Below, in pieces: positions 1-64,000 of a stretch of 64,000 nt of DNA. Under the pieces are notes generated by a model. The model was not told where the DNA came from. It was given only the letters and a program-made list of their open reading frames with translations, and searched no databases. The DNA lies in NCBI GenBank assembly GCA_016217545.1, contig JACRHT010000017.1, positions 744,001 to 808,000 of the forward strand, in the 5' to 3' direction. Position numbers and translations under genes: made by a program. Numbering within the stretch: position 1 is the stretch's first letter; each line of letters begins with the position of its first letter. Source of the DNA: Opitutia bacterium. Lineage in GTDB: Bacteria > Verrucomicrobiota > Verrucomicrobiia > Opitutales > Opitutaceae.

Positions 1-389
1 CCAGCCCACGCGCCGTGCACGAGATCGGGCGGATCGCGGCGGAACTCGCGGTAGAAGCACCCGGCGAAACCGGCCCCGAGCATGTTCTCCCAGAAATTCA
101 GCCACGCCGGTGGGGCGCGCATGATCACGCCCTCGAAGAGATCGCGAACGATGCGCGGACGCCGCAGGCAGTTCCACGGAATCGTGAACACGAACAACGG
201 CACGAGCTTCCAGAGATTGAAGGTGCGCACCGGACGGCCGCGAAACTCACCGCCGCCACCCCACAGCGAGTAGAGCCGCACGTCGACGCCGTGGTCGATC
301 AATGCCGCAACGTCGCGCTGCAGGAACGTTTCCGAGGTCTTCGGAAAGGTCGTGAACAGAAACGCGACTTTGAGCGGGCGAGCGGGCAA
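1..389 (-). CDS. Glycosyltransferase, GT4-like, N-terminal part (runs off window)
   Basis: This is the amino-terminal part, about 129 codons, of a gene that leaves the window at its left edge. The start is a TTG at 389-387. An in-frame TAG at 404-402 excludes a longer product, and no ATG or GTG lies between them. The protein opens LKVAFLFTTFPKTSETFLQ, the first strand and loop of GT-B enzymes of the WcaL/AmsK kind (FPxxSETF), and continues with a basic, aromatic-rich stretch (FNLWKLVPLFVF, PPAWLNFWENMLGAGF). It presumably transfers a sugar in polysaccharide or glycolipid synthesis at the inner membrane. It lies downstream of, and on the same strand as, the lipid-type operon at 957-5324, but the oppositely oriented lipoprotein gene separates them. 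The donor-binding half is not visible, so the subfamily is inferred. Confidence 0.7.
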   Translation of the reverse strand, partial: MPARPLKVAFLFTTFPKTSETFLQRDVAALIDHGVDVRLYSLWGGGGEFRGRPVRTFNLWKLVPLFVFTIPWNCLRRPRIVRDLFEGVIMRAPPAWLNFWENMLGAGFAGCFYREFRRDPPDLVHGAWA

Positions 390-496
390 GCAGCCGATGA
401 ACTAGCCACGAAGCGGCTCGCAGGGACACAAAAAAGATGCGATCCTGCTCGCTCCGACTTTTCCCCAAGTGCATCGTCTGATGCCGAATCCGCCCG

Positions 497-916
497 ATGA
501 ATCGCTGGTTTCATCTCCCATCAGTCACCCTAGTTGCATGGATTCTCGCCGGCTGCGCGTCGCAACCTCCGCCGCCGAAGCCCGACCGTGGCCCGTCCAG
601 TCCTCTGTTCGGCCAATTGCAGGCGCTCGACCCGGCGAAGAACGCGAACGACTCGTTGCCCGTGCCCATACGGCGAATCGCGCCGAACTACCCCATCGAG
701 CTCCGGGAGAAAAAGATCACTGGGCAAGCTCGCGTGGAGTTCATCGTTGAACCCGACGGTTCAGTGCAGCTCGCCCGAGTCGTCAACGCAACCCATCCGG
801 GCTTTGCCGCGCCGGCACAACAGTGCGTGCTTCAATGGAAATTCGCCCCGGGCCGAAAAGATGGCGTGCCGGTTCGCTGCGCGAGCGAGGTGGCGATTCA
901 GTTCGCTCTCGATTGA
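497..916 (+). CDS. TonB C-terminal domain lipoprotein
   Basis: A 139-residue protein with a lipoprotein signal sequence: hydrophobic residues 7-18 and the lipobox L17-A18-G19-C20, so mature C20 should be lipidated. A short proline-rich linker follows (QPPPPKP). Residues about 57-137 match the TonB C-terminal fold, with the RIAPNYPIELREKKITG entry motif, the VEFIVEPDGSV hairpin, and a WKFAPGRKDGVPV strand near the end. TonB-C lipoproteins lacking the TonB transmembrane anchor are common in Verrucomicrobiota; their partner is unknown. ExbB/ExbD genes are not nearby, so it is unlikely to be the energy-coupling TonB itself. The gene is convergent with the glycosyltransferase at 957-2168. Family assignment is good; function is open. 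Confidence 0.75.
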   Translation: MNRWFHLPSVTLVAWILAGCASQPPPPKPDRGPSSPLFGQLQALDPAKNANDSLPVPIRRIAPNYPIELREKKITGQARVEFIVEPDGSVQLARVVNATHPGFAAPAQQCVLQWKFAPGRKDGVPVRCASEVAIQFALD

Positions 917-956
917 GCGGACGCTTCCGGCCACGAGCCCACTCAATTTCACGCGT

Positions 957-2168
957 CTATTTCGTCTTCGGCGGCGGGAACGCGCGGGGCTTCAGGCGGG
1001 TGCCGCTGACTTGTTGCGCGAGGTCGACGAGTTCGGTGATGACGGTCGTCGGCTCCTCGTCGTAGCGGAGCGAAAGGAATCGCTCGCGGAGCTCGCGATA
1101 ATCCTGCGGCGTTTCCTGCCAGCGCTTGATCAGCGCGGCGAAATCGTCGGCGTTGCGGATGATCTCCGCGCCGTGACCATTGCGGAAGAATTTCACCGTG
1201 AGTTCCTCCTGAGGCATGACACCGCCGAAGGCGTTGAAAATGATCGGGCACTCGAAGTGCAGCGCCTTCGCGCAAGTTGTCGTGCCGCCGCGCGTGACGG
1301 TCGCATCGCTCACCTGTAGGAGCAGGTGCACTTCCTCGGAGAAACCGTCGACGAAGCAGTTGAGTTCCGGGTGCTCGTTGCGCCAGTGCAGCACGTCGTT
1401 GTAGGCGTCGCGATTGCGGCCGCAGATGACGATGGCCTGCACGCGGTCGCCGTAGGGCAGGAGCCGCGGGAGGAGCTCAAGATGGTTGTTGGCGCCGTTG
1501 CCGCCGGTCGCGAGGAAGACCGTGAACAGGTCGGGACGCAGCTCGAGAGTGTCGACGAGATAATCGCGCTTGGCGCTCGCGGTCTTGAGCACCTCGAGGT
1601 GCGCGCGCGGGCGCATGAGGTGGCCGCGGACGCGGGTGCGCTCGCGGGGCATGCCGAGTTTCACGGCATAGTCGCTGGCGGTCGGCGTGCGCGAAATGTA
1701 GAGGTCCGCCGTCGGCTCGACCCAGTTCACGCTGTAGCCGAAGCCGCCGGAGAACTCGCCGCAATAGGTCGCACAGCGCACCTTGTCCGCGCCGAGCATT
1801 TTGCGCGCGAGTTGGAAGTAGCCGCGATTCAGGCAGTCGTGGACGCTGAAGATGAGGTGCGGCCGGTAGTCGAGGAGCACCTTCTCGTAGTAGCGGCGGC
1901 CCCAGGAAACCGAGCGGCGATTCAGGAGGCTGAGCAGCTCGACGAAGAGGAAGAATGCCTTGTGGATCCACGGGGACTTTTTCTGGATCCAGTTGTAGAA
2001 CTCGACGCCCCACCGGAAAAACGTGGAGGACTTTTCGAGCATCTGCTCGATGCGCACGTCGACGTCGTGGCGGTAGAGTTCGAAGCACCACTCGGCAAAG
2101 GCTTGGGCGCGCGCGTCGTGGCCGGCGCCGGTCGAGGAGGTCAGTATGAGGATGCGGACGCGCGCCAT
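957..2168 (-). CDS. MGDG-synthase-like glycosyltransferase
   Basis: A 403-residue GT-B enzyme. The N-terminus VRILILTSSTGAGHDARAQA is the hallmark of the monogalactosyldiacylglycerol synthase family (TGxGHxxAAxA), with His17 where the family has its conserved His. The C-terminal half has VTRGGTTTCAKALHFECPII and a following FFRNGHGAEIIRN, which match the nucleotide-sugar site of GT28-type enzymes. Members glycosylate a membrane lipid such as diacylglycerol or a hydroxy-fatty acid at the cytoplasmic membrane face. It is the last gene of the ACP-FabZ / ketosynthase / SDR operon and starts 1 bp after the SDR stop codon, so translational coupling is likely. A lipid acceptor made by that operon is an inference from context. 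Sugar and acceptor cannot be read from sequence. Confidence 0.82.
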   Translation of the reverse strand: MARVRILILTSSTGAGHDARAQAFAEWCFELYRHDVDVRIEQMLEKSSTFFRWGVEFYNWIQKKSPWIHKAFFLFVELLSLLNRRSVSWGRRYYEKVLLDYRPHLIFSVHDCLNRGYFQLARKMLGADKVRCATYCGEFSGGFGYSVNWVEPTADLYISRTPTASDYAVKLGMPRERTRVRGHLMRPRAHLEVLKTASAKRDYLVDTLELRPDLFTVFLATGGNGANNHLELLPRLLPYGDRVQAIVICGRNRDAYNDVLHWRNEHPELNCFVDGFSEEVHLLLQVSDATVTRGGTTTCAKALHFECPIIFNAFGGVMPQEELTVKFFRNGHGAEIIRNADDFAALIKRWQETPQDYRELRERFLSLRYDEEPTTVITELVDLAQQVSGTRLKPRAFPPPKTK

Positions 2169-2169
2169 G

Positions 2170-2988
2170 TCAGAGATCGAAGTATTTGCCGATGATCGCG
2201 CGCCGGAGCGACAGCGAACCGAAACGCGCGAGGAACGGGCTGACGACCGCCTGGAAGAAACGTCCGGTGCGCACCGTGCCGCTGCGGCCGCGTTGCAGGG
2301 CGCGGCGGAGGGAATCGGCGGCGTGTGCCGGCGCCGGGCCGCCCTCCATCAGACGGTGGAACGCGGCCCAGACGCGTTCTTGTTTGGCGTCGGCGAGTTT
2401 TTCCGGGCGCACGACCGCGCCTTCGAAATCGGTGCGATAATCGCCCGGGCGGAAATCGATCACGGCGACGCCGGTGCCGGCGGTCTCGAACATCAGGCTC
2501 TCGTTCAGCGCACTGAGGCCGGACTTCACGACGTTGTAGGTCGCCTGGTAGGGCATCGGGAACTCGGCGGCGAGCGACGAGATGTTCACCAGCACGCCGC
2601 GCTTGCGCGCGAGTAGGCCGCGGAGCGCCGCGTGCGAAAGGCGCGCGGTGTTCACCAGCATGATTTCCAGCTGGCGTTGCCAGAGCGCAAAATCGGTCTC
2701 GGCGAAACTGCCGAAGGCGCCGAAACCGGCGTTGTTGATCACGATATCGAAGCCACCGGCGGCGCGGTCCGCTTCGAGAAAAACGCGCTCGGCCGCGGCG
2801 CCGTCGCCGAGTTCGAGCGCGACGGCGTGGAAGCGCTCGCGCGGGGCGAGGCGTTTTGTATCGCGCGCGGTGCCCCACACCTCGACGCCTTCCGCGAGCA
2901 ACATCTCCGTGAAGGCCAGCCCGAGTCCGGTGCTGGCGCCGGTCACGAAGGCGGTGCGGTAGCGCGACGAAAGCGGGGCGGCGCTCAT
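2170..2988 (-). CDS. Short-chain dehydrogenase/reductase (probable 3-ketoacyl reductase)
   Basis: A 272-residue classical SDR. The dinucleotide motif TGASTGLG is at residues 16-23, NNAG at about 86-89, and the catalytic Ser138 with Y151-x3-K155 are all present, so an active NAD(P)-dependent oxidoreductase is expected. It starts 7 bp downstream of the ketosynthase stop and is followed after 1 bp by the MGDG-type glycosyltransferase. In this setting the simplest job is reduction of a 3-ketoacyl-ACP to the 3-hydroxyacyl-ACP that the FabZ domain would dehydrate. The sequence alone does not separate a FabG function from other SDR substrates; compared with FabG (about 245 residues) it has a longer C-terminal tail. 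Confidence 0.85.
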   Translation of the reverse strand: MSAAPLSSRYRTAFVTGASTGLGLAFTEMLLAEGVEVWGTARDTKRLAPRERFHAVALELGDGAAAERVFLEADRAAGGFDIVINNAGFGAFGSFAETDFALWQRQLEIMLVNTARLSHAALRGLLARKRGVLVNISSLAAEFPMPYQATYNVVKSGLSALNESLMFETAGTGVAVIDFRPGDYRTDFEGAVVRPEKLADAKQERVWAAFHRLMEGGPAPAHAADSLRRALQRGRSGTVRTGRFFQAVVSPFLARFGSLSLRRAIIGKYFDL

Positions 2989-2995
2989 CGGCGGC

Positions 2996-4255
2996 TCAGA
3001 CGCTCTTCAGCACGAGGGCGACGTTGGCGCCGCCGAAGCCGCTGCTGTTACTGAGCACGACGTTCGGGCGGTTGGGCAGCGTGGAGCGGATGATGTTCAG
3101 TCCTTCGCAGGCCGGGTCGAGTTTCGTGATGTGCGCCGAGCCGGGCATGAAGCCCTCGCGGATCGCGACGGCGCAAAACGCCGCCTCCATCGCGCCGGCG
3201 AGCGAGAGCCCGTGGCCGGTCAGCGCCTTCGTGCTGCTGATGGCGGGACGCGTCGGGGCGTTGCCGAAAATGGCCTTGAGGGCGCGCGCCTCGGACATGT
3301 CGCCGATGGGCGTCGAGGTGGCGTGGGCGTTCACGTAGTCGACTTGGTCGGGCGTGATGTCGGCGGCCTTGAAGGCGTTTTCGATCGCGATGCGCAATCC
3401 GGTGCCTTCGGGGTGCGAGATGGCGACGTTGTGGCCGTCGGAGGCCTGGCCCCAGCCGGCGACTTCGCAGTAGATTTTCGCACCGCGGCGCTCGACCTCT
3501 TCCTCGCTCTCGAGCACCACGACCGTCGCGCCGCCGGTGCCGACGAAGCCATCGCGCGCCGCGTCGAACGGGCGCGAGGCTTGCGCGGGATCGGTTTGGA
3601 CGGAGAGCGCGCGCATGCCGGCGAACGGCAGGATGCTCTCGACGTTGCCGTCTTCGGCGCCGACGACGAACATGCGTTTCTGGCGGCCGAGAGTGATTTC
3701 GTCGTAGGCGAAACCGAGGGCGTGGGCCGACGAAGCGCAAGCGGAGGAGAAGCCGGTGGACGCGCCCTTGATCTTAAAATGCGAGACGAGATTGAAGTTA
3801 ACCGTGCCGGCGATGGACGCGACGATGCCGAGCGGCTGGCAGCGCATGACGCCGAATTTCCGCAGGCGCTCCAGGTAGTAGCCGAGCAGGAAGGGTGAAC
3901 CACCGGACGCGGCGTAGAGGCCGGTGTCGTTGTTCGAGTAGTCGGCCTCGGTGAGTTTCGCGTCTTCGAGGGCTTGGAGCATCGCGCAGTAGGCGTAGAC
4001 GCCGTGCGGCGCCATGCCGCGGAGCAATTCGCGGCGAATGCTGTAGCGGGCGGGAAATTTCCAGTCCTCCGCGTCGGTCGTGTCGGTTTGGAAGTCCTTG
4101 ATCGGAGCGGCGACCTTGACCGGGATGTCCGGCTTCTGGAACGGCGGGTAGAGCACCATGCCGTGGCGCAACTCGCGCAAGCTCTCCGTGACGGTGGCGA
4201 GATCGTTGCCGATGCTCGTGATGAAGCCGACGCCGGTGATGTAGACTTTGCGCAT
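2996..4255 (-). CDS. Beta-ketoacyl-ACP synthase (KAS II/FabF-like)
   Basis: A 419-residue condensing enzyme of normal FabF length. The Cys-His-His triad is intact: C173 in GFSSACASSAHAL, H311 in VNAHATSTPIGD and H348 in KALTGHGLS, with K343 as the conserved lysine; the RPFDAARDGF motif is also present. It should catalyse decarboxylative condensation of an acyl-enzyme with malonyl-ACP. It is the second gene of the operon led by the ACP-FabZ fusion, 115 bp after it, and is followed 7 bp later by an SDR. Compared with housekeeping FabF its N-terminal 110 residues look divergent, which fits a specialised pathway. No chain-length-factor partner or acyltransferase gene is visible in the window. Confidence 0.88.
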   Translation of the reverse strand: MRKVYITGVGFITSIGNDLATVTESLRELRHGMVLYPPFQKPDIPVKVAAPIKDFQTDTTDAEDWKFPARYSIRRELLRGMAPHGVYAYCAMLQALEDAKLTEADYSNNDTGLYAASGGSPFLLGYYLERLRKFGVMRCQPLGIVASIAGTVNFNLVSHFKIKGASTGFSSACASSAHALGFAYDEITLGRQKRMFVVGAEDGNVESILPFAGMRALSVQTDPAQASRPFDAARDGFVGTGGATVVVLESEEEVERRGAKIYCEVAGWGQASDGHNVAISHPEGTGLRIAIENAFKAADITPDQVDYVNAHATSTPIGDMSEARALKAIFGNAPTRPAISSTKALTGHGLSLAGAMEAAFCAVAIREGFMPGSAHITKLDPACEGLNIIRSTLPNRPNVVLSNSSGFGGANVALVLKSV

Positions 4256-4370
4256 GAGTGAGGTCAGGGGCGTCGCCGAGCGGGGGCCGGCGACAGAATC
4301 GGGACACTCAAGAGCGTTTCGCCGGGCCGGTCAACAGGCCCGTGCAAAACGGAAGCCATCCAGCTCGCGC

Positions 4371-5324
4371 TCAGGCCGTGGCTGCGGTGGGCTGCGAGCC
4401 GGTGCTCTCGATCTGCTTGCCGACCGCGTCGGCCGGCGCCGCGACGGCGGCGGGCTGGGCGGTTTCCTCGGCAAAGGCGAAGGTGAGCGTGATTTCCTCG
4501 GCGATCGCAGCCTTCTCCTGGCCGACGCGAATCTGGCCTTCGAAGGTGGCGAGCGGGAGCTTCAGGCGCTTCGGCTTGATCGAGAGACTGAGCACGTCAC
4601 CCGGACGGCACACGCGGTGGCAGCGGACGCCTTCGCAGGAGGTGAAGAAAATCATCTTCGGGTCGACCGTCTTGCCGGCTTCGCCGATCTGGGCCTCAAG
4701 GAGGAAGAGCACACCCAGTTGGCCGAGCGCTTCGAGCATGATCGAGGCGGGCAGCACGGGGTTGTCCTTGAAGTGACCCTGGAGAAAGAACTCCTGGCCG
4801 CTGATCTTGTATTTGGCGTTGGCGCCGTGCGCGCTAACCGAGGCTTCGCTCAGGAACAGGAACGGCGGCTGGATCGGCATGATCGACGCGATTTGCTCGA
4901 TCGGGAGAAATTTGGTGGGCTTCGGGAGGGGCAAGCCGCGGACCTTGCACTCGATGAAGGTCTTCACGTCGCCAACCGTGCGGAGGTGGCGCAGCTCTTC
5001 GTTGTTGATCGACATCTGCAGCACATCTTCCACGAGGATGACGATTTCCATCATCGTCAGCGAATCGATGCCGAGGTCCTCGATGATCCGCAGGTCGTCG
5101 TCTGCGTCCTTCAGCTTGGCGCGGAGGTCGGGCTCGACGAAGCGCTCAATGATGCCAAGGACGATGGCGGGCAGGTGCTCGGTGTTGCCGGTTTTGCGGA
5201 ACTGAGCCGCCGCCTCGTAAGTCGCCGCGGAGCAACGCTTCAAGGCCTCGCGAAGGTTTGCATCATCCTCGGGAGTAAACGGTTTGAGCTGAAATCCCGA
5301 AGGATTGTTAACTGCCTGTGCCAT
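4371..5324 (-). CDS. Acyl carrier protein fused to FabZ-like 3-hydroxyacyl-ACP dehydratase
   Basis: A 317-residue two-domain protein. Residues about 45-130 are an acyl carrier domain with the phosphopantetheine site in DLGIDSLTMME, Ser88. Residues about 140-290 are a hotdog dehydratase: GHFKDNPVLPASIMLEALGQ carries the catalytic pair H184 and E198, with the 14-residue spacing of FabZ. The last 30 residues are Ala/Pro/Thr-rich and probably disordered. FabZ normally stands alone, so joining the carrier to its dehydratase suggests a channelled, dedicated acyl chain. It heads the operon ACP-DH, KS, SDR, glycosyltransferase, and a plausible promoter lies directly before the ATG (5332-5361). Domain calls are firm; the product is inferred. 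Confidence 0.85.
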   Translation of the reverse strand: MAQAVNNPSGFQLKPFTPEDDANLREALKRCSAATYEAAAQFRKTGNTEHLPAIVLGIIERFVEPDLRAKLKDADDDLRIIEDLGIDSLTMMEIVILVEDVLQMSINNEELRHLRTVGDVKTFIECKVRGLPLPKPTKFLPIEQIASIMPIQPPFLFLSEASVSAHGANAKYKISGQEFFLQGHFKDNPVLPASIMLEALGQLGVLFLLEAQIGEAGKTVDPKMIFFTSCEGVRCHRVCRPGDVLSLSIKPKRLKLPLATFEGQIRVGQEKAAIAEEITLTFAFAEETAQPAAVAAPADAVGKQIESTGSQPTAATA

Positions 5325-5331
5325 TTGGGGA

Positions 5332-5361
5332 GAATTAGGTGAACCTGCCTGAGAGTGTAAA
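5332..5361 (-). promoter_or_regulatory. Candidate sigma70-type promoter, possibly leaderless
   Basis: Read on the minus strand, TTTACA (5361-5356) is followed after 18 bases by TAATTC (5337-5332). The -10-like element ends only 7 bases before the ATG of the ACP-FabZ gene at 5324, so transcription from it would begin at or next to the start codon and give a leaderless message. No Shine-Dalgarno sequence precedes the ATG. This is a motif match only. Confidence 0.33.
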
Positions 5362-5483
5362 CCCTAAAAACCTAGGGGCCGGGTGGCCGATGGTGCCGCC
5401 GTTACGACAACGAAGCCCCGCAAAGCCTCCATTAATAATTCGCTGGCGGCGGCACCCTCCCCCAGCCTAAACCCAACGTTCCC

Positions 5484-6653
5484 ATGTCCGAACCTACCCA
5501 GCCACGCCTCGTGACCGTGACGCACGAGTTCTTTCCCCATCGCGGTGGCATCGCGGTCTACACCGCGGAGATGGCTGCGGCGGCTTCGCGGTTGGGCTAT
5601 GCCGTGGAGGTTTGGGCGCCGAAACTCCCAAGCAAAACGACCGAGCCCACCTGGCCTTTCCAAGTCAACCGGCTGAATATCGACGGCTCCCACAGCCTCC
5701 TCAACCAGTGGCGGACAGCGCGCCACCTCCTGCGCCACCGCGAGCACTGGGAGGACGCGACCCTCTACGTCCCCGAGCCGGGGCCGCTGCTGTCGATGGC
5801 GCTCCTGCAGTTCTTCGACATTCTGCCCCCGGGCAAACTGGTCATCACGCTCCACGGCTCCGAGATTCTGAAACTCGCCATGCGCCCGCTCATGCGCGCG
5901 AGCGCCCGGCGGCTCTTCGACCGCGCCGACCGCATCAGCGTCGTCAGCCGCTACGCCGAACGTCTGCTCGTTGACCTCTTCCCCGACACCGCCCCCAAGG
6001 TCGTTCTCACCCCCGGCGCACTCCGCGCCGACTTTGCATCCGCCAATCTGCCCGGGCCGCGCGCACCGAAAGACCGCATCGTCATCCTCACCGTCGCGCG
6101 CATCCACCCCCGCAAGGGCCAGCTCCGCGTCCTCCAAGCCCTCAAAGCCCTCCCGTCCCCCCTGCGGGCCCGGCTCGAATACTGGATCGTCGGCGGACAC
6201 GGCAAAGAGAACTACGAACCCGCCATCCGCGCCGCCGCCACCGAAGCCGGCTTCCCGGTCAAATTCCTCGGCGACGTGCCCGACGCCGACCTCGGCCCGA
6301 TCTACGCCCAAGCCGACATCTTCGCGATGACGAGCATGCCGCACAAACTCAGCATCGAAGGCTTCGGTCTCGTCTACCTCGAGGCCGGCGCGCACGCCCT
6401 GCCGGTCGTCGCCCACGCCATCGGCGGCGTGCCCGAAGCCGTGATCGACGGCGAGACCGGCATCCTCGTGCCTCCCGACGACTCCGCCGCGCTGACCGCC
6501 GCCTTCGCTCGCCTGATCAACGACCCCGCGCTTTGCCGCCGCTTCGGCGCCGCCGGCCAGGCCCGCGCCCTCAGCCACACCTGGGACGCCGCCGCGCTCA
6601 CCTTGTTTGGACAACCCGCCGCGCCCGCCGCAACCACGCCCCCGCCGCAATGA
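5484..6653 (+). CDS. GT4-family glycosyltransferase
   Basis: A 389-residue GT-B enzyme. The acceptor-side entry motif is VTVTHEFFPHRGGIAVYTAEMA near residue 10; LVITLHGSEILKLAMRP and DRISVVSRYAERLL follow. The donor site has ILTVARIHPRKGQ, and FGLVYLEAGAHALPVVAHAI (the E-x7-E region) near residue 290, then GGVPEAVIDGETGILVPPDD. It should transfer a nucleotide-activated hexose to a lipid or glycan acceptor on the cytoplasmic face. It is transcribed divergently from the ACP-FabZ/KS/SDR/glycosyltransferase operon and overlaps the following thioesterase by 4 bases (ATGA), so the two are probably co-expressed. The acceptor is unknown; a lipid is suggested by the neighbours only. Confidence 0.85.
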   Translation: MSEPTQPRLVTVTHEFFPHRGGIAVYTAEMAAAASRLGYAVEVWAPKLPSKTTEPTWPFQVNRLNIDGSHSLLNQWRTARHLLRHREHWEDATLYVPEPGPLLSMALLQFFDILPPGKLVITLHGSEILKLAMRPLMRASARRLFDRADRISVVSRYAERLLVDLFPDTAPKVVLTPGALRADFASANLPGPRAPKDRIVILTVARIHPRKGQLRVLQALKALPSPLRARLEYWIVGGHGKENYEPAIRAAATEAGFPVKFLGDVPDADLGPIYAQADIFAMTSMPHKLSIEGFGLVYLEAGAHALPVVAHAIGGVPEAVIDGETGILVPPDDSAALTAAFARLINDPALCRRFGAAGQARALSHTWDAAALTLFGQPAAPAATTPPPQ

Positions 6654-7057
6654 TCGTCTCTCGCTCCACCGTTCACGTGCGCTACGCCGAAACCGACATG
6701 ATGGGCGTAGTCTACCACGGCAACTACCTCGCTTGGTTCGAAGTCGGCCGCACCAACCTCCTCAAGGAGCACGGCATCGTCTACCGCGACCTCGAAACGC
6801 AAGGCTACCTCCTGCCCGTGATCGAAGTCGGCGCGAAATACCTCCGTCCCGCACTCTACGACGACGAGATCACGGTCATCACGACCCTCGCCGAGAAACC
6901 GCTCCTGCGCATCCGCCTCGACTACGAAGTCAAACGCGGCGACGAGCTGCTCGTCACCGGCTTCACCGTCCACAGCTTCATCAACAAAAAGGGCGAGCCC
7001 GTCCGCCCGCCGCCCGTGTTCGCCGAGCGCATGCGCGCACTCTTCGCCGCGAAATAG
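6650..7057 (+). CDS. Acyl-CoA/acyl-ACP thioesterase, YbgC/4HBT type
   Basis: A 135-residue single hotdog protein. The start is the ATG that overlaps the previous stop (ATGA), not an upstream ATG at 6533 that would add 39 low-complexity residues read over the glycosyltransferase. Residues 9-25 read VRYAETDMMGVVYHGNY, the 4-hydroxybenzoyl-CoA thioesterase/YbgC signature with Asp15 as the probable nucleophile or general base. The rest follows the family to the end (YDDEITVITTLAEKPLLRIRLDYEVKR). It would release an acyl chain from CoA or ACP in the cytoplasm. Being coupled to a GT4 enzyme and next to a KS/SDR/ACP-FabZ operon, a role in off-loading the operon's acyl chain is plausible but unproven. 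Confidence 0.85.
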   Translation: MIVSRSTVHVRYAETDMMGVVYHGNYLAWFEVGRTNLLKEHGIVYRDLETQGYLLPVIEVGAKYLRPALYDDEITVITTLAEKPLLRIRLDYEVKRGDELLVTGFTVHSFINKKGEPVRPPPVFAERMRALFAAK

Positions 7058-7135
7058 CGCCGACCCGGTCGGACGTCGGCGCCCCCCACCGCCACCGGGA
7101 CGAAGGCGAGCATCTACACCATTTTCCAAAAATAA

Positions 7136-7214
7136 TGTAGCCGGGGTCGCTGACCCCGGAAAAGGGCTTTCCCAAGCGAAGCAGCGCCGACCGGGCGCAG
7201 CGAGCCCGGCTACA
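7136..7214. repeat. Composite REP/BIME-like palindrome, TGTAGC family
   Basis: An intergenic unit between convergent genes. TGTAGCCGGG at 7136-7145 is the exact reverse complement of CCCGGCTACA at 7205-7214. Inside are two hairpins: CCGGGGTC-GCT-GACCCCGG (7141-7159) and CCGGGC/GCCCGG (7191-7209). The TGTAGC head and the GGTC..GACC core recur at 46655, so this is a dispersed family. No transposase is adjacent. Confidence 0.7.
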
Positions 7215-7223
7215 GAAAAGGCC

Positions 7224-8405
7224 CTAGGGAACACCCGCGTATTCCGCGAGCACCGCCGCGTCCGTCTCCGTCGCGCGCGTCGCCGCGAGCAACTCCGCCG
7301 CGCGTCCGCCCGCCAGCTTCCGCACCGCCCACACCGCGTGCGCCCGCACCAGCGGCAGCTCATGCATCGCCAGTCCAACGAGCGCCGGCACGTGTGCCGC
7401 ATCGCCCGAATTGCCCGCCACCACGCACGCGTTCCGCAACAGGCCCGATAATTTCAGTCGCTTCACCGCCGTGCGCCGGAAAGCCGTCGCGAATCTCTCC
7501 GGCGTCAGCGCGAGCAACTCCGCGAGCGTCAGACCCGCGAGCTCCTCGCGCGCCACGAGCAACGTCTTACGCCCCTCGCGCGCAAACCGGTTCCACGGAC
7601 ACACCTCGAGGCACACGTCGCACCCGTAAACCCGCGCGCCGATCCCCGTGCGCAGCTCGCGCGGAATCACACCCTTGTTCTCGATCGTCTGATACGAAAT
7701 GCACCGCCGCGCGTCGACCACGCCCGGCGCAGTGATGGCCGCCGTCGGACACGCCTCGATGCACCGCGTGCACTTGCCGCACAACAACCCCGCCGGCTCG
7801 TCGCCCGTTGCCCGCGCGAGCTCCGGACGCAGCGGCGCGTCCGACTCGATCGCCACGCGCGTCAGGATCACCGACAGGAACAACCAGTTCCCGTGCTCGC
7901 GCGAAACAAGCATGCCGTTCTTCCCGCGAAATCCCACGCCCGCCCGCGCCGCGAAACCGCGCTCCAGCACCGGCCCCGTGTCCGTGTAGTAGCGGTAATC
8001 CGTCGCCGCCGCGCCGCAGAACTCCTCCAGCACCCGCCCGGCCGCGGCGAGACCCGGCTTCATCGTGTCGTGGTAATCCTCGTGCAACGCATAGCGCGCC
8101 CAACGCGGCCGCACCGTCGTCGCGAACTCTTCCTCGAGCGCATCGCTCCCGCGATAGTTCACGCCGAGCACCACGACGCTCCTCGCGCCCTCGAGCACGA
8201 GCGACGCGTCGCCGCGCTTCCCCACCGTGCGCTCCATCCACGCCATGTCCGCGTGCATCCCGGCCGCCAGCCACGCGCGCAAGGCCTCACCACCCGCCGG
8301 CGCCGCCGACGCGAACCGCACCACGTCGAAACCACACGCGAGCAATCGACCGCGCAATTCCTCCCGGCGCTCGCCCGCGAGCGCGGACTGCGTGGACCCG
8401 CTCAT
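7224..8405 (-). CDS. queG: Epoxyqueuosine reductase QueG
   Basis: A 393-residue protein that reduces epoxyqueuosine to queuosine in tRNA, the last step of Q synthesis, using cobalamin and two 4Fe-4S clusters. Visible features are the catalytic-region motif YYTDTGPVLER with Asp142, the KNGMLVSREHGNW segment, ferredoxin motifs C209-x2-C212-x2-C215-x3-C219P and C262-x2-C265-x3-C269P, and a C-terminal HEAT-like stretch (LVGLAMHELPLVRAHAVWAVRKL). The ATG at 8405-8403 overlaps the stop of the shikimate kinase gene by 4 bases. A longer open frame continues upstream over the kinase in another frame and is not part of the protein. No other queuosine genes are in the window. Confidence 0.93.
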   Translation of the reverse strand: MSGSTQSALAGERREELRGRLLACGFDVVRFASAAPAGGEALRAWLAAGMHADMAWMERTVGKRGDASLVLEGARSVVVLGVNYRGSDALEEEFATTVRPRWARYALHEDYHDTMKPGLAAAGRVLEEFCGAAATDYRYYTDTGPVLERGFAARAGVGFRGKNGMLVSREHGNWLFLSVILTRVAIESDAPLRPELARATGDEPAGLLCGKCTRCIEACPTAAITAPGVVDARRCISYQTIENKGVIPRELRTGIGARVYGCDVCLEVCPWNRFAREGRKTLLVAREELAGLTLAELLALTPERFATAFRRTAVKRLKLSGLLRNACVVAGNSGDAAHVPALVGLAMHELPLVRAHAVWAVRKLAGGRAAELLAATRATETDAAVLAEYAGVP

Positions 8406-8944
8406 GCCGTCGGCCGCCACTCGCGCGCTTCCTGCCGATAGACGCGCAACACGTGCGCGACGATTTCGCGCAGCGGCCGCGAGTCCGTGAGAACCATCGT
8501 GCCGGTGCGCCGATAGATCGGCTCGCGCGCCGCATAGAGCGTGCGGAGTTTTTCCTCGCGATTCTCTCCGGCCAGCAACGGCCGGTGATTGTTGCGTCCG
8601 GTGCGCTCCAAAACCGTCGCGAGCGACGCGTGCAGGCAAATCACCACGCCACGTGCCTTGAGCAACTCGAGCATTCCGTCCTGCACCACCAATCCGCCGC
8701 CACACGAGACTACGCAACCGTCCGCCGGATGCCCGCTCTCGATGAACGCGCGCTCCATCGCGCGAAACGCCGGCTCCCCTTGCTCCGCGAAAATCTGCGG
8801 GATCGGCTTCCCCTGCGCCGCTTCGATCTCGTGGTCGACGTCGAGCAGCGTGTAGCCGAGCGTGCGCGCCGCGTGCCGGCCGACCGTGCTCTTGCCGGTG
8901 CCGGCGAAACCCACGAGGTAGAGGTTGACGCGGGGCGCTTCCAC
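8402..8944 (-). CDS. aroK: Shikimate kinase
   Basis: About 180 residues from a GTG at 8944-8942. An ATG at 9052 would add 36 Arg/Ala-rich residues unlike the family, so the GTG was chosen. The P-loop GFAGTGKST lies at residues 12-20, as expected right after the first strand. DVDHEIEAAQG carries the shikimate-binding Asp, VSCGGGLVV the GGG motif, and NNHRPLLAG the LID-region Arg. The enzyme phosphorylates shikimate at the 3-position in aromatic amino acid synthesis. Its stop overlaps the queG start by 4 bases, so the two are translated as a pair. The family call is firm; the exact start is not. Confidence 0.88.
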   Translation of the reverse strand: MEAPRVNLYLVGFAGTGKSTVGRHAARTLGYTLLDVDHEIEAAQGKPIPQIFAEQGEPAFRAMERAFIESGHPADGCVVSCGGGLVVQDGMLELLKARGVVICLHASLATVLERTGRNNHRPLLAGENREEKLRTLYAAREPIYRRTGTMVLTDSRPLREIVAHVLRVYRQEAREWRPTA

Positions 8945-9054
8945 TCGCGCGAACGAATACCGCCCGCGCCCGCGGCGCAAGGCCGCCGTGCGTCGCGCCC
9001 CCACCTGTCGCCCCGGAAGCGCACACGCGATCCTCGAGCTGCGAACGCCCAAAG

Positions 9055-9083
9055 TTGCTCAATAGGAACATTCGCGCCGGCAC
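9055..9083. repeat. Degenerate half copy of the AATGTTC..GAACATT palindrome
   Basis: The segment AGTTGCTCAATAGGAACATT closely matches one arm (AATGTTCTTAATAGGAACATT) of the inverted repeat found inside the GT2 gene at 62523-62599. It sits between the divergent shikimate kinase and threonine aldolase genes. The second arm is not seen. AT-richness against the local GC background makes a chance match less likely. Confidence 0.4.
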
Positions 9084-9128
9084 TTCTCTCTCGGCAACCC
9101 GCGGCGTTTCGCCAAACCTCCGCGCACC

Positions 9129-10187
9129 ATGTCCGCGTCCGTCCCGCCCGACTACACTTTCGCGAGCGACAACACCGCCGGCATCGCGCCCGAAGCGCTC
9201 GCCGCCCTCACCGCCGCCAACGCCGGCACGGTTCCCTCCTACGGCAACGATCCGTGGACCGCTCGCGCCAAGCAGCTCATCCGCGACGTCTTCGCGACGG
9301 ACTGCGAAGTGTTCTTCGTCTTCAACGGCACCGCCGCCAACTCGCTCGCGCTCGCGCAATTCTGCCGCAGCTATCACAGCGTCATCTGCCACGAATTCTC
9401 CCACGTCGACACCGACGAATGCAGCGCGCCGGAATTCTTCCTCGGCGGCGGCAAGGTCATCACCGTCAAAGGTCCGAACTGCAAACTGCGCCCCGCCGAC
9501 ATCGAACCCGTCTTCTCGCGCGGACACGGCGTGCATTATCCGAAACCCGGCGCACTCTCACTCACGCAGGCCACCGAGTGGGGCACCCTTTATCAACCCG
9601 ACGAGGTTCGCGCTGTCGCCGACCTCGCGCACGCGCACGGGCTCGGCGTGCACATGGACGGCGCGCGCTTCGCCAACGTCGCCGCCGCGCTCGCGCCGCG
9701 CGGCATCGCGCCCGCCGACTTCACGTGGCGCGCCGGCGTCGACGTGCTCAGCTTCGGCGGCACGAAGAACGGCATGAACACCACCGAGGCCGTCGTGTTC
9801 TTCAATCGCGAGCACGCGCGCGAGTTCGAGTATCGCGTGAAGCAGGGCGCGCAGCTCGCCTCGAAGCAGCGCTTCGCCGCCGCGCAATGGTGCGGCATGC
9901 TCGAAGGCGGCGCCTGGCTTAAGCACGCCGCGCACGCCAACGCCATGGCGCAACGCCTCGCCCGCGCGCTCATCGCCGCCGGCGGCAAGCTCGTCGTCGA
10001 GCCGGAGGTAAACGGCGTGTTCGTCGAGCTGACCTCCGCACAGGCCGACGCGCTCGCGGCGCGCGGCTGGCAATTCTACCGCTTCATCGGCGAGAACGGC
10101 TACCGCCTCATGTGCTCGTGGGCGACGGCGCCGGAAACCGTGGATCGCTTCGCCGCGGATTTCGCGGCGACGGTCGCACAAAGCTGA
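9129..10187 (+). CDS. Low-specificity threonine aldolase (PLP beta-eliminating lyase)
   Basis: A 352-residue fold-type I PLP enzyme that cleaves threonine or allo-threonine to glycine and acetaldehyde. The N-terminus ASDNTAGIAPEALAAL matches the family SDN-T motif. FVFNGTAANSLAL holds the phosphate-binding Gly-Thr-Ala, VHMDGARFANV the cofactor-ring Asp, and SFGGTKNGM the Schiff-base lysine K213. A glycine-forming role fits the presence of glyA in the same window, but they are not in one operon. The gene is monocistronic, divergent from shikimate kinase and convergent with the FKBP gene. Substrate stereospecificity cannot be told from sequence. Confidence 0.88.
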   Translation: MSASVPPDYTFASDNTAGIAPEALAALTAANAGTVPSYGNDPWTARAKQLIRDVFATDCEVFFVFNGTAANSLALAQFCRSYHSVICHEFSHVDTDECSAPEFFLGGGKVITVKGPNCKLRPADIEPVFSRGHGVHYPKPGALSLTQATEWGTLYQPDEVRAVADLAHAHGLGVHMDGARFANVAAALAPRGIAPADFTWRAGVDVLSFGGTKNGMNTTEAVVFFNREHAREFEYRVKQGAQLASKQRFAAAQWCGMLEGGAWLKHAAHANAMAQRLARALIAAGGKLVVEPEVNGVFVELTSAQADALAARGWQFYRFIGENGYRLMCSWATAPETVDRFAADFAATVAQS

Positions 10188-10266
10188 GCGCGGGGCGGTG
10201 GAGGCGTTCGCAACGCGGCGGCGATCAGCCTCGCCCTCCGCGGATCATCGGTGCGAACCGATTTCC

Positions 10267-10286
10267 GGCCCGCGGGGACGCGGGCC
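10267..10286. repeat. REP-like palindrome, GGGGACGC type
   Basis: GGCCCGCG-GGGA-CGCGGGCC is a perfect 8-bp stem with a 4-base loop. The same stem-GGGA-stem layout occurs at 37749-37768, and a shorter form with loop GGAA at 13379-13392, so this appears to be a small dispersed family. Confidence 0.5.
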
Positions 10287-10314
10287 CTCCGAAGCAGACG
10301 TGTTCGGCGGACCG

Positions 10315-10347
10315 AAAACAAAAACGCGCTCCCGGTCGGGAGCGCGT
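10315..10347 (-). terminator. Rho-independent terminator of the FKBP gene
   Basis: On the minus strand a perfect 10-bp stem (ACGCGCTCCC with its complement, 10347-10324, loop of 4) is followed by TTTTGTTTTC. It lies 37 bp beyond the FKBP stop codon and ends that transcript before it reaches the convergent threonine aldolase gene. Confidence 0.85.
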
Positions 10348-10384
10348 TGGTGATTCTGAAATTTCGTCGGGCTGTCGCTCGCGC

Positions 10385-11248
10385 TTACTTCGCCGCGGGC
10401 TGCTCGGCCGGGGCGTCGGCCACGCCGAACACTTCGACTTCGAAGAGGAGCGTCGCGGCCGGCGGGATGCCGGGAGCGCCGGTGTCGCCGTAGGCGAGGT
10501 GCGGCGGGACGTAGAGGCGCCACTTCGCGCCGACCGGCATGTTCTTGAGCGCGAGGATGAGGCCCTCGGGCGCATTGGTGCCGGACTTCACGAGCACGTC
10601 GACCGGCTCCGGAATGCCGCCGCCCTGCTGTTGCTGCTGGAGCGTGGACTCGAAGACCTGGCCGTTGGTGAACGCGCCGATGAGGTGGATCTTGGCGAGC
10701 TGACCTTCCTTCGCGATCTGGCCCTTGCCCTCCTTGAGGACTTCGTAGCGGAGGCCGTTGCTGTTCGCGAGTTCCTTCACGGCCTTGTTTTCCTTCAGCT
10801 TGGTGAAGAACTCGGCGGTGTTGGCGAGGTTCGCGACGCGAATCTTCTCGAGGAGAGCCTGCTGCTTCTTCGCGAGGAAAGCCTGGAGCTGCTCGCCCAT
10901 CTGCTTGCCGTCGTAAGTGAGGTCCTTGCCCTGCGCGGCCTCGGTCATGCCCTTGGCCATCGCGTCGATCTGGGCGGGCGTGAACTCGTAGCCGGCGAAG
11001 TTGCCGCGCGCCGCGAGCATCCAGCCATAAGCCTCCATGATCTGCGCTTCGGTGTAGGTCACCGCGGGAGCAGCCGGAGCGGCGGCGGGAGCGGCCGCAT
11101 TGGCCGGGGCCGTCTGAGCGGCGGGCGCCTGCGCGCCGCTGCCGACCTGCGGGAGTTCGAATTTGACCGGGTTCTGCGCTTGGGCAGTCGCGGCGACGAG
11201 CAGGCCGAGGGAGGCGATGCCTGCGCTGAGTTTGGACGTGAATTTCAT
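10385..11248 (-). CDS. Secreted FKBP-type peptidyl-prolyl cis-trans isomerase
   Basis: A 287-residue periplasmic protein. The ATG at 11248 was preferred over an upstream one at 11335 because it gives a clean signal peptide (MKFTSK then a hydrophobic core, cleavage after ATAQA). Residues about 60-155 resemble the FKBP_N dimerisation domain of FkpA/Mip-type proteins (DAMAKGMTEAAQGKDL, AFLAKKQQALLEK). The C-terminal part is the FKBP domain: KIHLIGAFTNGQVFESTL, EGLILALKNMPVGAKWRLYV, PPHLAYGDTGAPGIPPAATL. It should catalyse proline isomerisation of envelope proteins. A proline/alanine-rich linker near residues 33-60 and a short Ala/Pro tail are also visible. It has its own terminator and is divergent from the LOG-domain gene. 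Confidence 0.9.
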   Translation of the reverse strand: MKFTSKLSAGIASLGLLVAATAQAQNPVKFELPQVGSGAQAPAAQTAPANAAAPAAAPAAPAVTYTEAQIMEAYGWMLAARGNFAGYEFTPAQIDAMAKGMTEAAQGKDLTYDGKQMGEQLQAFLAKKQQALLEKIRVANLANTAEFFTKLKENKAVKELANSNGLRYEVLKEGKGQIAKEGQLAKIHLIGAFTNGQVFESTLQQQQQGGGIPEPVDVLVKSGTNAPEGLILALKNMPVGAKWRLYVPPHLAYGDTGAPGIPPAATLLFEVEVFGVADAPAEQPAAK

Positions 11249-11436
11249 TGAGGGATGAGGCCCCGGTTGGAAAACGGCCCGGGTTCTTTGTGCCGTTAAA
11301 AGAGCGAACTTGCGGGGCCGCTCGCCAAAAATCAACCCCTTTGGCGGCCATTTTCCCTCGGGCCGCGCCCGACACCGGAGCTGTGAACATCACGGGCTTG
11401 TCACTCGCCGCGCCCTTGCCCACCCTCGCCAATCCC

Positions 11437-13350
11437 ATGAACGAAAACCAATTCTGGCACAGCACCGATGGCCAGATTTTGACCGTCAAGACCAAGAACG
11501 GCGCCGACTCCGTCAGCCTCACTCTCGCCTTCTGGCCGCGCAATCCCTCCGAGATGGAGTTCCTCAAGGCGCACCTCGCCGACCTGCGGTTCACCGAGCG
11601 CTCGTCGCTCGCGCGCATCGGCATCGAGATGATCGCGCAGGGCGCGCCCAGCGTCGACGGCCACCGTCTGGTCCTCGACGTCGTCTGCTCGCTCTACGAC
11701 CAGAGTTTCCCGAATGCGCCCTACTGGAAGAAACTCCTGCGCCCCGGCGTGCCCGCCGGCCGCCTCTTCTTCGCGCCCGTCGCCGCCAAGCTCTCGACCA
11801 AGGAAATCTGGGACGCCGTGCAGGCCAACCAGCTCAAGCTCCCGAACACCATCTCCATCGACTCGCAGGGCCGCGTGTTCTTCACGCCCCACGCCGTCAG
11901 CTACACGCTCAGCCCGCGCCTCACGCGCCTGAACTTCGAGCACATCGTCTCCGGCTACGCTGGCCGCAGCTTCATCGACAAGGTCCAGATCCGTCACGAC
12001 GCCTCGCCGCTCACCATCCCGCCGCGCGCCGGCATCCTCACGAGCTGCTCGCTCTATTTGAAAGAGCACTTCGTCGTGCTCAGCCCCGGCGAGGGCAACT
12101 TCGGCCTCCACACCAGCGCCGTGCTGCTCGATCCCGTGAAGACGTTCGGCACGAACGTCATGTTGGAAATCTACAACAAGGGCGATCAACCCGTCGTGAA
12201 CCCCATGGTCTCCGTCGAGGTCTTCCGCTCGCCGCCGTCCGAGGACACCGAGTTCAAGTCGCTCGCCAAACGCCGCACGCGCCTGCTCTCCACCGTCTCG
12301 ACGCTCTACAAGTGCCTCGACGAGTATCCGGCTGTCGACTCCGGCGGCGCGAAACCGAAAACCAAGATCACCGTCCGCGGCCAGAGCGCCACGATGGCCA
12401 ACCGCGCCGTCGTCGTCCGCGCGAACGACGAGGACCTCAAGAAACTCCTCGAAGCCGGCTCCTGCCCCCTCGGCGCCAACACCCTCATCGAGGCGCTCGA
12501 CAGCGCTCCCGCCGACGCCGACACGCTCATCGCCGACTACTTCCCAGACCTGCTCGAGCACATGGAGCTCATCACGCGCCTCGGCGACGTGAAGCTCAAG
12601 CGTGTCATCTTCCGCCGCGCCTCGCGCACGCACGGCTACTTCCTTTCCTCGAACGCGCACGCGCGCCTCGATACCTTCAACTCGCTCGGCATCCCCGTCT
12701 ACTGGCACGACGAGATGACCAACGACCTCTACCTCCACACCTACAAGAAGGGCCACGGCTTCTTCGTGCGTGAGGAGATGGCGAAGAAATTCCAGGAGAG
12801 CCCCATCCTCGCGTTCTACGGCTCCGCCGTGCAGCTCGACGCCGACGACACCGCGCGCATCTCCTCGCTCGTCGAGAAACTCAGCGGCTTCATCGGCCCG
12901 AACATCGGCGTGCTCACCGGCGGCGGCGGCGGCGTCATGCGCCTCGCCACCGAGACCGCCCGCGCGAAAGGCGCGCTCACCGGCGCGTGCTTCCTCGAAC
13001 TCGAGGCGCAGCCGCCCGAGCTCGGCGTGGACTTCTTCAACACGTTCCAGGAAACGTCGCGGCACTTCCGCCAAAAGTGGTTCGAAGTCGCCGACTTTTG
13101 CATCTTCAACGTCGGCGGCGTCGGCACGCTCGAAGAAATCGGCATCGAGCTCTGCAACCTCAAGCTCGGCATCCGCCCGCGCACGCCCTACGTGTTCTTC
13201 GGCTCCGGCTTCTGGAAGGATCTCGAGAAACAGGTCAACCTGATGATCCGCGAGAAACGCGCGCCCGCGTGGATGAAGGACTACGTCCTCTTCTCCGAAG
13301 ACCCCGACGAAGTCCTCCGCTTCTACCGCAAGACGCTGCAGGTGCTCTGA
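11437..13350 (+). CDS. LOG-family domain protein with long unknown N-terminal region
   Basis: A 637-residue protein; the ATG at 11437 is the first that avoids a proline-rich lead over the intergenic region. Residues about 455-637 are a Rossmann LOG (lysine-decarboxylase-like) domain: ILAFYGSAV, VLTGGGGGVMRLATETA near residue 490, and NVGGVGTLEEIGIELCN, which corresponds to the PGGxGTxxE motif of cytokinin-activating phosphoribohydrolases with the Pro replaced by Val. The first 450 residues, soluble and of mixed alpha/beta character, are not recognised and have no membrane segment. A nucleoside-monophosphate hydrolase or nucleotide-binding role is possible. It is monocistronic, divergent from the FKBP gene, and ends before a strong hairpin at 13417. 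Confidence 0.75.
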   Translation: MNENQFWHSTDGQILTVKTKNGADSVSLTLAFWPRNPSEMEFLKAHLADLRFTERSSLARIGIEMIAQGAPSVDGHRLVLDVVCSLYDQSFPNAPYWKKLLRPGVPAGRLFFAPVAAKLSTKEIWDAVQANQLKLPNTISIDSQGRVFFTPHAVSYTLSPRLTRLNFEHIVSGYAGRSFIDKVQIRHDASPLTIPPRAGILTSCSLYLKEHFVVLSPGEGNFGLHTSAVLLDPVKTFGTNVMLEIYNKGDQPVVNPMVSVEVFRSPPSEDTEFKSLAKRRTRLLSTVSTLYKCLDEYPAVDSGGAKPKTKITVRGQSATMANRAVVVRANDEDLKKLLEAGSCPLGANTLIEALDSAPADADTLIADYFPDLLEHMELITRLGDVKLKRVIFRRASRTHGYFLSSNAHARLDTFNSLGIPVYWHDEMTNDLYLHTYKKGHGFFVREEMAKKFQESPILAFYGSAVQLDADDTARISSLVEKLSGFIGPNIGVLTGGGGGVMRLATETARAKGALTGACFLELEAQPPELGVDFFNTFQETSRHFRQKWFEVADFCIFNVGGVGTLEEIGIELCNLKLGIRPRTPYVFFGSGFWKDLEKQVNLMIREKRAPAWMKDYVLFSEDPDEVLRFYRKTLQVL

Positions 13351-13416
13351 GCAACCGGTCGGCGGCGGCGACACGCGTCGGCGGGAACGCCGGTGCCCAC
13401 CACGCAAGACGCGCAA

Positions 13417-13444
13417 GCCGGCCGGGCTCCCCAGCCCGGCCGGC
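13417..13444. terminator. Strong GC hairpin between convergent genes
   Basis: GCCGGCCGGGCT-CCCC-AGCCCGGCCGGC is a perfect 12-bp stem with a 4-base loop, lying between the LOG-domain gene (+) and the 225-residue membrane protein gene (-). There is no T-run on either side, so it may be a Rho-assisted bidirectional terminator or a REP element. Confidence 0.5.
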
Positions 13445-13470
13445 GTCCTTATGCTGAATGCGCCGCCGGC

Positions 13471-14148
13471 TCAACGAGCCGACGTCGCCAATTCCTTCGC
13501 CATCGCCAGGAGCCTATCCATCCTTCGCACGTCGATCACGCAGCTCCAGTTCCCGTCCGCGCCGCGCTGAAACGCCAAGCGATCCTTGTTGGTGCCGGGC
13601 ACTCGCAACATCATCCGCTCCTCGCCAGCCGATTCCATCGCCGCAGCGTCGAGCACATCGGCGCTCGGAAACGGACTCATCTGCGCCGCCAGCATCACGA
13701 ACGACGCCACCATCTCGTCCGCCGACTTCCATTGGCCGCGCCCCTCCGCCGGCAAGCTCGCGTAGAACGCCTCCGCCTTCGCCCGCGCGTCCGGCTCCGA
13801 TTGCACCAGGCTCTTCAACGCCTCCAAGTCAGCACGGTCGCAGCTCCACGCGAGCGTCTGCAGCGTCGCCCGTGCGGTCGCGCGACCTTCGTTGCGATAC
13901 TCCTCGACCTTCCGCGTCACCACCTCGGCCGGTTTCGCGCGGGAGGTGCGAGCCGTCTCGCTCCCCGTTGACGCGACGGGCACCGCAGCACTCGCCTGCC
14001 GCCGGTAAGCCTCGCCGCGCAAACGGTTGTTCTCGCTGCGCAGACGACGGATTTCGCCGTCCTGTTGTCTCTGGCGATAGGTCAGCCCTCCCGTCGTGAG
14101 CACTGCCGCCACAACGGCCGCACCGATGATCCATTTGAAAATCTTCAT
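13471..14148 (-). CDS. Membrane-anchored protein paralogous to the sigma-factor C-terminal half
   Basis: A 225-residue protein with one N-terminal membrane segment (residues about 5-23, IIGAAVVAAVLTTGGLTY), a short charged coiled coil (GEIRRLRSENNRLRGEAYRR), an Ala/Thr/Ser linker, and a helical C-terminal domain. No known family was recognised. Its whole layout repeats residues 230-481 of the sigma factor encoded just upstream: membrane segment, xLRxENxxL coiled coil, then AxxxLAxLPxExRxQxxxxxxM, a methionine-rich helix, and a QxxxxGxWxxV-like ending. The gene begins 3 bp after the sigma-factor stop, so the two form an operon. An extracytoplasmic sensor or competitor of the sigma factor's own domain is an inference from this duplication. 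Confidence 0.7.
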   Translation of the reverse strand: MKIFKWIIGAAVVAAVLTTGGLTYRQRQQDGEIRRLRSENNRLRGEAYRRQASAAVPVASTGSETARTSRAKPAEVVTRKVEEYRNEGRATARATLQTLAWSCDRADLEALKSLVQSEPDARAKAEAFYASLPAEGRGQWKSADEMVASFVMLAAQMSPFPSADVLDAAAMESAGEERMMLRVPGTNKDRLAFQRGADGNWSCVIDVRRMDRLLAMAKELATSAR

Positions 14149-14151
14149 GAC

Positions 14152-15597
14152 TCAGGGCGACGTCGCCGCCGTTTTGTTCAACCGCGCCAGCGTCCCGCTG
14201 TTCAGGATGCCGGGGAGACCTTTCACACCGCCCTCGGGCAATACGTATTTCCAACCCGTTTCGGTGAGCTGATACTCGTGATAATTCCGGTCCGAGCCCA
14301 CGCGCCGCGACGCCGCGCGGCCCGGAGCGATTTCCACGACCTTCATCATCCGCTCCATCATCTCCGCCGAGGGCGGCGGAGCCTCGAGACATGACGCCGC
14401 CAGCAACATCCCGTAGAGCTTCTCCGGCGTCGGATACTGCGCGCGAATCTCCTCCGGCATTCCCGCGAGCACCGCGACCGCGGCCTCTCGCGCCTTCGCG
14501 TCGAAATAGACCAGCTTCGCCAGCTCATCCGGATCGCAGATATCCGTCGCCCAACCGAACGTCAGCGCCGCATCGTGCGCCGTCGCCGTGCCGTGATTGC
14601 GGTGCCCGCGCGCCGTGACTTCGCCCGCGGAGGCCGCGTCGGGTTTCGCGGACGCCGCCGCACCGGTTCGGTTCGCCTGCCGTCGCTCCATGGCCCGCGA
14701 AATCGCGGTCGCCGTCGTCGCGTATTCGTTGGCGATCGCCGCGACTTCGCTCGACGGCGCTCCCGCCGCGTTGGCGCGCGTGAGCTTCGCGTTTTCCGCG
14801 CGGAGCGATTCCAGTTCCGGACCACGATCCCGGGCCACGGAGGTCCACACCACAGTCGTGAGACCCACGGCAACCAGCGCGCTCAGCGCGACAGCAGCAG
14901 TCTTGTTCATAAGAAAAAACGTCGCCACGGCCGCCGCCGCGCCGGTCGGCGCCGCGGCCACCGCCGCCGCCGACACGCTCGCGGCCACACCCGCCGGCGC
15001 CGCCACGAGCGGCTGATTCGCCAGCAACACGCCCAGCGCCGCCGTCGTCGACGTGACGCCGCGCCGCGCGAGAAGACCGCGCAATTTGTCGAGCGCGCGC
15101 TCCGTGCGCCGCCGCGCCGCATCCTCGCGCAAGCCGAACCGCGCGCCCGCGTCGGCGAACGTCAGCCCGGAAAAATAGCGCAGCAACACGAGCTCGCGAT
15201 CGCGCGCGGAAAGCTCGTCGAGCGCCGCATCGAGCACGGGACGCAACTGCTCCCACGGCACCGTGATTTCGGCGTCGGACGATGAGTCGGTCATGGCGGT
15301 GAGTTCGCGGGCGATTTTCTCGCGTCGCATTTCGGCGCGCAGCGCATCGATCGCCGCGTAGCGCGTGCTGCGATGCAACCAGCCGATCAGCACGGGATGA
15401 TGCGCCAGGAGCGCGGCCTTGCGGGCGAGATCGCAGAAGACGCGCTGTGTGATGTCCTCCGCAAGATGCGCCCGCCCATTGGCGCGCCGCAACGCGGCGG
15501 CATACACCACGTCGACATGCCGGCGCACCAGTTCGGTGAACGCGCCCTCGTCCCGGCGCTGCACGTAAGTTCGGAGGAGTTCGGCATCGTTCGACAT
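14152..15597 (-). CDS. ECF-type sigma factor with C-terminal membrane anchor and extracytoplasmic domain
   Basis: A 481-residue protein. Residues about 8-75 are sigma region 2 (FTELVRRHVDVVYAAALRR, EDITQRVFCDLARKAALLA) and about 115-175 are sigma region 4 (LDELSARDRELVLLRYFSGL, helix-turn-helix ADAGARFGLREDAARRR). An Ala-rich hydrophobic stretch at 185-228 and a clear membrane segment at about 232-253 follow (AVALSALVAVGLTTVVW), then a coiled coil (LESLRAENAKL) and a 170-residue helical domain. The topology puts the sigma domains inside and the C-terminal domain outside, so one polypeptide could both sense and direct transcription, in place of a separate anti-sigma factor. The downstream gene repeats the membrane-plus-external half. 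Targets are unknown. Confidence 0.85.
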   Translation of the reverse strand: MSNDAELLRTYVQRRDEGAFTELVRRHVDVVYAAALRRANGRAHLAEDITQRVFCDLARKAALLAHHPVLIGWLHRSTRYAAIDALRAEMRREKIARELTAMTDSSSDAEITVPWEQLRPVLDAALDELSARDRELVLLRYFSGLTFADAGARFGLREDAARRRTERALDKLRGLLARRGVTSTTAALGVLLANQPLVAAPAGVAASVSAAAVAAAPTGAAAAVATFFLMNKTAAVALSALVAVGLTTVVWTSVARDRGPELESLRAENAKLTRANAAGAPSSEVAAIANEYATTATAISRAMERRQANRTGAAASAKPDAASAGEVTARGHRNHGTATAHDAALTFGWATDICDPDELAKLVYFDAKAREAAVAVLAGMPEEIRAQYPTPEKLYGMLLAASCLEAPPPSAEMMERMMKVVEIAPGRAASRRVGSDRNYHEYQLTETGWKYVLPEGGVKGLPGILNSGTLARLNKTAATSP

Positions 15598-15721
15598 GCG
15601 GCTTCACTCTCTAACCGCGCGTCGGCGCAAAAGCGGACAAAAAATCCGCGTCGGGACGCCGCGTCATGCGCATCCGCGGGCTGGACGCGGCCCGGCATCC
15701 GTGCCCATCTGTTCTCCACCT

Positions 15722-17014
15722 GTGGCTTCCGCGAAACTTCCCACCTCCGTCCTCGTCATCGGTTCCGGCGGGCGTGAACACACGCTCGTGCGCTCGCTGC
15801 TCGCCTCGCCGGCTAAGCCGCGCGTGATTTGCGCTCCGGGCAACGCCGGCATCGCGCAGGACGTCGCGTGCTTCCCCATCGCCGCCGACGACATCGCCGG
15901 CCTCGTCGAACTCGCGCAGCGCGAGCGCATCGAGTTCGTCGTCGTCGGCCCCGAAGTGCCGCTCTCGCTCGGGCTAGTCGACGCGCTGATCAAGGCCGGC
16001 ATTCCCGCCTACGGCCCCAAGGCCGACGGCGCGCGCCTCGAAGCCTCGAAGGTTTTCACGAAACAGATCCTGCTGAAATACGGCATCCCGACCGCCGCCG
16101 CCGGCATCTTCACGGAAGTCGCGCCCGCACTCGACTACATCCGCCAACGCGGCGCGCCGATCGTGATCAAGGCCGACGGCCTCGCAGCCGGCAAAGGCGT
16201 CGTCGTCGCGCAAACACTCGCCGAAGCCGAGGCCGCCGTGCACGACATGCTCGCCGGCAACAAATTCGGCTCCGCCGGCAGCCAGATTCTCGTCGAGGAC
16301 TGCATGTTCGGCGACGAGACCTCGATCCTCGTCGTCGTCTCCGGTCGCGATTACGTCATCCTTCCCGTCTCGCAGGATCACAAACGCGTCGGCGACGGCG
16401 ACACCGGCCCGAACACCGGCGGCATGGGCACCTACTCGCCGGCCGAAGTCGTCACGCCCGACCTGCTCGCGCGCATCGACCGCGAAATCGTGAAGCCCTC
16501 CGTCGACGCGATCGCGAGCGAAGGCATCGATTTCCGCGGCACGCTCTTCATCGGCATCATGCTCACCGCGAGCGGCCCGAGTGTCCTCGAATACAACACG
16601 CGCTTCGGCGACCCCGAGACGCAGGTCGTGCTCCCGCGTCTGAGGACCGACCTGCTCGCGTTGCTCTGGCGCGCCGCCACCGGCCAGCTCGCCGGCACCA
16701 CTCTCGAAGTCCGCCCCGAAGCCGCGCTCTGCGTCGTCGTCGCCGCGAAAGGTTATCCGGACAAATTTCCCAAGGGCGACGTCATCACCTTCCCCGCCGC
16801 GCTTCCGCCCGGCACGACGATCTTCCACGCCGGCACGGCGAAAAACACCGCCGGCGAAATCGTCACGAATGGCGGTCGCGTCCTCGGCGTGACCGCGCTC
16901 GCCTCCACGCTGCGCGAAGCCGCCGACCGCGCCTACGCCGCGTGCGACGCGCTCCAGTGCGCCTCGAAATATTTCCGCCGCGACATCGGCGCCCGCCAGC
17001 TCAACCGCCGATGA
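15722..17014 (+). CDS. purD: Phosphoribosylamine-glycine ligase (GAR synthetase)
   Basis: A 430-residue ATP-grasp enzyme that joins glycine to phosphoribosylamine in purine synthesis. The start was taken as the GTG at 15722, which places SVLVIGSGGREHTLV near the N-terminus as in the family; a GTG at 15701 is an alternative. VIKADGLAAGKGVVVA, QDHKRVGDGDTGPNTGGMG and YNTRFGDPETQVVLPRL are the diagnostic glycine-rich, substrate and metal-binding motifs. Length is normal. The stop codon overlaps the ATG of the next gene by 4 bases (ATGA), which couples it to a secreted protein of unknown role. It is divergent from the sigma-factor gene. Confidence 0.94.
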   Translation: MASAKLPTSVLVIGSGGREHTLVRSLLASPAKPRVICAPGNAGIAQDVACFPIAADDIAGLVELAQRERIEFVVVGPEVPLSLGLVDALIKAGIPAYGPKADGARLEASKVFTKQILLKYGIPTAAAGIFTEVAPALDYIRQRGAPIVIKADGLAAGKGVVVAQTLAEAEAAVHDMLAGNKFGSAGSQILVEDCMFGDETSILVVVSGRDYVILPVSQDHKRVGDGDTGPNTGGMGTYSPAEVVTPDLLARIDREIVKPSVDAIASEGIDFRGTLFIGIMLTASGPSVLEYNTRFGDPETQVVLPRLRTDLLALLWRAATGQLAGTTLEVRPEAALCVVVAAKGYPDKFPKGDVITFPAALPPGTTIFHAGTAKNTAGEIVTNGGRVLGVTALASTLREAADRAYAACDALQCASKYFRRDIGARQLNRR

Positions 17015-17697
17015 AATCCCTCTCGCTCCTCGCCGCGCTCTGCGCCCTCACGCTGCCTGCACCCATCTTCGCAGCCGATGCCGCGCCCTCGGCGTCCGCA
17101 GACACATCGGCCGCGATCGCCTCCGAGCTGCACGACCTCGGCGAAGGCCTGGGCTACCTCCGCGTGCACCGCGTCGCCGACGCGCAGGATTTGCTCGCCC
17201 GCACGCTGCCCCGCGGCACCGCCCTCGTCGTCGACCTGCGCTACACGACCGCGAGCGACGACGACGCGACCGCGTTCGGCGGCGTTCTCGCCCGCCGCTC
17301 CGGCGGCGCGCCGCTGCTCGTGCTTGTCTCTCCGCAAACTCCGGCCGCGCTCACGCCCGTCTTGCTCAAGACGCCCGCGGTGACGCTCGGCGTCGCGGAA
17401 TCCCTCCCCGTGCCCACCGTCGTCGTCGCCCAAACCGCCGACGCCGATCGTCGCGCCTACGACGCCTTCGACGGCGGGATGACGCTCGAAGCGCTCATCA
17501 CGGGAAAAATCGAAAAGGAGCGCTTCGACGAAGCCTCGCTCGTGAAGGAATTCGAGCACGGCAACCCCAACGCCGCGCCCCCCGCCGAGCCCGATCTCGC
17601 CAAGCCCGCCCCGGAAAAGGCCCCGGTTCTGACCGACCGCGTCCTCCAACGCGCCGTGCATCTGCACCGCGCGCTCGCGGCGCTGAAACGCAGCTGA
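17011..17697 (+). CDS. Secreted protein of unknown function
   Basis: A 228-residue protein with a signal peptide (hydrophobic residues 3-20, cleavage near PIFAADA). The mature part begins with SELHDLGEGLGYLRVHRV, then ALVVDLRYTTASDDDATAF, a pattern that recalls the beta-strand and LDLR core of S41-type (C-terminal processing) peptidases, but the catalytic Ser/Lys region is not evident. Further on there is PLLVLVSPQTPAAL, and a long charged linker rich in Pro and Ala before a final helix (VLQRAVHLHRALAAL). Its ATG overlaps the purD stop by 4 bases. No family was recognised with confidence, and no link to purine synthesis is visible beyond position. Confidence 0.65.
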   Translation: MKSLSLLAALCALTLPAPIFAADAAPSASADTSAAIASELHDLGEGLGYLRVHRVADAQDLLARTLPRGTALVVDLRYTTASDDDATAFGGVLARRSGGAPLLVLVSPQTPAALTPVLLKTPAVTLGVAESLPVPTVVVAQTADADRRAYDAFDGGMTLEALITGKIEKERFDEASLVKEFEHGNPNAAPPAEPDLAKPAPEKAPVLTDRVLQRAVHLHRALAALKRS

Positions 17698-17816
17698 GCG
17701 CGGCGCACGGCTTCTCAACGCGCCCATCGCTCGACTCAGCCGGAGCCGGTGACGCGACGCGCCCGCCCTTTGGCTTGCAGCGCGCAGGTTAGTGCTTACC
17801 CGTTGGCGGTCATTTC

Positions 17817-18302
17817 ATGCCAGCTCCGGGCCCCATCATCGTTGTCTGCACGGCAAACATCTGCCGCAGCCCCATGGCCGAAGGCCTGCTCTCTCACGCC
17901 CTCGCCGCCGAGAATGGCCCGCTGAAGAACCTCAAAGTGGTCTCCGCCGGTGTCGCCGCGCGTCCCGGCGAATACGTTTCGGACAACTCCGTCGTCGCGC
18001 TCAAGAAGGTCGGCATCGACATCGCGGCGCATCGCGCGCGGCCACTGACCCAGGACATGCTCAACACCGCGCTGCTCGTGCTGTGCATGACCGAGTCGCA
18101 TCGCAGCCTGATCGAGCTGCAGGCTTCGCCCGTGCCCGAGCGCCTGCATCTGTTCCGCGATTTTCTCCCCGACGGCGCCAGCCGCGAGATCGCCGATCCC
18201 TTCGGCGGTCCGCTCAAGCTCTACGAAGCGAGCCGCGACGAGATGGTTGAGGCCATCCCCAGCATCGTCGCGCAGCTGAAGACTCTCGTGCCCGTCTCCT
18301 GA
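17817..18302 (+). CDS. Low-molecular-weight protein-tyrosine (or arginine) phosphatase
   Basis: A 161-residue cytoplasmic phosphatase. The P-loop C11-x5-R17 (CTANICRSP) is near the N-terminus as in the family, SAGV follows at about residue 43, and the general acid is in ADPFGG, D127. It lies 8 bp upstream of glyA on the same strand. An LMW phosphatase close to glyA is also seen in Firmicutes, where YwlE is a protein-arginine phosphatase, so either substrate class is possible. Thr12 after the catalytic Cys resembles the residue that selects arginine phosphate in YwlE. That specificity is a suggestion only. Confidence 0.85.
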
Positions 18303-18310
18303 TTTTCCAC

Positions 18311-19579
18311 ATGTCGCTCAACTCCGCTCCCCTCGCCCAGCTCGATCCCGCCCTGCACGCCGCCATCGTCGGCGAGCTCTCGCGCCAGCAGCATCACATC
18401 GAGCTGATCGCTTCGGAAAACTTCACCTACCCCGCCGCCATGGAGGCGCAGGGCAGCGTGCTCACGAACAAATACGCCGAAGGTTACCCGGCCAAGCGCT
18501 GGTATGGCGGCTGCGAATACGTCGACCAAGTCGAGACGCTCGCCATCGAGCGCGCGAAGCAACTCTTCGGCGCCGAGCACGCCAACGTCCAGCCGCACTC
18601 CGGCGCGCAAGCCAACACCGCCGTCTACGCCGCCGTCCTCCAGCCGGGCGACAAGCTCCTCGGCATGAATCTCAGCCACGGCGGCCACCTCACGCACGGC
18701 AACCCGGCGAACTTCTCCGGCAAACTCTACAACTTCTGCCAATACGGCGTCCGCGAGGACAACGGCCTGATCGACTACGACGAGCTCGCCGCCGTCGCCC
18801 AGCGCGAGAAGCCCAAGATGATCACCGTCGGCGCCAGCGCCTACTCGCGCGTCATCGACTTCGCCCGCATGGGCGAGATCGCGCGCTCGGTCGGCGCGTA
18901 TCTCTTCGCCGACATCGCGCACATCGCCGGCCTCGTCGCCTCGGGCGTGCATCCGTCGCCGGTGCCGCATGCCGATTTCGTCACCACCACGACGCACAAA
19001 ACCCTCCGCGGCCCGCGCGGCGGCCTCATCCTCTGCAAGGCGGCCCACGCGAAGGCGATCGATTCCGCCGTGTTCCCCGGCACGCAAGGCGGCCCGCTCA
19101 TGCACGTCATCGCCGCCAAGGCCGTGTGCTTCGGCGAAGCGCTGAAGCCCGAGTTCAAAACCTATTCGCAACAGGTCGTGAAGAACGCCGCCGCCCTCGC
19201 CGAGGCGATGGTCGCACGCGGCTACAAGATCGTCTCCGGCGGCACCGACAACCACCTCATGCTCGTCGACCTCCGCGCCAAGCTTCCGAACCTCACCGGC
19301 AAGGTCGCGCAGGAGACGCTCGATCGCGCCAACATCACCTGCAACAAGAACACCGTGCCGTTCGAGACGCGCTCGCCCTTCCAGGCCTCCGGCATCCGCC
19401 TCGGGTCGCCGGCCATGACGACGCGCGGCTTCAAGGAAGCCGAGTTCCAGCAGGTCGCCGCGTTGATCGACCAGGTGCTCGTCGCCATCGGCACGGAGCA
19501 GGAAGCCGCGGCGCTGGCCGACGTGAAGGCGAAGGTCGTTGCCCTCACGGGCAACTTCCCGTTGCCCTATCGCGCTTGA
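18311..19579 (+). CDS. glyA: Serine hydroxymethyltransferase
   Basis: A 422-residue PLP enzyme converting serine and tetrahydrofolate to glycine and methylene-tetrahydrofolate. Family motifs are complete: [20 protein letters not shown] at the N-terminus, [44 protein letters not shown], and [11 protein letters not shown] with the Schiff-base lysine K230. Length is typical of bacterial GlyA. It follows the LMW phosphatase by 8 bp and its TGA shares a base with the ATG of the hybrid histidine kinase gene (TGATG), so all three are probably one transcript. Confidence 0.96.
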
Positions 19580-22284
19580 TGGAAATTCCGGCCGCTCCCT
19601 CGGCCCTCGTGGCCCGCCGCCGCGAGATCGTCGCTGCCCTCGTCATCGTCGGCGCGGCGCTCTCGTTCGCCGGCTGGGGATTTGTCCGGCAAACGGAGCA
19701 GCGTCGCATCGAGGCGACGTTCCAGCGGCGCTCCTCGGTGCACATGCGGCTCGCTCGCGAGCGGCTGCTCCTGCACCAGGAAGTCGTCCGCGGACTGCGG
19801 GCGTATTTCGAACACTCCGACGACGTCTCGCTGAAGGAGTTCTCCGACTACACGCGCCCGCTGCTCGAACGCCTGCCCGCCGCGCGCGCGTTCCAATGGG
19901 CGCCGCGCGTCACCCGCAAACGTCGCCCGGCATTCGAGGCCACTCGCATCGCCGACGGTGGCGCGCCGGGCTTCCATATCTGGGAGCGAGACGTGCCGAC
20001 GCAGCTCGGCAGCGCCGCCATCCCCGCGCGCGACCGCGACGAATACTGGCCCATCACCTGGGTCGAGCCGCTGGCCGGCAACGAGCCTTCGCTCGGCTTC
20101 GATCTGCACGCCAGCATCGTGACCCGGCCGATCCTCGACGCCGCGCGCGCCACGCGACACATGCAGATCAGCCCGCAAGTGCGCCTGATCCGCACCACCG
20201 CCACCGACCGCGGCTCCGGCGTCATCTTCATCACGCCAGTCTTTCACGCCGACATTCCGGGCGCGGCCCCCGACGGCTTTGCCGGATTCATCCAAGCGAT
20301 CTTCTCGGTCGATTCGCTGCTCAAACAAGTGCATGCGGAAAACCCCGACGACGCGCTCGACTTCGCCTACTACGACGACAGCGCACAATTCGATCACCTG
20401 AGGCTGCTCTACGCCCGCATCAACGGCCGCGAATACAGCGGCAGCCGCGATGCCGCCGCGTCCGTCATCGAGGCCCCGGTATTCCCGACCAATCCCGCCG
20501 ATGCGATGAGCGAGACCTTCGACGTCGGCGGCCGCAAATGGCGCATCGTCGTCGCGCCCAATCCGGTCTGGGAGACCCGCCAGCGCACCCTCATTCCGTG
20601 GATGGTGCTCGCCGTGGAGCTCGGCTTCGTCGCCCTCGCCGCCCTCGTCGCCCTCGGCCTACTCTCGCGCACCGCGCGCATCGAACGCGAGGTCGAGGAG
20701 CGCACCGCCGAACTCCTCGAAAGCCGCCGCCGGCTCGCGTCCATTTTGTCCGACATGCCCGGCGCGGCCTACCGCTGCGCACCCGCCTCGCCCTTCGCGG
20801 TCGAGTTCGTCAGCGAGGGCATCGTCGACCTGTGCGGCTTCACCGCCGATGACTTCGTCAGCAACCGGGTCCGCTGGGCTGATCGGCTGCGCGCCGAGGA
20901 TCTCGCCGAGTGCGAACGGCGCATCAACGAAGCCATCGCGAAACAAAGCACCTTCGAACTCGAATACCGCGTGCGCCACGCCGACGGCAGCGAGCGCCAC
21001 CTCTGGGAGCGCGGCCACGTCGTCTACGACGCCGGTGGCCGTGCCATCGCGCTGGAAGGCCTCAAGGTCGACGCCACCGCGCGCAAGGAGGCCGAATCGC
21101 GCACCCGCGAGTTCGACCGCCAGATGGTGGAGACGCAAAAGCTCGAGAGCCTCGGCGTGCTCGCCGGTGGCATCGCCCACGATTTCAACAATCTCCTCAC
21201 CGCCATCCTCGGCAACGCCTCCCTCGCGCGCCAATCCCTCTCCGCCTCCCACCCGGTTCACGCCCAGTTGCAACAAATCGAGAAAGCCTCGCGCCGCGCC
21301 GCCGACCTCTGCGGCCAGATGCTCGCCTACGCCGGCAAGAGCCCGCTGACCACCAGTCGCGTCAACCTCTCCGAACTCGTCCGCGACACCACGGGCCTGC
21401 TCCAAGTCTCGCTGCCCAAGAGCGCGCGCCTCGACCTCCGGCTGCACAGCGCGCTGCCCGCCGTCCAAGCCGACGCCACGCAACTCCGGCAAATCGTCAT
21501 GAACCTCGTGATGAATGCCGCGGAGTCCATCGTCGAAGGATCCGGCCTGGTCACGCTCCGCACCTTCGCCACCGAGATGACCCGTCTGCAACTGCGCGGC
21601 GCGGTCGAGCGACCCGACTTGCCCGGCGGCCTCTACGTCGGGCTCGAGGTCACGGACACCGGCGTCGGCATGCCGGCCGAAATGCTCGCGCGCATCTTCG
21701 AGCCTTTTTTCAGCACCAAATTTTCCGGCCGCGGTCTCGGTCTCTCCGCCGTGCTCGGCATCGTTCGCAGCCATCACGGCGCCCTGTTCGTCGAATCGGA
21801 ACCGGGCGTCGGCTCGACTTTCCGCCTTCTGCTTCCCGCCGCGCCAGCGGGCGCCAAGGCCCATGCGTCCCATGGTCCGACCGCGGGAACACCGGGCGCC
21901 GCCAACCGGCCGGAGTTGCGCGGCACGGTGCTGGTGGTCGACGACGAGATGCACGTGCGCGACATGACCTTGCTCGCGCTGCAGATGGCCGGACTGGAAG
22001 CGCTCGAGGCTCCCGACGGCGAGACTGCCTTGCGCCTCTGTCGTGAACACACGCGCGCGATCGATTTGATCCTACTGGATCTCACGATGCCCGGCCTGTC
22101 CGGCGAAGAGACGCTCCGTCGTCTGCGCATGCAGGGCGGCCAGCAAAAAGTGATTCTCATCTCCGGCTACAGCGCCATCGACACCGCCAAGCGCTGCGCG
22201 CAACTCGGCGCCGTCGCGTTTCTCCAAAAGCCGTTCGAGATCTCCGCGCTCATCGCCGAGCTGAAGAAACATCTCGCGCGGTGA
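19579..22284 (+). CDS. CHASE-domain hybrid sensor histidine kinase
   Basis: A 901-residue inner-membrane kinase. Domain order: membrane segment at about 17-36; extracytoplasmic CHASE domain at about 70-260 (RAFQWAPRVTRKRRPAFEAT, EPLAGNEPSLGFDLHA); second membrane segment at about 338-362; PAS at about 385-505; HisKA with H534 in GGIAHDFNNLLTAILGN; HATPase with MNLVMNAAES, DTGVGMP and GRGLGLSAVLG; and a C-terminal receiver at about 775-895 with phospho-acceptor D834 (LLDLTMPG) and K in the FLQKPF motif. The start is the ATG overlapping the glyA stop; a longer open frame from 19126 is only a shadow of glyA. CHASE domains sense small diffusible ligands. No output response regulator is adjacent. 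Confidence 0.92.
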   Translation: MEIPAAPSALVARRREIVAALVIVGAALSFAGWGFVRQTEQRRIEATFQRRSSVHMRLARERLLLHQEVVRGLRAYFEHSDDVSLKEFSDYTRPLLERLPAARAFQWAPRVTRKRRPAFEATRIADGGAPGFHIWERDVPTQLGSAAIPARDRDEYWPITWVEPLAGNEPSLGFDLHASIVTRPILDAARATRHMQISPQVRLIRTTATDRGSGVIFITPVFHADIPGAAPDGFAGFIQAIFSVDSLLKQVHAENPDDALDFAYYDDSAQFDHLRLLYARINGREYSGSRDAAASVIEAPVFPTNPADAMSETFDVGGRKWRIVVAPNPVWETRQRTLIPWMVLAVELGFVALAALVALGLLSRTARIEREVEERTAELLESRRRLASILSDMPGAAYRCAPASPFAVEFVSEGIVDLCGFTADDFVSNRVRWADRLRAEDLAECERRINEAIAKQSTFELEYRVRHADGSERHLWERGHVVYDAGGRAIALEGLKVDATARKEAESRTREFDRQMVETQKLESLGVLAGGIAHDFNNLLTAILGNASLARQSLSASHPVHAQLQQIEKASRRAADLCGQMLAYAGKSPLTTSRVNLSELVRDTTGLLQVSLPKSARLDLRLHSALPAVQADATQLRQIVMNLVMNAAESIVEGSGLVTLRTFATEMTRLQLRGAVERPDLPGGLYVGLEVTDTGVGMPAEMLARIFEPFFSTKFSGRGLGLSAVLGIVRSHHGALFVESEPGVGSTFRLLLPAAPAGAKAHASHGPTAGTPGAANRPELRGTVLVVDDEMHVRDMTLLALQMAGLEALEAPDGETALRLCREHTRAIDLILLDLTMPGLSGEETLRRLRMQGGQQKVILISGYSAIDTAKRCAQLGAVAFLQKPFEISALIAELKKHLAR

Positions 22285-22426
22285 CCGCGGCGCACTCCGC
22301 GAAATCCTGACGGATTCGCCCTCCGAATCCACGCGCCGGCGGAAACCGTGGGGATCTCACCCCGCCGCGCCGCAATCCTCGCGAGGACGCGAAACGGGCT
22401 TTGCGCGGCGACGTCTTTTCGCCAAC

Positions 22427-23770
22427 GTGCCGCTTCCCGTGTCCACTCCGTCCACCGCTCCCAAGCCGCTCTCGCTCGGCGTCATCTTCCTGACGCTCTA
22501 CATCGACCTGATCGGCTTCTCGATTTTCTTCCCGCTCGGGCCGGAACTGCTCCGCTACTACATCGCGCACGAGCCGCAGGGCGGCCTGTTCGCCACGCTG
22601 TTCGCGCAGCTGCAATCGTTCGCGCACAACTCCCATGTGCCCGAGGTCGCCGTCGCCGCGCTGTTCGGCGGCCTGCTCGGCTCGGTCTACGCGTTCATGC
22701 AGTTCCTGTTCTCGCCCGTGTGGGGCGCGCGCTCTGACCGCGTCGGCCGGCGTCCCGTGCTGCTGCTCACCGTGGCGGGCAACGCCCTGAGCTACCTGTT
22801 GCTCGTGTTCAGCGGCTCGTTCGTCGTCTTCCTCGTCGGCCGCGTGCTGGCCGGCATCATGGGCGGCAACCTCGCCGTCGCGATCGCGTCGGTCGCCGAC
22901 GTCACCACGCGCGAAAATCGCGCCAAGGGCATGGGTATCGTCGGCGCGGCGTTCGGCCTGGGCTTCCTGACCGGCCCCGCGATCGGCGGACTCACGTCGG
23001 GCTTCAATCTCCTGACCGCGCATCCGAGCCTCGCCGCGTGGGGCATCCATCCTTTTAGCGTCCCGGCGCTCATCGCGCTCGGCATGTGTCTCGTGAACCT
23101 GCTGTGGATCGCCGCGCGTTTCCGCGAGACGTTGCCCGAGGACAAACGCGGCGCCGGCGCCACGCTGCGCGAGCGCAATCCGCTGCGCGCGCTGCTGACG
23201 CTGCCCGACGCCGCGATCCGCCGCACCAACGTCGTGGGCTTCTTGCTCACGTTCGGCTTCAGCTTCTTCGAGACGCTCATCACGTTCTTCGCTGCGGACG
23301 CGTTCCACTACTCGCCGCGCGACCTTGTCAGCGTGTTCGTCTACAATGGCGTCGTCTCGATCCTCACGCAGGGCTTCCTCGTCCGCCGGCTCGTGCCGCG
23401 CATGGGCGAAAAACGCGCCGCAGTCCTGGGCATCGCCTTCGTCGCGATCGGCATGGTCGGTCTCGGTCTCACCGTCGGCCTGCTGCACTCGGTGCCGCTG
23501 ATGTATGTCGCGCTGACCTTCTGCTCGGTCGGCTCCGGCTTCGCCAACGTCGGCCTCTCGTCGCTCATCTCGCTCTACGCCTCGGCGGAGGAGCAAGGCA
23601 AGGTCACCGGCATCTTCCGCTCGCTCGGTTTCCTCGCGCGCGCGTGCAGCCCGGCTGTGGCCGGCGTGTTGTTCTTCCAAGTCGGCGGCACCGCGACCTT
23701 CGCGCTCGCCGGCGCGCTGCTCGTCGTGCCCTTCGCGCTCGGCCTCGCACTGCCGCAACCGCACAAATGA
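22427..23770 (+). CDS. MFS transporter (TetA-like drug/H+ antiporter family)
   Basis: A 447-residue protein with about 12 membrane segments. The loop 2-3 signature of DHA1 antiporters is clear: SPVWGARSDRVGRRPVLLLT, preceded by FMQFLF. The motif-C region GAAFGLGFLTGPAIGG supports a drug/H+ antiporter type. The start is a GTG at 22427; a second in-frame GTG at 22439 is possible. An unusually long loop between segments 1 and 2 (YYIAHEPQGGLFATLFAQLQSF...) lies outside. The stop overlaps the start of the retropepsin-like lipoprotein gene by 4 bases, so the two are coupled. The substrate is unknown. Confidence 0.88.
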   Translation: MPLPVSTPSTAPKPLSLGVIFLTLYIDLIGFSIFFPLGPELLRYYIAHEPQGGLFATLFAQLQSFAHNSHVPEVAVAALFGGLLGSVYAFMQFLFSPVWGARSDRVGRRPVLLLTVAGNALSYLLLVFSGSFVVFLVGRVLAGIMGGNLAVAIASVADVTTRENRAKGMGIVGAAFGLGFLTGPAIGGLTSGFNLLTAHPSLAAWGIHPFSVPALIALGMCLVNLLWIAARFRETLPEDKRGAGATLRERNPLRALLTLPDAAIRRTNVVGFLLTFGFSFFETLITFFAADAFHYSPRDLVSVFVYNGVVSILTQGFLVRRLVPRMGEKRAAVLGIAFVAIGMVGLGLTVGLLHSVPLMYVALTFCSVGSGFANVGLSSLISLYASAEEQGKVTGIFRSLGFLARACSPAVAGVLFFQVGGTATFALAGALLVVPFALGLALPQPHK

Positions 23771-24969
23771 AAACCGCCTTGCGCACTTTCCTGTTCCCGC
23801 TGCTCGCCGCCGTTTGGCTGCTGGTCGCGGCGGGTTGCGCGAGCCTGCCGTTCGGCCGCCCCGGCAAGACCGTCGTCGCGACGAAGCCCTCGACGCTGCC
23901 GGCGCGCATTGTCTCAAATTTCTTCCTCGTCGAAGCCGTGCAGGCCGACGGCACGACGCGCCGCTTCCTCGTCGACACCGGCTCCACCGCCACGCTCGTC
24001 TCCGCGCCGCTCGCCAAGGCCATCGGCCATAAGGACCGCGACGCCACCAAGCGCAGCGTGCGCGTTCGTTCGGCCAACGGCGGCGAGGTCACGCTCGAAG
24101 CGGTCTCGCTGAAGCGCCTGCAATTCGGCGACGCGGTGTTCGAGCGCGTGCCGGCGCTCGTCTACGACTTCGCGGAGCTCTCCGCGCACCTCGGTCTCAC
24201 CATCGACGGCCTGATTGGCTTCCCGGTCTTCCGCGACACGTTGCTCACCCTCGATTATCCGAATTCGCGCCTCGTCGTCGCCCCGCAACCGCTGACGCCG
24301 GTGCCGCCGATCAACCGCGGCCGCACGTCGACCATCGCCTTCAACAACGAGCAAAGCACGCCGCTCATTCCCGTGCAGCTCGGCAACGAGTCGTTCGTGG
24401 TTCTCGTCGACACGGGCAGCGACGGCGCGCTCAACCTCAACCCCGCCGGCCTGCACCCGCGCTTCGCCGCCGGTCCGCGCCCCGGCACCGTCGTTTCTTC
24501 CCTCGCCGGCGACCGCGCGCAGCAAGTCGGACGCGTCGCGCAAAACCTCTGGCTCGGCGCGCACGTCGTCGAACAACCCGTCGTCGACCTCACCGACCAG
24601 CTCTCAGCCGTCGGCGGCGAGTTGCTGAAGCACTTCGCGATCACCTTCGATCAACGCCGCAACTACGCGACGTTCACGCGCGACACCGATGGCATGGTGA
24701 AGATGGAGCCGCGCCGCAGCACCGGCCTGTCGTTCTCGCGCGCGCCGGCGTATTGGCGCGTCATGACGATCATCCCCGACTCGCCGACGACCGCGCTCGG
24801 CGTGCAACAAGGCGACCTCGTCGTCCGCATCAACGGCGAGCCGGTGGCCAACTGGGATTTCGAACGCTACGCGCTGCTCGTGAAGAGCGCCGCGAAGATC
24901 ACCTACACTTTCCTGACCGGCACCCGCGAATACGACGTGGAGATCCCAGTCTTCGAGTTGGTGCCATAG
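23767..24969 (+). CDS. Two-domain retropepsin-like lipoprotein protease with PDZ domain
   Basis: A 400-residue protein. The N-terminus has a lipoprotein signal with lipobox AAGC (Cys about residue 24). Two aspartic-protease halves follow, each with the DTG active-site triad: FLVDTGSTATLVS near residue 74 and VLVDTGSDGALNL near residue 216. Each is followed by an Ile/Leu-Gly motif (DGLIGFPVF in the first, SAVGGELLKHF in the second). Residues about 325-400 form a PDZ domain (VMTIIPDSPTTALGVQQGDLVVRINGEPV). The layout suggests an envelope protease anchored in a membrane, with both catalytic Asp on one chain. Its ATG overlaps the MFS stop by 4 bases. Activity and substrate are not known. Confidence 0.85.
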   Translation: MKTALRTFLFPLLAAVWLLVAAGCASLPFGRPGKTVVATKPSTLPARIVSNFFLVEAVQADGTTRRFLVDTGSTATLVSAPLAKAIGHKDRDATKRSVRVRSANGGEVTLEAVSLKRLQFGDAVFERVPALVYDFAELSAHLGLTIDGLIGFPVFRDTLLTLDYPNSRLVVAPQPLTPVPPINRGRTSTIAFNNEQSTPLIPVQLGNESFVVLVDTGSDGALNLNPAGLHPRFAAGPRPGTVVSSLAGDRAQQVGRVAQNLWLGAHVVEQPVVDLTDQLSAVGGELLKHFAITFDQRRNYATFTRDTDGMVKMEPRRSTGLSFSRAPAYWRVMTIIPDSPTTALGVQQGDLVVRINGEPVANWDFERYALLVKSAAKITYTFLTGTREYDVEIPVFELVP

Positions 24970-24974
24970 GCAGC

Positions 24975-25016
24975 GGTCAGCCTTCAGCCTTCAGCTGTCA
25001 GCGATCAGCTTTCAGC
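24975..25016 (+). repeat. Heptanucleotide repeat array NNTCAGC x6
   Basis: Six consecutive 7-base units share TCAGC in phase: GGTCAGC, CTTCAGC, CTTCAGC, TGTCAGC, GATCAGC, TTTCAGC. The first two bases vary freely. The array begins 5 bp after the lipoprotein stop. The complementary form (GCTGANN) occurs at 25091-25111, so the two arrays face each other. Confidence 0.85.
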
Positions 25017-25041
25017 TCCGGAGCATAGTGGCCTGCAACAC

Positions 25042-25065
25042 GAGCCGGACATGCGTGCCCGGCTC
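25042..25065. repeat. Small REP-like hairpin GAGCCGG/CCGGCTC
   Basis: A 7-bp inverted repeat (25042-25048 and 25059-25065) with a 10-base loop lies between the two facing heptad arrays and between the convergent lipoprotein and rsmB genes. It may help to end transcription. There is no T-run. Confidence 0.4.
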
Positions 25066-25090
25066 AAATAACCCGAGTGCCGCTTGTCTG

Positions 25091-25111
25091 GCTGATTGCT
25101 GATAGCTGACC
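25091..25111 (-). repeat. Heptanucleotide repeat array GCTGANN x3
   Basis: Three in-phase units, GCTGATT, GCTGATA and GCTGACC, are the reverse complement of the NNTCAGC family at 24975-25016. The array abuts the rsmB stop codon. The facing arrays could pair into a long imperfect stem. Confidence 0.75.
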
Positions 25112-25112
25112 A

Positions 25113-26429
25113 CTACTTCCTGCGCAGCAGGAAGGCCCCCGCGCCGTCGTGGCCGTCGATCCACGGATAGGCCAGCACGTGGCGCTCGAGTTGCCAGGGC
25201 GTGCGCGAGTGCTTGATGAATTGCTGCACGACTTCCTCGTTTTCCGCCGGGTCGATGCTGCACGTCGAGTAGACGAGCCGGCCACCCTCGCGCACGAGGC
25301 GCGCCGCGGAGCGGAGCAACGCGAGCTGCTGCGCGGCGTGTTTCGCGAAATCGCCTTCCTGCAGCCGCCACTTCACGTCGATGCGGTGGCGCATGACGCC
25401 CGTGTTGCTGCACGGCGCGTCGAGGAGCACGGCGTCGTAGCTTTCCGGCAGGTTGAACTCCTTGAAAAATTTCGGCGCGATCTGCCGCAGATCGCCCGGC
25501 ATCAGCGCGACCTCCACGCCGGCCGGCACGCGCGTCAGGTTTTCCTTCAAGCGCTCGAAACGCACGTCGCGCTCGCCTTCCGCCGCCGGCAAATCCAGCG
25601 CGACCACGCGGCCGGTCTTCATCACATCGGCGATGAGCAGGCTCTTGCCGCCCGGCGCGGCGCAGGCGTCGAGGATCGTCTCGTTGGCGGTTGGCGCGAG
25701 CAACTCGATACAGAGGCGCGTCGACGGGTCCTGAAGATAGAGCGCGCCTTTTTGCGCGAGCTGGCGGACCTCGTCCCAGTGGCCGGCCTTAACCTCGAAA
25801 TAAGTTTCCCATTTCGTCGGCGTGAGAAATTCCGGCGGCACCACGCTCGCGTCGGTCGCGCGCCAGCGCGCGTAGACCGGCGCCGGCTGCTGGTTCCATT
25901 CGAGCAGTTGCCGCGTCGCGTCCGCTCCAAACTGTTTTTCCCAGCGGGTCACCAGCCAAGCCGGGTGCGCGTAGGCTTCGGCGAGGGCCGCCGGTTTTTC
26001 GGCCAGTCGCGCTGCCAGCTTGCGGGCGACGGCGTTGATCAAGCCGGCCTCCTTGAGGCTCGCGACTTTTTTGGCCTTCTCGACCGCATGATGGACGACT
26101 TTCGCCGGCTCGGCGCCGGCCTCCAGCAATTCGAACCCGGCCACGAACAGCACCGCCCGCACCTTGGTCCGCGGCGCACGCGCCATCAGCCCGGCCAGGG
26201 CGGCGTCGAGACGGTCGGCCCAACGGACGACACCGTAGAAAAGATGCTGCGCCCGGGCGCGTTCCTGAGGCAGGAGACCCGGCGTAAGTTGTTCCAACAG
26301 CGTGTCCACGCGCTGCTTGGTCGCGAGCCAGCGCTCGACGAGGAGCACGGCGGTTTCCCAACCGTCCGAACCGGGTTTCACCGTGGAGGAGCGGGGCTTG
26401 AGGAAACCCTGTTTGACAACGTTGCGCAT
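25113..26429 (-). CDS. rsmB: 16S rRNA m5C967 methyltransferase RsmB
   Basis: About 438 residues. The N-terminal third is the NusB-like RNA-binding domain (RARAQHLFYGVVRWADRLDAAL). The C-terminal part is the Rossmann methyltransferase of the NOL1/NOP2/Sun family: DACAAPGGKSLLIAD (SAM motif I), VLLDAPCSNTGVMRHRIDVKW (motif IV with one catalytic Cys) and VYSTCSIDPAENEEVV (motif VI with the second Cys). It methylates C967 in 16S rRNA. The ATG at 26429 gives the usual N-terminus; one at 26468 would overlap the divergent greA promoter region. It is convergent with the retropepsin lipoprotein gene across a repeat-rich 143-bp spacer. Confidence 0.9.
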   Translation of the reverse strand: MRNVVKQGFLKPRSSTVKPGSDGWETAVLLVERWLATKQRVDTLLEQLTPGLLPQERARAQHLFYGVVRWADRLDAALAGLMARAPRTKVRAVLFVAGFELLEAGAEPAKVVHHAVEKAKKVASLKEAGLINAVARKLAARLAEKPAALAEAYAHPAWLVTRWEKQFGADATRQLLEWNQQPAPVYARWRATDASVVPPEFLTPTKWETYFEVKAGHWDEVRQLAQKGALYLQDPSTRLCIELLAPTANETILDACAAPGGKSLLIADVMKTGRVVALDLPAAEGERDVRFERLKENLTRVPAGVEVALMPGDLRQIAPKFFKEFNLPESYDAVLLDAPCSNTGVMRHRIDVKWRLQEGDFAKHAAQQLALLRSAARLVREGGRLVYSTCSIDPAENEEVVQQFIKHSRTPWQLERHVLAYPWIDGHDGAGAFLLRRK

Positions 26430-26470
26430 GTCGGACTGAACTAACCCTTTCAACGACTCGCTACGCAAAT

Positions 26471-28321
26471 ATGAATTCCGAGGTTATCTCCGCGATCATC
26501 GCCAAAAATCCCGCCTTGAAGGCGTCGAAATCGAAACTGGAGGCGATGGAAGCCGGCGCCTACGTGATGCACCGCAGCTGGGGCTTCGGCCAGATCAAGA
26601 GCTTCGACGAGTCCGCCGGCAAGCTGCTCATCGACTTCAAGGGGAAGAAATCCCACGCGATGGACCCGGCGTTCTGCATCAACACCATGGACGTCCTGCC
26701 GGCGAAGCACATCCTCGCCCGCAAGGAAACCGAAGCCGCCAAGGTCGAGGACTTGATCGAGAACAACCCCGTCCAGCTGGTCATCGAGACGCTCTCCGTT
26801 TACCCGAACAAAGCCGCCTCCGCCATCGAGCTGGAGTCGACCCTCACCCAGGTCGTCGGTGAGGAGAAGTTCAAGCGCTGGTTCTCCAACGTCAAAAAGC
26901 AGCTCATCAAGGACCCGCGCGTCGGCGTCCCGGCCAAGAAGACCGAAGTCTACGTCGTCCGCGAGGAACCCGTTTCCGCCGAGGACGAGATCCTCGAAGC
27001 CTTCGGCACCACCCGCTCCGCCCGCCGCCGCATCACCCTCGCCGAGGACCTCCTCGCCGCGTCGATCAAGGAAGAGGCCAAAGCCGGTCTCCAGTCCGTC
27101 CTCACCGGCCTGACCGAAGCCGTCCGCGACTCCAACCAGCTCGATGCCGCCGAGCGCCTCTACGGCGCCTTCGTCCGCGACGAACTCGCCCGCATCCTCG
27201 GCCACGACTCCACCAAGCTGAACCCGCCGCAAGCCGAGCTCATCAAGGAAGTCCGCGGCCTCAGCGCCATCGCCGAGAAGATCCCGGTTCACTTCCAATC
27301 GCGCTTCCTCGACCTCGTGAAGGAGACCCACCCGCTCGAGTGGCGCGAAATCGTCTTCGCCCTCCTCAAGACCTCGCAGGGCAAGTTCACCACCGAGTGC
27401 ATCAACTTCCTCGTCGAGCACGGCCAGTCCGATGAACTCGCGCAGACCCTCGTCCGTTGGAAGACCGAGCAAAACCTCCGCGCGCCCGTCCTCCTCTGGG
27501 TGATCAAGAACCGTCACTCGAAGAAGTTCGCCAAGCTGCTCAACAACCTCGTCACGCCGCGCCTGCTCTCCGCGATCTTCTTCGCCATCGACTACGAGGC
27601 GCTCCAGTCCGCCGGCACGCGCCGCATCCCGCTCGCCGAGGCGCTGAGCGATGATCCGGAGCTCATCTCCGATCTCCTCGCCACCGCCGACACCGAGACG
27701 GCCCGCGACCTCGCGAATACTCTTCTCCTCAACCAAGGCTTCGAGGAACTCACCAAGAAGTCCCTCCTCGCCCGCTTCATCAAACTCTTCCCCTCGCTTC
27801 AGGCGCTCGTCGCCGGCGACGCCGAGGCCAAGGACGAGCAGCTCATCGTCTCGCGCTCCAGCTACGAGAAAAAGCGCACCGAATACGAGGAGATCGTCTC
27901 CAAGCGCATCCCGGACAACTCCAAGGCCATCGCCGCCGCCCGCGAACACGGCGACCTCCGCGAGAACTCCGAGTTCAAGATGGCGAAGCAGGACCAGTCC
28001 GTGCTCATGGCGCAAAAAGCGCAGCTCGAGCGCGACCTGGCCCGCGCGCGCATCTCGGATTTCGCCGATGCCACGACCGACCAGGTTTCCGTCGGCACGA
28101 TCGTCGACCTCCGCGACGTCACCAACGGCAAGGCCGTCCGCTACACCGTCGCTGGCGCCTGGGATTCCGATCCGGACAATCACGTCATCGCCTACAAGAC
28201 TCCGCTCGGCCAGGCCCTCCTCGGTCGCAAGGTCGGCGAGCACGTGAAGCTCAAGATCGCCGGCGCCAACCACGAGTATCAAGTCGCCGGCATCGCCCGC
28301 TACGCCGAAGCCAAGGCCTGA
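26471..28321 (+). CDS. greA: Transcription elongation factor GreA with long N-terminal extension
   Basis: A 616-residue protein, nearly four times the usual GreA length (about 158). The last 160 residues are GreA: YEKKRTEYEEIVSKRIPDNS and AREHGDLRENSEFKMAKQ form the coiled coil with the acidic tip (D and E of GDLREN) that enters the RNA polymerase secondary channel, followed by the FKBP-like C-terminal domain (VGTIVDLRDVTNGKAVRYTV, TPLGQALLGRKVGEHVKL). The first 450 residues begin with a small SH3-like motif (HRSWGFGQIKSFDESAGKLLIDF) and are then mostly helical. Similar long GreA proteins are known in Chlamydiae, so this is probably a PVC-group trait. It should rescue backtracked polymerase. 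The gene ends at a clear terminator. Confidence 0.9.
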   Translation: MNSEVISAIIAKNPALKASKSKLEAMEAGAYVMHRSWGFGQIKSFDESAGKLLIDFKGKKSHAMDPAFCINTMDVLPAKHILARKETEAAKVEDLIENNPVQLVIETLSVYPNKAASAIELESTLTQVVGEEKFKRWFSNVKKQLIKDPRVGVPAKKTEVYVVREEPVSAEDEILEAFGTTRSARRRITLAEDLLAASIKEEAKAGLQSVLTGLTEAVRDSNQLDAAERLYGAFVRDELARILGHDSTKLNPPQAELIKEVRGLSAIAEKIPVHFQSRFLDLVKETHPLEWREIVFALLKTSQGKFTTECINFLVEHGQSDELAQTLVRWKTEQNLRAPVLLWVIKNRHSKKFAKLLNNLVTPRLLSAIFFAIDYEALQSAGTRRIPLAEALSDDPELISDLLATADTETARDLANTLLLNQGFEELTKKSLLARFIKLFPSLQALVAGDAEAKDEQLIVSRSSYEKKRTEYEEIVSKRIPDNSKAIAAAREHGDLRENSEFKMAKQDQSVLMAQKAQLERDLARARISDFADATTDQVSVGTIVDLRDVTNGKAVRYTVAGAWDSDPDNHVIAYKTPLGQALLGRKVGEHVKLKIAGANHEYQVAGIARYAEAKA

Positions 28322-28369
28322 TCTCCGCCTCGCAGTAGCGGCGCTCCACGACCGCCGCAAAAAATCTCC

Positions 28370-28402
28370 GGCCGCGACTCAAGTCGCGGCCGTTTCGTTT
28401 TG
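28370..28402 (+). terminator. Rho-independent terminator of greA
   Basis: GGCCGCGAC-TCAA-GTCGCGGCC is a perfect 9-bp stem, followed by GTTTCGTTTT. It lies 48 bp after the greA stop codon on the same strand. Confidence 0.85.
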
Positions 28403-28527
28403 CGGCCCAGTCGTTCGACCAACCTGACTTCCACACGTGCGGGGCGGCCAGCGACACGCCTGTCGCCTCCCCGGACCTTTTGATTTGTCAACCGGCGCGC
28501 CGTCCGGAATCGTCGCCGGATTCGCCG

Positions 28528-29157
28528 ATGTTTTTCAAAGGTCTGCTCATCGGATTCGCCATCGCCGTCCCTGTCGGCCCGATCGGTTTTCTCTGCCTCC
28601 GTCGCACCTTGGTATACGGTCGCGTCACGGGTTTTGTTTCGGGTCTCGGCGCCGCCTCGGCCGACGCGCTCTACGGCCTGATCGCCGCCTTCGGCCTGAC
28701 CGCGATCTCATCCTTCCTGCTGCGCATGGAGTCGTGGCTGCAGTTTTTCGGCGGACTCTTCCTCGTCGCACTCGGGCTAAAAACCGTCCTCGCCCAACCA
28801 CCCGCCAAGGCCGCCGCGGAAGCGCCGCCTCCGCCCACCCGCAGCTGGCAAGCCGCCTATCTCTCCACGCTCGCCCTCACGCTCACCAGCCCGGCGACCG
28901 TGCTCGCCTTCGTCGCGATCTTCGCCGGTGTCGGCCTCGGCGTCTCGGCCACGACGCCGCTGCACGCACTCGAACTCGTCGCCGGCGTCTTCACCGGCTC
29001 GGCCACGTGGTGGCTGTTGCTCAGTCTCGGCGCCGGCGCCCTCCGCGACCGCCTGCACGCCCGGACACTCCATTATCTCCACGTGATTTCCGGCCTGTGC
29101 ATCATGGCCCTCGGACTCTGGCAGGGCGTGCTGCTCGTGCAGAAATGGCTGGGTTGA
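28528..29157 (+). CDS. LysE/RhtB-family amino acid exporter
   Basis: A 209-residue inner-membrane protein with about six hydrophobic segments. The N-terminus MFFKGLLIGFAIAVPVGPIGFLCLRRTL carries the LysE family motif (G-PVGPIG) right after the first strongly hydrophobic turn; the ATG at 28528 was chosen over one at 28480, which adds a polar lead. Segments at about 62-84, 108-130, 137-155 and 180-205 follow. LysE/RhtB proteins export amino acids such as lysine, threonine or homoserine. A Pro/Ala-rich cytoplasmic loop (QPPAKAAAEAPPPPTR) joins the two halves. It stands alone after the greA terminator; the ArsR-methyltransferase gene starts 58 bp downstream on the same strand. Confidence 0.83.
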   Translation: MFFKGLLIGFAIAVPVGPIGFLCLRRTLVYGRVTGFVSGLGAASADALYGLIAAFGLTAISSFLLRMESWLQFFGGLFLVALGLKTVLAQPPAKAAAEAPPPPTRSWQAAYLSTLALTLTSPATVLAFVAIFAGVGLGVSATTPLHALELVAGVFTGSATWWLLLSLGAGALRDRLHARTLHYLHVISGLCIMALGLWQGVLLVQKWLG

Positions 29158-29215
29158 CCGCGCCGCACAGCGCGATTGCGCCCCGGCGGCGCGCGCTTCA
29201 GCTTCACCCGAACGC

Positions 29216-30154
29216 ATGAGCACCTCCTGGGACAGCCTGAAAATCCTCTCCGACTCCACGCGGCTGCGCGTGCTCGCGTTGCTCCTCAAGGAAGAGCTCT
29301 CGGTCGCCGAGTTGCAGGACATCCTCGGCATGGGTCAGTCCCGCATCTCGTCCCAGCTCGCTCTCCTCCGCCAAGCCGGCTTCGTGAACGACCGTCGCGA
29401 AGGCAAAAAAGCCTTCTACTCCCTGCGCCCGAATCTCGCGCCCAAGCAACTCGCGCTCCTGCGCGCCGCCTGCGATTCCGTGTCGGATTTGCCCGAGTCC
29501 GCCGAGGACCGCGAGAATCTCGACCGCGTGCTCCAGCGCCGCCGTCGCGTCTCCGAGCAGTATTTCAACCTCATCGCCGGCCGCCTCGGCAAAGGCTACT
29601 GCCCCGGCCGCTCGTGGGAGGCGCTTGGCCATCTCGCGCTCCGCCTCGTGCCTGCGATCACCGTCGCCGACCTCGGCGCCGGCGAAGGCCTCGTCTCGCA
29701 ACTCCTCGCGAATCGCGCCGAACGCGTGTGGTGCATCGACAGTTCGCCGAAGATGGTCGAGGTCGGCACCGAACTCGCGAAGAAGAACGGCCTCGCCAAT
29801 CTCAGCTACAAGCTCGGCGACATCGAGCAGGTGCCGCTCGCCGACAAGTCCGTCGACCTCGCCATCCTCTCGCAAGCGCTGCACCACGCCGCGCACCCGC
29901 AGGCCGCGGTCGACGAAGCGTTCCGCATTTTGAAACCCGGCGGCCAGCTCGTGGTCCTCGACCTGAAGGAGCACACCTTCGAAAAAGCCCGCGAGCTCTA
30001 CGGCGACCTCTGGCTCGGCTTCAAGGAGAGCGCGCTGCACGGCTTCCTGAAGAAAGCCGGCTTCCAGAAAGTCGAAGTCACGACGGTCGCGCGCGAAGAA
30101 GGCGAACCGCGCTTCGAGACGCTGCTCGCCAGCGGAGTGAAGGCCGCGCGCTGA
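29216..30154 (+). CDS. ArsR-family regulator fused to SAM-dependent methyltransferase
   Basis: A 312-residue fusion. Residues 1-90 are a winged helix of the ArsR type (LKILSDSTRLRVLALLLKEE, SVAELQDILGMGQSRISSQL, LLRQAGFVNDRREGKKAFY). Residues about 140-260 are a class I methyltransferase with motif I VADLGAGEGLVSQLL, a following acidic end of strand 2 (WCIDSS), and the LSQALHHAAHP and RILKPGGQLVVLDL motifs of the UbiE/Coq5-like group. Such fusions occur in several phyla, where they are often tied to methionine/SAM metabolism. No metal-binding cysteine pair of classical ArsR sensors is present, so SAM or SAH level may be the signal. That is an inference. Confidence 0.88.
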   Translation: MSTSWDSLKILSDSTRLRVLALLLKEELSVAELQDILGMGQSRISSQLALLRQAGFVNDRREGKKAFYSLRPNLAPKQLALLRAACDSVSDLPESAEDRENLDRVLQRRRRVSEQYFNLIAGRLGKGYCPGRSWEALGHLALRLVPAITVADLGAGEGLVSQLLANRAERVWCIDSSPKMVEVGTELAKKNGLANLSYKLGDIEQVPLADKSVDLAILSQALHHAAHPQAAVDEAFRILKPGGQLVVLDLKEHTFEKARELYGDLWLGFKESALHGFLKKAGFQKVEVTTVAREEGEPRFETLLASGVKAAR

Positions 30155-30314
30155 GCGCCGCCGCGACGGCTCGCCGTCGTTCGTCTTCTGCGCCGGGCTT
30201 CTCCGGCGAAAAAATACGCAAGCGAGCCGCGCTGTGTCTTTTGCGCGGCGGCGCACAGCGCTTCACGTTCCCTAAAGGTTCGCTCGGCTATCTTCGGCGC
30301 ACATTCCCGCCGTC

Positions 30315-31736
30315 ATGCCGATCCCGCGCCTTTCACTCTCCTCTCTCCGCTTCGGCCTCGCCAGCTCCGCCCTGGCGAGCCTCGCCCTCCACAGCGCCGT
30401 CGCCGCCGACCCCGTCCGCTCCGCGGCCGCCGTCCCGACTGCGTGGCAGCAAACCACCGCGGGTGGCCCCGCCGACGCCACCGCGCTCGCGCAATGGTGG
30501 AAGCAATTCAACGACCCGGTCCTCGACCGCCTCATCGCCGGTGCGCTGCAATCCAGCCCCGACGTGCGCACCGCCCTCGCCAAAATCGAGGAATCGCGCG
30601 CACGCTACGGCGTCCAACGCGCCGCGCTGCTGCCGTCGTTGTCCGCCTCTATCTCCGGCTCGGGCTCGCGCACGAACAATCGCAACACTGACGTCACCAC
30701 TCGCGCGGAAAAATACTCCGCCTCGCTCGACGCGAGCTGGGAGATCGATCTCTTCGGCCAGAACCGCAAAACGCTCGACGCCACCGCCGCCGATCTCGCG
30801 CAGACCGAGGAAAATCTCCGCAGCGCCCAAGCCTCGCTCGCCGCCGAAGTCGCCACCGCCTACGTGACGCTCCGCTCCGCCGAGGCACAGCTCGTAATCG
30901 TCCGCCGCAACCTCGCCTCGCGCGAAGAGACGCTCCAGCTCACGCGCTGGCGCGAGCAGGCCGGCACCGTCACCGCGCTCGATACGCAACAGGCCGTCAG
31001 CACGCTCGAGCAGACGCGCGCGTCGCTGCCGACTTTGCAGCAGACCGTCACGCAGACGCGCAACCAGCTCGCGTTGCTCTCCGGCCAAACGCCCGGCGCG
31101 CTCGACGCGTTGCTCGGCGAATCCGCCGCCGTGCCCGCCGTCGCTGCCACGCTCGCCACCGGCATCCCCGCCGAGACGCTGCGCCAGCGCCCTGATGTCC
31201 GCGCCGCCGCCCGCGCCGTCGAAGCCGCCGCCGCACGCACCTCCGCGGCCGAGCGCGCGCGCTTCCCGTCGCTCAACCTCACCGGTTCGCTCGGCGTCGA
31301 CGCGCTCGAGGCCGGCAAGCTCTTCTCGCCCGAGTCCACCGTGGCCAGCGTCCTCGGCAGCCTGACCGCGCCGATCTTCGCCAGCGGCAAAATCCAGCAG
31401 ACCATCCGCGTGCAGGGCGCCCTGCAAAAACAAGCGCTCATCAGTTACGAGTCGACCGTCCTCACCGCGCTTTCCGAAGTCGAGAACGCCCTCGTCTCCG
31501 TCCAGCGCAACACCGAGCGCCTCGCGATTCTCGACACCGCCGTCACCGCCGCGCGCGAAGCCGAGCACCTCGCCGAGCTGCAATACCAAGCCGGCCAGGC
31601 CGATCTCCTCACCGTCCTCGAAGCCCAACGCACCCTCCTCAGCGTCGAGCAGCAGCAAGTCACCGCCAACGCAGACCGCGCCACCGCTCACATCCAGCTC
31701 TACAAAGCCCTCGGCGGCGGCTGGACCAACTCTTGA
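30315..31736 (+). CDS. Outer-membrane efflux protein (TolC/OprM-like)
   Basis: A 473-residue outer-membrane factor with a signal peptide (cleavage near AVAADP). Two repeated halves of long amphipathic helices are visible, with the NodT/OprM-like start WWKQFNDPVLDRLIAGALQSSPDVR, the internal FPSLNLTGSLGV, and the LTAPIFASGKIQQ motif before the final coiled coil. The lipobox Cys of OprM is missing, so it is probably not acylated. It is followed 19 bp later by the adaptor, ATPase and permease genes of a MacAB-like pump and should form its exit duct. The gene starts a six-gene operon that ends in a two-component system. Confidence 0.9.
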   Translation: MPIPRLSLSSLRFGLASSALASLALHSAVAADPVRSAAAVPTAWQQTTAGGPADATALAQWWKQFNDPVLDRLIAGALQSSPDVRTALAKIEESRARYGVQRAALLPSLSASISGSGSRTNNRNTDVTTRAEKYSASLDASWEIDLFGQNRKTLDATAADLAQTEENLRSAQASLAAEVATAYVTLRSAEAQLVIVRRNLASREETLQLTRWREQAGTVTALDTQQAVSTLEQTRASLPTLQQTVTQTRNQLALLSGQTPGALDALLGESAAVPAVAATLATGIPAETLRQRPDVRAAARAVEAAAARTSAAERARFPSLNLTGSLGVDALEAGKLFSPESTVASVLGSLTAPIFASGKIQQTIRVQGALQKQALISYESTVLTALSEVENALVSVQRNTERLAILDTAVTAAREAEHLAELQYQAGQADLLTVLEAQRTLLSVEQQQVTANADRATAHIQLYKALGGGWTNS

Positions 31737-31755
31737 ACCCTTTACCGTCATCGCC

Positions 31756-33066
31756 ATGAAGCCCACCTCCCCTTCCCAAAAACCCGCCGACCTCGCCGCC
31801 GTCATCCGCGCCGGCAACGCCGGTTCCGAAAAGAAAACCCGCTATATCCTGATCGCCCTCGCCGCCGTCATCGTGCTCGGCGGTGGTTTCTGGATCAGCC
31901 GCGCCCGCGCCGCGAAAAACCAGGGCCCAACCTACGCCACCGAAGCCGTGCGCCGCGGCGACCTCGGCCTCACCATCACCGCCACCGGCAATCTCGAGCC
32001 GACCAACGAGGTCACCGTCGGCTCCGAACTCTCCGGCACGATCCTCGAGGTTTACGTCGACATCAACGACCGCGTGAAAAAGGGCCAACCGCTCGCCAAG
32101 CTCGACAGCACCAAAGTCGCCCAGCAGGCCGAGAGCAGCCGCGCCGCGCTGAAATCCGCGCAGGCTTCCGTCGCGCAGGCCGAGGCCACCGTCAAGGAAA
32201 CCGCCGCCACGCTCGCGCGTCAGCAGGAACTCCACCGCGTCAGCGGCGGCAAGTTGCCCTCGCAATCCGATCTCGACGCCGCCGAAGCCGCCGCCACGCG
32301 CGCCCGCGCCAACTTGCTCAGCGCCCAAGCCTCCGTCGCGCAGGCCGAGGCCCAGCTACGCATCAACGAAAACGATCTCGGCAAAGCCATCATCAAGTCG
32401 CCGATCGACGGCATCGTCCTCACCCGCAGCGTCGAGCCGGGCCAGACCGTCGCCGCCTCGCTGAACGCGCCCGAGCTCTTCGTCCTCGCCGAGAACCTCG
32501 AGCATATGAAGCTCAAGGTCACCGTCGCCGAAGCCGACATCGGCCGCGTCACCGCCGGCCTCCACTCCAGCTTCACCGTCGACGCCTGGCCCAACCGCGC
32601 CTACCGCGCCAACGTCTCGCGCGTCGCCTACGGCTCCACCACGACCAACAACGTCGTCACCTACGAGACCGACCTCGAAGTCTCCAACGACGACCTCAGC
32701 CTGCGCCCGGGCATGACCGCCACCGCCGACATCAAGGTCGCCGAGGCCAAGGGCGTGCTCCTCGTGCCGGCCGCCGCGTTGCGTTTCGATCCCGCGTCGG
32801 CCGCGCCCGCCACCACCGCCGCGAAAAAATCCTTCGTGCAAAGCCTCACGCCGATGCCGCCGCGCCGCCAAGGCAGCAACAAGGGCGACGCCAACGCCGA
32901 GAAACTTCCCATCGGCACCGGCCGTCTCTGGGTGCTGCGCGACGGCCAGCCGCAAGCCGTCTCCGTGAAACTCGGCCTCACCGACGGCCGCTACACCGAA
33001 GTCTCGGCCGACGGCCTGACCGAAGGCGCGCCCGTCATCCTCCGCCTCAACTCGCCAGCGTCATGA
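31756..33066 (+). CDS. MacA-like periplasmic adaptor (HlyD/RND-type membrane fusion protein)
   Basis: A 436-residue protein with one N-terminal membrane anchor (residues about 31-49, YILIALAAVIVLGGGFWIS). Barrel and lipoyl parts follow (ITATGNLEPTNEVTVGSELSG, VYVDINDRVKKGQPLAKLDS), then a long Ala/Gln/Glu-rich coiled-coil hairpin (AQQAESSRAALKSAQASVAQ and onward), the second lipoyl half (KAIIKSPIDGIVLTRSVEPG), the beta-barrel and a membrane-proximal domain. It should link the inner-membrane ABC pump to the outer-membrane factor encoded just upstream. An unusual Pro/Arg/Lys-rich insert lies in the membrane-proximal domain near residues 352-378. The stop overlaps the ATPase start by 4 bases (ATGA). 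Confidence 0.9.
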   Translation: MKPTSPSQKPADLAAVIRAGNAGSEKKTRYILIALAAVIVLGGGFWISRARAAKNQGPTYATEAVRRGDLGLTITATGNLEPTNEVTVGSELSGTILEVYVDINDRVKKGQPLAKLDSTKVAQQAESSRAALKSAQASVAQAEATVKETAATLARQQELHRVSGGKLPSQSDLDAAEAAATRARANLLSAQASVAQAEAQLRINENDLGKAIIKSPIDGIVLTRSVEPGQTVAASLNAPELFVLAENLEHMKLKVTVAEADIGRVTAGLHSSFTVDAWPNRAYRANVSRVAYGSTTTNNVVTYETDLEVSNDDLSLRPGMTATADIKVAEAKGVLLVPAAALRFDPASAAPATTAAKKSFVQSLTPMPPRRQGSNKGDANAEKLPIGTGRLWVLRDGQPQAVSVKLGLTDGRYTEVSADGLTEGAPVILRLNSPAS

Positions 33067-33770
33067 ACTCCGCCGCCGACATTCCTCTCATCGAACTCCG
33101 CCAGCTGAGCAAAACCTACGGCAGCGGCGACGCCGCCTTCCAGGCGTTGCGCGGCGTCGATCTCACGATCCAGCGCGGCGAGTTCGTCGCCATCATGGGC
33201 CCGAGCGGCTCCGGCAAATCCACCTTGATGAACATCCTCGGCTGCCTCGATACGCCGACCACCGGCTCGTATCTCTATCAGGGCATCGCCGTCGAAGGGC
33301 TCGACGCCAACCAGCGCGCGCTGCTCCGCCGCCACGCGCTGGGCTTCATCTTCCAAGGCTTCAATCTCCTCGCCCGCACCAGCGCGCTCGAAAACGTCGA
33401 GCTGCCGCTCCTCTACCGCGGCATCCCGCGCCGCGAACGCCACGAACTCGCCCGCGCCGCGCTCACGTCCGTCGGCCTGCCCGACAAGCTTCGCAACACG
33501 CCGGCCGAGCTTTCCGGCGGCCAGCAGCAGCGCGTCGCCATCGCGCGCGCCCTCGTCACCGAACCGAGCACGCTCTTCGCCGACGAACCCACCGGCAACC
33601 TCGACTCGTCCACGACGCGCGACGTCATGGACCTCCTCGTCCGCCTCAACACCGAGCACGGCATCACCGTCATCCTCGTCACGCACGAGGACGACGTCGC
33701 CGCCTACGCCCAACGCGTCGTCCGCGTGAAGGACGGCCTCATCGAATCCGACCGGCGCGCCGCCGCCTGA
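33063..33770 (+). CDS. MacB-like ABC transporter ATPase subunit
   Basis: A 235-residue ATPase of the LolD/MacB class. The Walker A motif GPSGSGKST is at residues 46-54, the Q-loop region is FIFQGFNLLARTSALENVELP, the signature is LSGGQQQRVAIARAL, Walker B is TLFADEPTGNLD, and the switch His lies in VTHEDDVAAYAQR. The MacB-type insertion (YLYQGIAVEGLDANQRALLRR) between Walker A and the Q-loop is present. Unlike E. coli MacB, ATPase and permease are separate genes. It is coupled to the adaptor by an ATGA overlap and followed by the permease after 12 bp. Confidence 0.93.
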   Translation: MNSAADIPLIELRQLSKTYGSGDAAFQALRGVDLTIQRGEFVAIMGPSGSGKSTLMNILGCLDTPTTGSYLYQGIAVEGLDANQRALLRRHALGFIFQGFNLLARTSALENVELPLLYRGIPRRERHELARAALTSVGLPDKLRNTPAELSGGQQQRVAIARALVTEPSTLFADEPTGNLDSSTTRDVMDLLVRLNTEHGITVILVTHEDDVAAYAQRVVRVKDGLIESDRRAAA

Positions 33771-33782
33771 CCCACTCCTCCC

Positions 33783-34997
33783 ATGATCTGGAACGCCTTC
33801 GCCATCGCCGTGCGGGAAATCCGCCGCAACCTCACCCGCGCCTTCCTCACCGTCCTCGGCGTGATCATCGGTGTCAGCGCCGTCATCACCATGGTCACCC
33901 TCGGCGACGGCGCCACCAACGCCGTGCGCGAGCAGATTTCCTCGCTCGGCAGCAACCTGCTCATGCTCCGACCCGGCGCTGGCTTCGGCCCGCGCGCGTC
34001 GTCGGCCGGCGTGCCCAACTTCTCCGAGCAGGACGCCGTCATCCTCGGCGAACAGGTCGCCGGCATCGCCGCCATCGCGCCGATCCGCTCGACCTCCCTC
34101 AGCACGATCTACCTCAACAACGCCCGCGCAACCAACGTCACCGGCTCCACGCCCGATTATTTCACCATCAACAAGTGGTCGCTGGCCGAAGGCCGCTTCT
34201 TCAGCGACGCCGAACTCAAGACCGGCGCCGCCGTCGCCGTCATCGGCCAGACCGTGCGCAAGGAACTCTTCGGGGACGAGAACCCGATCGGCGCCAAGCT
34301 CCGCGTCGGTCGCGCCTCGGTCGAGATCATCGGTCTCCTCGCCAGCAAAGGCCAGGCGGGCATGGGCGACCAGGACGACACGCTCGTCGTGCCGCTCACC
34401 ACGCTGCAGCGCCGCCTCGTCGGCCGCACCACGACGCACGACATCACCCAAATCAGCATCTCCGCGCAGGACGGCGCCGACAGCAATGCGCTCATCGCCG
34501 ACATCACCCGCCTCATGCGTTCGCGCCGCAATCTCCAGTCTAACCAGGAGAACAATTTCAGCGTCTTCGACACACGCCAGATCGCCGAGACGCTCAGCTC
34601 CTCGACGCAGATGATGACCATGCTGCTCGCCGCCGTCGCCGGCGTGAGCCTGATGGTCGGCGGCATCGGCATCATGAACATCATGCTCGTCTCCGTCACC
34701 GAGCGCACCCGCGAGATCGGCATCCGCCTCGCCATCGGCGCCACCGCGCACGAGGTCCTGCTGCAGTTCCTCGTCGAAGCTGTCACGCTCTCCTGCGTCG
34801 GCGGCCTCATCGGCATCCTGCTCGCCGTCGGCCTCTGCGCCGGCCTCGCGCAGCTGATCAGCGTGGGCTTCGTCTTCAACACCCAGATCAACGTCATCGC
34901 GTTCATCTTCTCCGCCGCCGTCGGCATCGCCTTCGGCTTCACCCCGGCGCGCCGCGCCGCGCGGCTTGATCCGATCAACGCCCTGCGGCATGAGTGA
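33783..34997 (+). CDS. MacB-like ABC transporter permease
   Basis: A 404-residue protein with the MacB topology. Membrane segment 1 is at about 20-42 (RAFLTVLGVIIGVSAVITMV), a periplasmic MacB_PCD domain spans about 45-265 (GDGATNAVREQISSLGSNLL, VIGQTVRKELFGDENPIG), and three C-terminal segments of the FtsX domain follow at about 280-395, including MVGGIGIMNIMLVSVTERTREIGIRLAIGA with the coupling helix. It should act as a mechanotransmitter that moves substrates from the periplasm out through the TolC-like duct. Drugs, peptides or lipids are possible cargoes. Its TGA overlaps a possible GTG start of the response regulator (GTGA). Confidence 0.92.
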   Translation: MIWNAFAIAVREIRRNLTRAFLTVLGVIIGVSAVITMVTLGDGATNAVREQISSLGSNLLMLRPGAGFGPRASSAGVPNFSEQDAVILGEQVAGIAAIAPIRSTSLSTIYLNNARATNVTGSTPDYFTINKWSLAEGRFFSDAELKTGAAVAVIGQTVRKELFGDENPIGAKLRVGRASVEIIGLLASKGQAGMGDQDDTLVVPLTTLQRRLVGRTTTHDITQISISAQDGADSNALIADITRLMRSRRNLQSNQENNFSVFDTRQIAETLSSSTQMMTMLLAAVAGVSLMVGGIGIMNIMLVSVTERTREIGIRLAIGATAHEVLLQFLVEAVTLSCVGGLIGILLAVGLCAGLAQLISVGFVFNTQINVIAFIFSAAVGIAFGFTPARRAARLDPINALRHE

Positions 34998-35005
34998 GTC
35001 CCCGC

Positions 35006-35656
35006 ATGCGCGTCCTCCTCGTCGAAGATGATCCGCTTCTCCTCCGCAGCCTCACCGCCGCGCTGCGCGAGGAGCAGTTCGCCGTCGACACCGCCGCCGA
35101 CGGCGAGGAAGGCCTCTTCAAGGCGCGCGAGACCGCCTACGACGCCATCGTCCTCGACGTGATGTTGCCCAAGCTCGACGGCTGGGGCGTGCTCGCCGGC
35201 CTCCGCCCCGCGCGGCGCACTCCCGTGCTCATGCTCACCGCGCGCGACGCCGTGCCCGACCGCGTGCGCGGCCTCGACCTCGGCGCCGACGATTACCTGA
35301 CCAAACCCTTCGACCTCGACGAACTGCTCGCCCGCCTCCGCGCGCTCATCCGCCGCACTGCCGGCCAGACGCAGTCAACCCTGCAGGTCGGCGACCTCGT
35401 CCTCGACACCGCGGCGCGACGCGCGACGCTCGCCGGCGAGGAAATCGTGCTCACCGCCCGCGAATACGCGCTGCTCGAATACCTCGCGCTCCACCGCGGC
35501 CAGGTCGTCAGCCGCACCGAGCTCTACGAACACCTCTTCGACGAGAACGACAGCACGCTCTCCAACCTACTCGACGTCCACGTCTCCAACCTCCGCAAAA
35601 AACTCGGCCGCGATTTCATCACCACGCGCCGCGGTCACGGCTACGCCATCGAATGA
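35006..35656 (+). CDS. OmpR-family response regulator
   Basis: A 216-residue regulator. The receiver begins MRVLLVEDDPLLLRSL with the acidic pair D8-D9, phospho-acceptor D51 (IVLDVMLPKLDGWG) and K in DYLTKPFDLDELLARL. The C-terminal half is the OmpR winged helix (LTAREYALLEYLALHRGQVV, LLDVHVSNLRKKLGRDFITT). The ATG at 35006 gives the canonical start; a GTG at 34994 overlapping the permease stop (GTGA) would add four residues and may be used for coupling. It overlaps the histidine kinase gene by 4 bases. It probably controls this efflux operon; the sequence shows no clear binding site. Confidence 0.93.
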   Translation: MRVLLVEDDPLLLRSLTAALREEQFAVDTAADGEEGLFKARETAYDAIVLDVMLPKLDGWGVLAGLRPARRTPVLMLTARDAVPDRVRGLDLGADDYLTKPFDLDELLARLRALIRRTAGQTQSTLQVGDLVLDTAARRATLAGEEIVLTAREYALLEYLALHRGQVVSRTELYEHLFDENDSTLSNLLDVHVSNLRKKLGRDFITTRRGHGYAIE

Positions 35657-37083
35657 GTTCGCTCTTCCATTCCATCCGCTGGCGCGTCCAAGTCTGGCAC
35701 GCTGTCCTGTTGCTCGGCGTCATCCTCGCCTTCTGCGGCGCGATCTACCGGCTCGCATGGACCAACCAGCTCCGCCGCGCCGACCGCAACATCACCCAGG
35801 CCGAACGCACGCTCATTCGCAGTCTGGTCGAGGCGCTGCCGCCGTCGCCGCTCACCGGCAAACCCGAGCCATTCTCCCCGGCGCGCGTGATGGAATACCT
35901 CCGCGGACCGCATCCGGTCATCCCGGCCGCCGCAGCCTCGTTGTTCAACGGCACCGAGCCCGGCTACACCTACTTCGTCTTCCGTGACGTCGACGGTCGC
36001 ATCCTGCTCCGTTCGCCAAATCTTCCCGCCGATCTGGCCGGCCAACCGCTTTCGCCCGAGGCGTTCAACGACGACTGGCGCACGCTCGGCGACCGCCGCG
36101 AGACGATCCACCGCAATCCCGAAGGCATCACCAGCGTCGTCGGCGCCGACCTCACGCCCGAGCGCGAGGAGATGAAACGCTTCGTGCTCTCGCTCGCCGG
36201 CACCGGCCTCGCCATCTGGGCGCTCGGCCTGCTCGGCGGCTGGTGGCTCGCCGGCCGCGCCATCCGGCCAATCCAAAAAATCAGTCGCACCGCCACGCGC
36301 ATCGCGGAGGGCAATCTCGCCGAGCGCATCGGCACCACCGTGGGCGACAGCGAACTCGACCAGCTCGGCCGCGTGCTCGACACCACGTTCGACCGCCTGC
36401 ACACCGCGATTGAGCGGCAGAAGCAGTTCACTGCCGACGCCTCGCACGAGCTGAAAACGCCCGTCACGATCCTGCTCGCCGAGACCCAACGCGCGCTCAA
36501 GCGCGAGCGTTCGTCCGAGGAATACCGCGCCGCCCTCGCCACTTGCCAAACCGCCGCCGAGCGCATGCGGCAGCTCACCGAATCGTTGCTCCTGCTCGCC
36601 CGGCAGGAGGCTGGCGCCGACGCCCCGCGCGAACGCTGCGACCTCGCCGCGTTGCTCCGCGATACGGTCGCGCATCTCCGACCGCTCGCCGCCGAGCGCC
36701 AGCTCACCGTCGAGACCGACCTGCAGCCCGCCGTGTGCCTCGGCGATCCCGCAGCGCTTTCCATTCTCGCCTCGAACCTCGTGGCCAACGCACTTCAGCA
36801 TCACGACAGCCCCGGCGGCATCGTGTGCGTCGCCTGCACCACCACCGCAGAGGGCGTGACGCTGACCGTGGTCGACGACGGTCCGGGCATCCCGCCGACG
36901 CACCTGCCGCACCTTTTCGAGCGTTTCTACCGCGCCGACGCTGCCCGCACCGGCGGCAGCGGCCACACCGGCCTCGGCCTCGCGATCGCGCGAGCCATCG
37001 TGCAGAACCACGGCGGCACGCTCACCGCCGCCAACGAGCCCGGCCGCGGCGCACGCTTCACCGCGCGATTGCCAGCGGCGTAA
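35653..37083 (+). CDS. Sensor histidine kinase of the efflux operon
   Basis: A 476-residue membrane kinase. Membrane segments at about 13-35 and 178-199 bracket a 140-residue periplasmic sensor region. HAMP follows at about 200-252 (RAIRPIQKISRTATRIAEGN), then HisKA with H265 in FTADASHELKTPVTILLAE, and an HATPase domain with LASNLVANALQHH (N box), VVDDGPGIPP (G1), HLFERFYRADAAR (F box) and GHTGLGLAIARAIVQNHGG (G2). The ATG overlaps the response regulator stop (ATGA). The pair, encoded at the end of the MacAB-TolC-like operon, is a classic self-regulated efflux system. The periplasmic sensor has no recognised ligand-binding family. Confidence 0.93.
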   Translation: MSSLFHSIRWRVQVWHAVLLLGVILAFCGAIYRLAWTNQLRRADRNITQAERTLIRSLVEALPPSPLTGKPEPFSPARVMEYLRGPHPVIPAAAASLFNGTEPGYTYFVFRDVDGRILLRSPNLPADLAGQPLSPEAFNDDWRTLGDRRETIHRNPEGITSVVGADLTPEREEMKRFVLSLAGTGLAIWALGLLGGWWLAGRAIRPIQKISRTATRIAEGNLAERIGTTVGDSELDQLGRVLDTTFDRLHTAIERQKQFTADASHELKTPVTILLAETQRALKRERSSEEYRAALATCQTAAERMRQLTESLLLLARQEAGADAPRERCDLAALLRDTVAHLRPLAAERQLTVETDLQPAVCLGDPAALSILASNLVANALQHHDSPGGIVCVACTTTAEGVTLTVVDDGPGIPPTHLPHLFERFYRADAARTGGSGHTGLGLAIARAIVQNHGGTLTAANEPGRGARFTARLPAA

Positions 37084-37096
37084 TTCTCATAGCCTG

Positions 37097-37122
37097 GGAG
37101 GGCCGAGCTCCCGCGAGGCCGC
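37097..37122 (+). repeat. REP element, left flank of the RAYT at 37158
   Basis: GGAGGGCCGAGCTCCCGCGAGGCCG is matched by an almost identical inverted copy at 37663-37688 and a diverged direct copy at 37715-37739. It contains the small stem GGAG..CTCC and GGCC..GGCC ends. REPs flanking a RAYT gene are its usual substrates. Confidence 0.75.
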
Positions 37123-37157
37123 CGCCCTCGAAGCCAACTATCTGCGAACACCTTCCC

Positions 37158-37631
37158 ATGCTTCCGGAGCGCAAACATCCCGCGCACTTCGCGACCCACG
37201 AAAACGAAAATCGCAGCATCGTCGTATTCGTCACCGTCTGCGTGCATCGCCGGAGATCGTTGCTCGCCAACACCAACGTCCACCAGCTTCTCCTTTCCGC
37301 GTGGAGCCAAGCTGATCGCTGGCAAATTGGGCGCTATGTCGTGATGCCTGATCACCTGCATCTTTTCTGCGCCCCGAACGTCTGGCCTGCATCACCGCTC
37401 CGTGACTGGATCAGCTATTGGAAAAATCTGTCGACCCGCGCCTGGAAACGGGCCGAGGAGAGGCCGATCTGGCAAAAGAACTTTTGGGACACGCAGCTCC
37501 GCACCGGTGATTCCTACGCCCGGAAATGGGAATACGTCTGCAACAATCCGGTGCGCCAGGGCTTGGTTGCGCGCGCCGCAGATTGGCCTTTCGCCGGAGA
37601 AATTCACGAGCTGAGGTGGCACGATCGCTAG
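37158..37631 (+). CDS. REP-associated tyrosine transposase (RAYT, Y1/HUH family)
   Basis: A 157-residue single-strand transposase-like protein. Motifs of the Y1_Tnp/RAYT family: IVVFVTVCVHRRRS in strand 1, the HUH pair in VMPDHLHLF, the PIWQKNFWDTQLR strand, and catalytic Tyr in SYARKWEYVCNNPVRQGLV, followed by the WPFAGEIHEL ending. The start is the ATG at 37158; the open frame continues upstream over the histidine kinase but that part is a shadow. RAYTs bind and cleave REP hairpins and are normally domesticated single-copy genes. Copies of a GGAGGGCCGAGCTC REP flank this one on both sides, in inverted orientation. It differs clearly from the RAYT at 53565, so two lineages coexist. Confidence 0.88.
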   Translation: MLPERKHPAHFATHENENRSIVVFVTVCVHRRRSLLANTNVHQLLLSAWSQADRWQIGRYVVMPDHLHLFCAPNVWPASPLRDWISYWKNLSTRAWKRAEERPIWQKNFWDTQLRTGDSYARKWEYVCNNPVRQGLVARAADWPFAGEIHELRWHDR

Positions 37632-37662
37632 CGGGAGAACGAATTTTTCGCCGCATCGCACT

Positions 37663-37688
37663 GCGGCCTCGCAGGAGCTCGGCCCTCC
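37663..37688 (-). repeat. REP element, inverted right flank of RAYT
   Basis: The reverse complement reads GGAGGGCCGAGCTCCTGCGA and continues GGCCGC. It differs from the left copy (37097) at a single base within the shared 25-base core. It starts 31 bp after the RAYT stop. Confidence 0.75.
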
Positions 37689-37714
37689 ACTGCAAACGCG
37701 CGAAACGTGAGTGC

Positions 37715-37739
37715 AGGGCCGAGCGCCCGCAAGGCCGCG
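37715..37739 (+). repeat. REP element, third, diverged copy
   Basis: AGGGCCGAGCGCCCGCAAGG followed by CCGCG is a direct, more diverged copy of the 37097 element, with the central palindrome changed from GAGCTC to GAGCGC. It lies between the RAYT gene and the convergent phosphofructokinase gene. Confidence 0.65.
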
Positions 37740-37748
37740 AACGTCCGT

Positions 37749-37768
37749 TGCCGGCGGGGACGCCGGCA
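37749..37768. repeat. REP-like palindrome, GGGGACGC type
   Basis: TGCCGGCG-GGGA-CGCCGGCA is a perfect 8-bp stem with the same GGGA loop as the element at 10267. It lies 26 bp beyond the phosphofructokinase stop codon and may serve as that gene's transcript end. Confidence 0.55.
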
Positions 37769-37794
37769 CCGATCTCGGAAAGCCGCGCTGCGTC

Positions 37795-38994
37795 TCACTC
37801 GCTCGTCATGATGAACTGCGGGCGCATCTCGAAGCTGTGGTAGTGCGGGCGCAGGCGGTCGGTGTTGTAGAACTTGTCGACGTTCACGACCTTCTTGGTC
37901 GAGGTGATGACCTCGATCGGCAGGTTGTCGTAACGGCCGTTCTTCAACACCACGAGCCGCCCGTGGATGCCCTGCATGATGAGATCGAGCGCGAGGTTGC
38001 CATAGGCCATCGGCACGATCGAGTCCACCGCGTCGGGATCGCCGCCGCGCACGAGGTAGCCGAGGCGCTGGTTGATGCACTCGATTTTCTTCCCCTTGTT
38101 GAATTTCGGGGAGAGGTCCTTGAGCCGCGACGCCACCATGTCGCCGATACCGCCGAGCTTGGCGTGGCCGAACATGTCCTTCTCGGCGCTCTCATAAACC
38201 ATCTCTTCGCCCTCGAAGGACGCGCCCTCGGAAACGAGCACGATCGAGTATTTGCTGGGGTTGTTGACGCGGTCCGAGACGAGCAGCTCGGTGAGCCGCT
38301 CGATGTTGAATTTCCACTCGGGGATAACACAGCGGTTCGCCGCGCCGGCCATCGTCGGCAGCATCGCCGTGAAGCCCGCGTAGCGACCGAAGACCTCGAC
38401 GACGAGGAAGCGCTCATGCGAGCCCGCTGACGTGCGCAGCGTGTTCACGAGGCTGATCGTGCGCGACACGCAGGTGCTGAAACCGATGCAGTAGTCCGTG
38501 CCGGGGACGTCATTGTCCATCGTCTTCGGAATCGCGATCACCTTCACGCCGCGCTGGAACAGGTGCACGCCGTAACTGAGCGTGTCGTCGCCGCCGATCG
38601 GGATGATGTGGTCAACGCCGAGCCACTCGAGGTTCTTGAGCACTTCGGGCGTGAGGTCGTTGAGGTCCGCGTTATAGGTGGACTTCAGGTGCTCGGGCAC
38701 GCTGTTCTTCGGGACGTGGCTCGGGCGCGTGCGCGAGCTGTGCAGGAACGTGCCTCCGGTGCGCCCCGCGCGGTTCACGATCTCCTCGGTGAGGTGCACG
38801 AAATACTCGCTGTTGTCGTGGTCCTTGTCGCGGATCATCGAGACGAGTCCGCCCCAGCCTTTGCGGATGCCGATGACCTTGTAGCCTTCGCGCAGGGCGC
38901 GAATCGTGACTGCACGAATCGCGGGGTTGAGTCCTGGCACGTCGCCGCCACCCGTCAGGATGCCGATCGTGCCCTTCGCTTTGATATTCGCCAT
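37795..38994 (-). CDS. pfp: 6-phosphofructokinase, pyrophosphate-type signature
   Basis: A 399-residue PfkA-superfamily enzyme. The N-terminus GTIGILTGGGDVPGLNPAIRAV is the phosphate-donor loop. The PIGGDDTLSYG motif has Asp at position 137 where ATP enzymes have Gly, and PKTMDNDVPGTD has Lys157 in place of the ATP-type Gly. Both are the accepted marks of pyrophosphate-dependent enzymes. GGIGDMVASRL and GYLVRGGDPDAVD belong to the fructose-6-phosphate site. It catalyses reversible phosphorylation of fructose 6-phosphate in glycolysis. A ribosome-binding GGAG lies 10 bases before the ATG. It is monocistronic. The donor is inferred from the two residues, not tested. Confidence 0.88.
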   Translation of the reverse strand: MANIKAKGTIGILTGGGDVPGLNPAIRAVTIRALREGYKVIGIRKGWGGLVSMIRDKDHDNSEYFVHLTEEIVNRAGRTGGTFLHSSRTRPSHVPKNSVPEHLKSTYNADLNDLTPEVLKNLEWLGVDHIIPIGGDDTLSYGVHLFQRGVKVIAIPKTMDNDVPGTDYCIGFSTCVSRTISLVNTLRTSAGSHERFLVVEVFGRYAGFTAMLPTMAGAANRCVIPEWKFNIERLTELLVSDRVNNPSKYSIVLVSEGASFEGEEMVYESAEKDMFGHAKLGGIGDMVASRLKDLSPKFNKGKKIECINQRLGYLVRGGDPDAVDSIVPMAYGNLALDLIMQGIHGRLVVLKNGRYDNLPIEVITSTKKVVNVDKFYNTDRLRPHYHSFEMRPQFIMTSE

Positions 38995-39199
38995 GGTGGG
39001 GGTTCTCCAAAAACAGCAATACTCAGCTGACGGCCGACGTGGCTATCATGTCCCCGCCCGCTCGGCAATGCGCGCGTCGCGGTATGAACCCGCCTAACCG
39101 CGCGCAATGCGCGTGCTACTCCGCAACGCGTCGCACGCACCTCGCACTTGAATTACGTTGCCCGGCCAAACGCGGCTGCTGTGCTTGCGCGGGCCCCCG

Positions 39200-41797
39200 A
39201 TGATCCGTCGTCATTTTCGCACCGCCATCCGCATCGCACTCTGGTTAGCCACGGTTGTCGCCGTCTCGGCCGTCGACGACTCCGCCCGACAGCCCCGCAT
39301 CGCCTCGCTGCCCGATTGGTTCACGCTGTCGACCGAGTTTGATCTCGCCGCCGAAAGCCGGCGCCCCCTCACCACCGAAGACGCGCACCACGAGCTTTCC
39401 TACTACGTCTTCGATCAACAGACGCAGGTCGCCGACCAGGCTACGACCACCTACTACGCCTATCGGATCACCTCCGACGCCGGCCTGTCCGCCGGCGCGC
39501 AACTTTCCCAGTATTTCGACCCGAGCTACGCCAGACTCGAACTGCACTTCATTCGAATCTGGCGGGACGGTGCCACACAGGACCGACTGAATCTCTCCGA
39601 GATCAAAGTCATCCAGCAGGAGCGCGACCTCGAGCGCCAGATGTTCAACGGTGAGCTCTCCGCCATCACGACGCTGGCCGACGTGCGAAAGGGCGATATC
39701 GTCGAGTGCGCCTTCACTGTCCGCGGCATGAATCCCGTGTTCGAAGGCAAGTTCATCGACTCCACCTCCATCGCTTGGCGCTCTCCCGTCGCGTTTGAGC
39801 GCATCCGCATCATCATGCCCGCCGAGCGTCCGCTCCATTGGCGCGTCGTTGGTCAGGCCAAGCTCGAGCATCACCTCACCGCGAGCACCACCGGCATCGC
39901 CGATCACACGTGGACTTCTCGCAACGTTGCGCCCGTAAATGCCGAGGACGACGCGCCTTCGTGGCACGTCCAATACCCCTACCTCGCCGTCAGCGAGTTT
40001 GCCGACTGGGAGGCTGTTCGCGCTTGGGCGCTGCCACTCTACACTCAATTCCCCGACGCGCCCGAGCTCCGCGAAAAAGCTCTCGCGCTTGCCGCCCCCG
40101 CCGCGACGCCCGAGCAAAAAGTTCTCGCGATTCTCGACTTCGTCCAACGCGAAGTCCGCTACCTCGGTGTCGAACTCGGCGCCAACACCCACCGCCCGCA
40201 CCCACCCGCGCAGGTGCTCCGGCAGCGTTTCGGCGACTGCAAGGACAAGGTCACGCTCTTCTGCGCGCTCCTCCGCGAAGCGGGCATTGCTGCCGCCCCG
40301 ACGCTGGTGAACACCTACCGCCTCCACACCACCACCGAATCCCTGCCGAGCCCCTACGCGTTCAACCACGTCATCGCCCGCGTCGTTCTTGGCGAACAAA
40401 CTTACTGGCTCGACCCGACGAGCCTTCACGACCGGGGCAACCTCCTCCAGCGCGACGCCGAGACCGACACTGCCGGCCTGGTCGTGCATCCCGCCGCGGC
40501 GGTGGGACTGCAGCGCATTCCTGCGCGGGCCGAGGCCCGGCGTCGCGTGGAAGTCACTCAGGATTTTTCCTACGAAGACGCGGAAAAGCCCGCGCAACTC
40601 GACATCATCTACCGCTATTTTGGGGCCAGCGCATACAGCACCCGCGCCTACCTCGCCGGCCGCACGAAGGACGAGGTCACGCGCGAATACCTCGACCGGC
40701 AGAAGCGCGGCTTCCCGTCGCTCACCCTCAGCTCACCGGTGATTTGGCGTGACGACGCCGAGCGCAACATCATCGAGATCGAGCTGCACTGCACCGTGCC
40801 TGATCTCTGGCAATTGACGGCCGACAAAAGCGCCCGGACGGCCGAGTTCTACCCGTGGGATCTGAACAACAGGATCGTGCAACCAGACAGCCTCACTCGC
40901 AGCGCGCCACTCGAGTTGGATCATCCGGTGGACATCACGGTCCGCACCAACATCCACCTCCGCGGCTCGTGGCAACTCAACGGAGACGATCAAACCATCG
41001 AGACACCGTGGTATCGCTTCCACGTCGAGTCGCACTACGCCGATCAGGTCTTCCGCGCACTCTACACGTGGCAGTCCCGCGCCGATCACGTCCTCGCGGC
41101 GGATTTGCCGAAACACGTCGCCGAGCTCGCGCGTATCCGCAAGGAAGTCGGCTACACGCTTCGCCACGGCGAGGCCGCCGCGACGCCGGCCGCGTCCGTC
41201 CCGGCGCCGAGCGATGGCTTCGAGTTGAATTGGCGCTCCGTTCTGCTCGTCGTGGTTCTCTTGATCGCTTGGACGAAATTCGCGCTCTGGCTCGATCGAT
41301 TGCCCACGGACCAGCCACCGCCGCTGGTCGACTCCCATCTGCGCGGCATCGGGGGCTGGCTGATCCTACCCGCGATCAGTCTCGTGATTCGGCCCTTCAC
41401 CTTGCTCTACACGTTCGGCTCCACCGCCAACGCCTACTTCAACTCCCAGGTGTGGGACACCTTCTCGTCGCCGGGCTCGCCGACTTACCAACCGGGCACG
41501 ATCACGCTGCTGGTCTTCGAACTCGCAGGCAACGTCTCCGTGCTGGCCCTCGGCGTGATCGCCGCGGTGTTTTTCTTCCGCACCAAACGCCAAGCGCCGA
41601 AACTCGTGATCGCCCTGCTGCTCGCCATGGTCGCGCTACATGCTATCGATGCGCTCGGGGGTTGGTTGATCGGCAACACCAAAGACCCGACCGCGATTGG
41701 GACCTACATGGAGGCGATCCGAGCCTCACTCCAGGCCCTGTTGTGGGTGCCCTACTTCCTGGTGTCCCGCCGCGTGAAGGCGACGTTCGTCAACTAG
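39200..41797 (+). CDS. DUF3857/transglutaminase-like membrane protein with DUF2569-type C-terminus
   Basis: An 865-residue envelope protein from the ATG at 39200. A signal-like hydrophobic segment (residues 8-24) is followed by a beta-rich DUF3857-type region at about 60-270. A transglutaminase-like domain at about 295-420 has the full triad Cys347 (RFGDCKDKVTLFCALLREAG), His390 (YAFNHVIARV) and Asp405 (YWLDPTS). A second beta region (DUF3858-type) extends to about residue 640. A membrane segment (WRSVLLVVVLLIAWTKF) and a four-helix block beginning GGWLILPAISLVIRPFTLLY follow, as in DUF2569 proteins. The catalytic domain should face the periplasm. It may act on peptides or peptidoglycan, but no substrate is known. 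Confidence 0.8.
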   Translation: MIRRHFRTAIRIALWLATVVAVSAVDDSARQPRIASLPDWFTLSTEFDLAAESRRPLTTEDAHHELSYYVFDQQTQVADQATTTYYAYRITSDAGLSAGAQLSQYFDPSYARLELHFIRIWRDGATQDRLNLSEIKVIQQERDLERQMFNGELSAITTLADVRKGDIVECAFTVRGMNPVFEGKFIDSTSIAWRSPVAFERIRIIMPAERPLHWRVVGQAKLEHHLTASTTGIADHTWTSRNVAPVNAEDDAPSWHVQYPYLAVSEFADWEAVRAWALPLYTQFPDAPELREKALALAAPAATPEQKVLAILDFVQREVRYLGVELGANTHRPHPPAQVLRQRFGDCKDKVTLFCALLREAGIAAAPTLVNTYRLHTTTESLPSPYAFNHVIARVVLGEQTYWLDPTSLHDRGNLLQRDAETDTAGLVVHPAAAVGLQRIPARAEARRRVEVTQDFSYEDAEKPAQLDIIYRYFGASAYSTRAYLAGRTKDEVTREYLDRQKRGFPSLTLSSPVIWRDDAERNIIEIELHCTVPDLWQLTADKSARTAEFYPWDLNNRIVQPDSLTRSAPLELDHPVDITVRTNIHLRGSWQLNGDDQTIETPWYRFHVESHYADQVFRALYTWQSRADHVLAADLPKHVAELARIRKEVGYTLRHGEAAATPAASVPAPSDGFELNWRSVLLVVVLLIAWTKFALWLDRLPTDQPPPLVDSHLRGIGGWLILPAISLVIRPFTLLYTFGSTANAYFNSQVWDTFSSPGSPTYQPGTITLLVFELAGNVSVLALGVIAAVFFFRTKRQAPKLVIALLLAMVALHAIDALGGWLIGNTKDPTAIGTYMEAIRASLQALLWVPYFLVSRRVKATFVN

Positions 41798-41806
41798 CGA
41801 GGCGCG

Positions 41807-43570
41807 TTACTCCGTGCCGACGTGCTTTTCGTAGAACGCGTCGACGATCGCAGCGGTCTTCTTCGAATCGGTCTGCGCCAGGCAATCCGCGGCGAGCTTC
41901 TGCGCTTCGCTGAACTTCATCGCGCGCACCAGATACTTCACCGCCGGCAGGAGCGGGGGCGTCATGCTCAGTTCATCCACGCCCAGCCCGACGAGCAACG
42001 GCGCGTAGATCGGGTCGCCGGCCATCTCGCCGCACACGCTCACCTTGAGGTGATACTGGTGCGCGGCGTCGATCACCTGCTTCAAGACGCGCAGCACCGC
42101 GGGGTGCGTCGGGTCGTAGAGGTGCGCGATGCGGTTGTTGCCGCGATCGATCGCGAGCAGGTATTGGATCAGGTCGTTCGTGCCGATGCTGAAGAACTGG
42201 CAGTGCGGCGCGAGCGTGTCGGCCGCGAGCGCCGCGCTGGGAATCTCGATCATCGTGCCGACGCGCACCTTCTCGTCGAACGCCTGGCCGCGCTCCTTCA
42301 GCTCGGCCTTGGCCTCCGCGAGCAGCGCGTTGGCTTTCTCAAGCTCCTCGGCGCAGCCGATCATCGGATACATGATCTCGACCTTGCCGTGCGCGCTGGC
42401 CCGGAGGATGGCGCGGAGCTGCTCCTTGAATAGCTCCGGATTCTCGAGGCACATGCGGATCGCGCGGAAGCCGAGGAACGGATTCGCCTCGGGGCCGATC
42501 AGCTCCGGGTTGCCGGGCAATGGCTTGTCGCCGCCGATATCGAGCGTGCGGATCGTCACCGGCGCGGGCGCGAGGCCTTCGACGATGGCGCGGTAGTTCG
42601 CGTATTGGTGCTCCTCGTTCGGCAGGTGGTGCGAACTGAGGTAAAGATACTCGGTGCGGTAAAGGCCCACGCCCTCGCCTCGATACTGGCGCACGAGCGC
42701 GACTTCGTCGGCCTTCTCGATGTTGGCGCGGAGCGTCACGCGCACGCCGTCGAGCGTCTCGGCCGGCAATTCGTTCGCCGCGAGCAGGCGCGTTTCGAAC
42801 GAACTCTTCTCCTTCTGAATCTTGCCGTAGCGGAACAGCGTCGCCTGCGTCGGGTGCAGGATCGCGACGCCATCGTAGCCGTCGATGATGATCCAGTCGC
42901 CGTCCTTCGCGCTCTTCGTCAGATCGCGCACGGCGACGACCGCCGGGATCTTCATCGAACGCGCCACGATCACCGCGTGACTCGTGCGGCTGCCGCTGTC
43001 GGTCACGATGCCCAGCGCGGCGCTCCGATCGATGCCGGCAGCCTCCGAGGGCGAGATGTCGTGCGCGACGATGATGCGTTTCTCGACCAGCTCGGAGAGA
43101 TTCATCGCCGACTGGCCGAGCAGCACGTGCAGCACGCGCCGGGCAACGTCCTTGATGTCGGCCGCGCGCTCGCGGAGGTATTCGTCGTCGATCTCCGCGA
43201 ATGCCTGGATGTAGCGCTGCGCAACGGCGTTGAAGCAGGTCTCGATGTTCAGCCCCGTCGTCTCGAAATCCCGGATCGTCTCGCCGATGAGCGCCTGATC
43301 CTCGAGCACCATCTGGTGCGCGTCGAAGATGAGCGCCTCCTCCTCGCTGAGATTTTTCCGCACCTGCTGCTGGATCGCGGCGATTTGCTGGCGCGTGGTC
43401 ACCAGCGCCTGCTCGAAGCGCGCGATTTCCTGCACGCGCTTGGCCGGCTCCACCTGATAGCGCGGCACCTCGAGCTCGCTCTGCAGGTATAGAAACACCT
43501 GTCCGTAGGCGATGCCGCGCGATGCGGCGATGCCCCGGATCACTGTCTCGGTTTTGCCGCGGGCGTCCAT
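41807..43570 (-). CDS. ptsI: Phosphoenolpyruvate-protein phosphotransferase (PTS enzyme I)
   Basis: A 587-residue enzyme I of normal length. Order: N-terminal HPr-binding helical domain, phospho-His domain with H198 in SGSRTSHAVIVARSMKIPAVV, linker, and the PEP-binding barrel with GVGLYRTEYLYLS, DIGGDKPLPG, FLGFRAIRMCLENPELFKEQ, FSIGTNDLIQYLLAIDRGN and the catalytic Cys in LKVSVCGEMAGDP. It takes phosphate from PEP to HPr. It lies 48 bp downstream of ispE on the same strand. No ptsH, EIIA or sugar permease is in the window, so it may serve a regulatory PTS as in many bacteria with few sugar transporters. Confidence 0.95.
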   Translation of the reverse strand: MDARGKTETVIRGIAASRGIAYGQVFLYLQSELEVPRYQVEPAKRVQEIARFEQALVTTRQQIAAIQQQVRKNLSEEEALIFDAHQMVLEDQALIGETIRDFETTGLNIETCFNAVAQRYIQAFAEIDDEYLRERAADIKDVARRVLHVLLGQSAMNLSELVEKRIIVAHDISPSEAAGIDRSAALGIVTDSGSRTSHAVIVARSMKIPAVVAVRDLTKSAKDGDWIIIDGYDGVAILHPTQATLFRYGKIQKEKSSFETRLLAANELPAETLDGVRVTLRANIEKADEVALVRQYRGEGVGLYRTEYLYLSSHHLPNEEHQYANYRAIVEGLAPAPVTIRTLDIGGDKPLPGNPELIGPEANPFLGFRAIRMCLENPELFKEQLRAILRASAHGKVEIMYPMIGCAEELEKANALLAEAKAELKERGQAFDEKVRVGTMIEIPSAALAADTLAPHCQFFSIGTNDLIQYLLAIDRGNNRIAHLYDPTHPAVLRVLKQVIDAAHQYHLKVSVCGEMAGDPIYAPLLVGLGVDELSMTPPLLPAVKYLVRAMKFSEAQKLAADCLAQTDSKKTAAIVDAFYEKHVGTE

Positions 43571-43618
43571 GTGCGTCCGATGATTAACGAAGCGTCGCCA
43601 AACCCGGTCAATGCGTAA

Positions 43619-44536
43619 CTAGGCGATTCGCGTCTCCACGACCGTGGCCGTCTCGCCCCACGCTTCGCGAATTCGGGCCACGATTGGGGTCGTTGCCTGA
43701 TTGTCACCGAGCAGGGCGAAGCACGCGCTGCCGCTGCCGCTCATGCGCGGCGCGAGCCCAAACTCCTCCCGCAACCGCGCCAGCAGCACGGGCAGCGCGA
43801 CGAATTTCCCGAATGCCGCCGGCTCCATGTTGTTGAAAAGGAGTTCCTCCGCCGGCGCGCCACTCGCGAGCCACGCCGCCAATTTCTCCTCGGCGCGCGC
43901 CGCATCGAGATAGTCGCTCCCGCGCGCCACCATGCGCCCGTAGGCCCACGGCGTCGCGATGCCGAAACTCGGCTTGAACACCAGCACGCGCCGCCCGCGC
44001 AGGCGTGCCGCCGCCGAGGCCGGAAGCGATTCCACGCGCTCGCCGCGACCGCGCATCACCACCGGCGCGCTCCGCAGGAACAGCACGCAATCCGACCCCA
44101 GCCGCGCCGCCATCGCCTCGAGTTCGGCCTCGTTCGCGCGCCCGCCCGCGAGCTGATTGAGCGCGCGCAGCGCCGCGACCGCATTGCTGCTGCCGCCGCC
44201 GAGCCCCGCGCCCATCGGGATCCGCTTCACCAACTGAAAGTGCGCCGCGCCATCCCAGCCGGTCGTCGCCGCGAACAATTCCGCGGCCTTCAAAATCAAA
44301 TTCGTCCCATCGACCGGCACGTCGGCTGCATCGCACGCCATCGTGAACCGCGCCGCTTGGCCCTCCGTCCCCCGACCTCCGTCTTCCGTCTGCCGCGTCA
44401 CCTCCTCTGCGCCGAGCTCATCCCCGAACTCCAGCGGCGCCGCCACCGAGACGAGATCATGAAAACCGTCCGCCCGCCGGCCCGTGATGGCCAGGAACAG
44501 GTTGATCTTCGCCGGACTGGAAACGGTCACGTTCAT
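43619..44536 (-). CDS. ispE: 4-diphosphocytidyl-2-C-methyl-D-erythritol kinase
   Basis: A 305-residue GHMP kinase of the MEP pathway. SPAKINLFLAITGRRADGFHDL contains the catalytic Lys, IPMGAGLGGGSSNAVAALRAL is the ATP loop, RLGSDCVLFL carries the catalytic Asp, and MSGSGSACFALLG is the C-terminal glycine motif. Between the first strand pair and the KAAELF helix there is an extra polar segment (TRQTEDGGRGTEGQAA) encoded by an in-phase heptanucleotide repeat at 44361-44395, an insertion absent from typical IspE. The gene is divergent from pyrF and leads a short operon with ptsI. ispD and ispF lie just downstream of pyrF, so three MEP-pathway genes are clustered. Confidence 0.93.
   Translation of the reverse strand: MNVTVSSPAKINLFLAITGRRADGFHDLVSVAAPLEFGDELGAEEVTRQTEDGGRGTEGQAARFTMACDAADVPVDGTNLILKAAELFAATTGWDGAAHFQLVKRIPMGAGLGGGSSNAVAALRALNQLAGGRANEAELEAMAARLGSDCVLFLRSAPVVMRGRGERVESLPASAAARLRGRRVLVFKPSFGIATPWAYGRMVARGSDYLDAARAEEKLAAWLASGAPAEELLFNNMEPAAFGKFVALPVLLARLREEFGLAPRMSGSGSACFALLGDNQATTPIVARIREAWGETATVVETRIA
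44361..44395 (+). repeat. Heptanucleotide repeat (CCTCCG type) inside ispE
   Basis: Five in-phase units CCCTCCG, TCCCCCG, ACCTCCG, TCTTCCG and TCTGCCG, written on the plus strand. On the ispE strand they encode the Gln-Thr-Glu-Asp-Gly-Gly-rich segment. The units resemble the heptads at 46766, 48422 and 55815. Confidence 0.7.
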
Positions 44537-44679
44537 CGCACGCCTTTTCAGTTAGGCACAGTGCCGCGCGGTCTCCTAGCCGAAACTGGCCGGGCATTTG
44601 CCGCCCCCTCCTTCCGGCCCGTCCCCGCGAATTCTCTCTTTGATTCAGCCGGGTTCCTCTCCATTAGTGGTCTCCCCGC

Positions 44680-45378
44680 ATGCCCTGCGACCTGATCCTT
44701 GCCTTAGACGTTCCCACGCGCGAAGAAGCCGCCCCGATCCTCCGCCAATTGCGCGGCCAGCTCCGCTGGGTGAAGATCGGCCTCCAGATGTTCACCGCCT
44801 ACGGGCCGAACTACGTGCGCGAAGTCGCCGGGATGGGCTTCGACATCTTCCTCGATCTCAAGCTGCACGACATCCCCAACACCGTCGCCAAAGCCGTCGA
44901 GTCGCTCGGCCCGCTGCCGATCAAGATGCTCACGCTCCACACCGCCGGCGGCAGCGAGATGATGCGCGCCGCCGTCGCCGCCCAGCAAAAATCGAATCCC
45001 AACCTCCTCCTTCTCGGCGTCACCGTGCTCACCTCCATGGACGCCACCGGCCTCGCCGAGATCGGCGTCAGCGTCGCCCCCGAGCAACAAGTCGCCCGCC
45101 TCGGCCGCCTCGCCGCCGACAGCGGCATGCGCGGCCTCGTCTGCTCGCCGCTCGAAGTCTCTTTGCTCCGCTCCTCGCTCCCGGCCCACATGCAACTCGT
45201 CACGCCCGGCATCCGCCCCGCGAGCGAGCAAGGGGGCGACGACCAGAAGCGCGTCATGACTCCCGCCGCCGCCGCCCGCGCCGGTTCGAGCTACATCGTC
45301 GTCGGCCGCCCGATTCTCAAGGCCGCCGATCCCGCCGCCGCCGCCCGCGGCATCCTCGCCGAACTCAACGGCGCCTAA
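44680..45378 (+). CDS. pyrF: Orotidine 5'-phosphate decarboxylase
   Basis: A 232-residue TIM-barrel decarboxylase making UMP. LILALDVPTREEA has D10, WVKIGLQMF K32, FLDLKLHDIPNTV the catalytic tetrad residues D59, K61 and D64, TLHTAGG the next strand, LVTPGIRP the phosphate loop, and AGSSYIVVGRPI the last phosphate-binding strand with Arg. Length and motifs are those of the PyrF type I family. It starts 143 bp from the divergent ispE and is followed by ispD after a repeat-bearing 64-bp gap. All catalytic residues are present. Confidence 0.95.
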   Translation: MPCDLILALDVPTREEAAPILRQLRGQLRWVKIGLQMFTAYGPNYVREVAGMGFDIFLDLKLHDIPNTVAKAVESLGPLPIKMLTLHTAGGSEMMRAAVAAQQKSNPNLLLLGVTVLTSMDATGLAEIGVSVAPEQQVARLGRLAADSGMRGLVCSPLEVSLLRSSLPAHMQLVTPGIRPASEQGGDDQKRVMTPAAAARAGSSYIVVGRPILKAADPAAAARGILAELNGA

Positions 45379-45402
45379 CCGGTCTCACCGCTCAGATGAA
45401 TC

Positions 45403-45430
45403 TCTCAGCTCTAGACTCTCAGCTCTCAGC
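45403..45430 (+). repeat. Heptanucleotide repeat TCTCAGC, upstream of ispD
   Basis: In-phase units TCTCAGC, TCTAGAC, TCTCAGC, TCTCAGC, then a T7 run, within the pyrF-ispD gap. They belong to the NNTCAGC family seen at 24975. The reverse-complement form lies at the 3' end of ispD (46111-46138), so ispD is bracketed by facing arrays. Confidence 0.75.
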
Positions 45431-45442
45431 TTTTTTTACCCC

Positions 45443-46129
45443 ATGAGCCGCACCGCCGCCATCCTTCTCGCCGCCGGCAGCAGCCGCCGCATGGCCGGCG
45501 CCGTCCCCGACAAGATCCTCGCCCCGCTCGCCGGCAAACCGGTCTTCGCGCACTCCGCCGCCACGTTCTACCGCAGCGGCGTCATCGACTTCTTCGTCGT
45601 CACCTACCGCGACCAACGCCAGATGGTCGAACTCTCCGCCTACGCGCCCACGCCCACGCTCTTCGTCCCCGGCGGCGACGAACGCCAGGACTCCGTCGCC
45701 GCCGCCCTCGCCGAACTCCCCGAGGACGTGAAATACGTCTTCATCCACGACTGCGCCCGCCCGCTCGTCCGCCCGGAGCAACTGCACGCGCTCCACAAGA
45801 TCGTCCGCCGCGAGGACGCCGTCGTCCTCGCCCACCGCGTCACCGACACGATCAAGGAACACTCCGGCGAAGGCATGCTCCGCAACCTCAACCGCGACCA
45901 GCTCTGGGCCATGGAGACCCCGCAAGTCTTCTCCCGCGACCTCATCTGCCGCGCCTACGCCAAAGCCGCCGCGCAGAAGAAACGCCTCACCGACGACGCC
46001 TCCGCCGTCGAGCTGCTGAAACACCCCGTCGCCCTCCTCGAGAACCCGCACCCGAACCCGAAGCTCACCACTCCGCAAGACCTCGCCTACGCCGAGTTCC
46101 TGTTCCGGGAGCTGAGCGCTGAGAGCTGA
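45443..46129 (+). CDS. ispD: 2-C-methyl-D-erythritol 4-phosphate cytidylyltransferase
   Basis: A 228-residue nucleotidyltransferase of the MEP isoprenoid pathway. AAILLAAGSSRRMAG and PDKILAPLAGKPV form the CTP-binding loop with the catalytic Arg/Lys. FVPGGDERQDSVAAAL, VFIHDCARPLV and LWAMETPQVFSRDLI are the expected later motifs, and TDDASAVE is the C-terminal signature. It is followed by ispF after 15 bp. Its final codons (Arg-Glu-Leu-Ser-Ala-Glu-Ser) are supplied by a GCTGANN heptad array, so a repeat has replaced or extended the natural 3' end. Length is normal. Confidence 0.95.
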   Translation: MSRTAAILLAAGSSRRMAGAVPDKILAPLAGKPVFAHSAATFYRSGVIDFFVVTYRDQRQMVELSAYAPTPTLFVPGGDERQDSVAAALAELPEDVKYVFIHDCARPLVRPEQLHALHKIVRREDAVVLAHRVTDTIKEHSGEGMLRNLNRDQLWAMETPQVFSRDLICRAYAKAAAQKKRLTDDASAVELLKHPVALLENPHPNPKLTTPQDLAYAEFLFRELSAES

Positions 46130-46138
46130 TCGCTGACC
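46111..46138 (-). repeat. Heptanucleotide repeat GCTGANN over the ispD 3' end
   Basis: Four in-phase units: GCTGAGC, GCTGAGA, GCTGATC, GCTGACC. The first two encode the last ispD residues and the third contains its TGA stop. It is the inverted counterpart of the array at 45403-45430. Confidence 0.8.
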
Positions 46139-46144
46139 GCTCTC

Positions 46145-46627
46145 ATGTCCTCCTTCCGCATCGGTCACGGCTACGACATCCACCGCACGGTGCCGGGACG
46201 CGCACTCGTCCTCGGCGGCGTGAAATTCGATTGCGACTTCGGCCTCGACGGCCACTCCGACGCCGATGCGCTCACCCACGCCATCTGCGACGCCCTGCTC
46301 GGCGCCGCCGCGCTGCCCGACATCGGCCACTTTTTCCCCAACACCGACCCGCGCTGGAAAGGCGCCGACTCGCAAGTCCTCCTCCAACACGTCGTCGCCG
46401 CGCTCCGCGAACGCGGCTGGCGCCCCGCCAACATCGACGCCTCGCTCATCGCCGAGCGACCGAAGATCGCCCCGCACCTCGCCGAGATGAAAGCCGCCCT
46501 CGCCCGCTCCACCGGCCTGCCGGTCGATTGCGTCGGGTTGAAGGCAACGACCAACGAGGGCGGCGACGACATCGGCCGCGGCCTCGCCATCGCCGCGCAC
46601 GCGGTCGCGCTCATCGAGCGCGTCTGA
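46145..46627 (+). CDS. ispF: 2-C-methyl-D-erythritol 2,4-cyclodiphosphate synthase
   Basis: A 160-residue enzyme of the MEP pathway. The zinc site is visible in GHGYDIHR (D11 and H13), with the third ligand His in DGHSDADALTHAI. GAAALPDIGHFFPNTDPRWKG and the C-terminal KATTNEGGDDIGRG loop complete the signature. It forms trimers that cyclise CDP-ME 2-phosphate. It follows ispD after 15 bp in one transcript; the next gene, an oligopeptide-binding lipoprotein, begins after a repeat-rich gap and is functionally unrelated. Confidence 0.95.
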   Translation: MSSFRIGHGYDIHRTVPGRALVLGGVKFDCDFGLDGHSDADALTHAICDALLGAAALPDIGHFFPNTDPRWKGADSQVLLQHVVAALRERGWRPANIDASLIAERPKIAPHLAEMKAALARSTGLPVDCVGLKATTNEGGDDIGRGLAIAAHAVALIERV

Positions 46628-46654
46628 GTTTCTCATGTCCACGCAGCTTCCCCC

Positions 46655-46754
46655 TGTAGCGGCGGTCTGTGACCGCCGACTCGTGTGGTGGAGCGCATTG
46701 ACCCCAATGCGCTCTCGCACGACCAACAAGCGCGTTGAGGTCAACGCGCTCCAC
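46655..46754. repeat. Composite REP cluster in the leader of the first oligopeptide-binding gene
   Basis: Three hairpins in a row: TGTAGC-CGGCGGTC-TGT-GACCGCCG style element at 46655-46678; GAGCGCATT-GACCCC-AATGCGCTC at 46691-46714; AGCGCGTTGA-GG-TCAACGCGCT at 46729-46750 (perfect 10-bp stem). An outer pair GTGGAGCGC (46688-46696) and GCGCTCCAC (46746-46754) encloses the last two. The TGTAGC head and GGTC..GACC core match the unit at 7136. The proposed start codon (46707) lies inside the second hairpin. Confidence 0.75.
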
Positions 46755-48365
46755 CTCACGCGCCTTTCAGTCCTCTGTCTTCTGTCCTCCGTCCTCTGTT
46801 TCGGCACCGCCTGCTCAAAGCGCGAGACGCCCGTCCAAATCGGCAACCGCACCGGCACGCTGCACATGAGCATCGGCGCCGAGCCGAGCGACCTCGATCC
46901 GCACGTCGTTACCGGCATCGGCGAAGCCAAGGTCCTCCATTCGCTGTTCGAGCCGCTCGTCAGCTTCGACCCGAAGACCCTCAAGCCCGTCCCCGCCCTC
47001 GCCGAGCGGTGGGACATTTCCACCGACGGCCTCACCTACACGTTTCACCTGCGCGCCAACGCCAAGTGGTCCAACGGCGAACCCCTCACCGCGCAGGACT
47101 GCGTCGAATCCTGGAAACGCATCCTCACGCCGACGCTCGCCGCCGACTACGCCTACATGCTCTACATGGTCCGCGGCGCCGAGGAGTTCAACAAAGGCAA
47201 AGCCGACTTCTCCGCCGTCGGTCTCGCTGCACCCGACGCCCGCACGCTCGTCGTCCATCTCACTGCGCCCGCACCGTATTTTCTCCAAGTCCTCCTCAAC
47301 TCCCCGTGGCGCCCCGTCAACGTCCGCGCCATCGCCGCCGCCGGCAACGCCTACCAGCGCGGCACCGCGTGGACCACGCCGCAACGCATCGTCACCAGCG
47401 GCCCGTTCCATCTCAAGGAGTGGACGTCGCACCAGCGCCTCGTCGTCGAGAAATCCGCGACCTACTGGGACCGCGAGCACGTGAAGCTCAACTCCATCGT
47501 CTTCTACCCGATCGACAGCGTCGACGCCGAGGAGCGCGCCTTCCGCGCCGGCCAGCTCCACCTCACCTACAATCTCTCGCTCTCGAAACTCGCCAGCTAC
47601 CGCCAGTCGATGCCCGAGTCGCTGCGCATCGACCCGTATCTCAGCACGTATTTCTTCCGCGCCAACACCCGCAAGCCCCCGCTCGACAACGCGCTCGTCC
47701 GCCGCGCGCTCTCGCTCGCCATCGACCGCGCGCTCATCGTCGAAAAAGTCCTCCGCGGCGGCCAGCGCCCCGCTCCCTCGCTCGTGCCGCGCGAGATGCC
47801 CGACTACCCCGTGCCCGCGCTGCCACCCCGCGACCTCGACACCGCGAAAAAACTCCTCGCCGAGGCCGGCTATCCCGGCGGCCAGGGCTTCCCGCCGCTC
47901 GAGATCACCTACAACAATTCCGAAGTGCTCCGCCTCGTCGTCGAAGCCATCCAGGAAATGTGGCGCCGCGATCTCGGCATCGAGGTCCAGCTCGTGAACC
48001 AGGAATACAAGGTCGCCTTCGCCAACCGGCGCACCGGCAACTACCAGCTGCTCTTCGGCGATTGGGTTGGCGACTACCTCGACGCCACCACCTTCCTCGA
48101 CCTCTGGCGCAGTGACGCCGGCAACAACCACACCGGCTGGGCCAGCCCCGACTACGACGCCCTGATGAACCGCGCGATGACCGAGAAGGACGCCACCGCT
48201 CGCGGCCAGCTCCTCCAACAAGCCGAACTCGTCATGCTCGAAGGCTCGCCCTGCATCCCGGTCTACTTCAACACGCACGTCTATCTCTGTTCCCCGTCCG
48301 TGAAGGACTGGTTGCCAAATCCGATGGATCACATGGATTACCGGCATGTGTCGCTCGCGCCGTGA
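46707..48365 (+). CDS. Oligopeptide ABC transporter substrate-binding lipoprotein (OppA-like, SBP_bac_5)
   Basis: About 552 residues. Signal peptide from the ATG at 46707: basic MRSRTTNKR, hydrophobic core, lipobox FGTAC with Cys36. An alternative ATG at 46635 would add 24 residues encoded by a REP element. The mature part is a family 5 binding protein: GAEPSDLDPHVVTGIGEAKV, ALAERWDISTDGLTYTFHLR (the family signature), FRANTRKPPLDNALVRRALS, and PCIPVYFNTHVYL near the end. It should capture short peptides for the OppB/OppC permeases at 55863-57803. The whole leader is made of repeat DNA: a REP cluster, then five heptads (46766-46800) that encode residues 20-32, the hydrophobic core. It starts 79 bp after ispF. 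Confidence 0.85.
   Translation: MRSRTTNKRVEVNALHLTRLSVLCLLSSVLCFGTACSKRETPVQIGNRTGTLHMSIGAEPSDLDPHVVTGIGEAKVLHSLFEPLVSFDPKTLKPVPALAERWDISTDGLTYTFHLRANAKWSNGEPLTAQDCVESWKRILTPTLAADYAYMLYMVRGAEEFNKGKADFSAVGLAAPDARTLVVHLTAPAPYFLQVLLNSPWRPVNVRAIAAAGNAYQRGTAWTTPQRIVTSGPFHLKEWTSHQRLVVEKSATYWDREHVKLNSIVFYPIDSVDAEERAFRAGQLHLTYNLSLSKLASYRQSMPESLRIDPYLSTYFFRANTRKPPLDNALVRRALSLAIDRALIVEKVLRGGQRPAPSLVPREMPDYPVPALPPRDLDTAKKLLAEAGYPGGQGFPPLEITYNNSEVLRLVVEAIQEMWRRDLGIEVQLVNQEYKVAFANRRTGNYQLLFGDWVGDYLDATTFLDLWRSDAGNNHTGWASPDYDALMNRAMTEKDATARGQLLQQAELVMLEGSPCIPVYFNTHVYLCSPSVKDWLPNPMDHMDYRHVSLAP
46766..46800 (+). repeat. Heptanucleotide repeat (CTCTGTC type) encoding a signal-peptide core
   Basis: Five in-phase 7-base units: TTCAGTC, CTCTGTC, TTCTGTC, CTCCGTC, CTCTGTT. 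Read in the gene's frame they give LSVLCLLSSVLCF, the hydrophobic core before the lipobox. Confidence 0.8.
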
Positions 48366-48366
48366 G

Positions 48367-50088
48367 ATGACGGTAGGGCGCGGACTCCGTTCCGCGCCAC
48401 AAGCCCTCGCAGCGGCGCGTCCGTCCGTCTTCCGCCGCCTGTCCTCCGTCCTCCGTCCACTGTCCTCCCTGCTTTGTGCCCTCGCACTCTGCGTGATCTG
48501 GACAGGATGCCGCCGCGACGCACCCGCCTCGACCGAGCAACTGCTCCGCATCAGCCAGCGCAACGAGCCCGCAACGCTCGATCCGCACCTCGCCACGCTG
48601 CCGGACGAATTCTTCCTCATCCGCGCGCTCACCGAAGGCCTCGTCGTCCCCAATCCCGCCGGCGGCCCGCCACTCCCCGGCGTCGCCGAGCGCTGGGCAA
48701 CTTCCGCCGACGGTCTCACGTGGACGTTCCATCTCCGCGCCGACGCGCACTGGTCCAACGGCGATTCCGTCACCGCCGCCGACTTCGTCTACTCCTTCCG
48801 CCGCGCGCTCACGCCCGCCCTCGGCGCGCCGAAAGCCCCGCTCTTCTTTGTGCTGAAGAACGCCGCCGCATTCTACCGCGGCCACATCTCCGAACCCACC
48901 CAGCTCGGCGTCACCGCACCCGACGCGCGCACCGTCGTCCTCACGCTCGAACAACCCACGCCGCACCTCCTCGCGCTCGCCGCCAGCGGCCCGTGGCTGC
49001 CCGTGCATTCCGCCACCGTGGAAAAATTCGGCGGCGCCACCGCGCGCGGCGCGCCGTGGACCGAGCCCGGCCACTACGCCGGCAACGGCCCGTTCATCCT
49101 CGCCGAGTGGCGCAAGGCCCAGCACCTCCTCGTCACACGCAGCCCGCACTACCACGCCGTCGACCGCATCAAACTCACCGGCGTCCGCTACCAAATCTAC
49201 GACAGCGGCGACACCGAGGAGCGCGCCTTTCGCGCCGGCCAAGTCGACCTCACCATGGCGGTGCCGTTCACCAAACTGGATAACTACGCCGCGCCCACGC
49301 TCCGCCGCCAGCCGCTCCACGAGACGCGCTACTTCGCCCTCAACACCACGCGCCCGCCACTCGACGACATCCGCGTTCGCCGCGCCCTCGCCCTCGCGCT
49401 CGATCGCGACGCCATCGTCCGCAACATCCTCCGCGGCGCCCAGCGCCCCGCCCTAAGCTTCATCCCGCCGGGTCTCGGCGGCTACACTGGCGCCGCGCAA
49501 CTCACTCCCGATCCCGCCGCCGCGCGCGCGCTCCTCGCCGAAGCCGGTTTCCCCGGCGGCAAAGGTTTTCCGAAACTCGAACTCGCCGCCTGGAACGTGA
49601 ACCCCGCCATTCTCGAGGCCGCCCAACAAATGTGGCGCCGCGAACTCGGCATCGAGACGTCCATCGTCCAGCGCGAGGGCAAAGTCCACATGGCCGCCGT
49701 CATCGCCGGCGACTTCGCCATCGCGCTCATGCCCGCCATCCCCGACTACGACGACGCGAGCGCGCTCTTCGACGAACTCACCACCGGCGCGCCGGGCAAC
49801 TTCCCGCGCTGGTCCGACGCTCGTTACGACGAACTCGCACGCGACGCTCGCCGCGAAACCGACGCCACTCGTCGCACCGAACTTTACCGCGCCGCCGAGC
49901 AGCGCTTGCTCGACCAGTTGCCCGTCGTGCCGTTCTACTTCAATTCCCAGGACTACCTCGTCGCCCCACACGTCTCCGGCTGGCGCCAAGACGCGCTCTG
50001 GAACCGCTTCTATGAAGAAGTCACCCTTTCGCATGAAAGCCTCCCTCAGCCTGCTCACACTGCTCGCCTGCACGAGCGCGATCGCTGA
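48367..50088 (+). CDS. Second oligopeptide-binding lipoprotein (OppA-like, SBP_bac_5)
   Basis: About 573 residues from the ATG 1 bp after the previous stop. Long leader, then lipobox IWTGC with Cys48. Mature motifs are those of family 5: RNEPATLDPHLATLPDEFFL, GVAERWATSADGLTWTFHLR, NTTRPPLDDIRVRRALALAL, LPVVPFYFNSQDYLV. It is paralogous to the upstream gene (same signature order) but well diverged, so the two may bind different peptides. Its leader is also built from repeat DNA: a REP hairpin (48377-48398) encodes residues 4-11 and eight heptads (48422-48477) encode residues 19-37. The 3' end overlaps the M28 peptidase gene by 56 or 77 bases, and the last 19 residues look like a run-on beyond the family's usual end. 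Confidence 0.87.
   Translation: MTVGRGLRSAPQALAAARPSVFRRLSSVLRPLSSLLCALALCVIWTGCRRDAPASTEQLLRISQRNEPATLDPHLATLPDEFFLIRALTEGLVVPNPAGGPPLPGVAERWATSADGLTWTFHLRADAHWSNGDSVTAADFVYSFRRALTPALGAPKAPLFFVLKNAAAFYRGHISEPTQLGVTAPDARTVVLTLEQPTPHLLALAASGPWLPVHSATVEKFGGATARGAPWTEPGHYAGNGPFILAEWRKAQHLLVTRSPHYHAVDRIKLTGVRYQIYDSGDTEERAFRAGQVDLTMAVPFTKLDNYAAPTLRRQPLHETRYFALNTTRPPLDDIRVRRALALALDRDAIVRNILRGAQRPALSFIPPGLGGYTGAAQLTPDPAAARALLAEAGFPGGKGFPKLELAAWNVNPAILEAAQQMWRRELGIETSIVQREGKVHMAAVIAGDFAIALMPAIPDYDDASALFDELTTGAPGNFPRWSDARYDELARDARRETDATRRTELYRAAEQRLLDQLPVVPFYFNSQDYLVAPHVSGWRQDALWNRFYEEVTLSHESLPQPAHTARLHERDR
48377..48398. repeat. REP-like hairpin in the leader of the second binding-protein gene
   Basis: GGCGCGGA-CTCCGT-TCCGCGCC is a perfect 8-bp stem with a 6-base loop, preceded by GTAG. 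It lies just after the start codon and is translated. Confidence 0.65.
48422..48477 (+). repeat. Heptanucleotide repeat (CCTCCGT type) x8 encoding a signal-peptide core
   Basis: Eight in-phase units with consensus CCTCCGT: CGTCCGT, CTTCCGC, CGCCTGT, CCTCCGT, CCTCCGT, CCACTGT, CCTCCCT, GCTTTGT. They encode PSVFRRLSSVLRPLSSLLC ahead of the lipobox. Confidence 0.85.
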
Positions 50089-51709
50089 AGTCCCCACGCC
50101 TTCCGCCGCCCGCATCCTCGAGCGCACCAAGGTGCTCGCCTCCGACGAATTCGAAGGCCGCGCCCCCGGCACGCCGGGCGAGGACAAGACCGTCGCCTAC
50201 CTCATCAGCGAGTTTCAAAAACTCGGCCTGCAACCCGGCAACCCCGATGGCACGTTCGTCCAAAACGTCGTCACCACCGGCCTCACGTCGCAATCCGCGC
50301 TCACGTTCTCCTTCGGCGCTTCCGCCAAGCAATCGCTCACGCCGCAAGTCGGCCTCGACTTCATCGCGCTCTCGCGCCGCCGCCAGCCGCAGGTCGAGCT
50401 GAAGGACAGCGAAGTCGTCTTCGTCGGCTACGGCATCACCGCGCCCGAATTCGGCTGGGACGATTTCAAGGACGTCGACGTGCGCGGCAAGATCGTCGTG
50501 ATGCTCATCAACGACCCGCCGATCACCGACGCGAAAACCGGCCAGCTCGACGACACGATCTTCGGCGGCAAGGCGATGACCTACTACGGCCGCTGGACCT
50601 ACAAATTCGAGAGCGCCTCCGCGCGCGGTGCCGCCGCCGTCTTCATCGTGCACGAGACCGGTCCGGCCGGTTATCCGTTCGCCGTCATCGCCGCCGGCTC
50701 GGGACGCGAGACGTTCGACGTCGGCTCCGAGGCGGCGAGCCAGCAGCGCGTCGCCGTCGAAGGCTGGATCACGCTCGACACCGCGCGCCGGCTCTTCGCC
50801 GCCGCCGGCCACGACTACGCCGCGCTGAAAGCCGCCGCCGCGCGCCGCGACTTCCGCCCGGTGTCGCTCGGCGCCCGCGCCCACGTCGCCGTCGCGAACA
50901 AGGTCCGCAGCGTCACCTCGCGCAACGTCATCGCGCTCCTGCCCGGTTCCGATCCCAAGTTGCGCGACGAATTCGTCGTCTATTCCGCGCACTGGGACGC
51001 CTATGGCCGCAACCCCGCGCTCACCGGCGACCAGATCCTCAACGGCGCCGCCGACAACGCCATCTCCGTCGCCATGATGCTCGAGATCGCGCAAGTCACC
51101 GCCGCGCTGCCCGCCGCCGAGCGCCCGCGTCGTTCGCTGTTGTTCTTCTCGCCGACTTACGAAGAAAAAGGCATCCTCGGCTCGCAATTCTACGCGCGCA
51201 ACCCGCTCCACCCGCTCGCGCGCACCGTCGCCAACCTCAACATCGAGCCGCTGGACGCGAACCTCGCCTATGGCCCGACGCGCGATCTGGAGATCGTCGG
51301 CCGCAATCCGTCTACACTCGACGACTACGCCGCCGCCATCGCCCGCGAGCAAGGCCGCGTGCTGCGTCCCGACTCCGAGCCGGAGAAAGGTTACTATTAC
51401 CGCAGCGATCACTTCGAGTTCGCGAAGGTCGGCGTGCCGGCTTTCTTCGTGCGCTCCGGCGTCGATCTCCTCGACGCGCCCGCCGGCACCGGCGAGAAAC
51501 TGCGCCTCTCGTATCTCGTGAACGATTACCACAAGGTCTCCGACGAAGTCCGCCCCGACTGGACCTGCGGCGGCGCCGCGGCCGACGCGAAGTTCCTCCT
51601 CGCCCTCGGCCTCCGCGTCGCCAACGCCGACACCATCCCCGAATGGAAACCTGGCACCGAGTTCAAAGCCGTCCGCGATGCCTCACTCCGGACCGCGGCC
51701 AAGCCGTGA
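50033..51709 (+). CDS. M28-family metallopeptidase with PA domain, copy 1
   Basis: About 558 residues from the ATG at 50033, which gives a compact signal peptide (MKASLSLLTLLACTSAIAE); an ATG at 50012 adds seven residues. Both overlap the end of the preceding gene. After RILERTKVLASDEFEGRAPG comes a PA-type insert (EVVFVGYGITAPEFGWDDFK), then the M28 zinc-peptidase domain: SAHWDAYGR, NGAADNAISVAMMLEIA, SPTYEEKGILGS and YRSDHFEFAKVGVPAFF. Compared with copy 2, HWDHLG has become HWDAYG, the ADNAAG turn is ADNAIS, and the metal-ligand NID is NIE (Glu codon 51244-51246). It may have altered specificity. It should trim peptides in the periplasm next to the peptide-binding proteins. Confidence 0.87.
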   Translation: MKASLSLLTLLACTSAIAEVPTPSAARILERTKVLASDEFEGRAPGTPGEDKTVAYLISEFQKLGLQPGNPDGTFVQNVVTTGLTSQSALTFSFGASAKQSLTPQVGLDFIALSRRRQPQVELKDSEVVFVGYGITAPEFGWDDFKDVDVRGKIVVMLINDPPITDAKTGQLDDTIFGGKAMTYYGRWTYKFESASARGAAAVFIVHETGPAGYPFAVIAAGSGRETFDVGSEAASQQRVAVEGWITLDTARRLFAAAGHDYAALKAAAARRDFRPVSLGARAHVAVANKVRSVTSRNVIALLPGSDPKLRDEFVVYSAHWDAYGRNPALTGDQILNGAADNAISVAMMLEIAQVTAALPAAERPRRSLLFFSPTYEEKGILGSQFYARNPLHPLARTVANLNIEPLDANLAYGPTRDLEIVGRNPSTLDDYAAAIAREQGRVLRPDSEPEKGYYYRSDHFEFAKVGVPAFFVRSGVDLLDAPAGTGEKLRLSYLVNDYHKVSDEVRPDWTCGGAAADAKFLLALGLRVANADTIPEWKPGTEFKAVRDASLRTAAKP

Positions 51710-51744
51710 TCCCGTTCCCGCTTTTTCTCACACACAACCTAACC

Positions 51745-53427
51745 ATGTCACCTCACCGCCCCGCCGCCTGTATCCTCGGCGCGCTGCTCGCCACCGCGAG
51801 CGCGTTCGCCGAACTTCCTCCGCTTCCCCACGCCGCCTCCGCCGCGCGCATCCTCGAGCGCACGAAGGTTCTCGCCTCCGATGAATTCGAAGGCCGCGCG
51901 CCCGGCACGCCCGGTGAGGACAAGACCGTCGCCTACCTCGTTGGCGAGTTTCAGAAAATGGGCCTCCAGCCCGGCAACCCCGAGGGCGGCTTCCTGCAAA
52001 ACGCGCCGCTCGTCGGCATCACCTCCGCCCCCACGCTTTCGTTCAACCGCGACGGCGTCACGCTCACGATGGAAAACATCAACGACTTCGTCGGCCCGTC
52101 GTCGCGCATCGAGCCGCGCGTCGAAGCGAAGGACACCGACGTGGTCTTCGTCGGCTACGGCATTGTCGCGCCGGAGTTCGGCTGGGATGACTACAAGGGC
52201 GTCGACGTGCGCGGCAAAACCGTCGTCATGCTCATCAATGACCCGCCCGTCCTCGACCCGAAGACCGGCGGGCTCGACCCGAAGGTTTTCGGCGGCAAAG
52301 CCATGACCTACTACGGCCGCTGGACCTACAAATACGAGATCGCCGCCGCCAAAGGCGCGACCGCGTGCCTCATCGTCCACGAGACTGGGCCGGCCGCGTA
52401 TCCCTTCGCCGTCGTCACCGGCAGCCGCGCGCGTGAGAACTTCGAGATCAGCGCGCTCGACAAGAACGCCGGCCACGTCGCGATGGAAGGCTGGCTCACG
52501 CTCGACGCGGCGCGCCGGCTCTTCGCCTCGTGCGGCAAGGACTACGACGCCGCGAAGAAAGCCGCCGCGACCCGCGACTTCACGCCAATGCCGCTCGGCA
52601 CCAAGGCGTCGTTCGTCGTCGAGAACCAGCTCCGCAACGTCGCTTCGCGCAACGTCGTCGCGATGATCCCCGGGGCCGATCCGAAGCTGAAGGACGAGTT
52701 CGTCATCTACACCGCGCACTGGGATCACCTCGGCCGCGAACCGAAGCTCGTCGGCGACCAGATCTTCAACGGCGCCGCGGACAACGCCGCCGGTTGCGCC
52801 GTGCTGCTCGAGATCGCCGAGATCATGTCGAAGCTCCCGGCCGACCAGCGCCCGAAGCGCAGCATCCTTTTCCTCTCCGTCACCGCCGAGGAAAAAGGCC
52901 TGCTCGGCTCCCGCTACTACGCCGAGAATCCGCTCTACCCGCTCAACAAAACCGTCGCGAACATCAACATCGACGGCGCGAATCCCTTCAACCCGACGAG
53001 CGACATGACCACGATCGGCTTCGGCGCCTCGACCATCGACGACATCGGCATCGCCGTCGCCAAGGAGATGGGTCGCACCATGGGCCCCGAGGCGCACCCG
53101 GAATTCGGCTCCTACTACCGCAGCGACCACTTCGAATTCGCGAAGGTCGGCGTGCCTTCCTACTACCCGAAGAACGGCCGCAAGTATATCGGCCAGGACG
53201 AGGACTTCGCCGAGAAGCAGGTGAAGGACTACGTCGCCAACCGCTACCACAAGGTCACCGACGAAGTGCAGCCTGACTGGACCTTCGAGGGCGCGGCGCA
53301 GGACACCGCGTTCCTCGTCGAAGTCGGCCTCCGCATCGCCAACGGCGACACCTGGCCGCAATGGCGCGCCGGCAACGAGTTCAAGCCCAAGCGCGACGCG
53401 ATGATGCGGGAAAAGGCTCGCGACTAG
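51745..53427 (+). CDS. M28-family metallopeptidase with PA domain, copy 2
   Basis: A 560-residue protein from the ATG at 51745, with a signal peptide cleaved near ASAFAEL. The same domain order as copy 1, with long identical stretches (ARILERTKVLASDEFEGRAP, GTPGEDKTVAYL), which points to tandem duplication. The M28 active site is canonical: TAHWDHLGR (first zinc His and catalytic Asp), NGAADNAAGCAVLLEIA (bridging Asp), SVTAEEKGLLGSRYYA (catalytic Glu and zinc Glu), NINIDGANPF (Asp ligand) and YRSDHFEFAKVGVPSYY (last His). Known relatives are aminopeptidases or carboxypeptidases. It follows copy 1 after 35 bp. Downstream begins a 107-bp REP unit. Confidence 0.9.
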   Translation: MSPHRPAACILGALLATASAFAELPPLPHAASAARILERTKVLASDEFEGRAPGTPGEDKTVAYLVGEFQKMGLQPGNPEGGFLQNAPLVGITSAPTLSFNRDGVTLTMENINDFVGPSSRIEPRVEAKDTDVVFVGYGIVAPEFGWDDYKGVDVRGKTVVMLINDPPVLDPKTGGLDPKVFGGKAMTYYGRWTYKYEIAAAKGATACLIVHETGPAAYPFAVVTGSRARENFEISALDKNAGHVAMEGWLTLDAARRLFASCGKDYDAAKKAAATRDFTPMPLGTKASFVVENQLRNVASRNVVAMIPGADPKLKDEFVIYTAHWDHLGREPKLVGDQIFNGAADNAAGCAVLLEIAEIMSKLPADQRPKRSILFLSVTAEEKGLLGSRYYAENPLYPLNKTVANINIDGANPFNPTSDMTTIGFGASTIDDIGIAVAKEMGRTMGPEAHPEFGSYYRSDHFEFAKVGVPSYYPKNGRKYIGQDEDFAEKQVKDYVANRYHKVTDEVQPDWTFEGAAQDTAFLVEVGLRIANGDTWPQWRAGNEFKPKRDAMMREKARD

Positions 53428-53438
53428 CATCGCCCCGA

Positions 53439-53545
53439 GGTGGTCGCCGATGTCCCCATCGGCGACAGGCGTCGGTCTGGAAACCGACGCCCACCCGTTT
53501 GCAGTTTGCCGCAAGGTGGTCGCCGGTTTCCATACCGGCGACGGC
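53439..53545 (+). repeat. 107-bp triple-hairpin REP unit, left copy
   Basis: Three palindromes: GTCGCCGATG-TCCC-CATCGGCGAC, GCGTCGGT/ACCGACGC, and GTCGCCGGT/ACCGGCGAC. A directly repeated copy with only four differences lies at 54059-54165 on the other side of the RAYT gene. Both units lie outside the coding sequence. Confidence 0.9.
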
Positions 53546-53564
53546 GGGGCCACGCCGACGTCCG

Positions 53565-54044
53565 ATGCCCCGCGACTCAACCCGGCGCCTACACCACAAG
53601 ACTCCCACCTGGGTGAAAACAGGCGCGATATTTCACCTCCGAATTCGCGCGAGCCGAGAGAACCGGCATCCGTTGACGGATCCGGCCATCGCGCGCGGTC
53701 TGTTGGCCTCCGTGAATTTCTACCACCAGCGGGCATCTTGGTTTTGCCACCTGATGGTGCTCATGCCCGACCATCTGCACGCGCTCATCAGCTTTCCGCC
53801 TGATTCGGAAATGCGATTCACTGTTGGTCGTTGGAAGGCGTGGCAAACGCGGACACTGAAGGTCGCCTGGCAAGACAACTACTTCGATCACCGGATCCGC
53901 AACGACGCCGAGTTCGAACTGAAAGCCGCTTACATTCGCAACAATCCCGTCGCGCGAGCCCTCTGTGCCCGCCCAGACGATTGGCCGTGGGTCATTGATG
54001 CCGCCGCGCTCGAGGCGCCATCAGCGACGCCAGCGCCCAACTAA
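53565..54044 (+). CDS. REP-associated tyrosine transposase (RAYT), second lineage
   Basis: A 159-residue Y1/HUH protein from the ATG at 53565. KTGAIFHLRIRASRENRHPL is strand 1, VLMPDHLHALISF holds the HUH pair, WQDNYFDHRIRNDAEF the following strand, and the catalytic Tyr is in ELKAAYIRNNPVARALC. It ends DDWPWVIDAAALEAP. It belongs to the same family as the protein at 37158 but shares little sequence outside the motifs. It is flanked by two 107-bp direct repeats of three REP hairpins, 20 bp before its start and 14 bp after its stop, a textbook RAYT plus cognate-REP arrangement. It splits the peptide-utilisation island between the peptidases and the transporters. Confidence 0.9.
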   Translation: MPRDSTRRLHHKTPTWVKTGAIFHLRIRASRENRHPLTDPAIARGLLASVNFYHQRASWFCHLMVLMPDHLHALISFPPDSEMRFTVGRWKAWQTRTLKVAWQDNYFDHRIRNDAEFELKAAYIRNNPVARALCARPDDWPWVIDAAALEAPSATPAPN

Positions 54045-54058
54045 CCGGGCCAGCACGG

Positions 54059-54165
54059 GGTGGTCGCCGATGTCCCCATTGGCGACCGGCGTCGGTCTGG
54101 AAACCGACGCCCACCCGTTCGCAGTTTGCCGCAAGGTGGTCGCCGGTTTCCACACCGGCGACGGC
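54059..54165 (+). repeat. 107-bp triple-hairpin REP unit, right copy
   Basis: Nearly identical to 53439-53545 (four base differences; one breaks a pair in the first stem). It starts 14 bp after the RAYT stop. The near identity of both units suggests recent movement or gene conversion. Confidence 0.9.
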
Positions 54166-54230
54166 AGACCGACATCGGCAACCAAGAGCCTGACTCAACC
54201 CGGCGCCCACTCAATCACGTCAATCCGCGC

Positions 54231-55697
54231 TCAACTCTCCCGCCCGGCCTCGCGCACCCGGATCACGTTGCGCAGCGCGATCAGGCCCACCGGCGCGATG
54301 GTGGCGGTGAGCGCCACGAACAGCCACATGGTCTCCGGTTGGCGCTCGCCGACAGCCGGACAATATCGCGCGAGCAGCACGCCGGAGAAAGTTCCGATGA
54401 AGAGTTTCGCGAGCAGCAGCGGAATGTAGGACAGCGCTCCGTAGGACGCCTCCTGGCCCGCGGGCGCGATGGAAGAGGCGTATTCATACACGCGCGGCGA
54501 GTAGAACGCCTCGCCGATCGACAGCACGATGACGTAGAGCGCGACCATCACATAGTAGGGATGGATGCCGCCCTTCACGCCCAGATAGCTGTGGCCGAGC
54601 CATTGACCGGCCGCGCTGTCCGCCAGCGGCTGAAACCACGCGGGCGGCATGGCCATCACGAACACCGATGCCGCCGAGATGAACCCGCCGACCGTCACCA
54701 CGCTGTAGGCCGGAAACCGCTGCGTGAGCGCGCCCACGATCGGCGTGAGCAAGACGACGATCAGCGCGTTGATCGCCCAGAGTCTCCCGACCGGCGCGCC
54801 GTCGCCGAGCACGCGGATGCCGAACTCGGGAAACACGTAATACATCTGCATGAAGATCAGTTTCAGGAACGCTATCAGCACCAGGAACGCGATCAACCGG
54901 TAGAAGCCCGATTGGCGGAAAAGATCGCGGAAGATCCGCACGGTTTCCCTCAAGCTGCCGGCGACGGATTCCGAAAATTCTTCCAGCATGTTCCCCGATG
55001 CCACTTTGGGCGGCGGGGGCACGATCTTCACTCCGTCGTCCGTGACTTCGACGCCACGCCGCATCAGCCACACCAGCGGCAGCATCAGCACTTCGAGACC
55101 GAAGCTCACCAAGAACAACGTGCGATAAGTCGTCAGCGTGGTGCCGAGAACCGGCAGCGTCAGATGACCGTTCTCGCCCAACCCCTGCCGCACCTCGTCG
55201 AACAGGATCGAAGCGATGAACGAGCCGGCGTTGACCATCATGTAGGCGCCGGAAAACGAGATCGAACGTTGCGCCGTGGTGGAGAATTTGCGGGTGGCGG
55301 CGACCAACACCGGCGTGCCCAGCGCTTCGCCGATGGCGAGGGGGAACATGCCCAAGCCGATGGCGATCCACGGCGTCGGTGCGAACACCATCACCGCCCG
55401 TCCGACGATGCAGATCCAGATGCCGAGGAAGAAAGATTTCCGCAGTCCAATCGCGTCCGTCAGCGCGCCAACCAGCAGAGTGCTTCCGGTCATGACGATC
55501 GACCACACGCCCACGAGGCCGAGCGCCTGCTGGTCGGAGTAACCGAACTCCGTCGAGAGCCAGCGCTTGAGCGTCAGGTTGGTGACGGTGTAGGCCGCGA
55601 AGTTCAGCAGCTTGACGCCGAAGGTCAGCCACAACTCGCGCGATGCGCCGTTCAGCACGGTGAATTTGCCGACGAAATTGGCTACGGGCGATGACAC
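54231..55697 (-). CDS. MFS transporter, possibly POT-like peptide transporter
   Basis: About 488 residues from a GTG at 55697-55695; the open frame runs on to 56621 only as a shadow of the permease gene. Around 12-14 hydrophobic segments are visible, with a large cytoplasmic loop near the middle (PPPPKVASGNMLEEFSESV). Motifs such as DAIGLRKSFFLGIW after segment 2 and FSGAYMMVNAGSFIASILFDE in segment 5 resemble the proton-dependent oligopeptide (POT/PTR) branch (YxxxNxGS), although the classical ExxER motif is not found. It lies between peptidase and peptide-permease genes, which supports peptide uptake. Its direction is opposite to both, and it is divergent from the OppB gene. Confidence 0.75.
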   Translation of the reverse strand: MSSPVANFVGKFTVLNGASRELWLTFGVKLLNFAAYTVTNLTLKRWLSTEFGYSDQQALGLVGVWSIVMTGSTLLVGALTDAIGLRKSFFLGIWICIVGRAVMVFAPTPWIAIGLGMFPLAIGEALGTPVLVAATRKFSTTAQRSISFSGAYMMVNAGSFIASILFDEVRQGLGENGHLTLPVLGTTLTTYRTLFLVSFGLEVLMLPLVWLMRRGVEVTDDGVKIVPPPPKVASGNMLEEFSESVAGSLRETVRIFRDLFRQSGFYRLIAFLVLIAFLKLIFMQMYYVFPEFGIRVLGDGAPVGRLWAINALIVVLLTPIVGALTQRFPAYSVVTVGGFISAASVFVMAMPPAWFQPLADSAAGQWLGHSYLGVKGGIHPYYVMVALYVIVLSIGEAFYSPRVYEYASSIAPAGQEASYGALSYIPLLLAKLFIGTFSGVLLARYCPAVGERQPETMWLFVALTATIAPVGLIALRNVIRVREAGRES

Positions 55698-55814
55698 GGC
55701 GTGGAGGGGTTGCTCATCATCAGGGCTGCGATACCAGCGCGGTTCGCGGACGAAAGAAAGCAGTATCCGCCGCCGGACGGGAAGCTCCAAACCACCATGG
55801 CGGGCCGTTTCCGT

Positions 55815-55856
55815 CTGGCCTCCGTCCTCCGTCCTCTGTCCTCTTTCACCCGTCCT
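55815..55856 (+). repeat. Heptanucleotide repeat (CCGTCCT type) upstream of the OppB gene
   Basis: In-phase units CTGGCCT, CCGTCCT, CCGTCCT, CTGTCCT, CTTTCAC, CCGTCCT end 7 bp before the OppB ATG at 55863. It is the same family as at 46766 and 48422, but here it is untranslated unless an upstream start is used. Confidence 0.8.
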
Positions 55857-55862
55857 CCGACC

Positions 55863-56780
<918 letters not shown>

Positions 56781-56788
56781 GCATGTTC

Positions 56789-56857
56789 ACCACGAAACAC
56801 ACGAAAGACACGAAAGAGCTTCCGAGCGCGGCAGCCCCCTTTCGTGTGTTTAGTGGT
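56789..56857. repeat. CACGAA-type inverted repeat between OppB and OppC genes
   Basis: ACCACGAAACACACGAAAG (56789-56807) and CTTTCGTGTGTTTAGTGGT (56839-56857) are complementary over 19 bases with one mismatch; the loop is 31 bases. A T5 run follows on the plus strand. The same CACGAA theme recurs at 63752-63819. It could attenuate the transcript between the two permease genes. Confidence 0.7.
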
Positions 56858-56903
56858 TTTTCCTCTTCCGTGTTTTCCGCGTATTCCGTGGGCACCTAAC
56901 TCC

Positions 56904-57803
56904 GTGGCGCTTCCCCTCACCTCCTCCGCTCAGCCCGCCGCCGCTCCCGAGGAAGCCGGCCACTCGTTGGGCGCGGACGCCTGGCACCGGCTCAAAAAGA
57001 ACAAGCTCGCGGTCTTCGGCGGCGTGACGCTGCTCGTCCTGAGCACGCTCTGCCTGCTCGCGCCTCTCTTCTTCAATCTGTCTTACCAAGACCAGAACCT
57101 CGACCTCGGCGCCACGCCACCGTCCGGCGCACACTGGCTCGGCACCGACACGCTCGGCCGCGATCTGCTCGTGCGCATGCTCTACGGCGGCCGCATCTCG
57201 CTCGGCGTGGGCCTGAGCGCGACGTTCGTGGCGCTCACCATCGGCGTGCTCTACGGCGCAGCCGCCGGCTATCACGGCGGCAAGGTCGACGCGGTGCTCA
57301 TGCGCATCGTCGACATCCTCTACGCCCTGCCGTTCACGATTTTCGTGATCCTGCTCATGGTAATCTTCGGCCGGAACATCATCCTGCTCTTCGTCGCGAT
57401 CGGTGCCGTCGAGTGGTTGACGATGGCACGCATCGTCCGCGGTCAGGTCATGGCGTTGAAGAAAATGGAATTCATCGAAGCCGCCCGCTCGCTCGGCTAC
57501 AGCAATCGCCGCATCGTCCTCCGCCACCTGATCCCGAACATCCTCGGCCCGATCATCGTCTACACGACGCTCACCATTCCCGCCGTGATGTTGCTCGAAG
57601 CCTTCCTCAGCTTCCTCGGCCTCGGCGTCCAGCCGCCCATGAGTTCGTGGGGCACGCTGATCAAGGACGGCGCGGAGAAAATGGAGGAATACTGGTGGCT
57701 CCTCGTGTTCCCTGGCGGCGTGTTTTCGCTCACGCTTTTCTCGCTCAACTTCCTCGGCGACGGCCTGCGCGACGCGCTGGACGTCCGCGCGGCGAAGGAC
57801 TAA
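56904..57803 (+). CDS. Oligopeptide/dipeptide ABC transporter permease (OppC/DppC type)
   Basis: About 299 residues from a GTG at 56904. DAWHRLKKNKLAVFGGVTLL is the OppC N-terminal cytoplasmic motif before segment 1. GAHWLGTDTLGRDLLVRMLY is the conserved periplasmic loop motif, EFIEAARSLGYSNRRIVLRHLIPN the ATPase-coupling motif, and LEAFLSFLGLGVQPPMSSWG plus FLGDGLRDALD the family ending. It completes a permease pair with the upstream OppB-type gene and is followed 18 bp later by an MsbA-type exporter gene rather than by OppD/F. Confidence 0.93.
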   Translation: MALPLTSSAQPAAAPEEAGHSLGADAWHRLKKNKLAVFGGVTLLVLSTLCLLAPLFFNLSYQDQNLDLGATPPSGAHWLGTDTLGRDLLVRMLYGGRISLGVGLSATFVALTIGVLYGAAAGYHGGKVDAVLMRIVDILYALPFTIFVILLMVIFGRNIILLFVAIGAVEWLTMARIVRGQVMALKKMEFIEAARSLGYSNRRIVLRHLIPNILGPIIVYTTLTIPAVMLLEAFLSFLGLGVQPPMSSWGTLIKDGAEKMEEYWWLLVFPGGVFSLTLFSLNFLGDGLRDALDVRAAKD

Positions 57804-57821
57804 CCCTTTCCGCCGCGCCCA

Positions 57822-59576
57822 ATGACTCTCCGCCGCTTCCGCCCGTATTTCGGTTACCTCAAGCAAGTCCGCGGTCCCATCGCGAAGGCCATTTGCTACG
57901 GCGTGCTCTACGGCGTCGCGAGCGGCGCCGGCATCCCGCTGCTCGTCAAATACGTCTTCCCGCCCATCTTCGACCGACAAGGCGGCGCGCTGCCCATGTC
58001 GACCGTCATGCTCATCGCGGCGTGCATACCGATGGTGTTCCTGCTGCGCGCCGTGACGGGCTACCTCAACAGTTTCTACACGCAATACGCCGGCGTCCGC
58101 ATCCTCGAGGCCATCCGCCTCGACTACTTCCGCAAGCTCCAGCTGCTCCCGCTCTCGTTCGTCCAACGCAAGCAGACCGGCGACCTGATCTCGCGCGGCC
58201 TCGCCGACACCGCGCAGCTCCAGTTCACGCTCACGCAGCTGGCGAACGACGGCATCAAGCAGCCGGCAACTCTCATCGGCTCGATCTTCGCCGTCGGCTA
58301 CCTCGCCTACACCTCGCAAGGCGTCGCGCTCATGCTCGTGTGCCTCGCCGCCGTGCCGTTGGTGGTTCTCCCGATTCGCTTCGTCGGCAAGAAGGTCATC
58401 AAGCGGGCTGCGGACATGCAGTCGCGCCTCGGACACGTGACTTCTCACTTTTCAGAAAACCTCTCCGCCGCACGCGAAGTCCGCGCCTTCAGCCTTGAGG
58501 AACGCGAGACCAAGCGCTTCGCCGCCGGCACCGCCGCACTCGTGACGGCGCAGATGAAGATCACGAAATACGCCCAAGCCCTCACGCCGGCGATCGAGGT
58601 GATCTCCGCCGGCGGCATCGCCTTCACCCTCATCTACGCCTACGGCAGCGGCGTCGACCTCGCGACGTTCATCTCGATCATCAGCGCGCTCTACACCTCC
58701 TACGAGCCCGTGAAGAAAATGGGCGCGCTCAACAGCGAGATGAAACGCGGCGAAGCCTCGCTCGACCGCCTCGAAGTCGTCCTCCACGAACCCGTCACCA
58801 TCGCCGATCCCGCCGCGCCCGTCGCCGTCTCGCGCCTGCGCGGCGACCTCGCGTTCGAGGACGTGTCGTTCTCCTACGGCGACAGCCCGGCACTCTCCCA
58901 AGTCACCGCGCGCATCCCTGCGGGCACCGTCTGCGCGCTCGTCGGCCCGAGCGGCGCGGGCAAGACCACCTTCGCCAACCTCGTCCCGCGCTTCTACGAA
59001 GTCGCCGCCGGCCGCGTCGCCATCGACAGCATCGACGTCCGCGCCATGCGGCTCGCCGACCTGCGCCGCAACATCGCGCTCGTCTCGCAGGAACCGGTGC
59101 TCTTCAACGACACCATCTTCAACAACCTGCTCCTCGGCCGCGAGGGCGCCACGCGCGACGAAGTCGTCGCCGCCGCTAAAGCCGCACACGCCCACGAGTT
59201 CATCGAGAAACAGCCGCAGGGCTACGACACCGTCGTCGGCGAACGCGGCGCGCTCCTCTCCGGCGGACAAAAGCAGCGCCTCGCCATCGCCCGCGCGTTC
59301 CTGCGCAACGCCCCGATCCTCATCCTCGACGAAGCCACCAGCGCGCTCGACTCCGACAGCGAAGCCGCCGTGCAGGACGCCCTGCGCCATCTCGTCGTCG
59401 GCAAGACCGTGCTCATCATCGCGCACCGCTTCAGCACGATCCGCGACGCCTCGATGATTTTGGTTTTCGATCACGGTCGCGTCATCGCCCAAGGCGACCA
59501 CGCCGCGCTCTACGCCGGCAACGCCCTCTACAAATCGCTCTACGACCGCCAGGCCGGCGGCACGACGGCGCCCTGA
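57822..59576 (+). CDS. MsbA-type ABC exporter (permease-ATPase fusion)
   Basis: A 584-residue half-transporter. Residues 1-310 form the six-helix ABC_membrane domain, with the QTGDLISRGLADTAQL coupling region and FSENLSAAREVRAFSLEERE. The ATPase domain has Walker A GPSGAGKTTFAN, Q-loop ALVSQEPVLFNDTIFNNLLL, signature LLSGGQKQRLAIARAFL, Walker B ILILDEATSALDSDS and switch His in IIAHRFSTIRDASM. Length and sequence fit the lipid A/MsbA and multidrug group. It precedes a cluster of glycosyltransferases, two of them of LPS-core type, so flipping of lipid A or a lipid-linked glycan is likely. A terminator follows directly. Confidence 0.92.
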   Translation: MTLRRFRPYFGYLKQVRGPIAKAICYGVLYGVASGAGIPLLVKYVFPPIFDRQGGALPMSTVMLIAACIPMVFLLRAVTGYLNSFYTQYAGVRILEAIRLDYFRKLQLLPLSFVQRKQTGDLISRGLADTAQLQFTLTQLANDGIKQPATLIGSIFAVGYLAYTSQGVALMLVCLAAVPLVVLPIRFVGKKVIKRAADMQSRLGHVTSHFSENLSAAREVRAFSLEERETKRFAAGTAALVTAQMKITKYAQALTPAIEVISAGGIAFTLIYAYGSGVDLATFISIISALYTSYEPVKKMGALNSEMKRGEASLDRLEVVLHEPVTIADPAAPVAVSRLRGDLAFEDVSFSYGDSPALSQVTARIPAGTVCALVGPSGAGKTTFANLVPRFYEVAAGRVAIDSIDVRAMRLADLRRNIALVSQEPVLFNDTIFNNLLLGREGATRDEVVAAAKAAHAHEFIEKQPQGYDTVVGERGALLSGGQKQRLAIARAFLRNAPILILDEATSALDSDSEAAVQDALRHLVVGKTVLIIAHRFSTIRDASMILVFDHGRVIAQGDHAALYAGNALYKSLYDRQAGGTTAP

Positions 59577-59585
59577 AGCGGTTCC

Positions 59586-59609
59586 CGAAAAAATCTTCGG
59601 ATTTTTTCG
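59586..59609 (+). terminator. UUCG-capped terminator after the MsbA-type gene
   Basis: CGAAAAAATC-TTCG-GATTTTTTCG is a perfect 10-bp stem with a stable TTCG tetraloop; the T6 tract forms part of the stem. It lies 9 bp after the stop codon. Being symmetric, it could stop transcription in both directions. Confidence 0.75.
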
Positions 59610-59731
59610 TCCCGGCCGGCGCACGTTTCAACGCAGGGGAGAACGCCTTGTTCCCCGCGGGCCGCAGATTGGCCTATCGGAGACCCGCGACACCGGGGAA
59701 ACACATTTCGCGAACGCGCGTCGTAGGCGGC

Positions 59732-60751
59732 GTGAGCCGACTCAATCCCTCCCGCCCGCCGCTGGTCAGCGTCCTCATCCCGACCTACAACTACGCCCGC
59801 TTCCTCCCGCAGGCCCTGCAGTCCGCGCTCGCGCAGGACTATTCCGACCTGGAAATCCTCGTGAGCGACGATGGATCGACCGACGACTCGGCCAGCATCA
59901 TCCGTGAACTGACCCAAGCCGACCCACGCGTGCGGGTCGTGATCCAACCGCGCAACCTCGGCATGGTTCCCCACTGGAACTGGTGCCTGAGTCAGGCGCG
60001 CGGGGACTACGTGAAATTCCTCTTCGGCGACGACGCCTTCAATTCCCGCCACGCGATCTCGCGTCTGGTCGAGCTGCTCGAGCGCCACCCGCGCGCCGTC
60101 ATCGCCACCGCCGCGCGCCGCGTGATGGACGAGGACTCCCGTCCCCTCGATCTCTGGAATCCCCTGCGCCGCGCCGGCCTGCACCCCGGCCGCGCGTTGA
60201 TCGGCCGCTGCCTGCTCGCCAATCAAAACCTCATCGGCGAACCCAGCGCCGTGCTGCTGCGACGCTCCGCGCTCGACCGCGGCTTCTCGCCCGCCTTTCG
60301 ACAATTGGTCGATCTCGAGCTCTGGCTGCACCTCCTCGAAGCCGGCGATCTCGCCTACACGCCCGAGCCTCTCATCGCCTTCCGGCGCCACGACGCGCAA
60401 CAGTCCCACGCGAATCACCACGCCGCGGTCGCCCAGCAGGAAACGCTGCGCCTCGTCGCGCAGTTTCTCGACTCGCCGAAGAAACGCACCGCCGCCGGCC
60501 TGACCGAGTTCGACTACCGGCTGATTCTCTACCGCGCCTCCCACTACCTGAAGAAAGCGGAACGCCGGGTAGGCGGACCGCCGCCTTCGCCGGACCGGAC
60601 GACGCCCCTCTCCACCGGATGGCGCGTGGCCTGCCAATTGCGTCACGCCGTGCAGCGCCCGCTCGAGAACCTGCGCCACTCACTCGACAAGCGCCGCGAC
60701 GCCCTCGCCGTCCGGCCCGAGTGGGCTAGCGCAAATGCCTACATGCTCTGA
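59732..60751 (+). CDS. Family 2 glycosyltransferase
   Basis: About 339 residues from a GTG at 59732, which sets PPLVSVLIPTYNYARFLPQA near the N-terminus; an ATG at 59648 would add 28 residues crossing the terminator region. GT-A fold motifs: ILVSDDGSTDDSASII (nucleotide site), LFGDDAF (DxD-like metal site), and a later DLELWLHLLEAGDLAYTPEP with the acidic base region. The C-terminal 80 residues are basic and unrecognised. It should transfer a sugar to a lipid-linked or LPS acceptor. It follows the MsbA-type gene and precedes a GT9 enzyme by 53 bp. Confidence 0.85.
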   Translation: MSRLNPSRPPLVSVLIPTYNYARFLPQALQSALAQDYSDLEILVSDDGSTDDSASIIRELTQADPRVRVVIQPRNLGMVPHWNWCLSQARGDYVKFLFGDDAFNSRHAISRLVELLERHPRAVIATAARRVMDEDSRPLDLWNPLRRAGLHPGRALIGRCLLANQNLIGEPSAVLLRRSALDRGFSPAFRQLVDLELWLHLLEAGDLAYTPEPLIAFRRHDAQQSHANHHAAVAQQETLRLVAQFLDSPKKRTAAGLTEFDYRLILYRASHYLKKAERRVGGPPPSPDRTTPLSTGWRVACQLRHAVQRPLENLRHSLDKRRDALAVRPEWASANAYML

Positions 60752-60804
60752 GGTCGGCAAAGTTGGATTGCCGCCCGGCCGCACCGCGCCGCAACATCCG
60801 GGGC

Positions 60805-61818
60805 GTGCCCGCCGCTCCGCACGTTCTCGTCATCCGCCGCCGCTACCTCGGCGATATTGTGCTGCTCGGCTCGCTCCTGCGAAATTTAAAACAGCACTGG
60901 CCGACCGCGCGTATCGGCGTCCTTTGCGAGCCGGCCTATGCGCCGATTCTCGAACTCAATCCGGACGTCGACGAACGCTGGCTGTTTCCGCAAACCGCCG
61001 CCGCATGGCCGGGTTTCCTCTGGCGCGTGCGCCGCGCGGGCTTCACGCACGTGCTCGACCTCGACAACCGCGACAAGACCGCCGTCATCGCCCGCGCCAC
61101 CGGCGCCGGCGCGCGAGCCACCGTCCGCCACGGCGAACGCCTGCACTTCGCCGCGCTCTACACGTCCGCCGTCCAAGTTCCGCGAGAGTTCCTCGACACG
61201 CGGCACATCACGGATCTCTACCTCCACGTTCTCGAGCAGATCGGCGTGCCGATCGTCACCCGCGAAACCCGCCTCGTGCCGCGTCCGGCCGAAATCGCCG
61301 CCGGACGCGAACTCCTCCGCGGCGCGCGCCTGCTCGTGCATCCCGGCTCGCGGAGCGCGTGGCGCATCTGGCCACCGCAAAACTACGCGCAAGTCATCGA
61401 CGCGCTCCATGCCGAGTCGGGCGTGACGACCGCGATCATCGCCGGCCCCGGCGAACAGGGCACCGTCGATGAAATCCTCCACCACCTGCGGTCGCCCGCC
61501 GTCCGCATCGATCAGCGTCTCGGTGTCACGCAGCTCGCCGGCCTTTTCGCCGCCGCTCCCGCGCTGCTCTGCCACGACAGCGGCCCGATGCACGTCGCCG
61601 CCGCCTCCGGCACGCGCGTAGTCGCACTGTTCGGCTCGCAGCCGATGAACATCTGGCAACCGGTCGGCACCGGCCACGTCACGCTCCAACCGCCGCTGCC
61701 GTGCGTGCATTGCGTCTCACCCGGCCAGTGCGCGCCGGAGGACTCGTATCACAACCACTGCGTGCGCAACATCACGGTCGAGCGCGTGCTCGCCGCCGCG
61801 CGCGCGGCGATCAGGTAG
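60805..61818 (+). CDS. Family 9 glycosyltransferase (heptosyltransferase-like)
   Basis: About 337 residues from a GTG at 60805; a TTG at 60763 is an alternative start. APHVLVIRRRYLGDIVLLGSL is the N-terminal GT9 motif (LGD-x-x), DLDNRDKTAVIARATGAGAR follows, and the C-terminal donor site has HPGSRSAWRIWPPQNYAQVI and LLCHDSGPMHVAAASGTRVVALFG, which holds the ADP-heptose site. PCVHCVSPGQCAPEDSYHNHC is a Cys-rich segment close to the end, as in WaaC/WaaF/WaaQ-type enzymes. It probably adds heptose or another sugar to the LPS inner core. It is transcribed after the GT2 gene. Confidence 0.9.
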   Translation: MPAAPHVLVIRRRYLGDIVLLGSLLRNLKQHWPTARIGVLCEPAYAPILELNPDVDERWLFPQTAAAWPGFLWRVRRAGFTHVLDLDNRDKTAVIARATGAGARATVRHGERLHFAALYTSAVQVPREFLDTRHITDLYLHVLEQIGVPIVTRETRLVPRPAEIAAGRELLRGARLLVHPGSRSAWRIWPPQNYAQVIDALHAESGVTTAIIAGPGEQGTVDEILHHLRSPAVRIDQRLGVTQLAGLFAAAPALLCHDSGPMHVAAASGTRVVALFGSQPMNIWQPVGTGHVTLQPPLPCVHCVSPGQCAPEDSYHNHCVRNITVERVLAAARAAIR

Positions 61819-61926
61819 GGCGAGTTCTCCGAACGAGCCGAACCAGATCGCGGAAACACGGAAGAGCGAAATCACGGAAGGACGTTTCGTGTCGCCGCCT
61901 CTCCGCGCTTTCGCGATTTCTCCGCC

Positions 61927-62826
61927 TCAATAAAACCGCACGCGTTCCCCATCCCACTTCTCGTGCAGCGTGTGCCCGAAGCGCGCGCGCTCCGCCGTCC
62001 GCCACCACCAATCGCGCAAGCCGTCCGCCGCCTTCTCCCAACGGCGCCGCGCCCAGCCCAATTTCCATTTCTTCCGGAAATACGCACGGTTCTCCGCCTC
62101 GTAGGGCCGCTGCTTCTTCGTGTCGCTCAGCGCGTCCTGCGTCACCGACCCGAAGTGATGAATGAAACACGCGCCGACCACGCCCGTGCGAAAGCCCGCC
62201 AACCGCGCGCGCCGGAAGAAATCCGCATCCTCGAACTGCCCGATGCGAAACGCCTCGTCGAATCCGCCGATCTTTTCGAACACCGCGCGCCGCACCGCAA
62301 AACAAACACCGTGCGCTCCGCCACGTCGCACCACGCCGCCGAGCTTCGTCGTGAACTCGCGCGCGTAGCTCTCGAAATCGTAATTCTGGTCGCGCTCGCG
62401 CATCGCCGGGCAAACCACATCGAGCCCATGCCGCCCCGCCGCGCCCAGCAACGCCGCGAGCCACCCCGCCGGCAACAGCACATCATTATTCAGCACCACG
62501 ACCCAGTCCGGCGCCGCCCCGGCAATGTTCCTATTAAGAACATTCGTCTCCCGGCCGCTCGCCTGCGCGTCTTCGCCAATGTTCTTAATAGGAACATTGG
62601 CTGCGCGGACACCCTGGTTCCACGCGGGTGCGCAGCCGCGGTTCTGCTCGTTGCGGATGACCGTGAGCGCGGGCTGCGTCGCCAGCCACTCGCGCGTGCC
62701 GTCGGTCGAGCCGTTGTCGACGACGATCACCTTCACGCCCGCCGCGAGGTCCGGTTGCAGGCACCGCACGCAGCCCTGCGTGTAGGCGAGCTGGTTGAGC
62801 ACCGGGATGACGATCGCGACGGACAT
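61927..62826 (-). CDS. Family 2 glycosyltransferase (rhamnosyltransferase-like) with in-frame repeat insertion
   Basis: A 299-residue GT-A enzyme from the ATG at 62826. SVAIVIPVLNQLAYTQGCVR, VIVVDNGSTDGTREWLA, VVVLNNDVLLPAGWL (DxD-like), and GGFDEAFRIGQFEDADFFRR match the WcaA/rhamnosyltransferase group. Between RAA (residue 76) and PDWVVVLNND there is an extra segment of about 28 residues (residues 77-104, starting NVPIKNIGEDAQASG) that ordinary members lack. It is encoded exactly by a 22-bp perfect inverted repeat and its spacer (62523-62599), so a palindromic element appears to have entered the gene in frame. The element sits just before the metal-binding motif. Activity of the product is uncertain. 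Confidence 0.85.
   Translation of the reverse strand: MSVAIVIPVLNQLAYTQGCVRCLQPDLAAGVKVIVVDNGSTDGTREWLATQPALTVIRNEQNRGCAPAWNQGVRAANVPIKNIGEDAQASGRETNVLNRNIAGAAPDWVVVLNNDVLLPAGWLAALLGAAGRHGLDVVCPAMRERDQNYDFESYAREFTTKLGGVVRRGGAHGVCFAVRRAVFEKIGGFDEAFRIGQFEDADFFRRARLAGFRTGVVGACFIHHFGSVTQDALSDTKKQRPYEAENRAYFRKKWKLGWARRRWEKAADGLRDWWWRTAERARFGHTLHEKWDGERVRFY
62523..62599. mobile_element. Palindromic element inserted in frame within a GT2 gene
   Basis: CAATGTTCCTATTAAGAACA followed by TT at 62523-62544 is the exact reverse complement of 62578-62599. The 33-base spacer is GC-rich. Each arm is itself a small hairpin (AATGTTC..GAACATT). The AT-rich arms stand out from the surrounding GC-rich gene, and a degenerate arm occurs at 9055. 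It has no coding capacity of its own, so it is MITE-like. Confidence 0.75.
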
Positions 62827-62963
62827 CCGGCGCAGCTTCGCCGGAGGACGCTCCAAGTAAAACCTTTCTTCGCCGGGCAGCCCGCGACCTCCGGGCGGGG
62901 GAACCAGCGTCGTCATCGTCCGCGTTGCCATGGCGCGGCGGATGTGTCCTCCTCGCGCCGAAC

Positions 62964-63773
62964 GTGTCCAAAGCGCTGCCCATCTCCGTCTCCATCATCG
63001 CCCGCAACGAGGCGCACTCGCTGCCGCGCTGCTTCGAAAGCGTGCGCGGATGGACCGCGGAAATTGTCGTCGTGCTCAACAACACCACCGACCCCAGCGC
63101 CGAAGTCGCGATGCGGCACGGCGCGCTGGTGTTCGAGACCGAGTGGCGCGGCTACCGCGACACGAAGAACTTCGCGCTCGACCGCTGCTCGCAACCGTGG
63201 GCGCTCTGCCTCGACGCCGACGAGGAAGTCTCGCCGGCGCTCCGCGCGGAGATCGAGGCGTTCTTCGCGCGCGGCGACGACCGGAAGTTCCACGCGGCGC
63301 GCTTCCCGCGCAAGGTCTGGTTCATCGACCGCTGGATCACGCACGGCGACTGGTATCCCGACCACAACACCCGCCTCGTGAACCGCGCGCACTGCCGGTG
63401 GGGCGGCGACCAATTCGTGCACGAGCACATGCACGTCGACGGTCCGGTCGCGACGCTCCGCGGCGACCTGCACCATTACTCCTTCCCGACGCTCAGCCAC
63501 CACGTGGCGAAGATCAACCCGTTTGCCGATCTGTTCCTCCAGCAACAGATGGCCAAGGGCGGCCGCTTTTCACTCGGCGCGGCGGTGTTCCGGCCGGCGT
63601 GGCGGTTCTTCCGCGCGTATGTGCTGCGGCTGGGTTTTCTCGACGGCTTTCCCGGTTTCTACATCGCATGGGCCACCGCCTTCGGCGCCTTCGTGCGCTA
63701 CAGCCGGCTCTACGAACACGAGCATCGCGCTAGCCCGAGCCCAAGCCAGGCAACCACGAATGAACACCAATAG
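62964..63773 (+). CDS. Family 2 glycosyltransferase, WaaE/KdtX-like
   Basis: About 269 residues from a GTG at 62964 (a TTG at 62925 is possible). ISVSIIARNEAHSLPRCFES, EIVVVLNNTTDPSAEVAMRH, FETEWRGYRDTKNFALDRCS and LCLDADEEVSPAL (with the D-x-D-E-E metal motif) are typical of the LPS-core WaaE/KdtX group, as is RWITHGDWYPDHNTRLVNR. A hydrophobic segment near residues 213-240 may hold it at the membrane. Its last codons and the TAG stop come from a CACGAA-type inverted repeat (63752-63819), so the natural C-terminus seems to have been replaced. It is divergent from the neighbouring GT2 gene. Confidence 0.87.
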   Translation: MSKALPISVSIIARNEAHSLPRCFESVRGWTAEIVVVLNNTTDPSAEVAMRHGALVFETEWRGYRDTKNFALDRCSQPWALCLDADEEVSPALRAEIEAFFARGDDRKFHAARFPRKVWFIDRWITHGDWYPDHNTRLVNRAHCRWGGDQFVHEHMHVDGPVATLRGDLHHYSFPTLSHHVAKINPFADLFLQQQMAKGGRFSLGAAVFRPAWRFFRAYVLRLGFLDGFPGFYIAWATAFGAFVRYSRLYEHEHRASPSPSQATTNEHQ

Positions 63774-63819
63774 ACACGAATTCCGGACCATTCGTGTTCA
63801 TTCGTGTCCATTCGTGGTT
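63752..63819. repeat. CACGAA-type inverted repeat supplying the GT2 stop codon
   Basis: Arms of 30 bases (63752-63781 and 63790-63819) agree at 26 positions when one is reversed; the outermost 11 bases (AACCACGAATG) are perfect. The loop is 8 bases. The left arm includes the final codons and TAG of the upstream gene, and the right arm ends 11 bp before the next ATG. Confidence 0.75.
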
Positions 63820-63830
63820 CACCTCCGGTA

Positions 63831-64000
63831 ATGCCCGAAGCGCCCAAAGAGTTCAGTCACGAGGTCGAGAACCTCATCGCGTCCTTCCGCGGCCTGCCGG
63901 AGGAGGATAGCCGGTCGCGTCACCGCAAGACGCAGGACCTCGGCAAGCTGATCGACGAGCTGCTGGTCAAATACCGCATCAGCCACGACTCGCTGGAGCA
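63831..64000 (+). CDS. Small protein, possibly DUF721/DciA-like (cut by window end)
   Basis: The first 56 codons of a gene that runs off the right edge. It starts at the ATG at 63831 with MPEAPKEFSHEVENLIASFR, then a charged segment and KTQDLGKLIDELLVKYRISH. The last part resembles the N-terminus of DUF721 proteins (DciA family, helicase-loading factors), which have an L-x-x-L-I-x-x-L-L-x-K-x-x-I pattern before a W-x-x-I/V-V-G motif. That second motif lies beyond the window, so the call is tentative. A CGCAAGACGCAGGACCTCGG run codes the basic stretch. Confidence 0.45.
   Translation, partial: MPEAPKEFSHEVENLIASFRGLPEEDSRSRHRKTQDLGKLIDELLVKYRISHDSLE

Follow-up and report, generated by a model that had tools for sequence, protein, structure and literature searches.

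Two adjacent genes on the minus strand of the window (the whole 64-kb stretch of DNA analysed here, G000:C17:744001-808000) encode a 481-aa protein and a smaller protein, called the partner below (Table 1). The flanking long ORFs, one ending at position 13350 and the other starting at about 15.7 kb, both lie on the plus strand, and the pair therefore looks like a two-gene operon. By eye, the plus-strand ORF from about 15.7 kb reads like a phosphoribosylamine-glycine ligase. The 481-aa protein is an ECF sigma factor in which both region 2 and region 4 are present. It matches the Pfam models Sigma70_r2, r4 and r4_2 above cut-off as well as TIGR02937 (1.7e-19), its sigma part has structural matches to sigmaE, SigW and CnrH, and the model of its region 2 compares to region 2 of E. 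coli sigmaE with a Z score of 12.0 (1.8 Å over 91 residues).

Table 1. Features of the sigma/partner locus (positions in the window)
Feature	Position	Strand	Details and basis
Sigma gene, putatively membrane-tethered ECF sigma factor	14152..15597	-	481 aa, ATG start; ORF and translation
Sigma region 2, residues 23-91	15325..15531	-	PF04542, E 1.4e-6
Sigma region 4, residues 122-173	15079..15234	-	PF08281, 5.3e-10; PF04545, 4.2e-11
Ala/Pro-rich linker with AAPAG motif, residues 185-229	14911..15045	-	family-conserved; 85-row alignment
Junction Met230 and hydrophobic (putative membrane) segment, about residues 230-257	14827..14910	-	hydropathy
Putative coiled coil of the sigma factor, LRAEN, about residues 258-316	14650..14826	-	lower-confidence long helices in the AlphaFold2 model
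Outer domain of the sigma factor, class A, probably NTF2-like, residues 340-466	14200..14580	-	pLDDT mostly >90
Intergenic gap	14149..14151	.	3 bp, from ORF coordinates
Partner gene, downstream of the sigma gene	13471..14148	-	225 aa; ORF
N-terminal hydrophobic segment of the partner, about residues 5-23	14080..14136	-	hydropathy
Putative coiled-coil stretch of the partner, LRSENNRLRG	13987..14076	-	within one model helix, residues 3-54
Outer domain of the partner, class A, probably NTF2-like, residues 90-224	13477..13881	-	pLDDT >90 over most of the domain
-35-like element TTTTTTGTCCGCTTTT upstream of the sigma gene	15629..15644	-	TGTNCGNTT family motif
-10-like element CGGTTA	15612..15617	-	upstream alignment of six class A sigma genes and family matrix; read by geometry

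The original prediction of an ECF sigma factor with a hydrophobic segment of its own is borne out by the Pfam matches to regions 2 and 4 and by the hydropathy profile, in which the best Kyte-Doolittle 19-mer scores 1.96 at residue 234; the hydrophobic window of the partner (1.71) begins at residue 3. Residues 230-481 had also been said to correspond, in order, to the whole of the partner. Pairwise alignment of the two C-terminal regions, suggested at the time as a check, is positive: BLASTP aligns sigma residues 239-440 to partner residues 10-202 in the same order (E 3e-13, 29% identity), with the LRAEN stretch of the one on the LRSEN stretch of the other. The correspondence holds for these residues and does not extend to the final 41 of the sigma factor, which fall outside the alignment. 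Used as whole-genome queries, the sigma protein recovers the partner (E 1.1e-7) and the partner recovers the outer half of the sigma factor (E 2.7e-7), which also matches the class A profile described below (E 3e-32 for the outer domain). By sequence comparison, the outer half of the sigma factor and the 225-aa partner are homologous.

In the AlphaFold2 models, the outer domain of the sigma factor is made of helices at residues 340-353, 356-362, 367-378, 382-387, 391-405 and 411-417, four strands and a helix, and that of the partner of helices at residues 92-104, 108-114, 119-131, 134-137, 143-157 and 163-168, again with four strands and a helix. The order of the elements after the coiled coil is identical in both models, except for an extra 3-residue strand at partner residues 115-117. 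Mean pLDDT is 83.0 for the sigma factor and 83.8 for the partner, and the outer domains are of high confidence in both. The best VIA-align match of the partner domain has a Z score of 7.0 (97 residues, 3.5 Å), and the best 50 matches listed are mostly NTF2-like, with middling Z scores of 4.8-7.0, all below 8. Foldseek returned nothing for the partner domain at E<=0.001, and no Pfam match to the outer domain was obtained in the window proteins or in the class A partners; this includes SnoaL, a domain of NTF2-like fold, for which neither the sigma factor nor the partner of the window gave a match. On the basis of the models, the class A outer domain is probably NTF2-like.

With a cut-off of E<=1e-20, a family search over 57 relatives, including the window's genome, returned 87 matches from 21 genomes; the window's genome has two of them. 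A contig-edge fragment (G052:C59) was left out, and 86 sigma genes were analysed. A hydrophobic 19-mer after region 4, with a Kyte-Doolittle score of at least 1.44 and a start between residues 175 and 300, is present in 86 of the 86, a sample that was picked by similarity to the window's sigma protein and may favour a shared layout. In nine of them the most hydrophobic window already starts within the Ala-rich linker, before residue 200; P201 of this linker is at least 90% conserved in the 85-row alignment. We infer from these profiles that the family has a putative membrane-spanning segment C-terminal to region 4. The mean net charge of the 86 sigma factors is +1.0 before the hydrophobic segment and 0.0 after it, which fits a cytoplasmic N-terminal side; the flanking charges of the partners do not settle their topology.

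The outer parts of these sigma factors are diverse. At E<=0.01, Pfam found TonB_C in 13, ExbD in three (one of them weak) and NfeD in two of the 86, and a serpin, T2SS protein G, SLBB, PDZ and DUF4878 domain in one each, counts that come partly from a listing of 25 of the 33 families. TonB_C, ExbD, pseudopilin and serpin domains usually act outside the cytoplasm, and their presence supports the topology proposed below. Ten profile classes of outer domains, not all of them intercompared, were distinguished in addition to the serpin, T2SS protein G, PDZ and SLBB types, and the outer domains of the family are, as far as sequence tells, modular. In a class-wide sample, 59 of 286 genomes had a sigma match at E<=1e-25. 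The best eight relatives among named records included five from Verrucomicrobiota and two from Planctomycetota, and in 25 weaker relatives from other phyla the match was mostly confined to the sigma part.

A search for the same pair in relatives had been recommended, and the pair does recur: a protein of class A, B or C is encoded downstream of 41 of the 86 sigma genes of the 21 genomes, and the arrangement is, by this distribution, neither local nor recent. The classes were defined by profiles built from hand-picked seeds, and A, B and C are mutually unrelated (pairwise hhalign probability 0.1-0.7%). The combinations found were sigma-A with A (8), sigma-B with B (12, including the longer S69 variant), sigma-C with C (6), TonB_C-bearing sigma factors with A (12) and ExbD-bearing sigma factors with A (3), and no others. 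The distance between sigma and partner genes is -50 to +44 nt in 38 of the 41 pairs and 82, 218 and 307 nt in the other three. In 38 partners a clear N-terminal hydrophobic segment was called, the exceptions being those of S23, S45 and S68, and it starts within the first 26 residues (starts were searched in the first 45).

Sigma outer domain and partner are of the same class in 26 of the 41 pairs, compared to a mean of 8.9 and a maximum of 18 after shuffling of the partners with kinship ignored. BLASTP of sigma residues 186 onward, run with the filter off and taking in the hydrophobic and coiled-coil parts, matched the own partner at E below 1e-4 in 24 of the 26 same-class pairs; for S07 (0.97) and S37 (0.046) class membership is through the profiles only. 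In some TonB_C pairs, matching stretches were found before the outer domains (S54, 2e-8; S64, 1e-7; S70, 9e-7). Independent contrasts on the sigma tree were all in the expected direction and numbered one or two on starred branches and three to six overall, too few for a sign test to reach 0.05; because of this small number, inheritance may account for much of the agreement in class, as may joint exchange of the 3' half and the gene behind it. Fine co-evolution of the sigma outer domain with its own partner was considered and rejected, as the ranks were 4-23 of 23 in class A, 1-12 of 12 in class B and 1-3 of 6 in class C, and the sigma outer domain is usually closer to another partner than to its own. 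The partner is not obligatory, since a partner of class A, B or C is missing behind 45 of the 86 sigma genes (of which three end less than 180 nt from a contig end), including the class A genes S47, S48 and S76, 3 of the 11 with enough downstream sequence. A class-wide search with the partner matched 37 of 286 genomes, many of the matches covering just the hydrophobic and coiled-coil part, and the count is unusable for the outer domain.

The tethered layout had been attributed to a local fusion of a sigma gene with its neighbour. This origin is not supported by the family, as the layout is common to 86 of 86 relatives examined and thus older than the window's pair, and in the sigma-part tree, built from 86 rows and 191 columns, the outer-domain class changes 33 times against a minimum of 10, which points to many exchanges of the outer domain. 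Met230, at the junction, had been taken for an old start codon. A Met does recur within the 16 residues around the junction, in 71 of the 86 relatives versus 25% of random 16-residue stretches, and that much of the claim stands. An internal translation start at Met230 was not supported, because a Shine-Dalgarno-like stretch precedes 11 of 70 junction Mets versus 202 of 619 other internal Mets, a comparison that is itself weak since such a stretch precedes only 29 of the 86 sigma starts and 6 of 40 classified downstream-gene starts.

In the outer-domain trees of classes A and B, sigma-type and partner-type domains form mostly separate groups, with exceptions. The two domains of S69 are sisters in the class B tree (100/99; one row less than half filled). 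The class C tree places the two domains of S81 as sisters (96/98) and those of S72 with S04 (100/100; rows less than half filled), and the four domains of S29 and S38 form one group (99/98). Read from these trees, duplication into a sigma-type and a partner-type copy is recurrent, and matching partners are seen to have arisen, or travelled with the outer half, more than once. The downstream gene of the window had been explained as a retained duplicate copy. Its group, in which the sigma outer domains of S44-S48 and S85 cluster with the partners of S44, S45 and S85 (86/92; 88/90), suggests a duplication of its own without strong support, so that the idea is upheld for the S81, S72/S04, S29/S38 and S69 cases and left at a suggestion for the window itself.

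Two natural fusions combine both types of domain in one chain. L207, from a genome (G271) of the same family as the window, consists of a sigma part, a linker and two class A domains, the first of which best matches the window's sigma outer half (5.8e-26) and the second the window's partner (2.6e-26). In the tree, domain 1 falls with six sigma outer domains (96/86) and domain 2 with the group of the window's partner (97/94). By inspection there is no membrane segment between the two domains, and both should therefore lie on one side; no class A partner ORF was found in the 5 kb around L207. L107 (S33, 733 aa, genome G016) is likewise a single chain, with two class B domains and no class B partner behind it. 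In a tree with several long-branched rows, its domain 2 groups with seven class B partners (95/92) and its domain 1 with seven sigma outer domains (92/89, not starred). Fusions in two unrelated families are, among the sequence evidence, the strongest indication that the two halves act together. The original prediction had left it open whether the partner competes or hetero-oligomerises; with sigma-type and partner-type domains in one chain in both class A and class B, a heteromeric sensor is favoured over a competing paralogue, and hetero-oligomerisation also fits the pairing in unrelated families.

The regions upstream of the sigma genes share TTTTTGTnCGGTTT, and a TGTTAt-like element lies 17 bp behind TGTnCG. 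The motif TGTNCGNTT was found upstream of 56 of the 86 sigma genes, compared to 0.8 (maximum 3) in Markov shuffles and one on the reverse strand; a looser pattern was found upstream of 62, in 38 of which it lies 41-44 nt before the start codon. The motif varies with the sigma clade: the GTCNGA variant occurs in 12 of the 21 members of one clade (fork support 93/95) versus 4 of the 65 others, and the GTNCGST variant in 5 of these 21 versus 46 of the 65. The motif, read as -35/-10 by geometry, suggests autoregulation and would suit an ECF promoter whose leader is very short. A larger regulon was also considered and rejected. The exact 11-mer TTTGTNCGNTT is found 16 times genome-wide versus 17 times for the reversed control, that is, at background, and two of the 16 are the family's two sigma genes; the other 14 do not, by eye, show the same geometry before a clear gene.

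The anti-sigma half of IutY-type sigma/anti-sigma hybrids is FecR-like. Neither a FecR-type nor any other anti-sigma domain was matched by Pfam in the sigma factor or partner of the window at E<=1, nor was an anti-sigma domain matched in 23 class A partners at E<=0.1, in agreement with the predicted design without a separate anti-sigma factor. In ECF systems as described, an anti-sigma factor separates the sensor from the sigma factor, or a regulatory half is joined onto the sigma factor (PMC8999054, PMC8103513). IutY (ECF243) of Pseudomonas putida, a sigma/anti-sigma hybrid of iron-uptake surface signalling released by Prc and RseP (PMC8999054), resembles the window's protein in having a sigma factor and a membrane-bound regulatory half in one chain, and its release offers a precedent for activation. 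Its extension is a membrane anti-sigma factor, however, whereas no anti-sigma domain was found in the window's sigma factor, which is adjoined by a homologous membrane partner.

The actinobacterial groups ECF48, ECF52 and ECF53 carry a C-terminal extension with one or two transmembrane helices and a zinc-finger domain, and SCO4117 has an outer carbohydrate-binding domain (PMC8999054). The extension with membrane helices is putatively shared by the window's sigma factor. The zinc finger is theirs alone in this comparison, as the window's sigma factor has no zinc-finger anti-sigma match in Pfam at E<=1 and no Cys between residues 56 and 330, and no homologous second membrane protein is mentioned for these groups in the passages cited. 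SnoaL-like C-terminal extensions are known in ECF41, where the extension contacts the sigma part, in ECF56 and in other groups (PMC8999054). These have in common with the window's protein that an ECF sigma factor carries a domain whose general fold is probably the same; in the window's protein, however, a hydrophobic segment and a coiled coil intervene and the neighbouring gene encodes a second copy. ECF42 has a YCII-domain neighbour gene (PMC8999054), but its extension and neighbour are not described, in the passages cited, as homologous or as membrane proteins. ECF57 is characterised by WD40-like repeats and by a pair of conserved Cys that link regions 2 and 4 (PMC8999054, PMC8103513); the window's sigma factor has no WD40 match in Pfam and a single Cys in residues 1-180. 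Among the literature matches listed (titles and abstract openings), none concerned this sigma family or pairs of sigma and partner outer domains.

The reading that we favour, and to which we give somewhat better than an even chance, is that the two proteins would form a two-subunit transmembrane sensor, one subunit of which carries the sigma factor itself. From the anatomy, the homology, the pairing rule, the fusions and the promoter motif, all of them based on comparison, we infer topology, complex, gating, release and autoregulation as follows. Both putative membrane proteins would sit in the inner membrane with their outer domains in the periplasm. Contacts through the coiled coils and the outer domains would join them in a hetero-oligomer, in which the membrane-held sigma part stays inactive. 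Upon an envelope signal the complex would change and the sigma part become free to work, whether through regulated intramembrane proteolysis, as happens with IutY, or while still tethered. Once active, the sigma factor would transcribe the two-gene operon that encodes it, using the conserved promoter upstream.

Alternatively, the sigma factor could be a self-sufficient one-component sensor and the downstream gene a by-product of the tandem duplication and exchange that mark this family, kept for another role or unneeded. The 45 sigma genes without an A, B or C partner, the partner-less class A genes S47, S48 and S76, and the existence of sigma-gene clusters (10 genes on G035:C102) speak for this. 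Between the window and the congener L119, however, dN/dS is 0.28 for the partner (0.18 for its outer domain), which indicates purifying selection on the partner; the values for the sigma gene are 0.15 in the sigma part, 0.30 in the linker and hydrophobic segment and 0.13 in the outer domain. As a by-product would not predict matching partners in three unrelated classes or two fusions either, we consider this explanation unlikely.

The partner might instead act as a dominant-negative competitor, oligomerising with the sigma outer half, diluting sigma-sigma contacts and lowering output. Its coiled coil and outer domain are homologous to those of the sigma factor, it lacks a sigma part, and its adjacent gene would make negative feedback automatic. 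Such competition needs separate chains, however, and would be abolished by fusion onto the sigma chain, so that L207 and L107 fit joint action better; in addition, 15 of the 41 pairs, those with a TonB_C or ExbD sigma factor, differ in class, and homotypic competition between outer domains would be inapplicable there, though some coiled coils match. A competitor is for these reasons quite unlikely. The usual operon order, with a second gene behind the sigma gene, an autoregulation-like promoter and an N-terminal hydrophobic segment, would also suit a divergent membrane anti-sigma factor acting on the cytoplasmic sigma domains. Known anti-sigma domains are longer than the stretch before the hydrophobic segment of the partners, which leaves too short a cytoplasmic part given where that segment starts in 38 of the 41 and in the window, and together with the negative Pfam searches this makes an anti-sigma role highly improbable.

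Extended to the whole class, the favoured two-subunit reading would make these sigma factors subunits of hetero-oligomeric receptors, with matched sensor pairs exchanged, fused or split and a single promoter-recognition module rewired to many envelope inputs, without an anti-sigma factor; this generalisation is tentative, and we place it a little below an even chance. If true, the sigma factor would act as one subunit of a receptor, paired with a second subunit and equipped with exchangeable outer domains, and a function would be suggested for gene pairs otherwise read as a sigma factor and a hypothetical protein. The 86 genes would be a natural library with which to study the switching of a tethered sigma factor, and would offer synthetic envelope sensors a plug-in format. 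Outside the window's family, a possible pair was seen at L210 (G120), with a partner match of E 3.3e-8 and a weak match to the sigma outer half (0.0017). Each of three sigma genes of the NfeD-type extension class has a flotillin-family gene behind it, which counts in favour of the two-subunit reading.

The genome from which the window derives contains a second pair of sigma factor and partner genes (L016:2084-4184, reverse strand), in which the sigma factor is of the TonB_C type (Pfam PF03544, 4.6e-15) and is followed by a partner of class A, i.e. with an outer domain like that of the window partner. This pair is preceded by the same promoter motif as the window pair. In the window (15598-15617) and in the upstream regions of its relatives, about 14 nt separate the end of the -10-like element from the start codon, and with this short distance the sigma gene transcripts would be leaderless or near-leaderless.

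Region 4 is separated from the hydrophobic segment by an Ala/Pro-rich stretch with an AAPAG motif (window 14911-15045, reverse strand). This stretch is conserved at the same place in the relatives, and may be packed against either the membrane or the sigma part.

In one family member (L108:2279-4312, forward strand), the outer part is a full-length serpin (protease-inhibitor) domain (Pfam PF00079, E 2.6e-94, residues 281-677); judging from this domain, the sigma factor could possibly be protease-triggered. Other outer domains are listed in the table. Ten family sigma genes are grouped in two clusters on one contig, where differing outer domains adjoin and a class A partner is found downstream of four of the ten genes.

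Three sigma factors of extension class N are each followed, 37-48 nt behind, by a flotillin/SPFH gene. The Pfam NfeD domain was found in 2 of the 86 family members at a cut-off of 0.01, at which the L081 sigma factor gave no NfeD match. NfeD-flotillin gene pairs are a known arrangement, which these class N pairs resemble.

Coordinates of sigma factor loci among the relatives
Feature	Location	Source
Class N sigma factor and flotillin/SPFH gene	L081:1392-4323	
Class N sigma factor and flotillin/SPFH gene	L095:1201-4128	
Class N sigma factor and flotillin/SPFH gene	L096:2254-5187	
Sigma factor with T2SS protein G outer domain	L142:2169-3425	Pfam
Sigma factor with PDZ outer domain	L106:1724-3355	Pfam
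Sigma factor with SLBB outer domain	L127:7219-8502	Pfam
Sigma gene clusters L125 and L127	G035:C102 (genome:contig), about 39-52 kb and 70-79 kb
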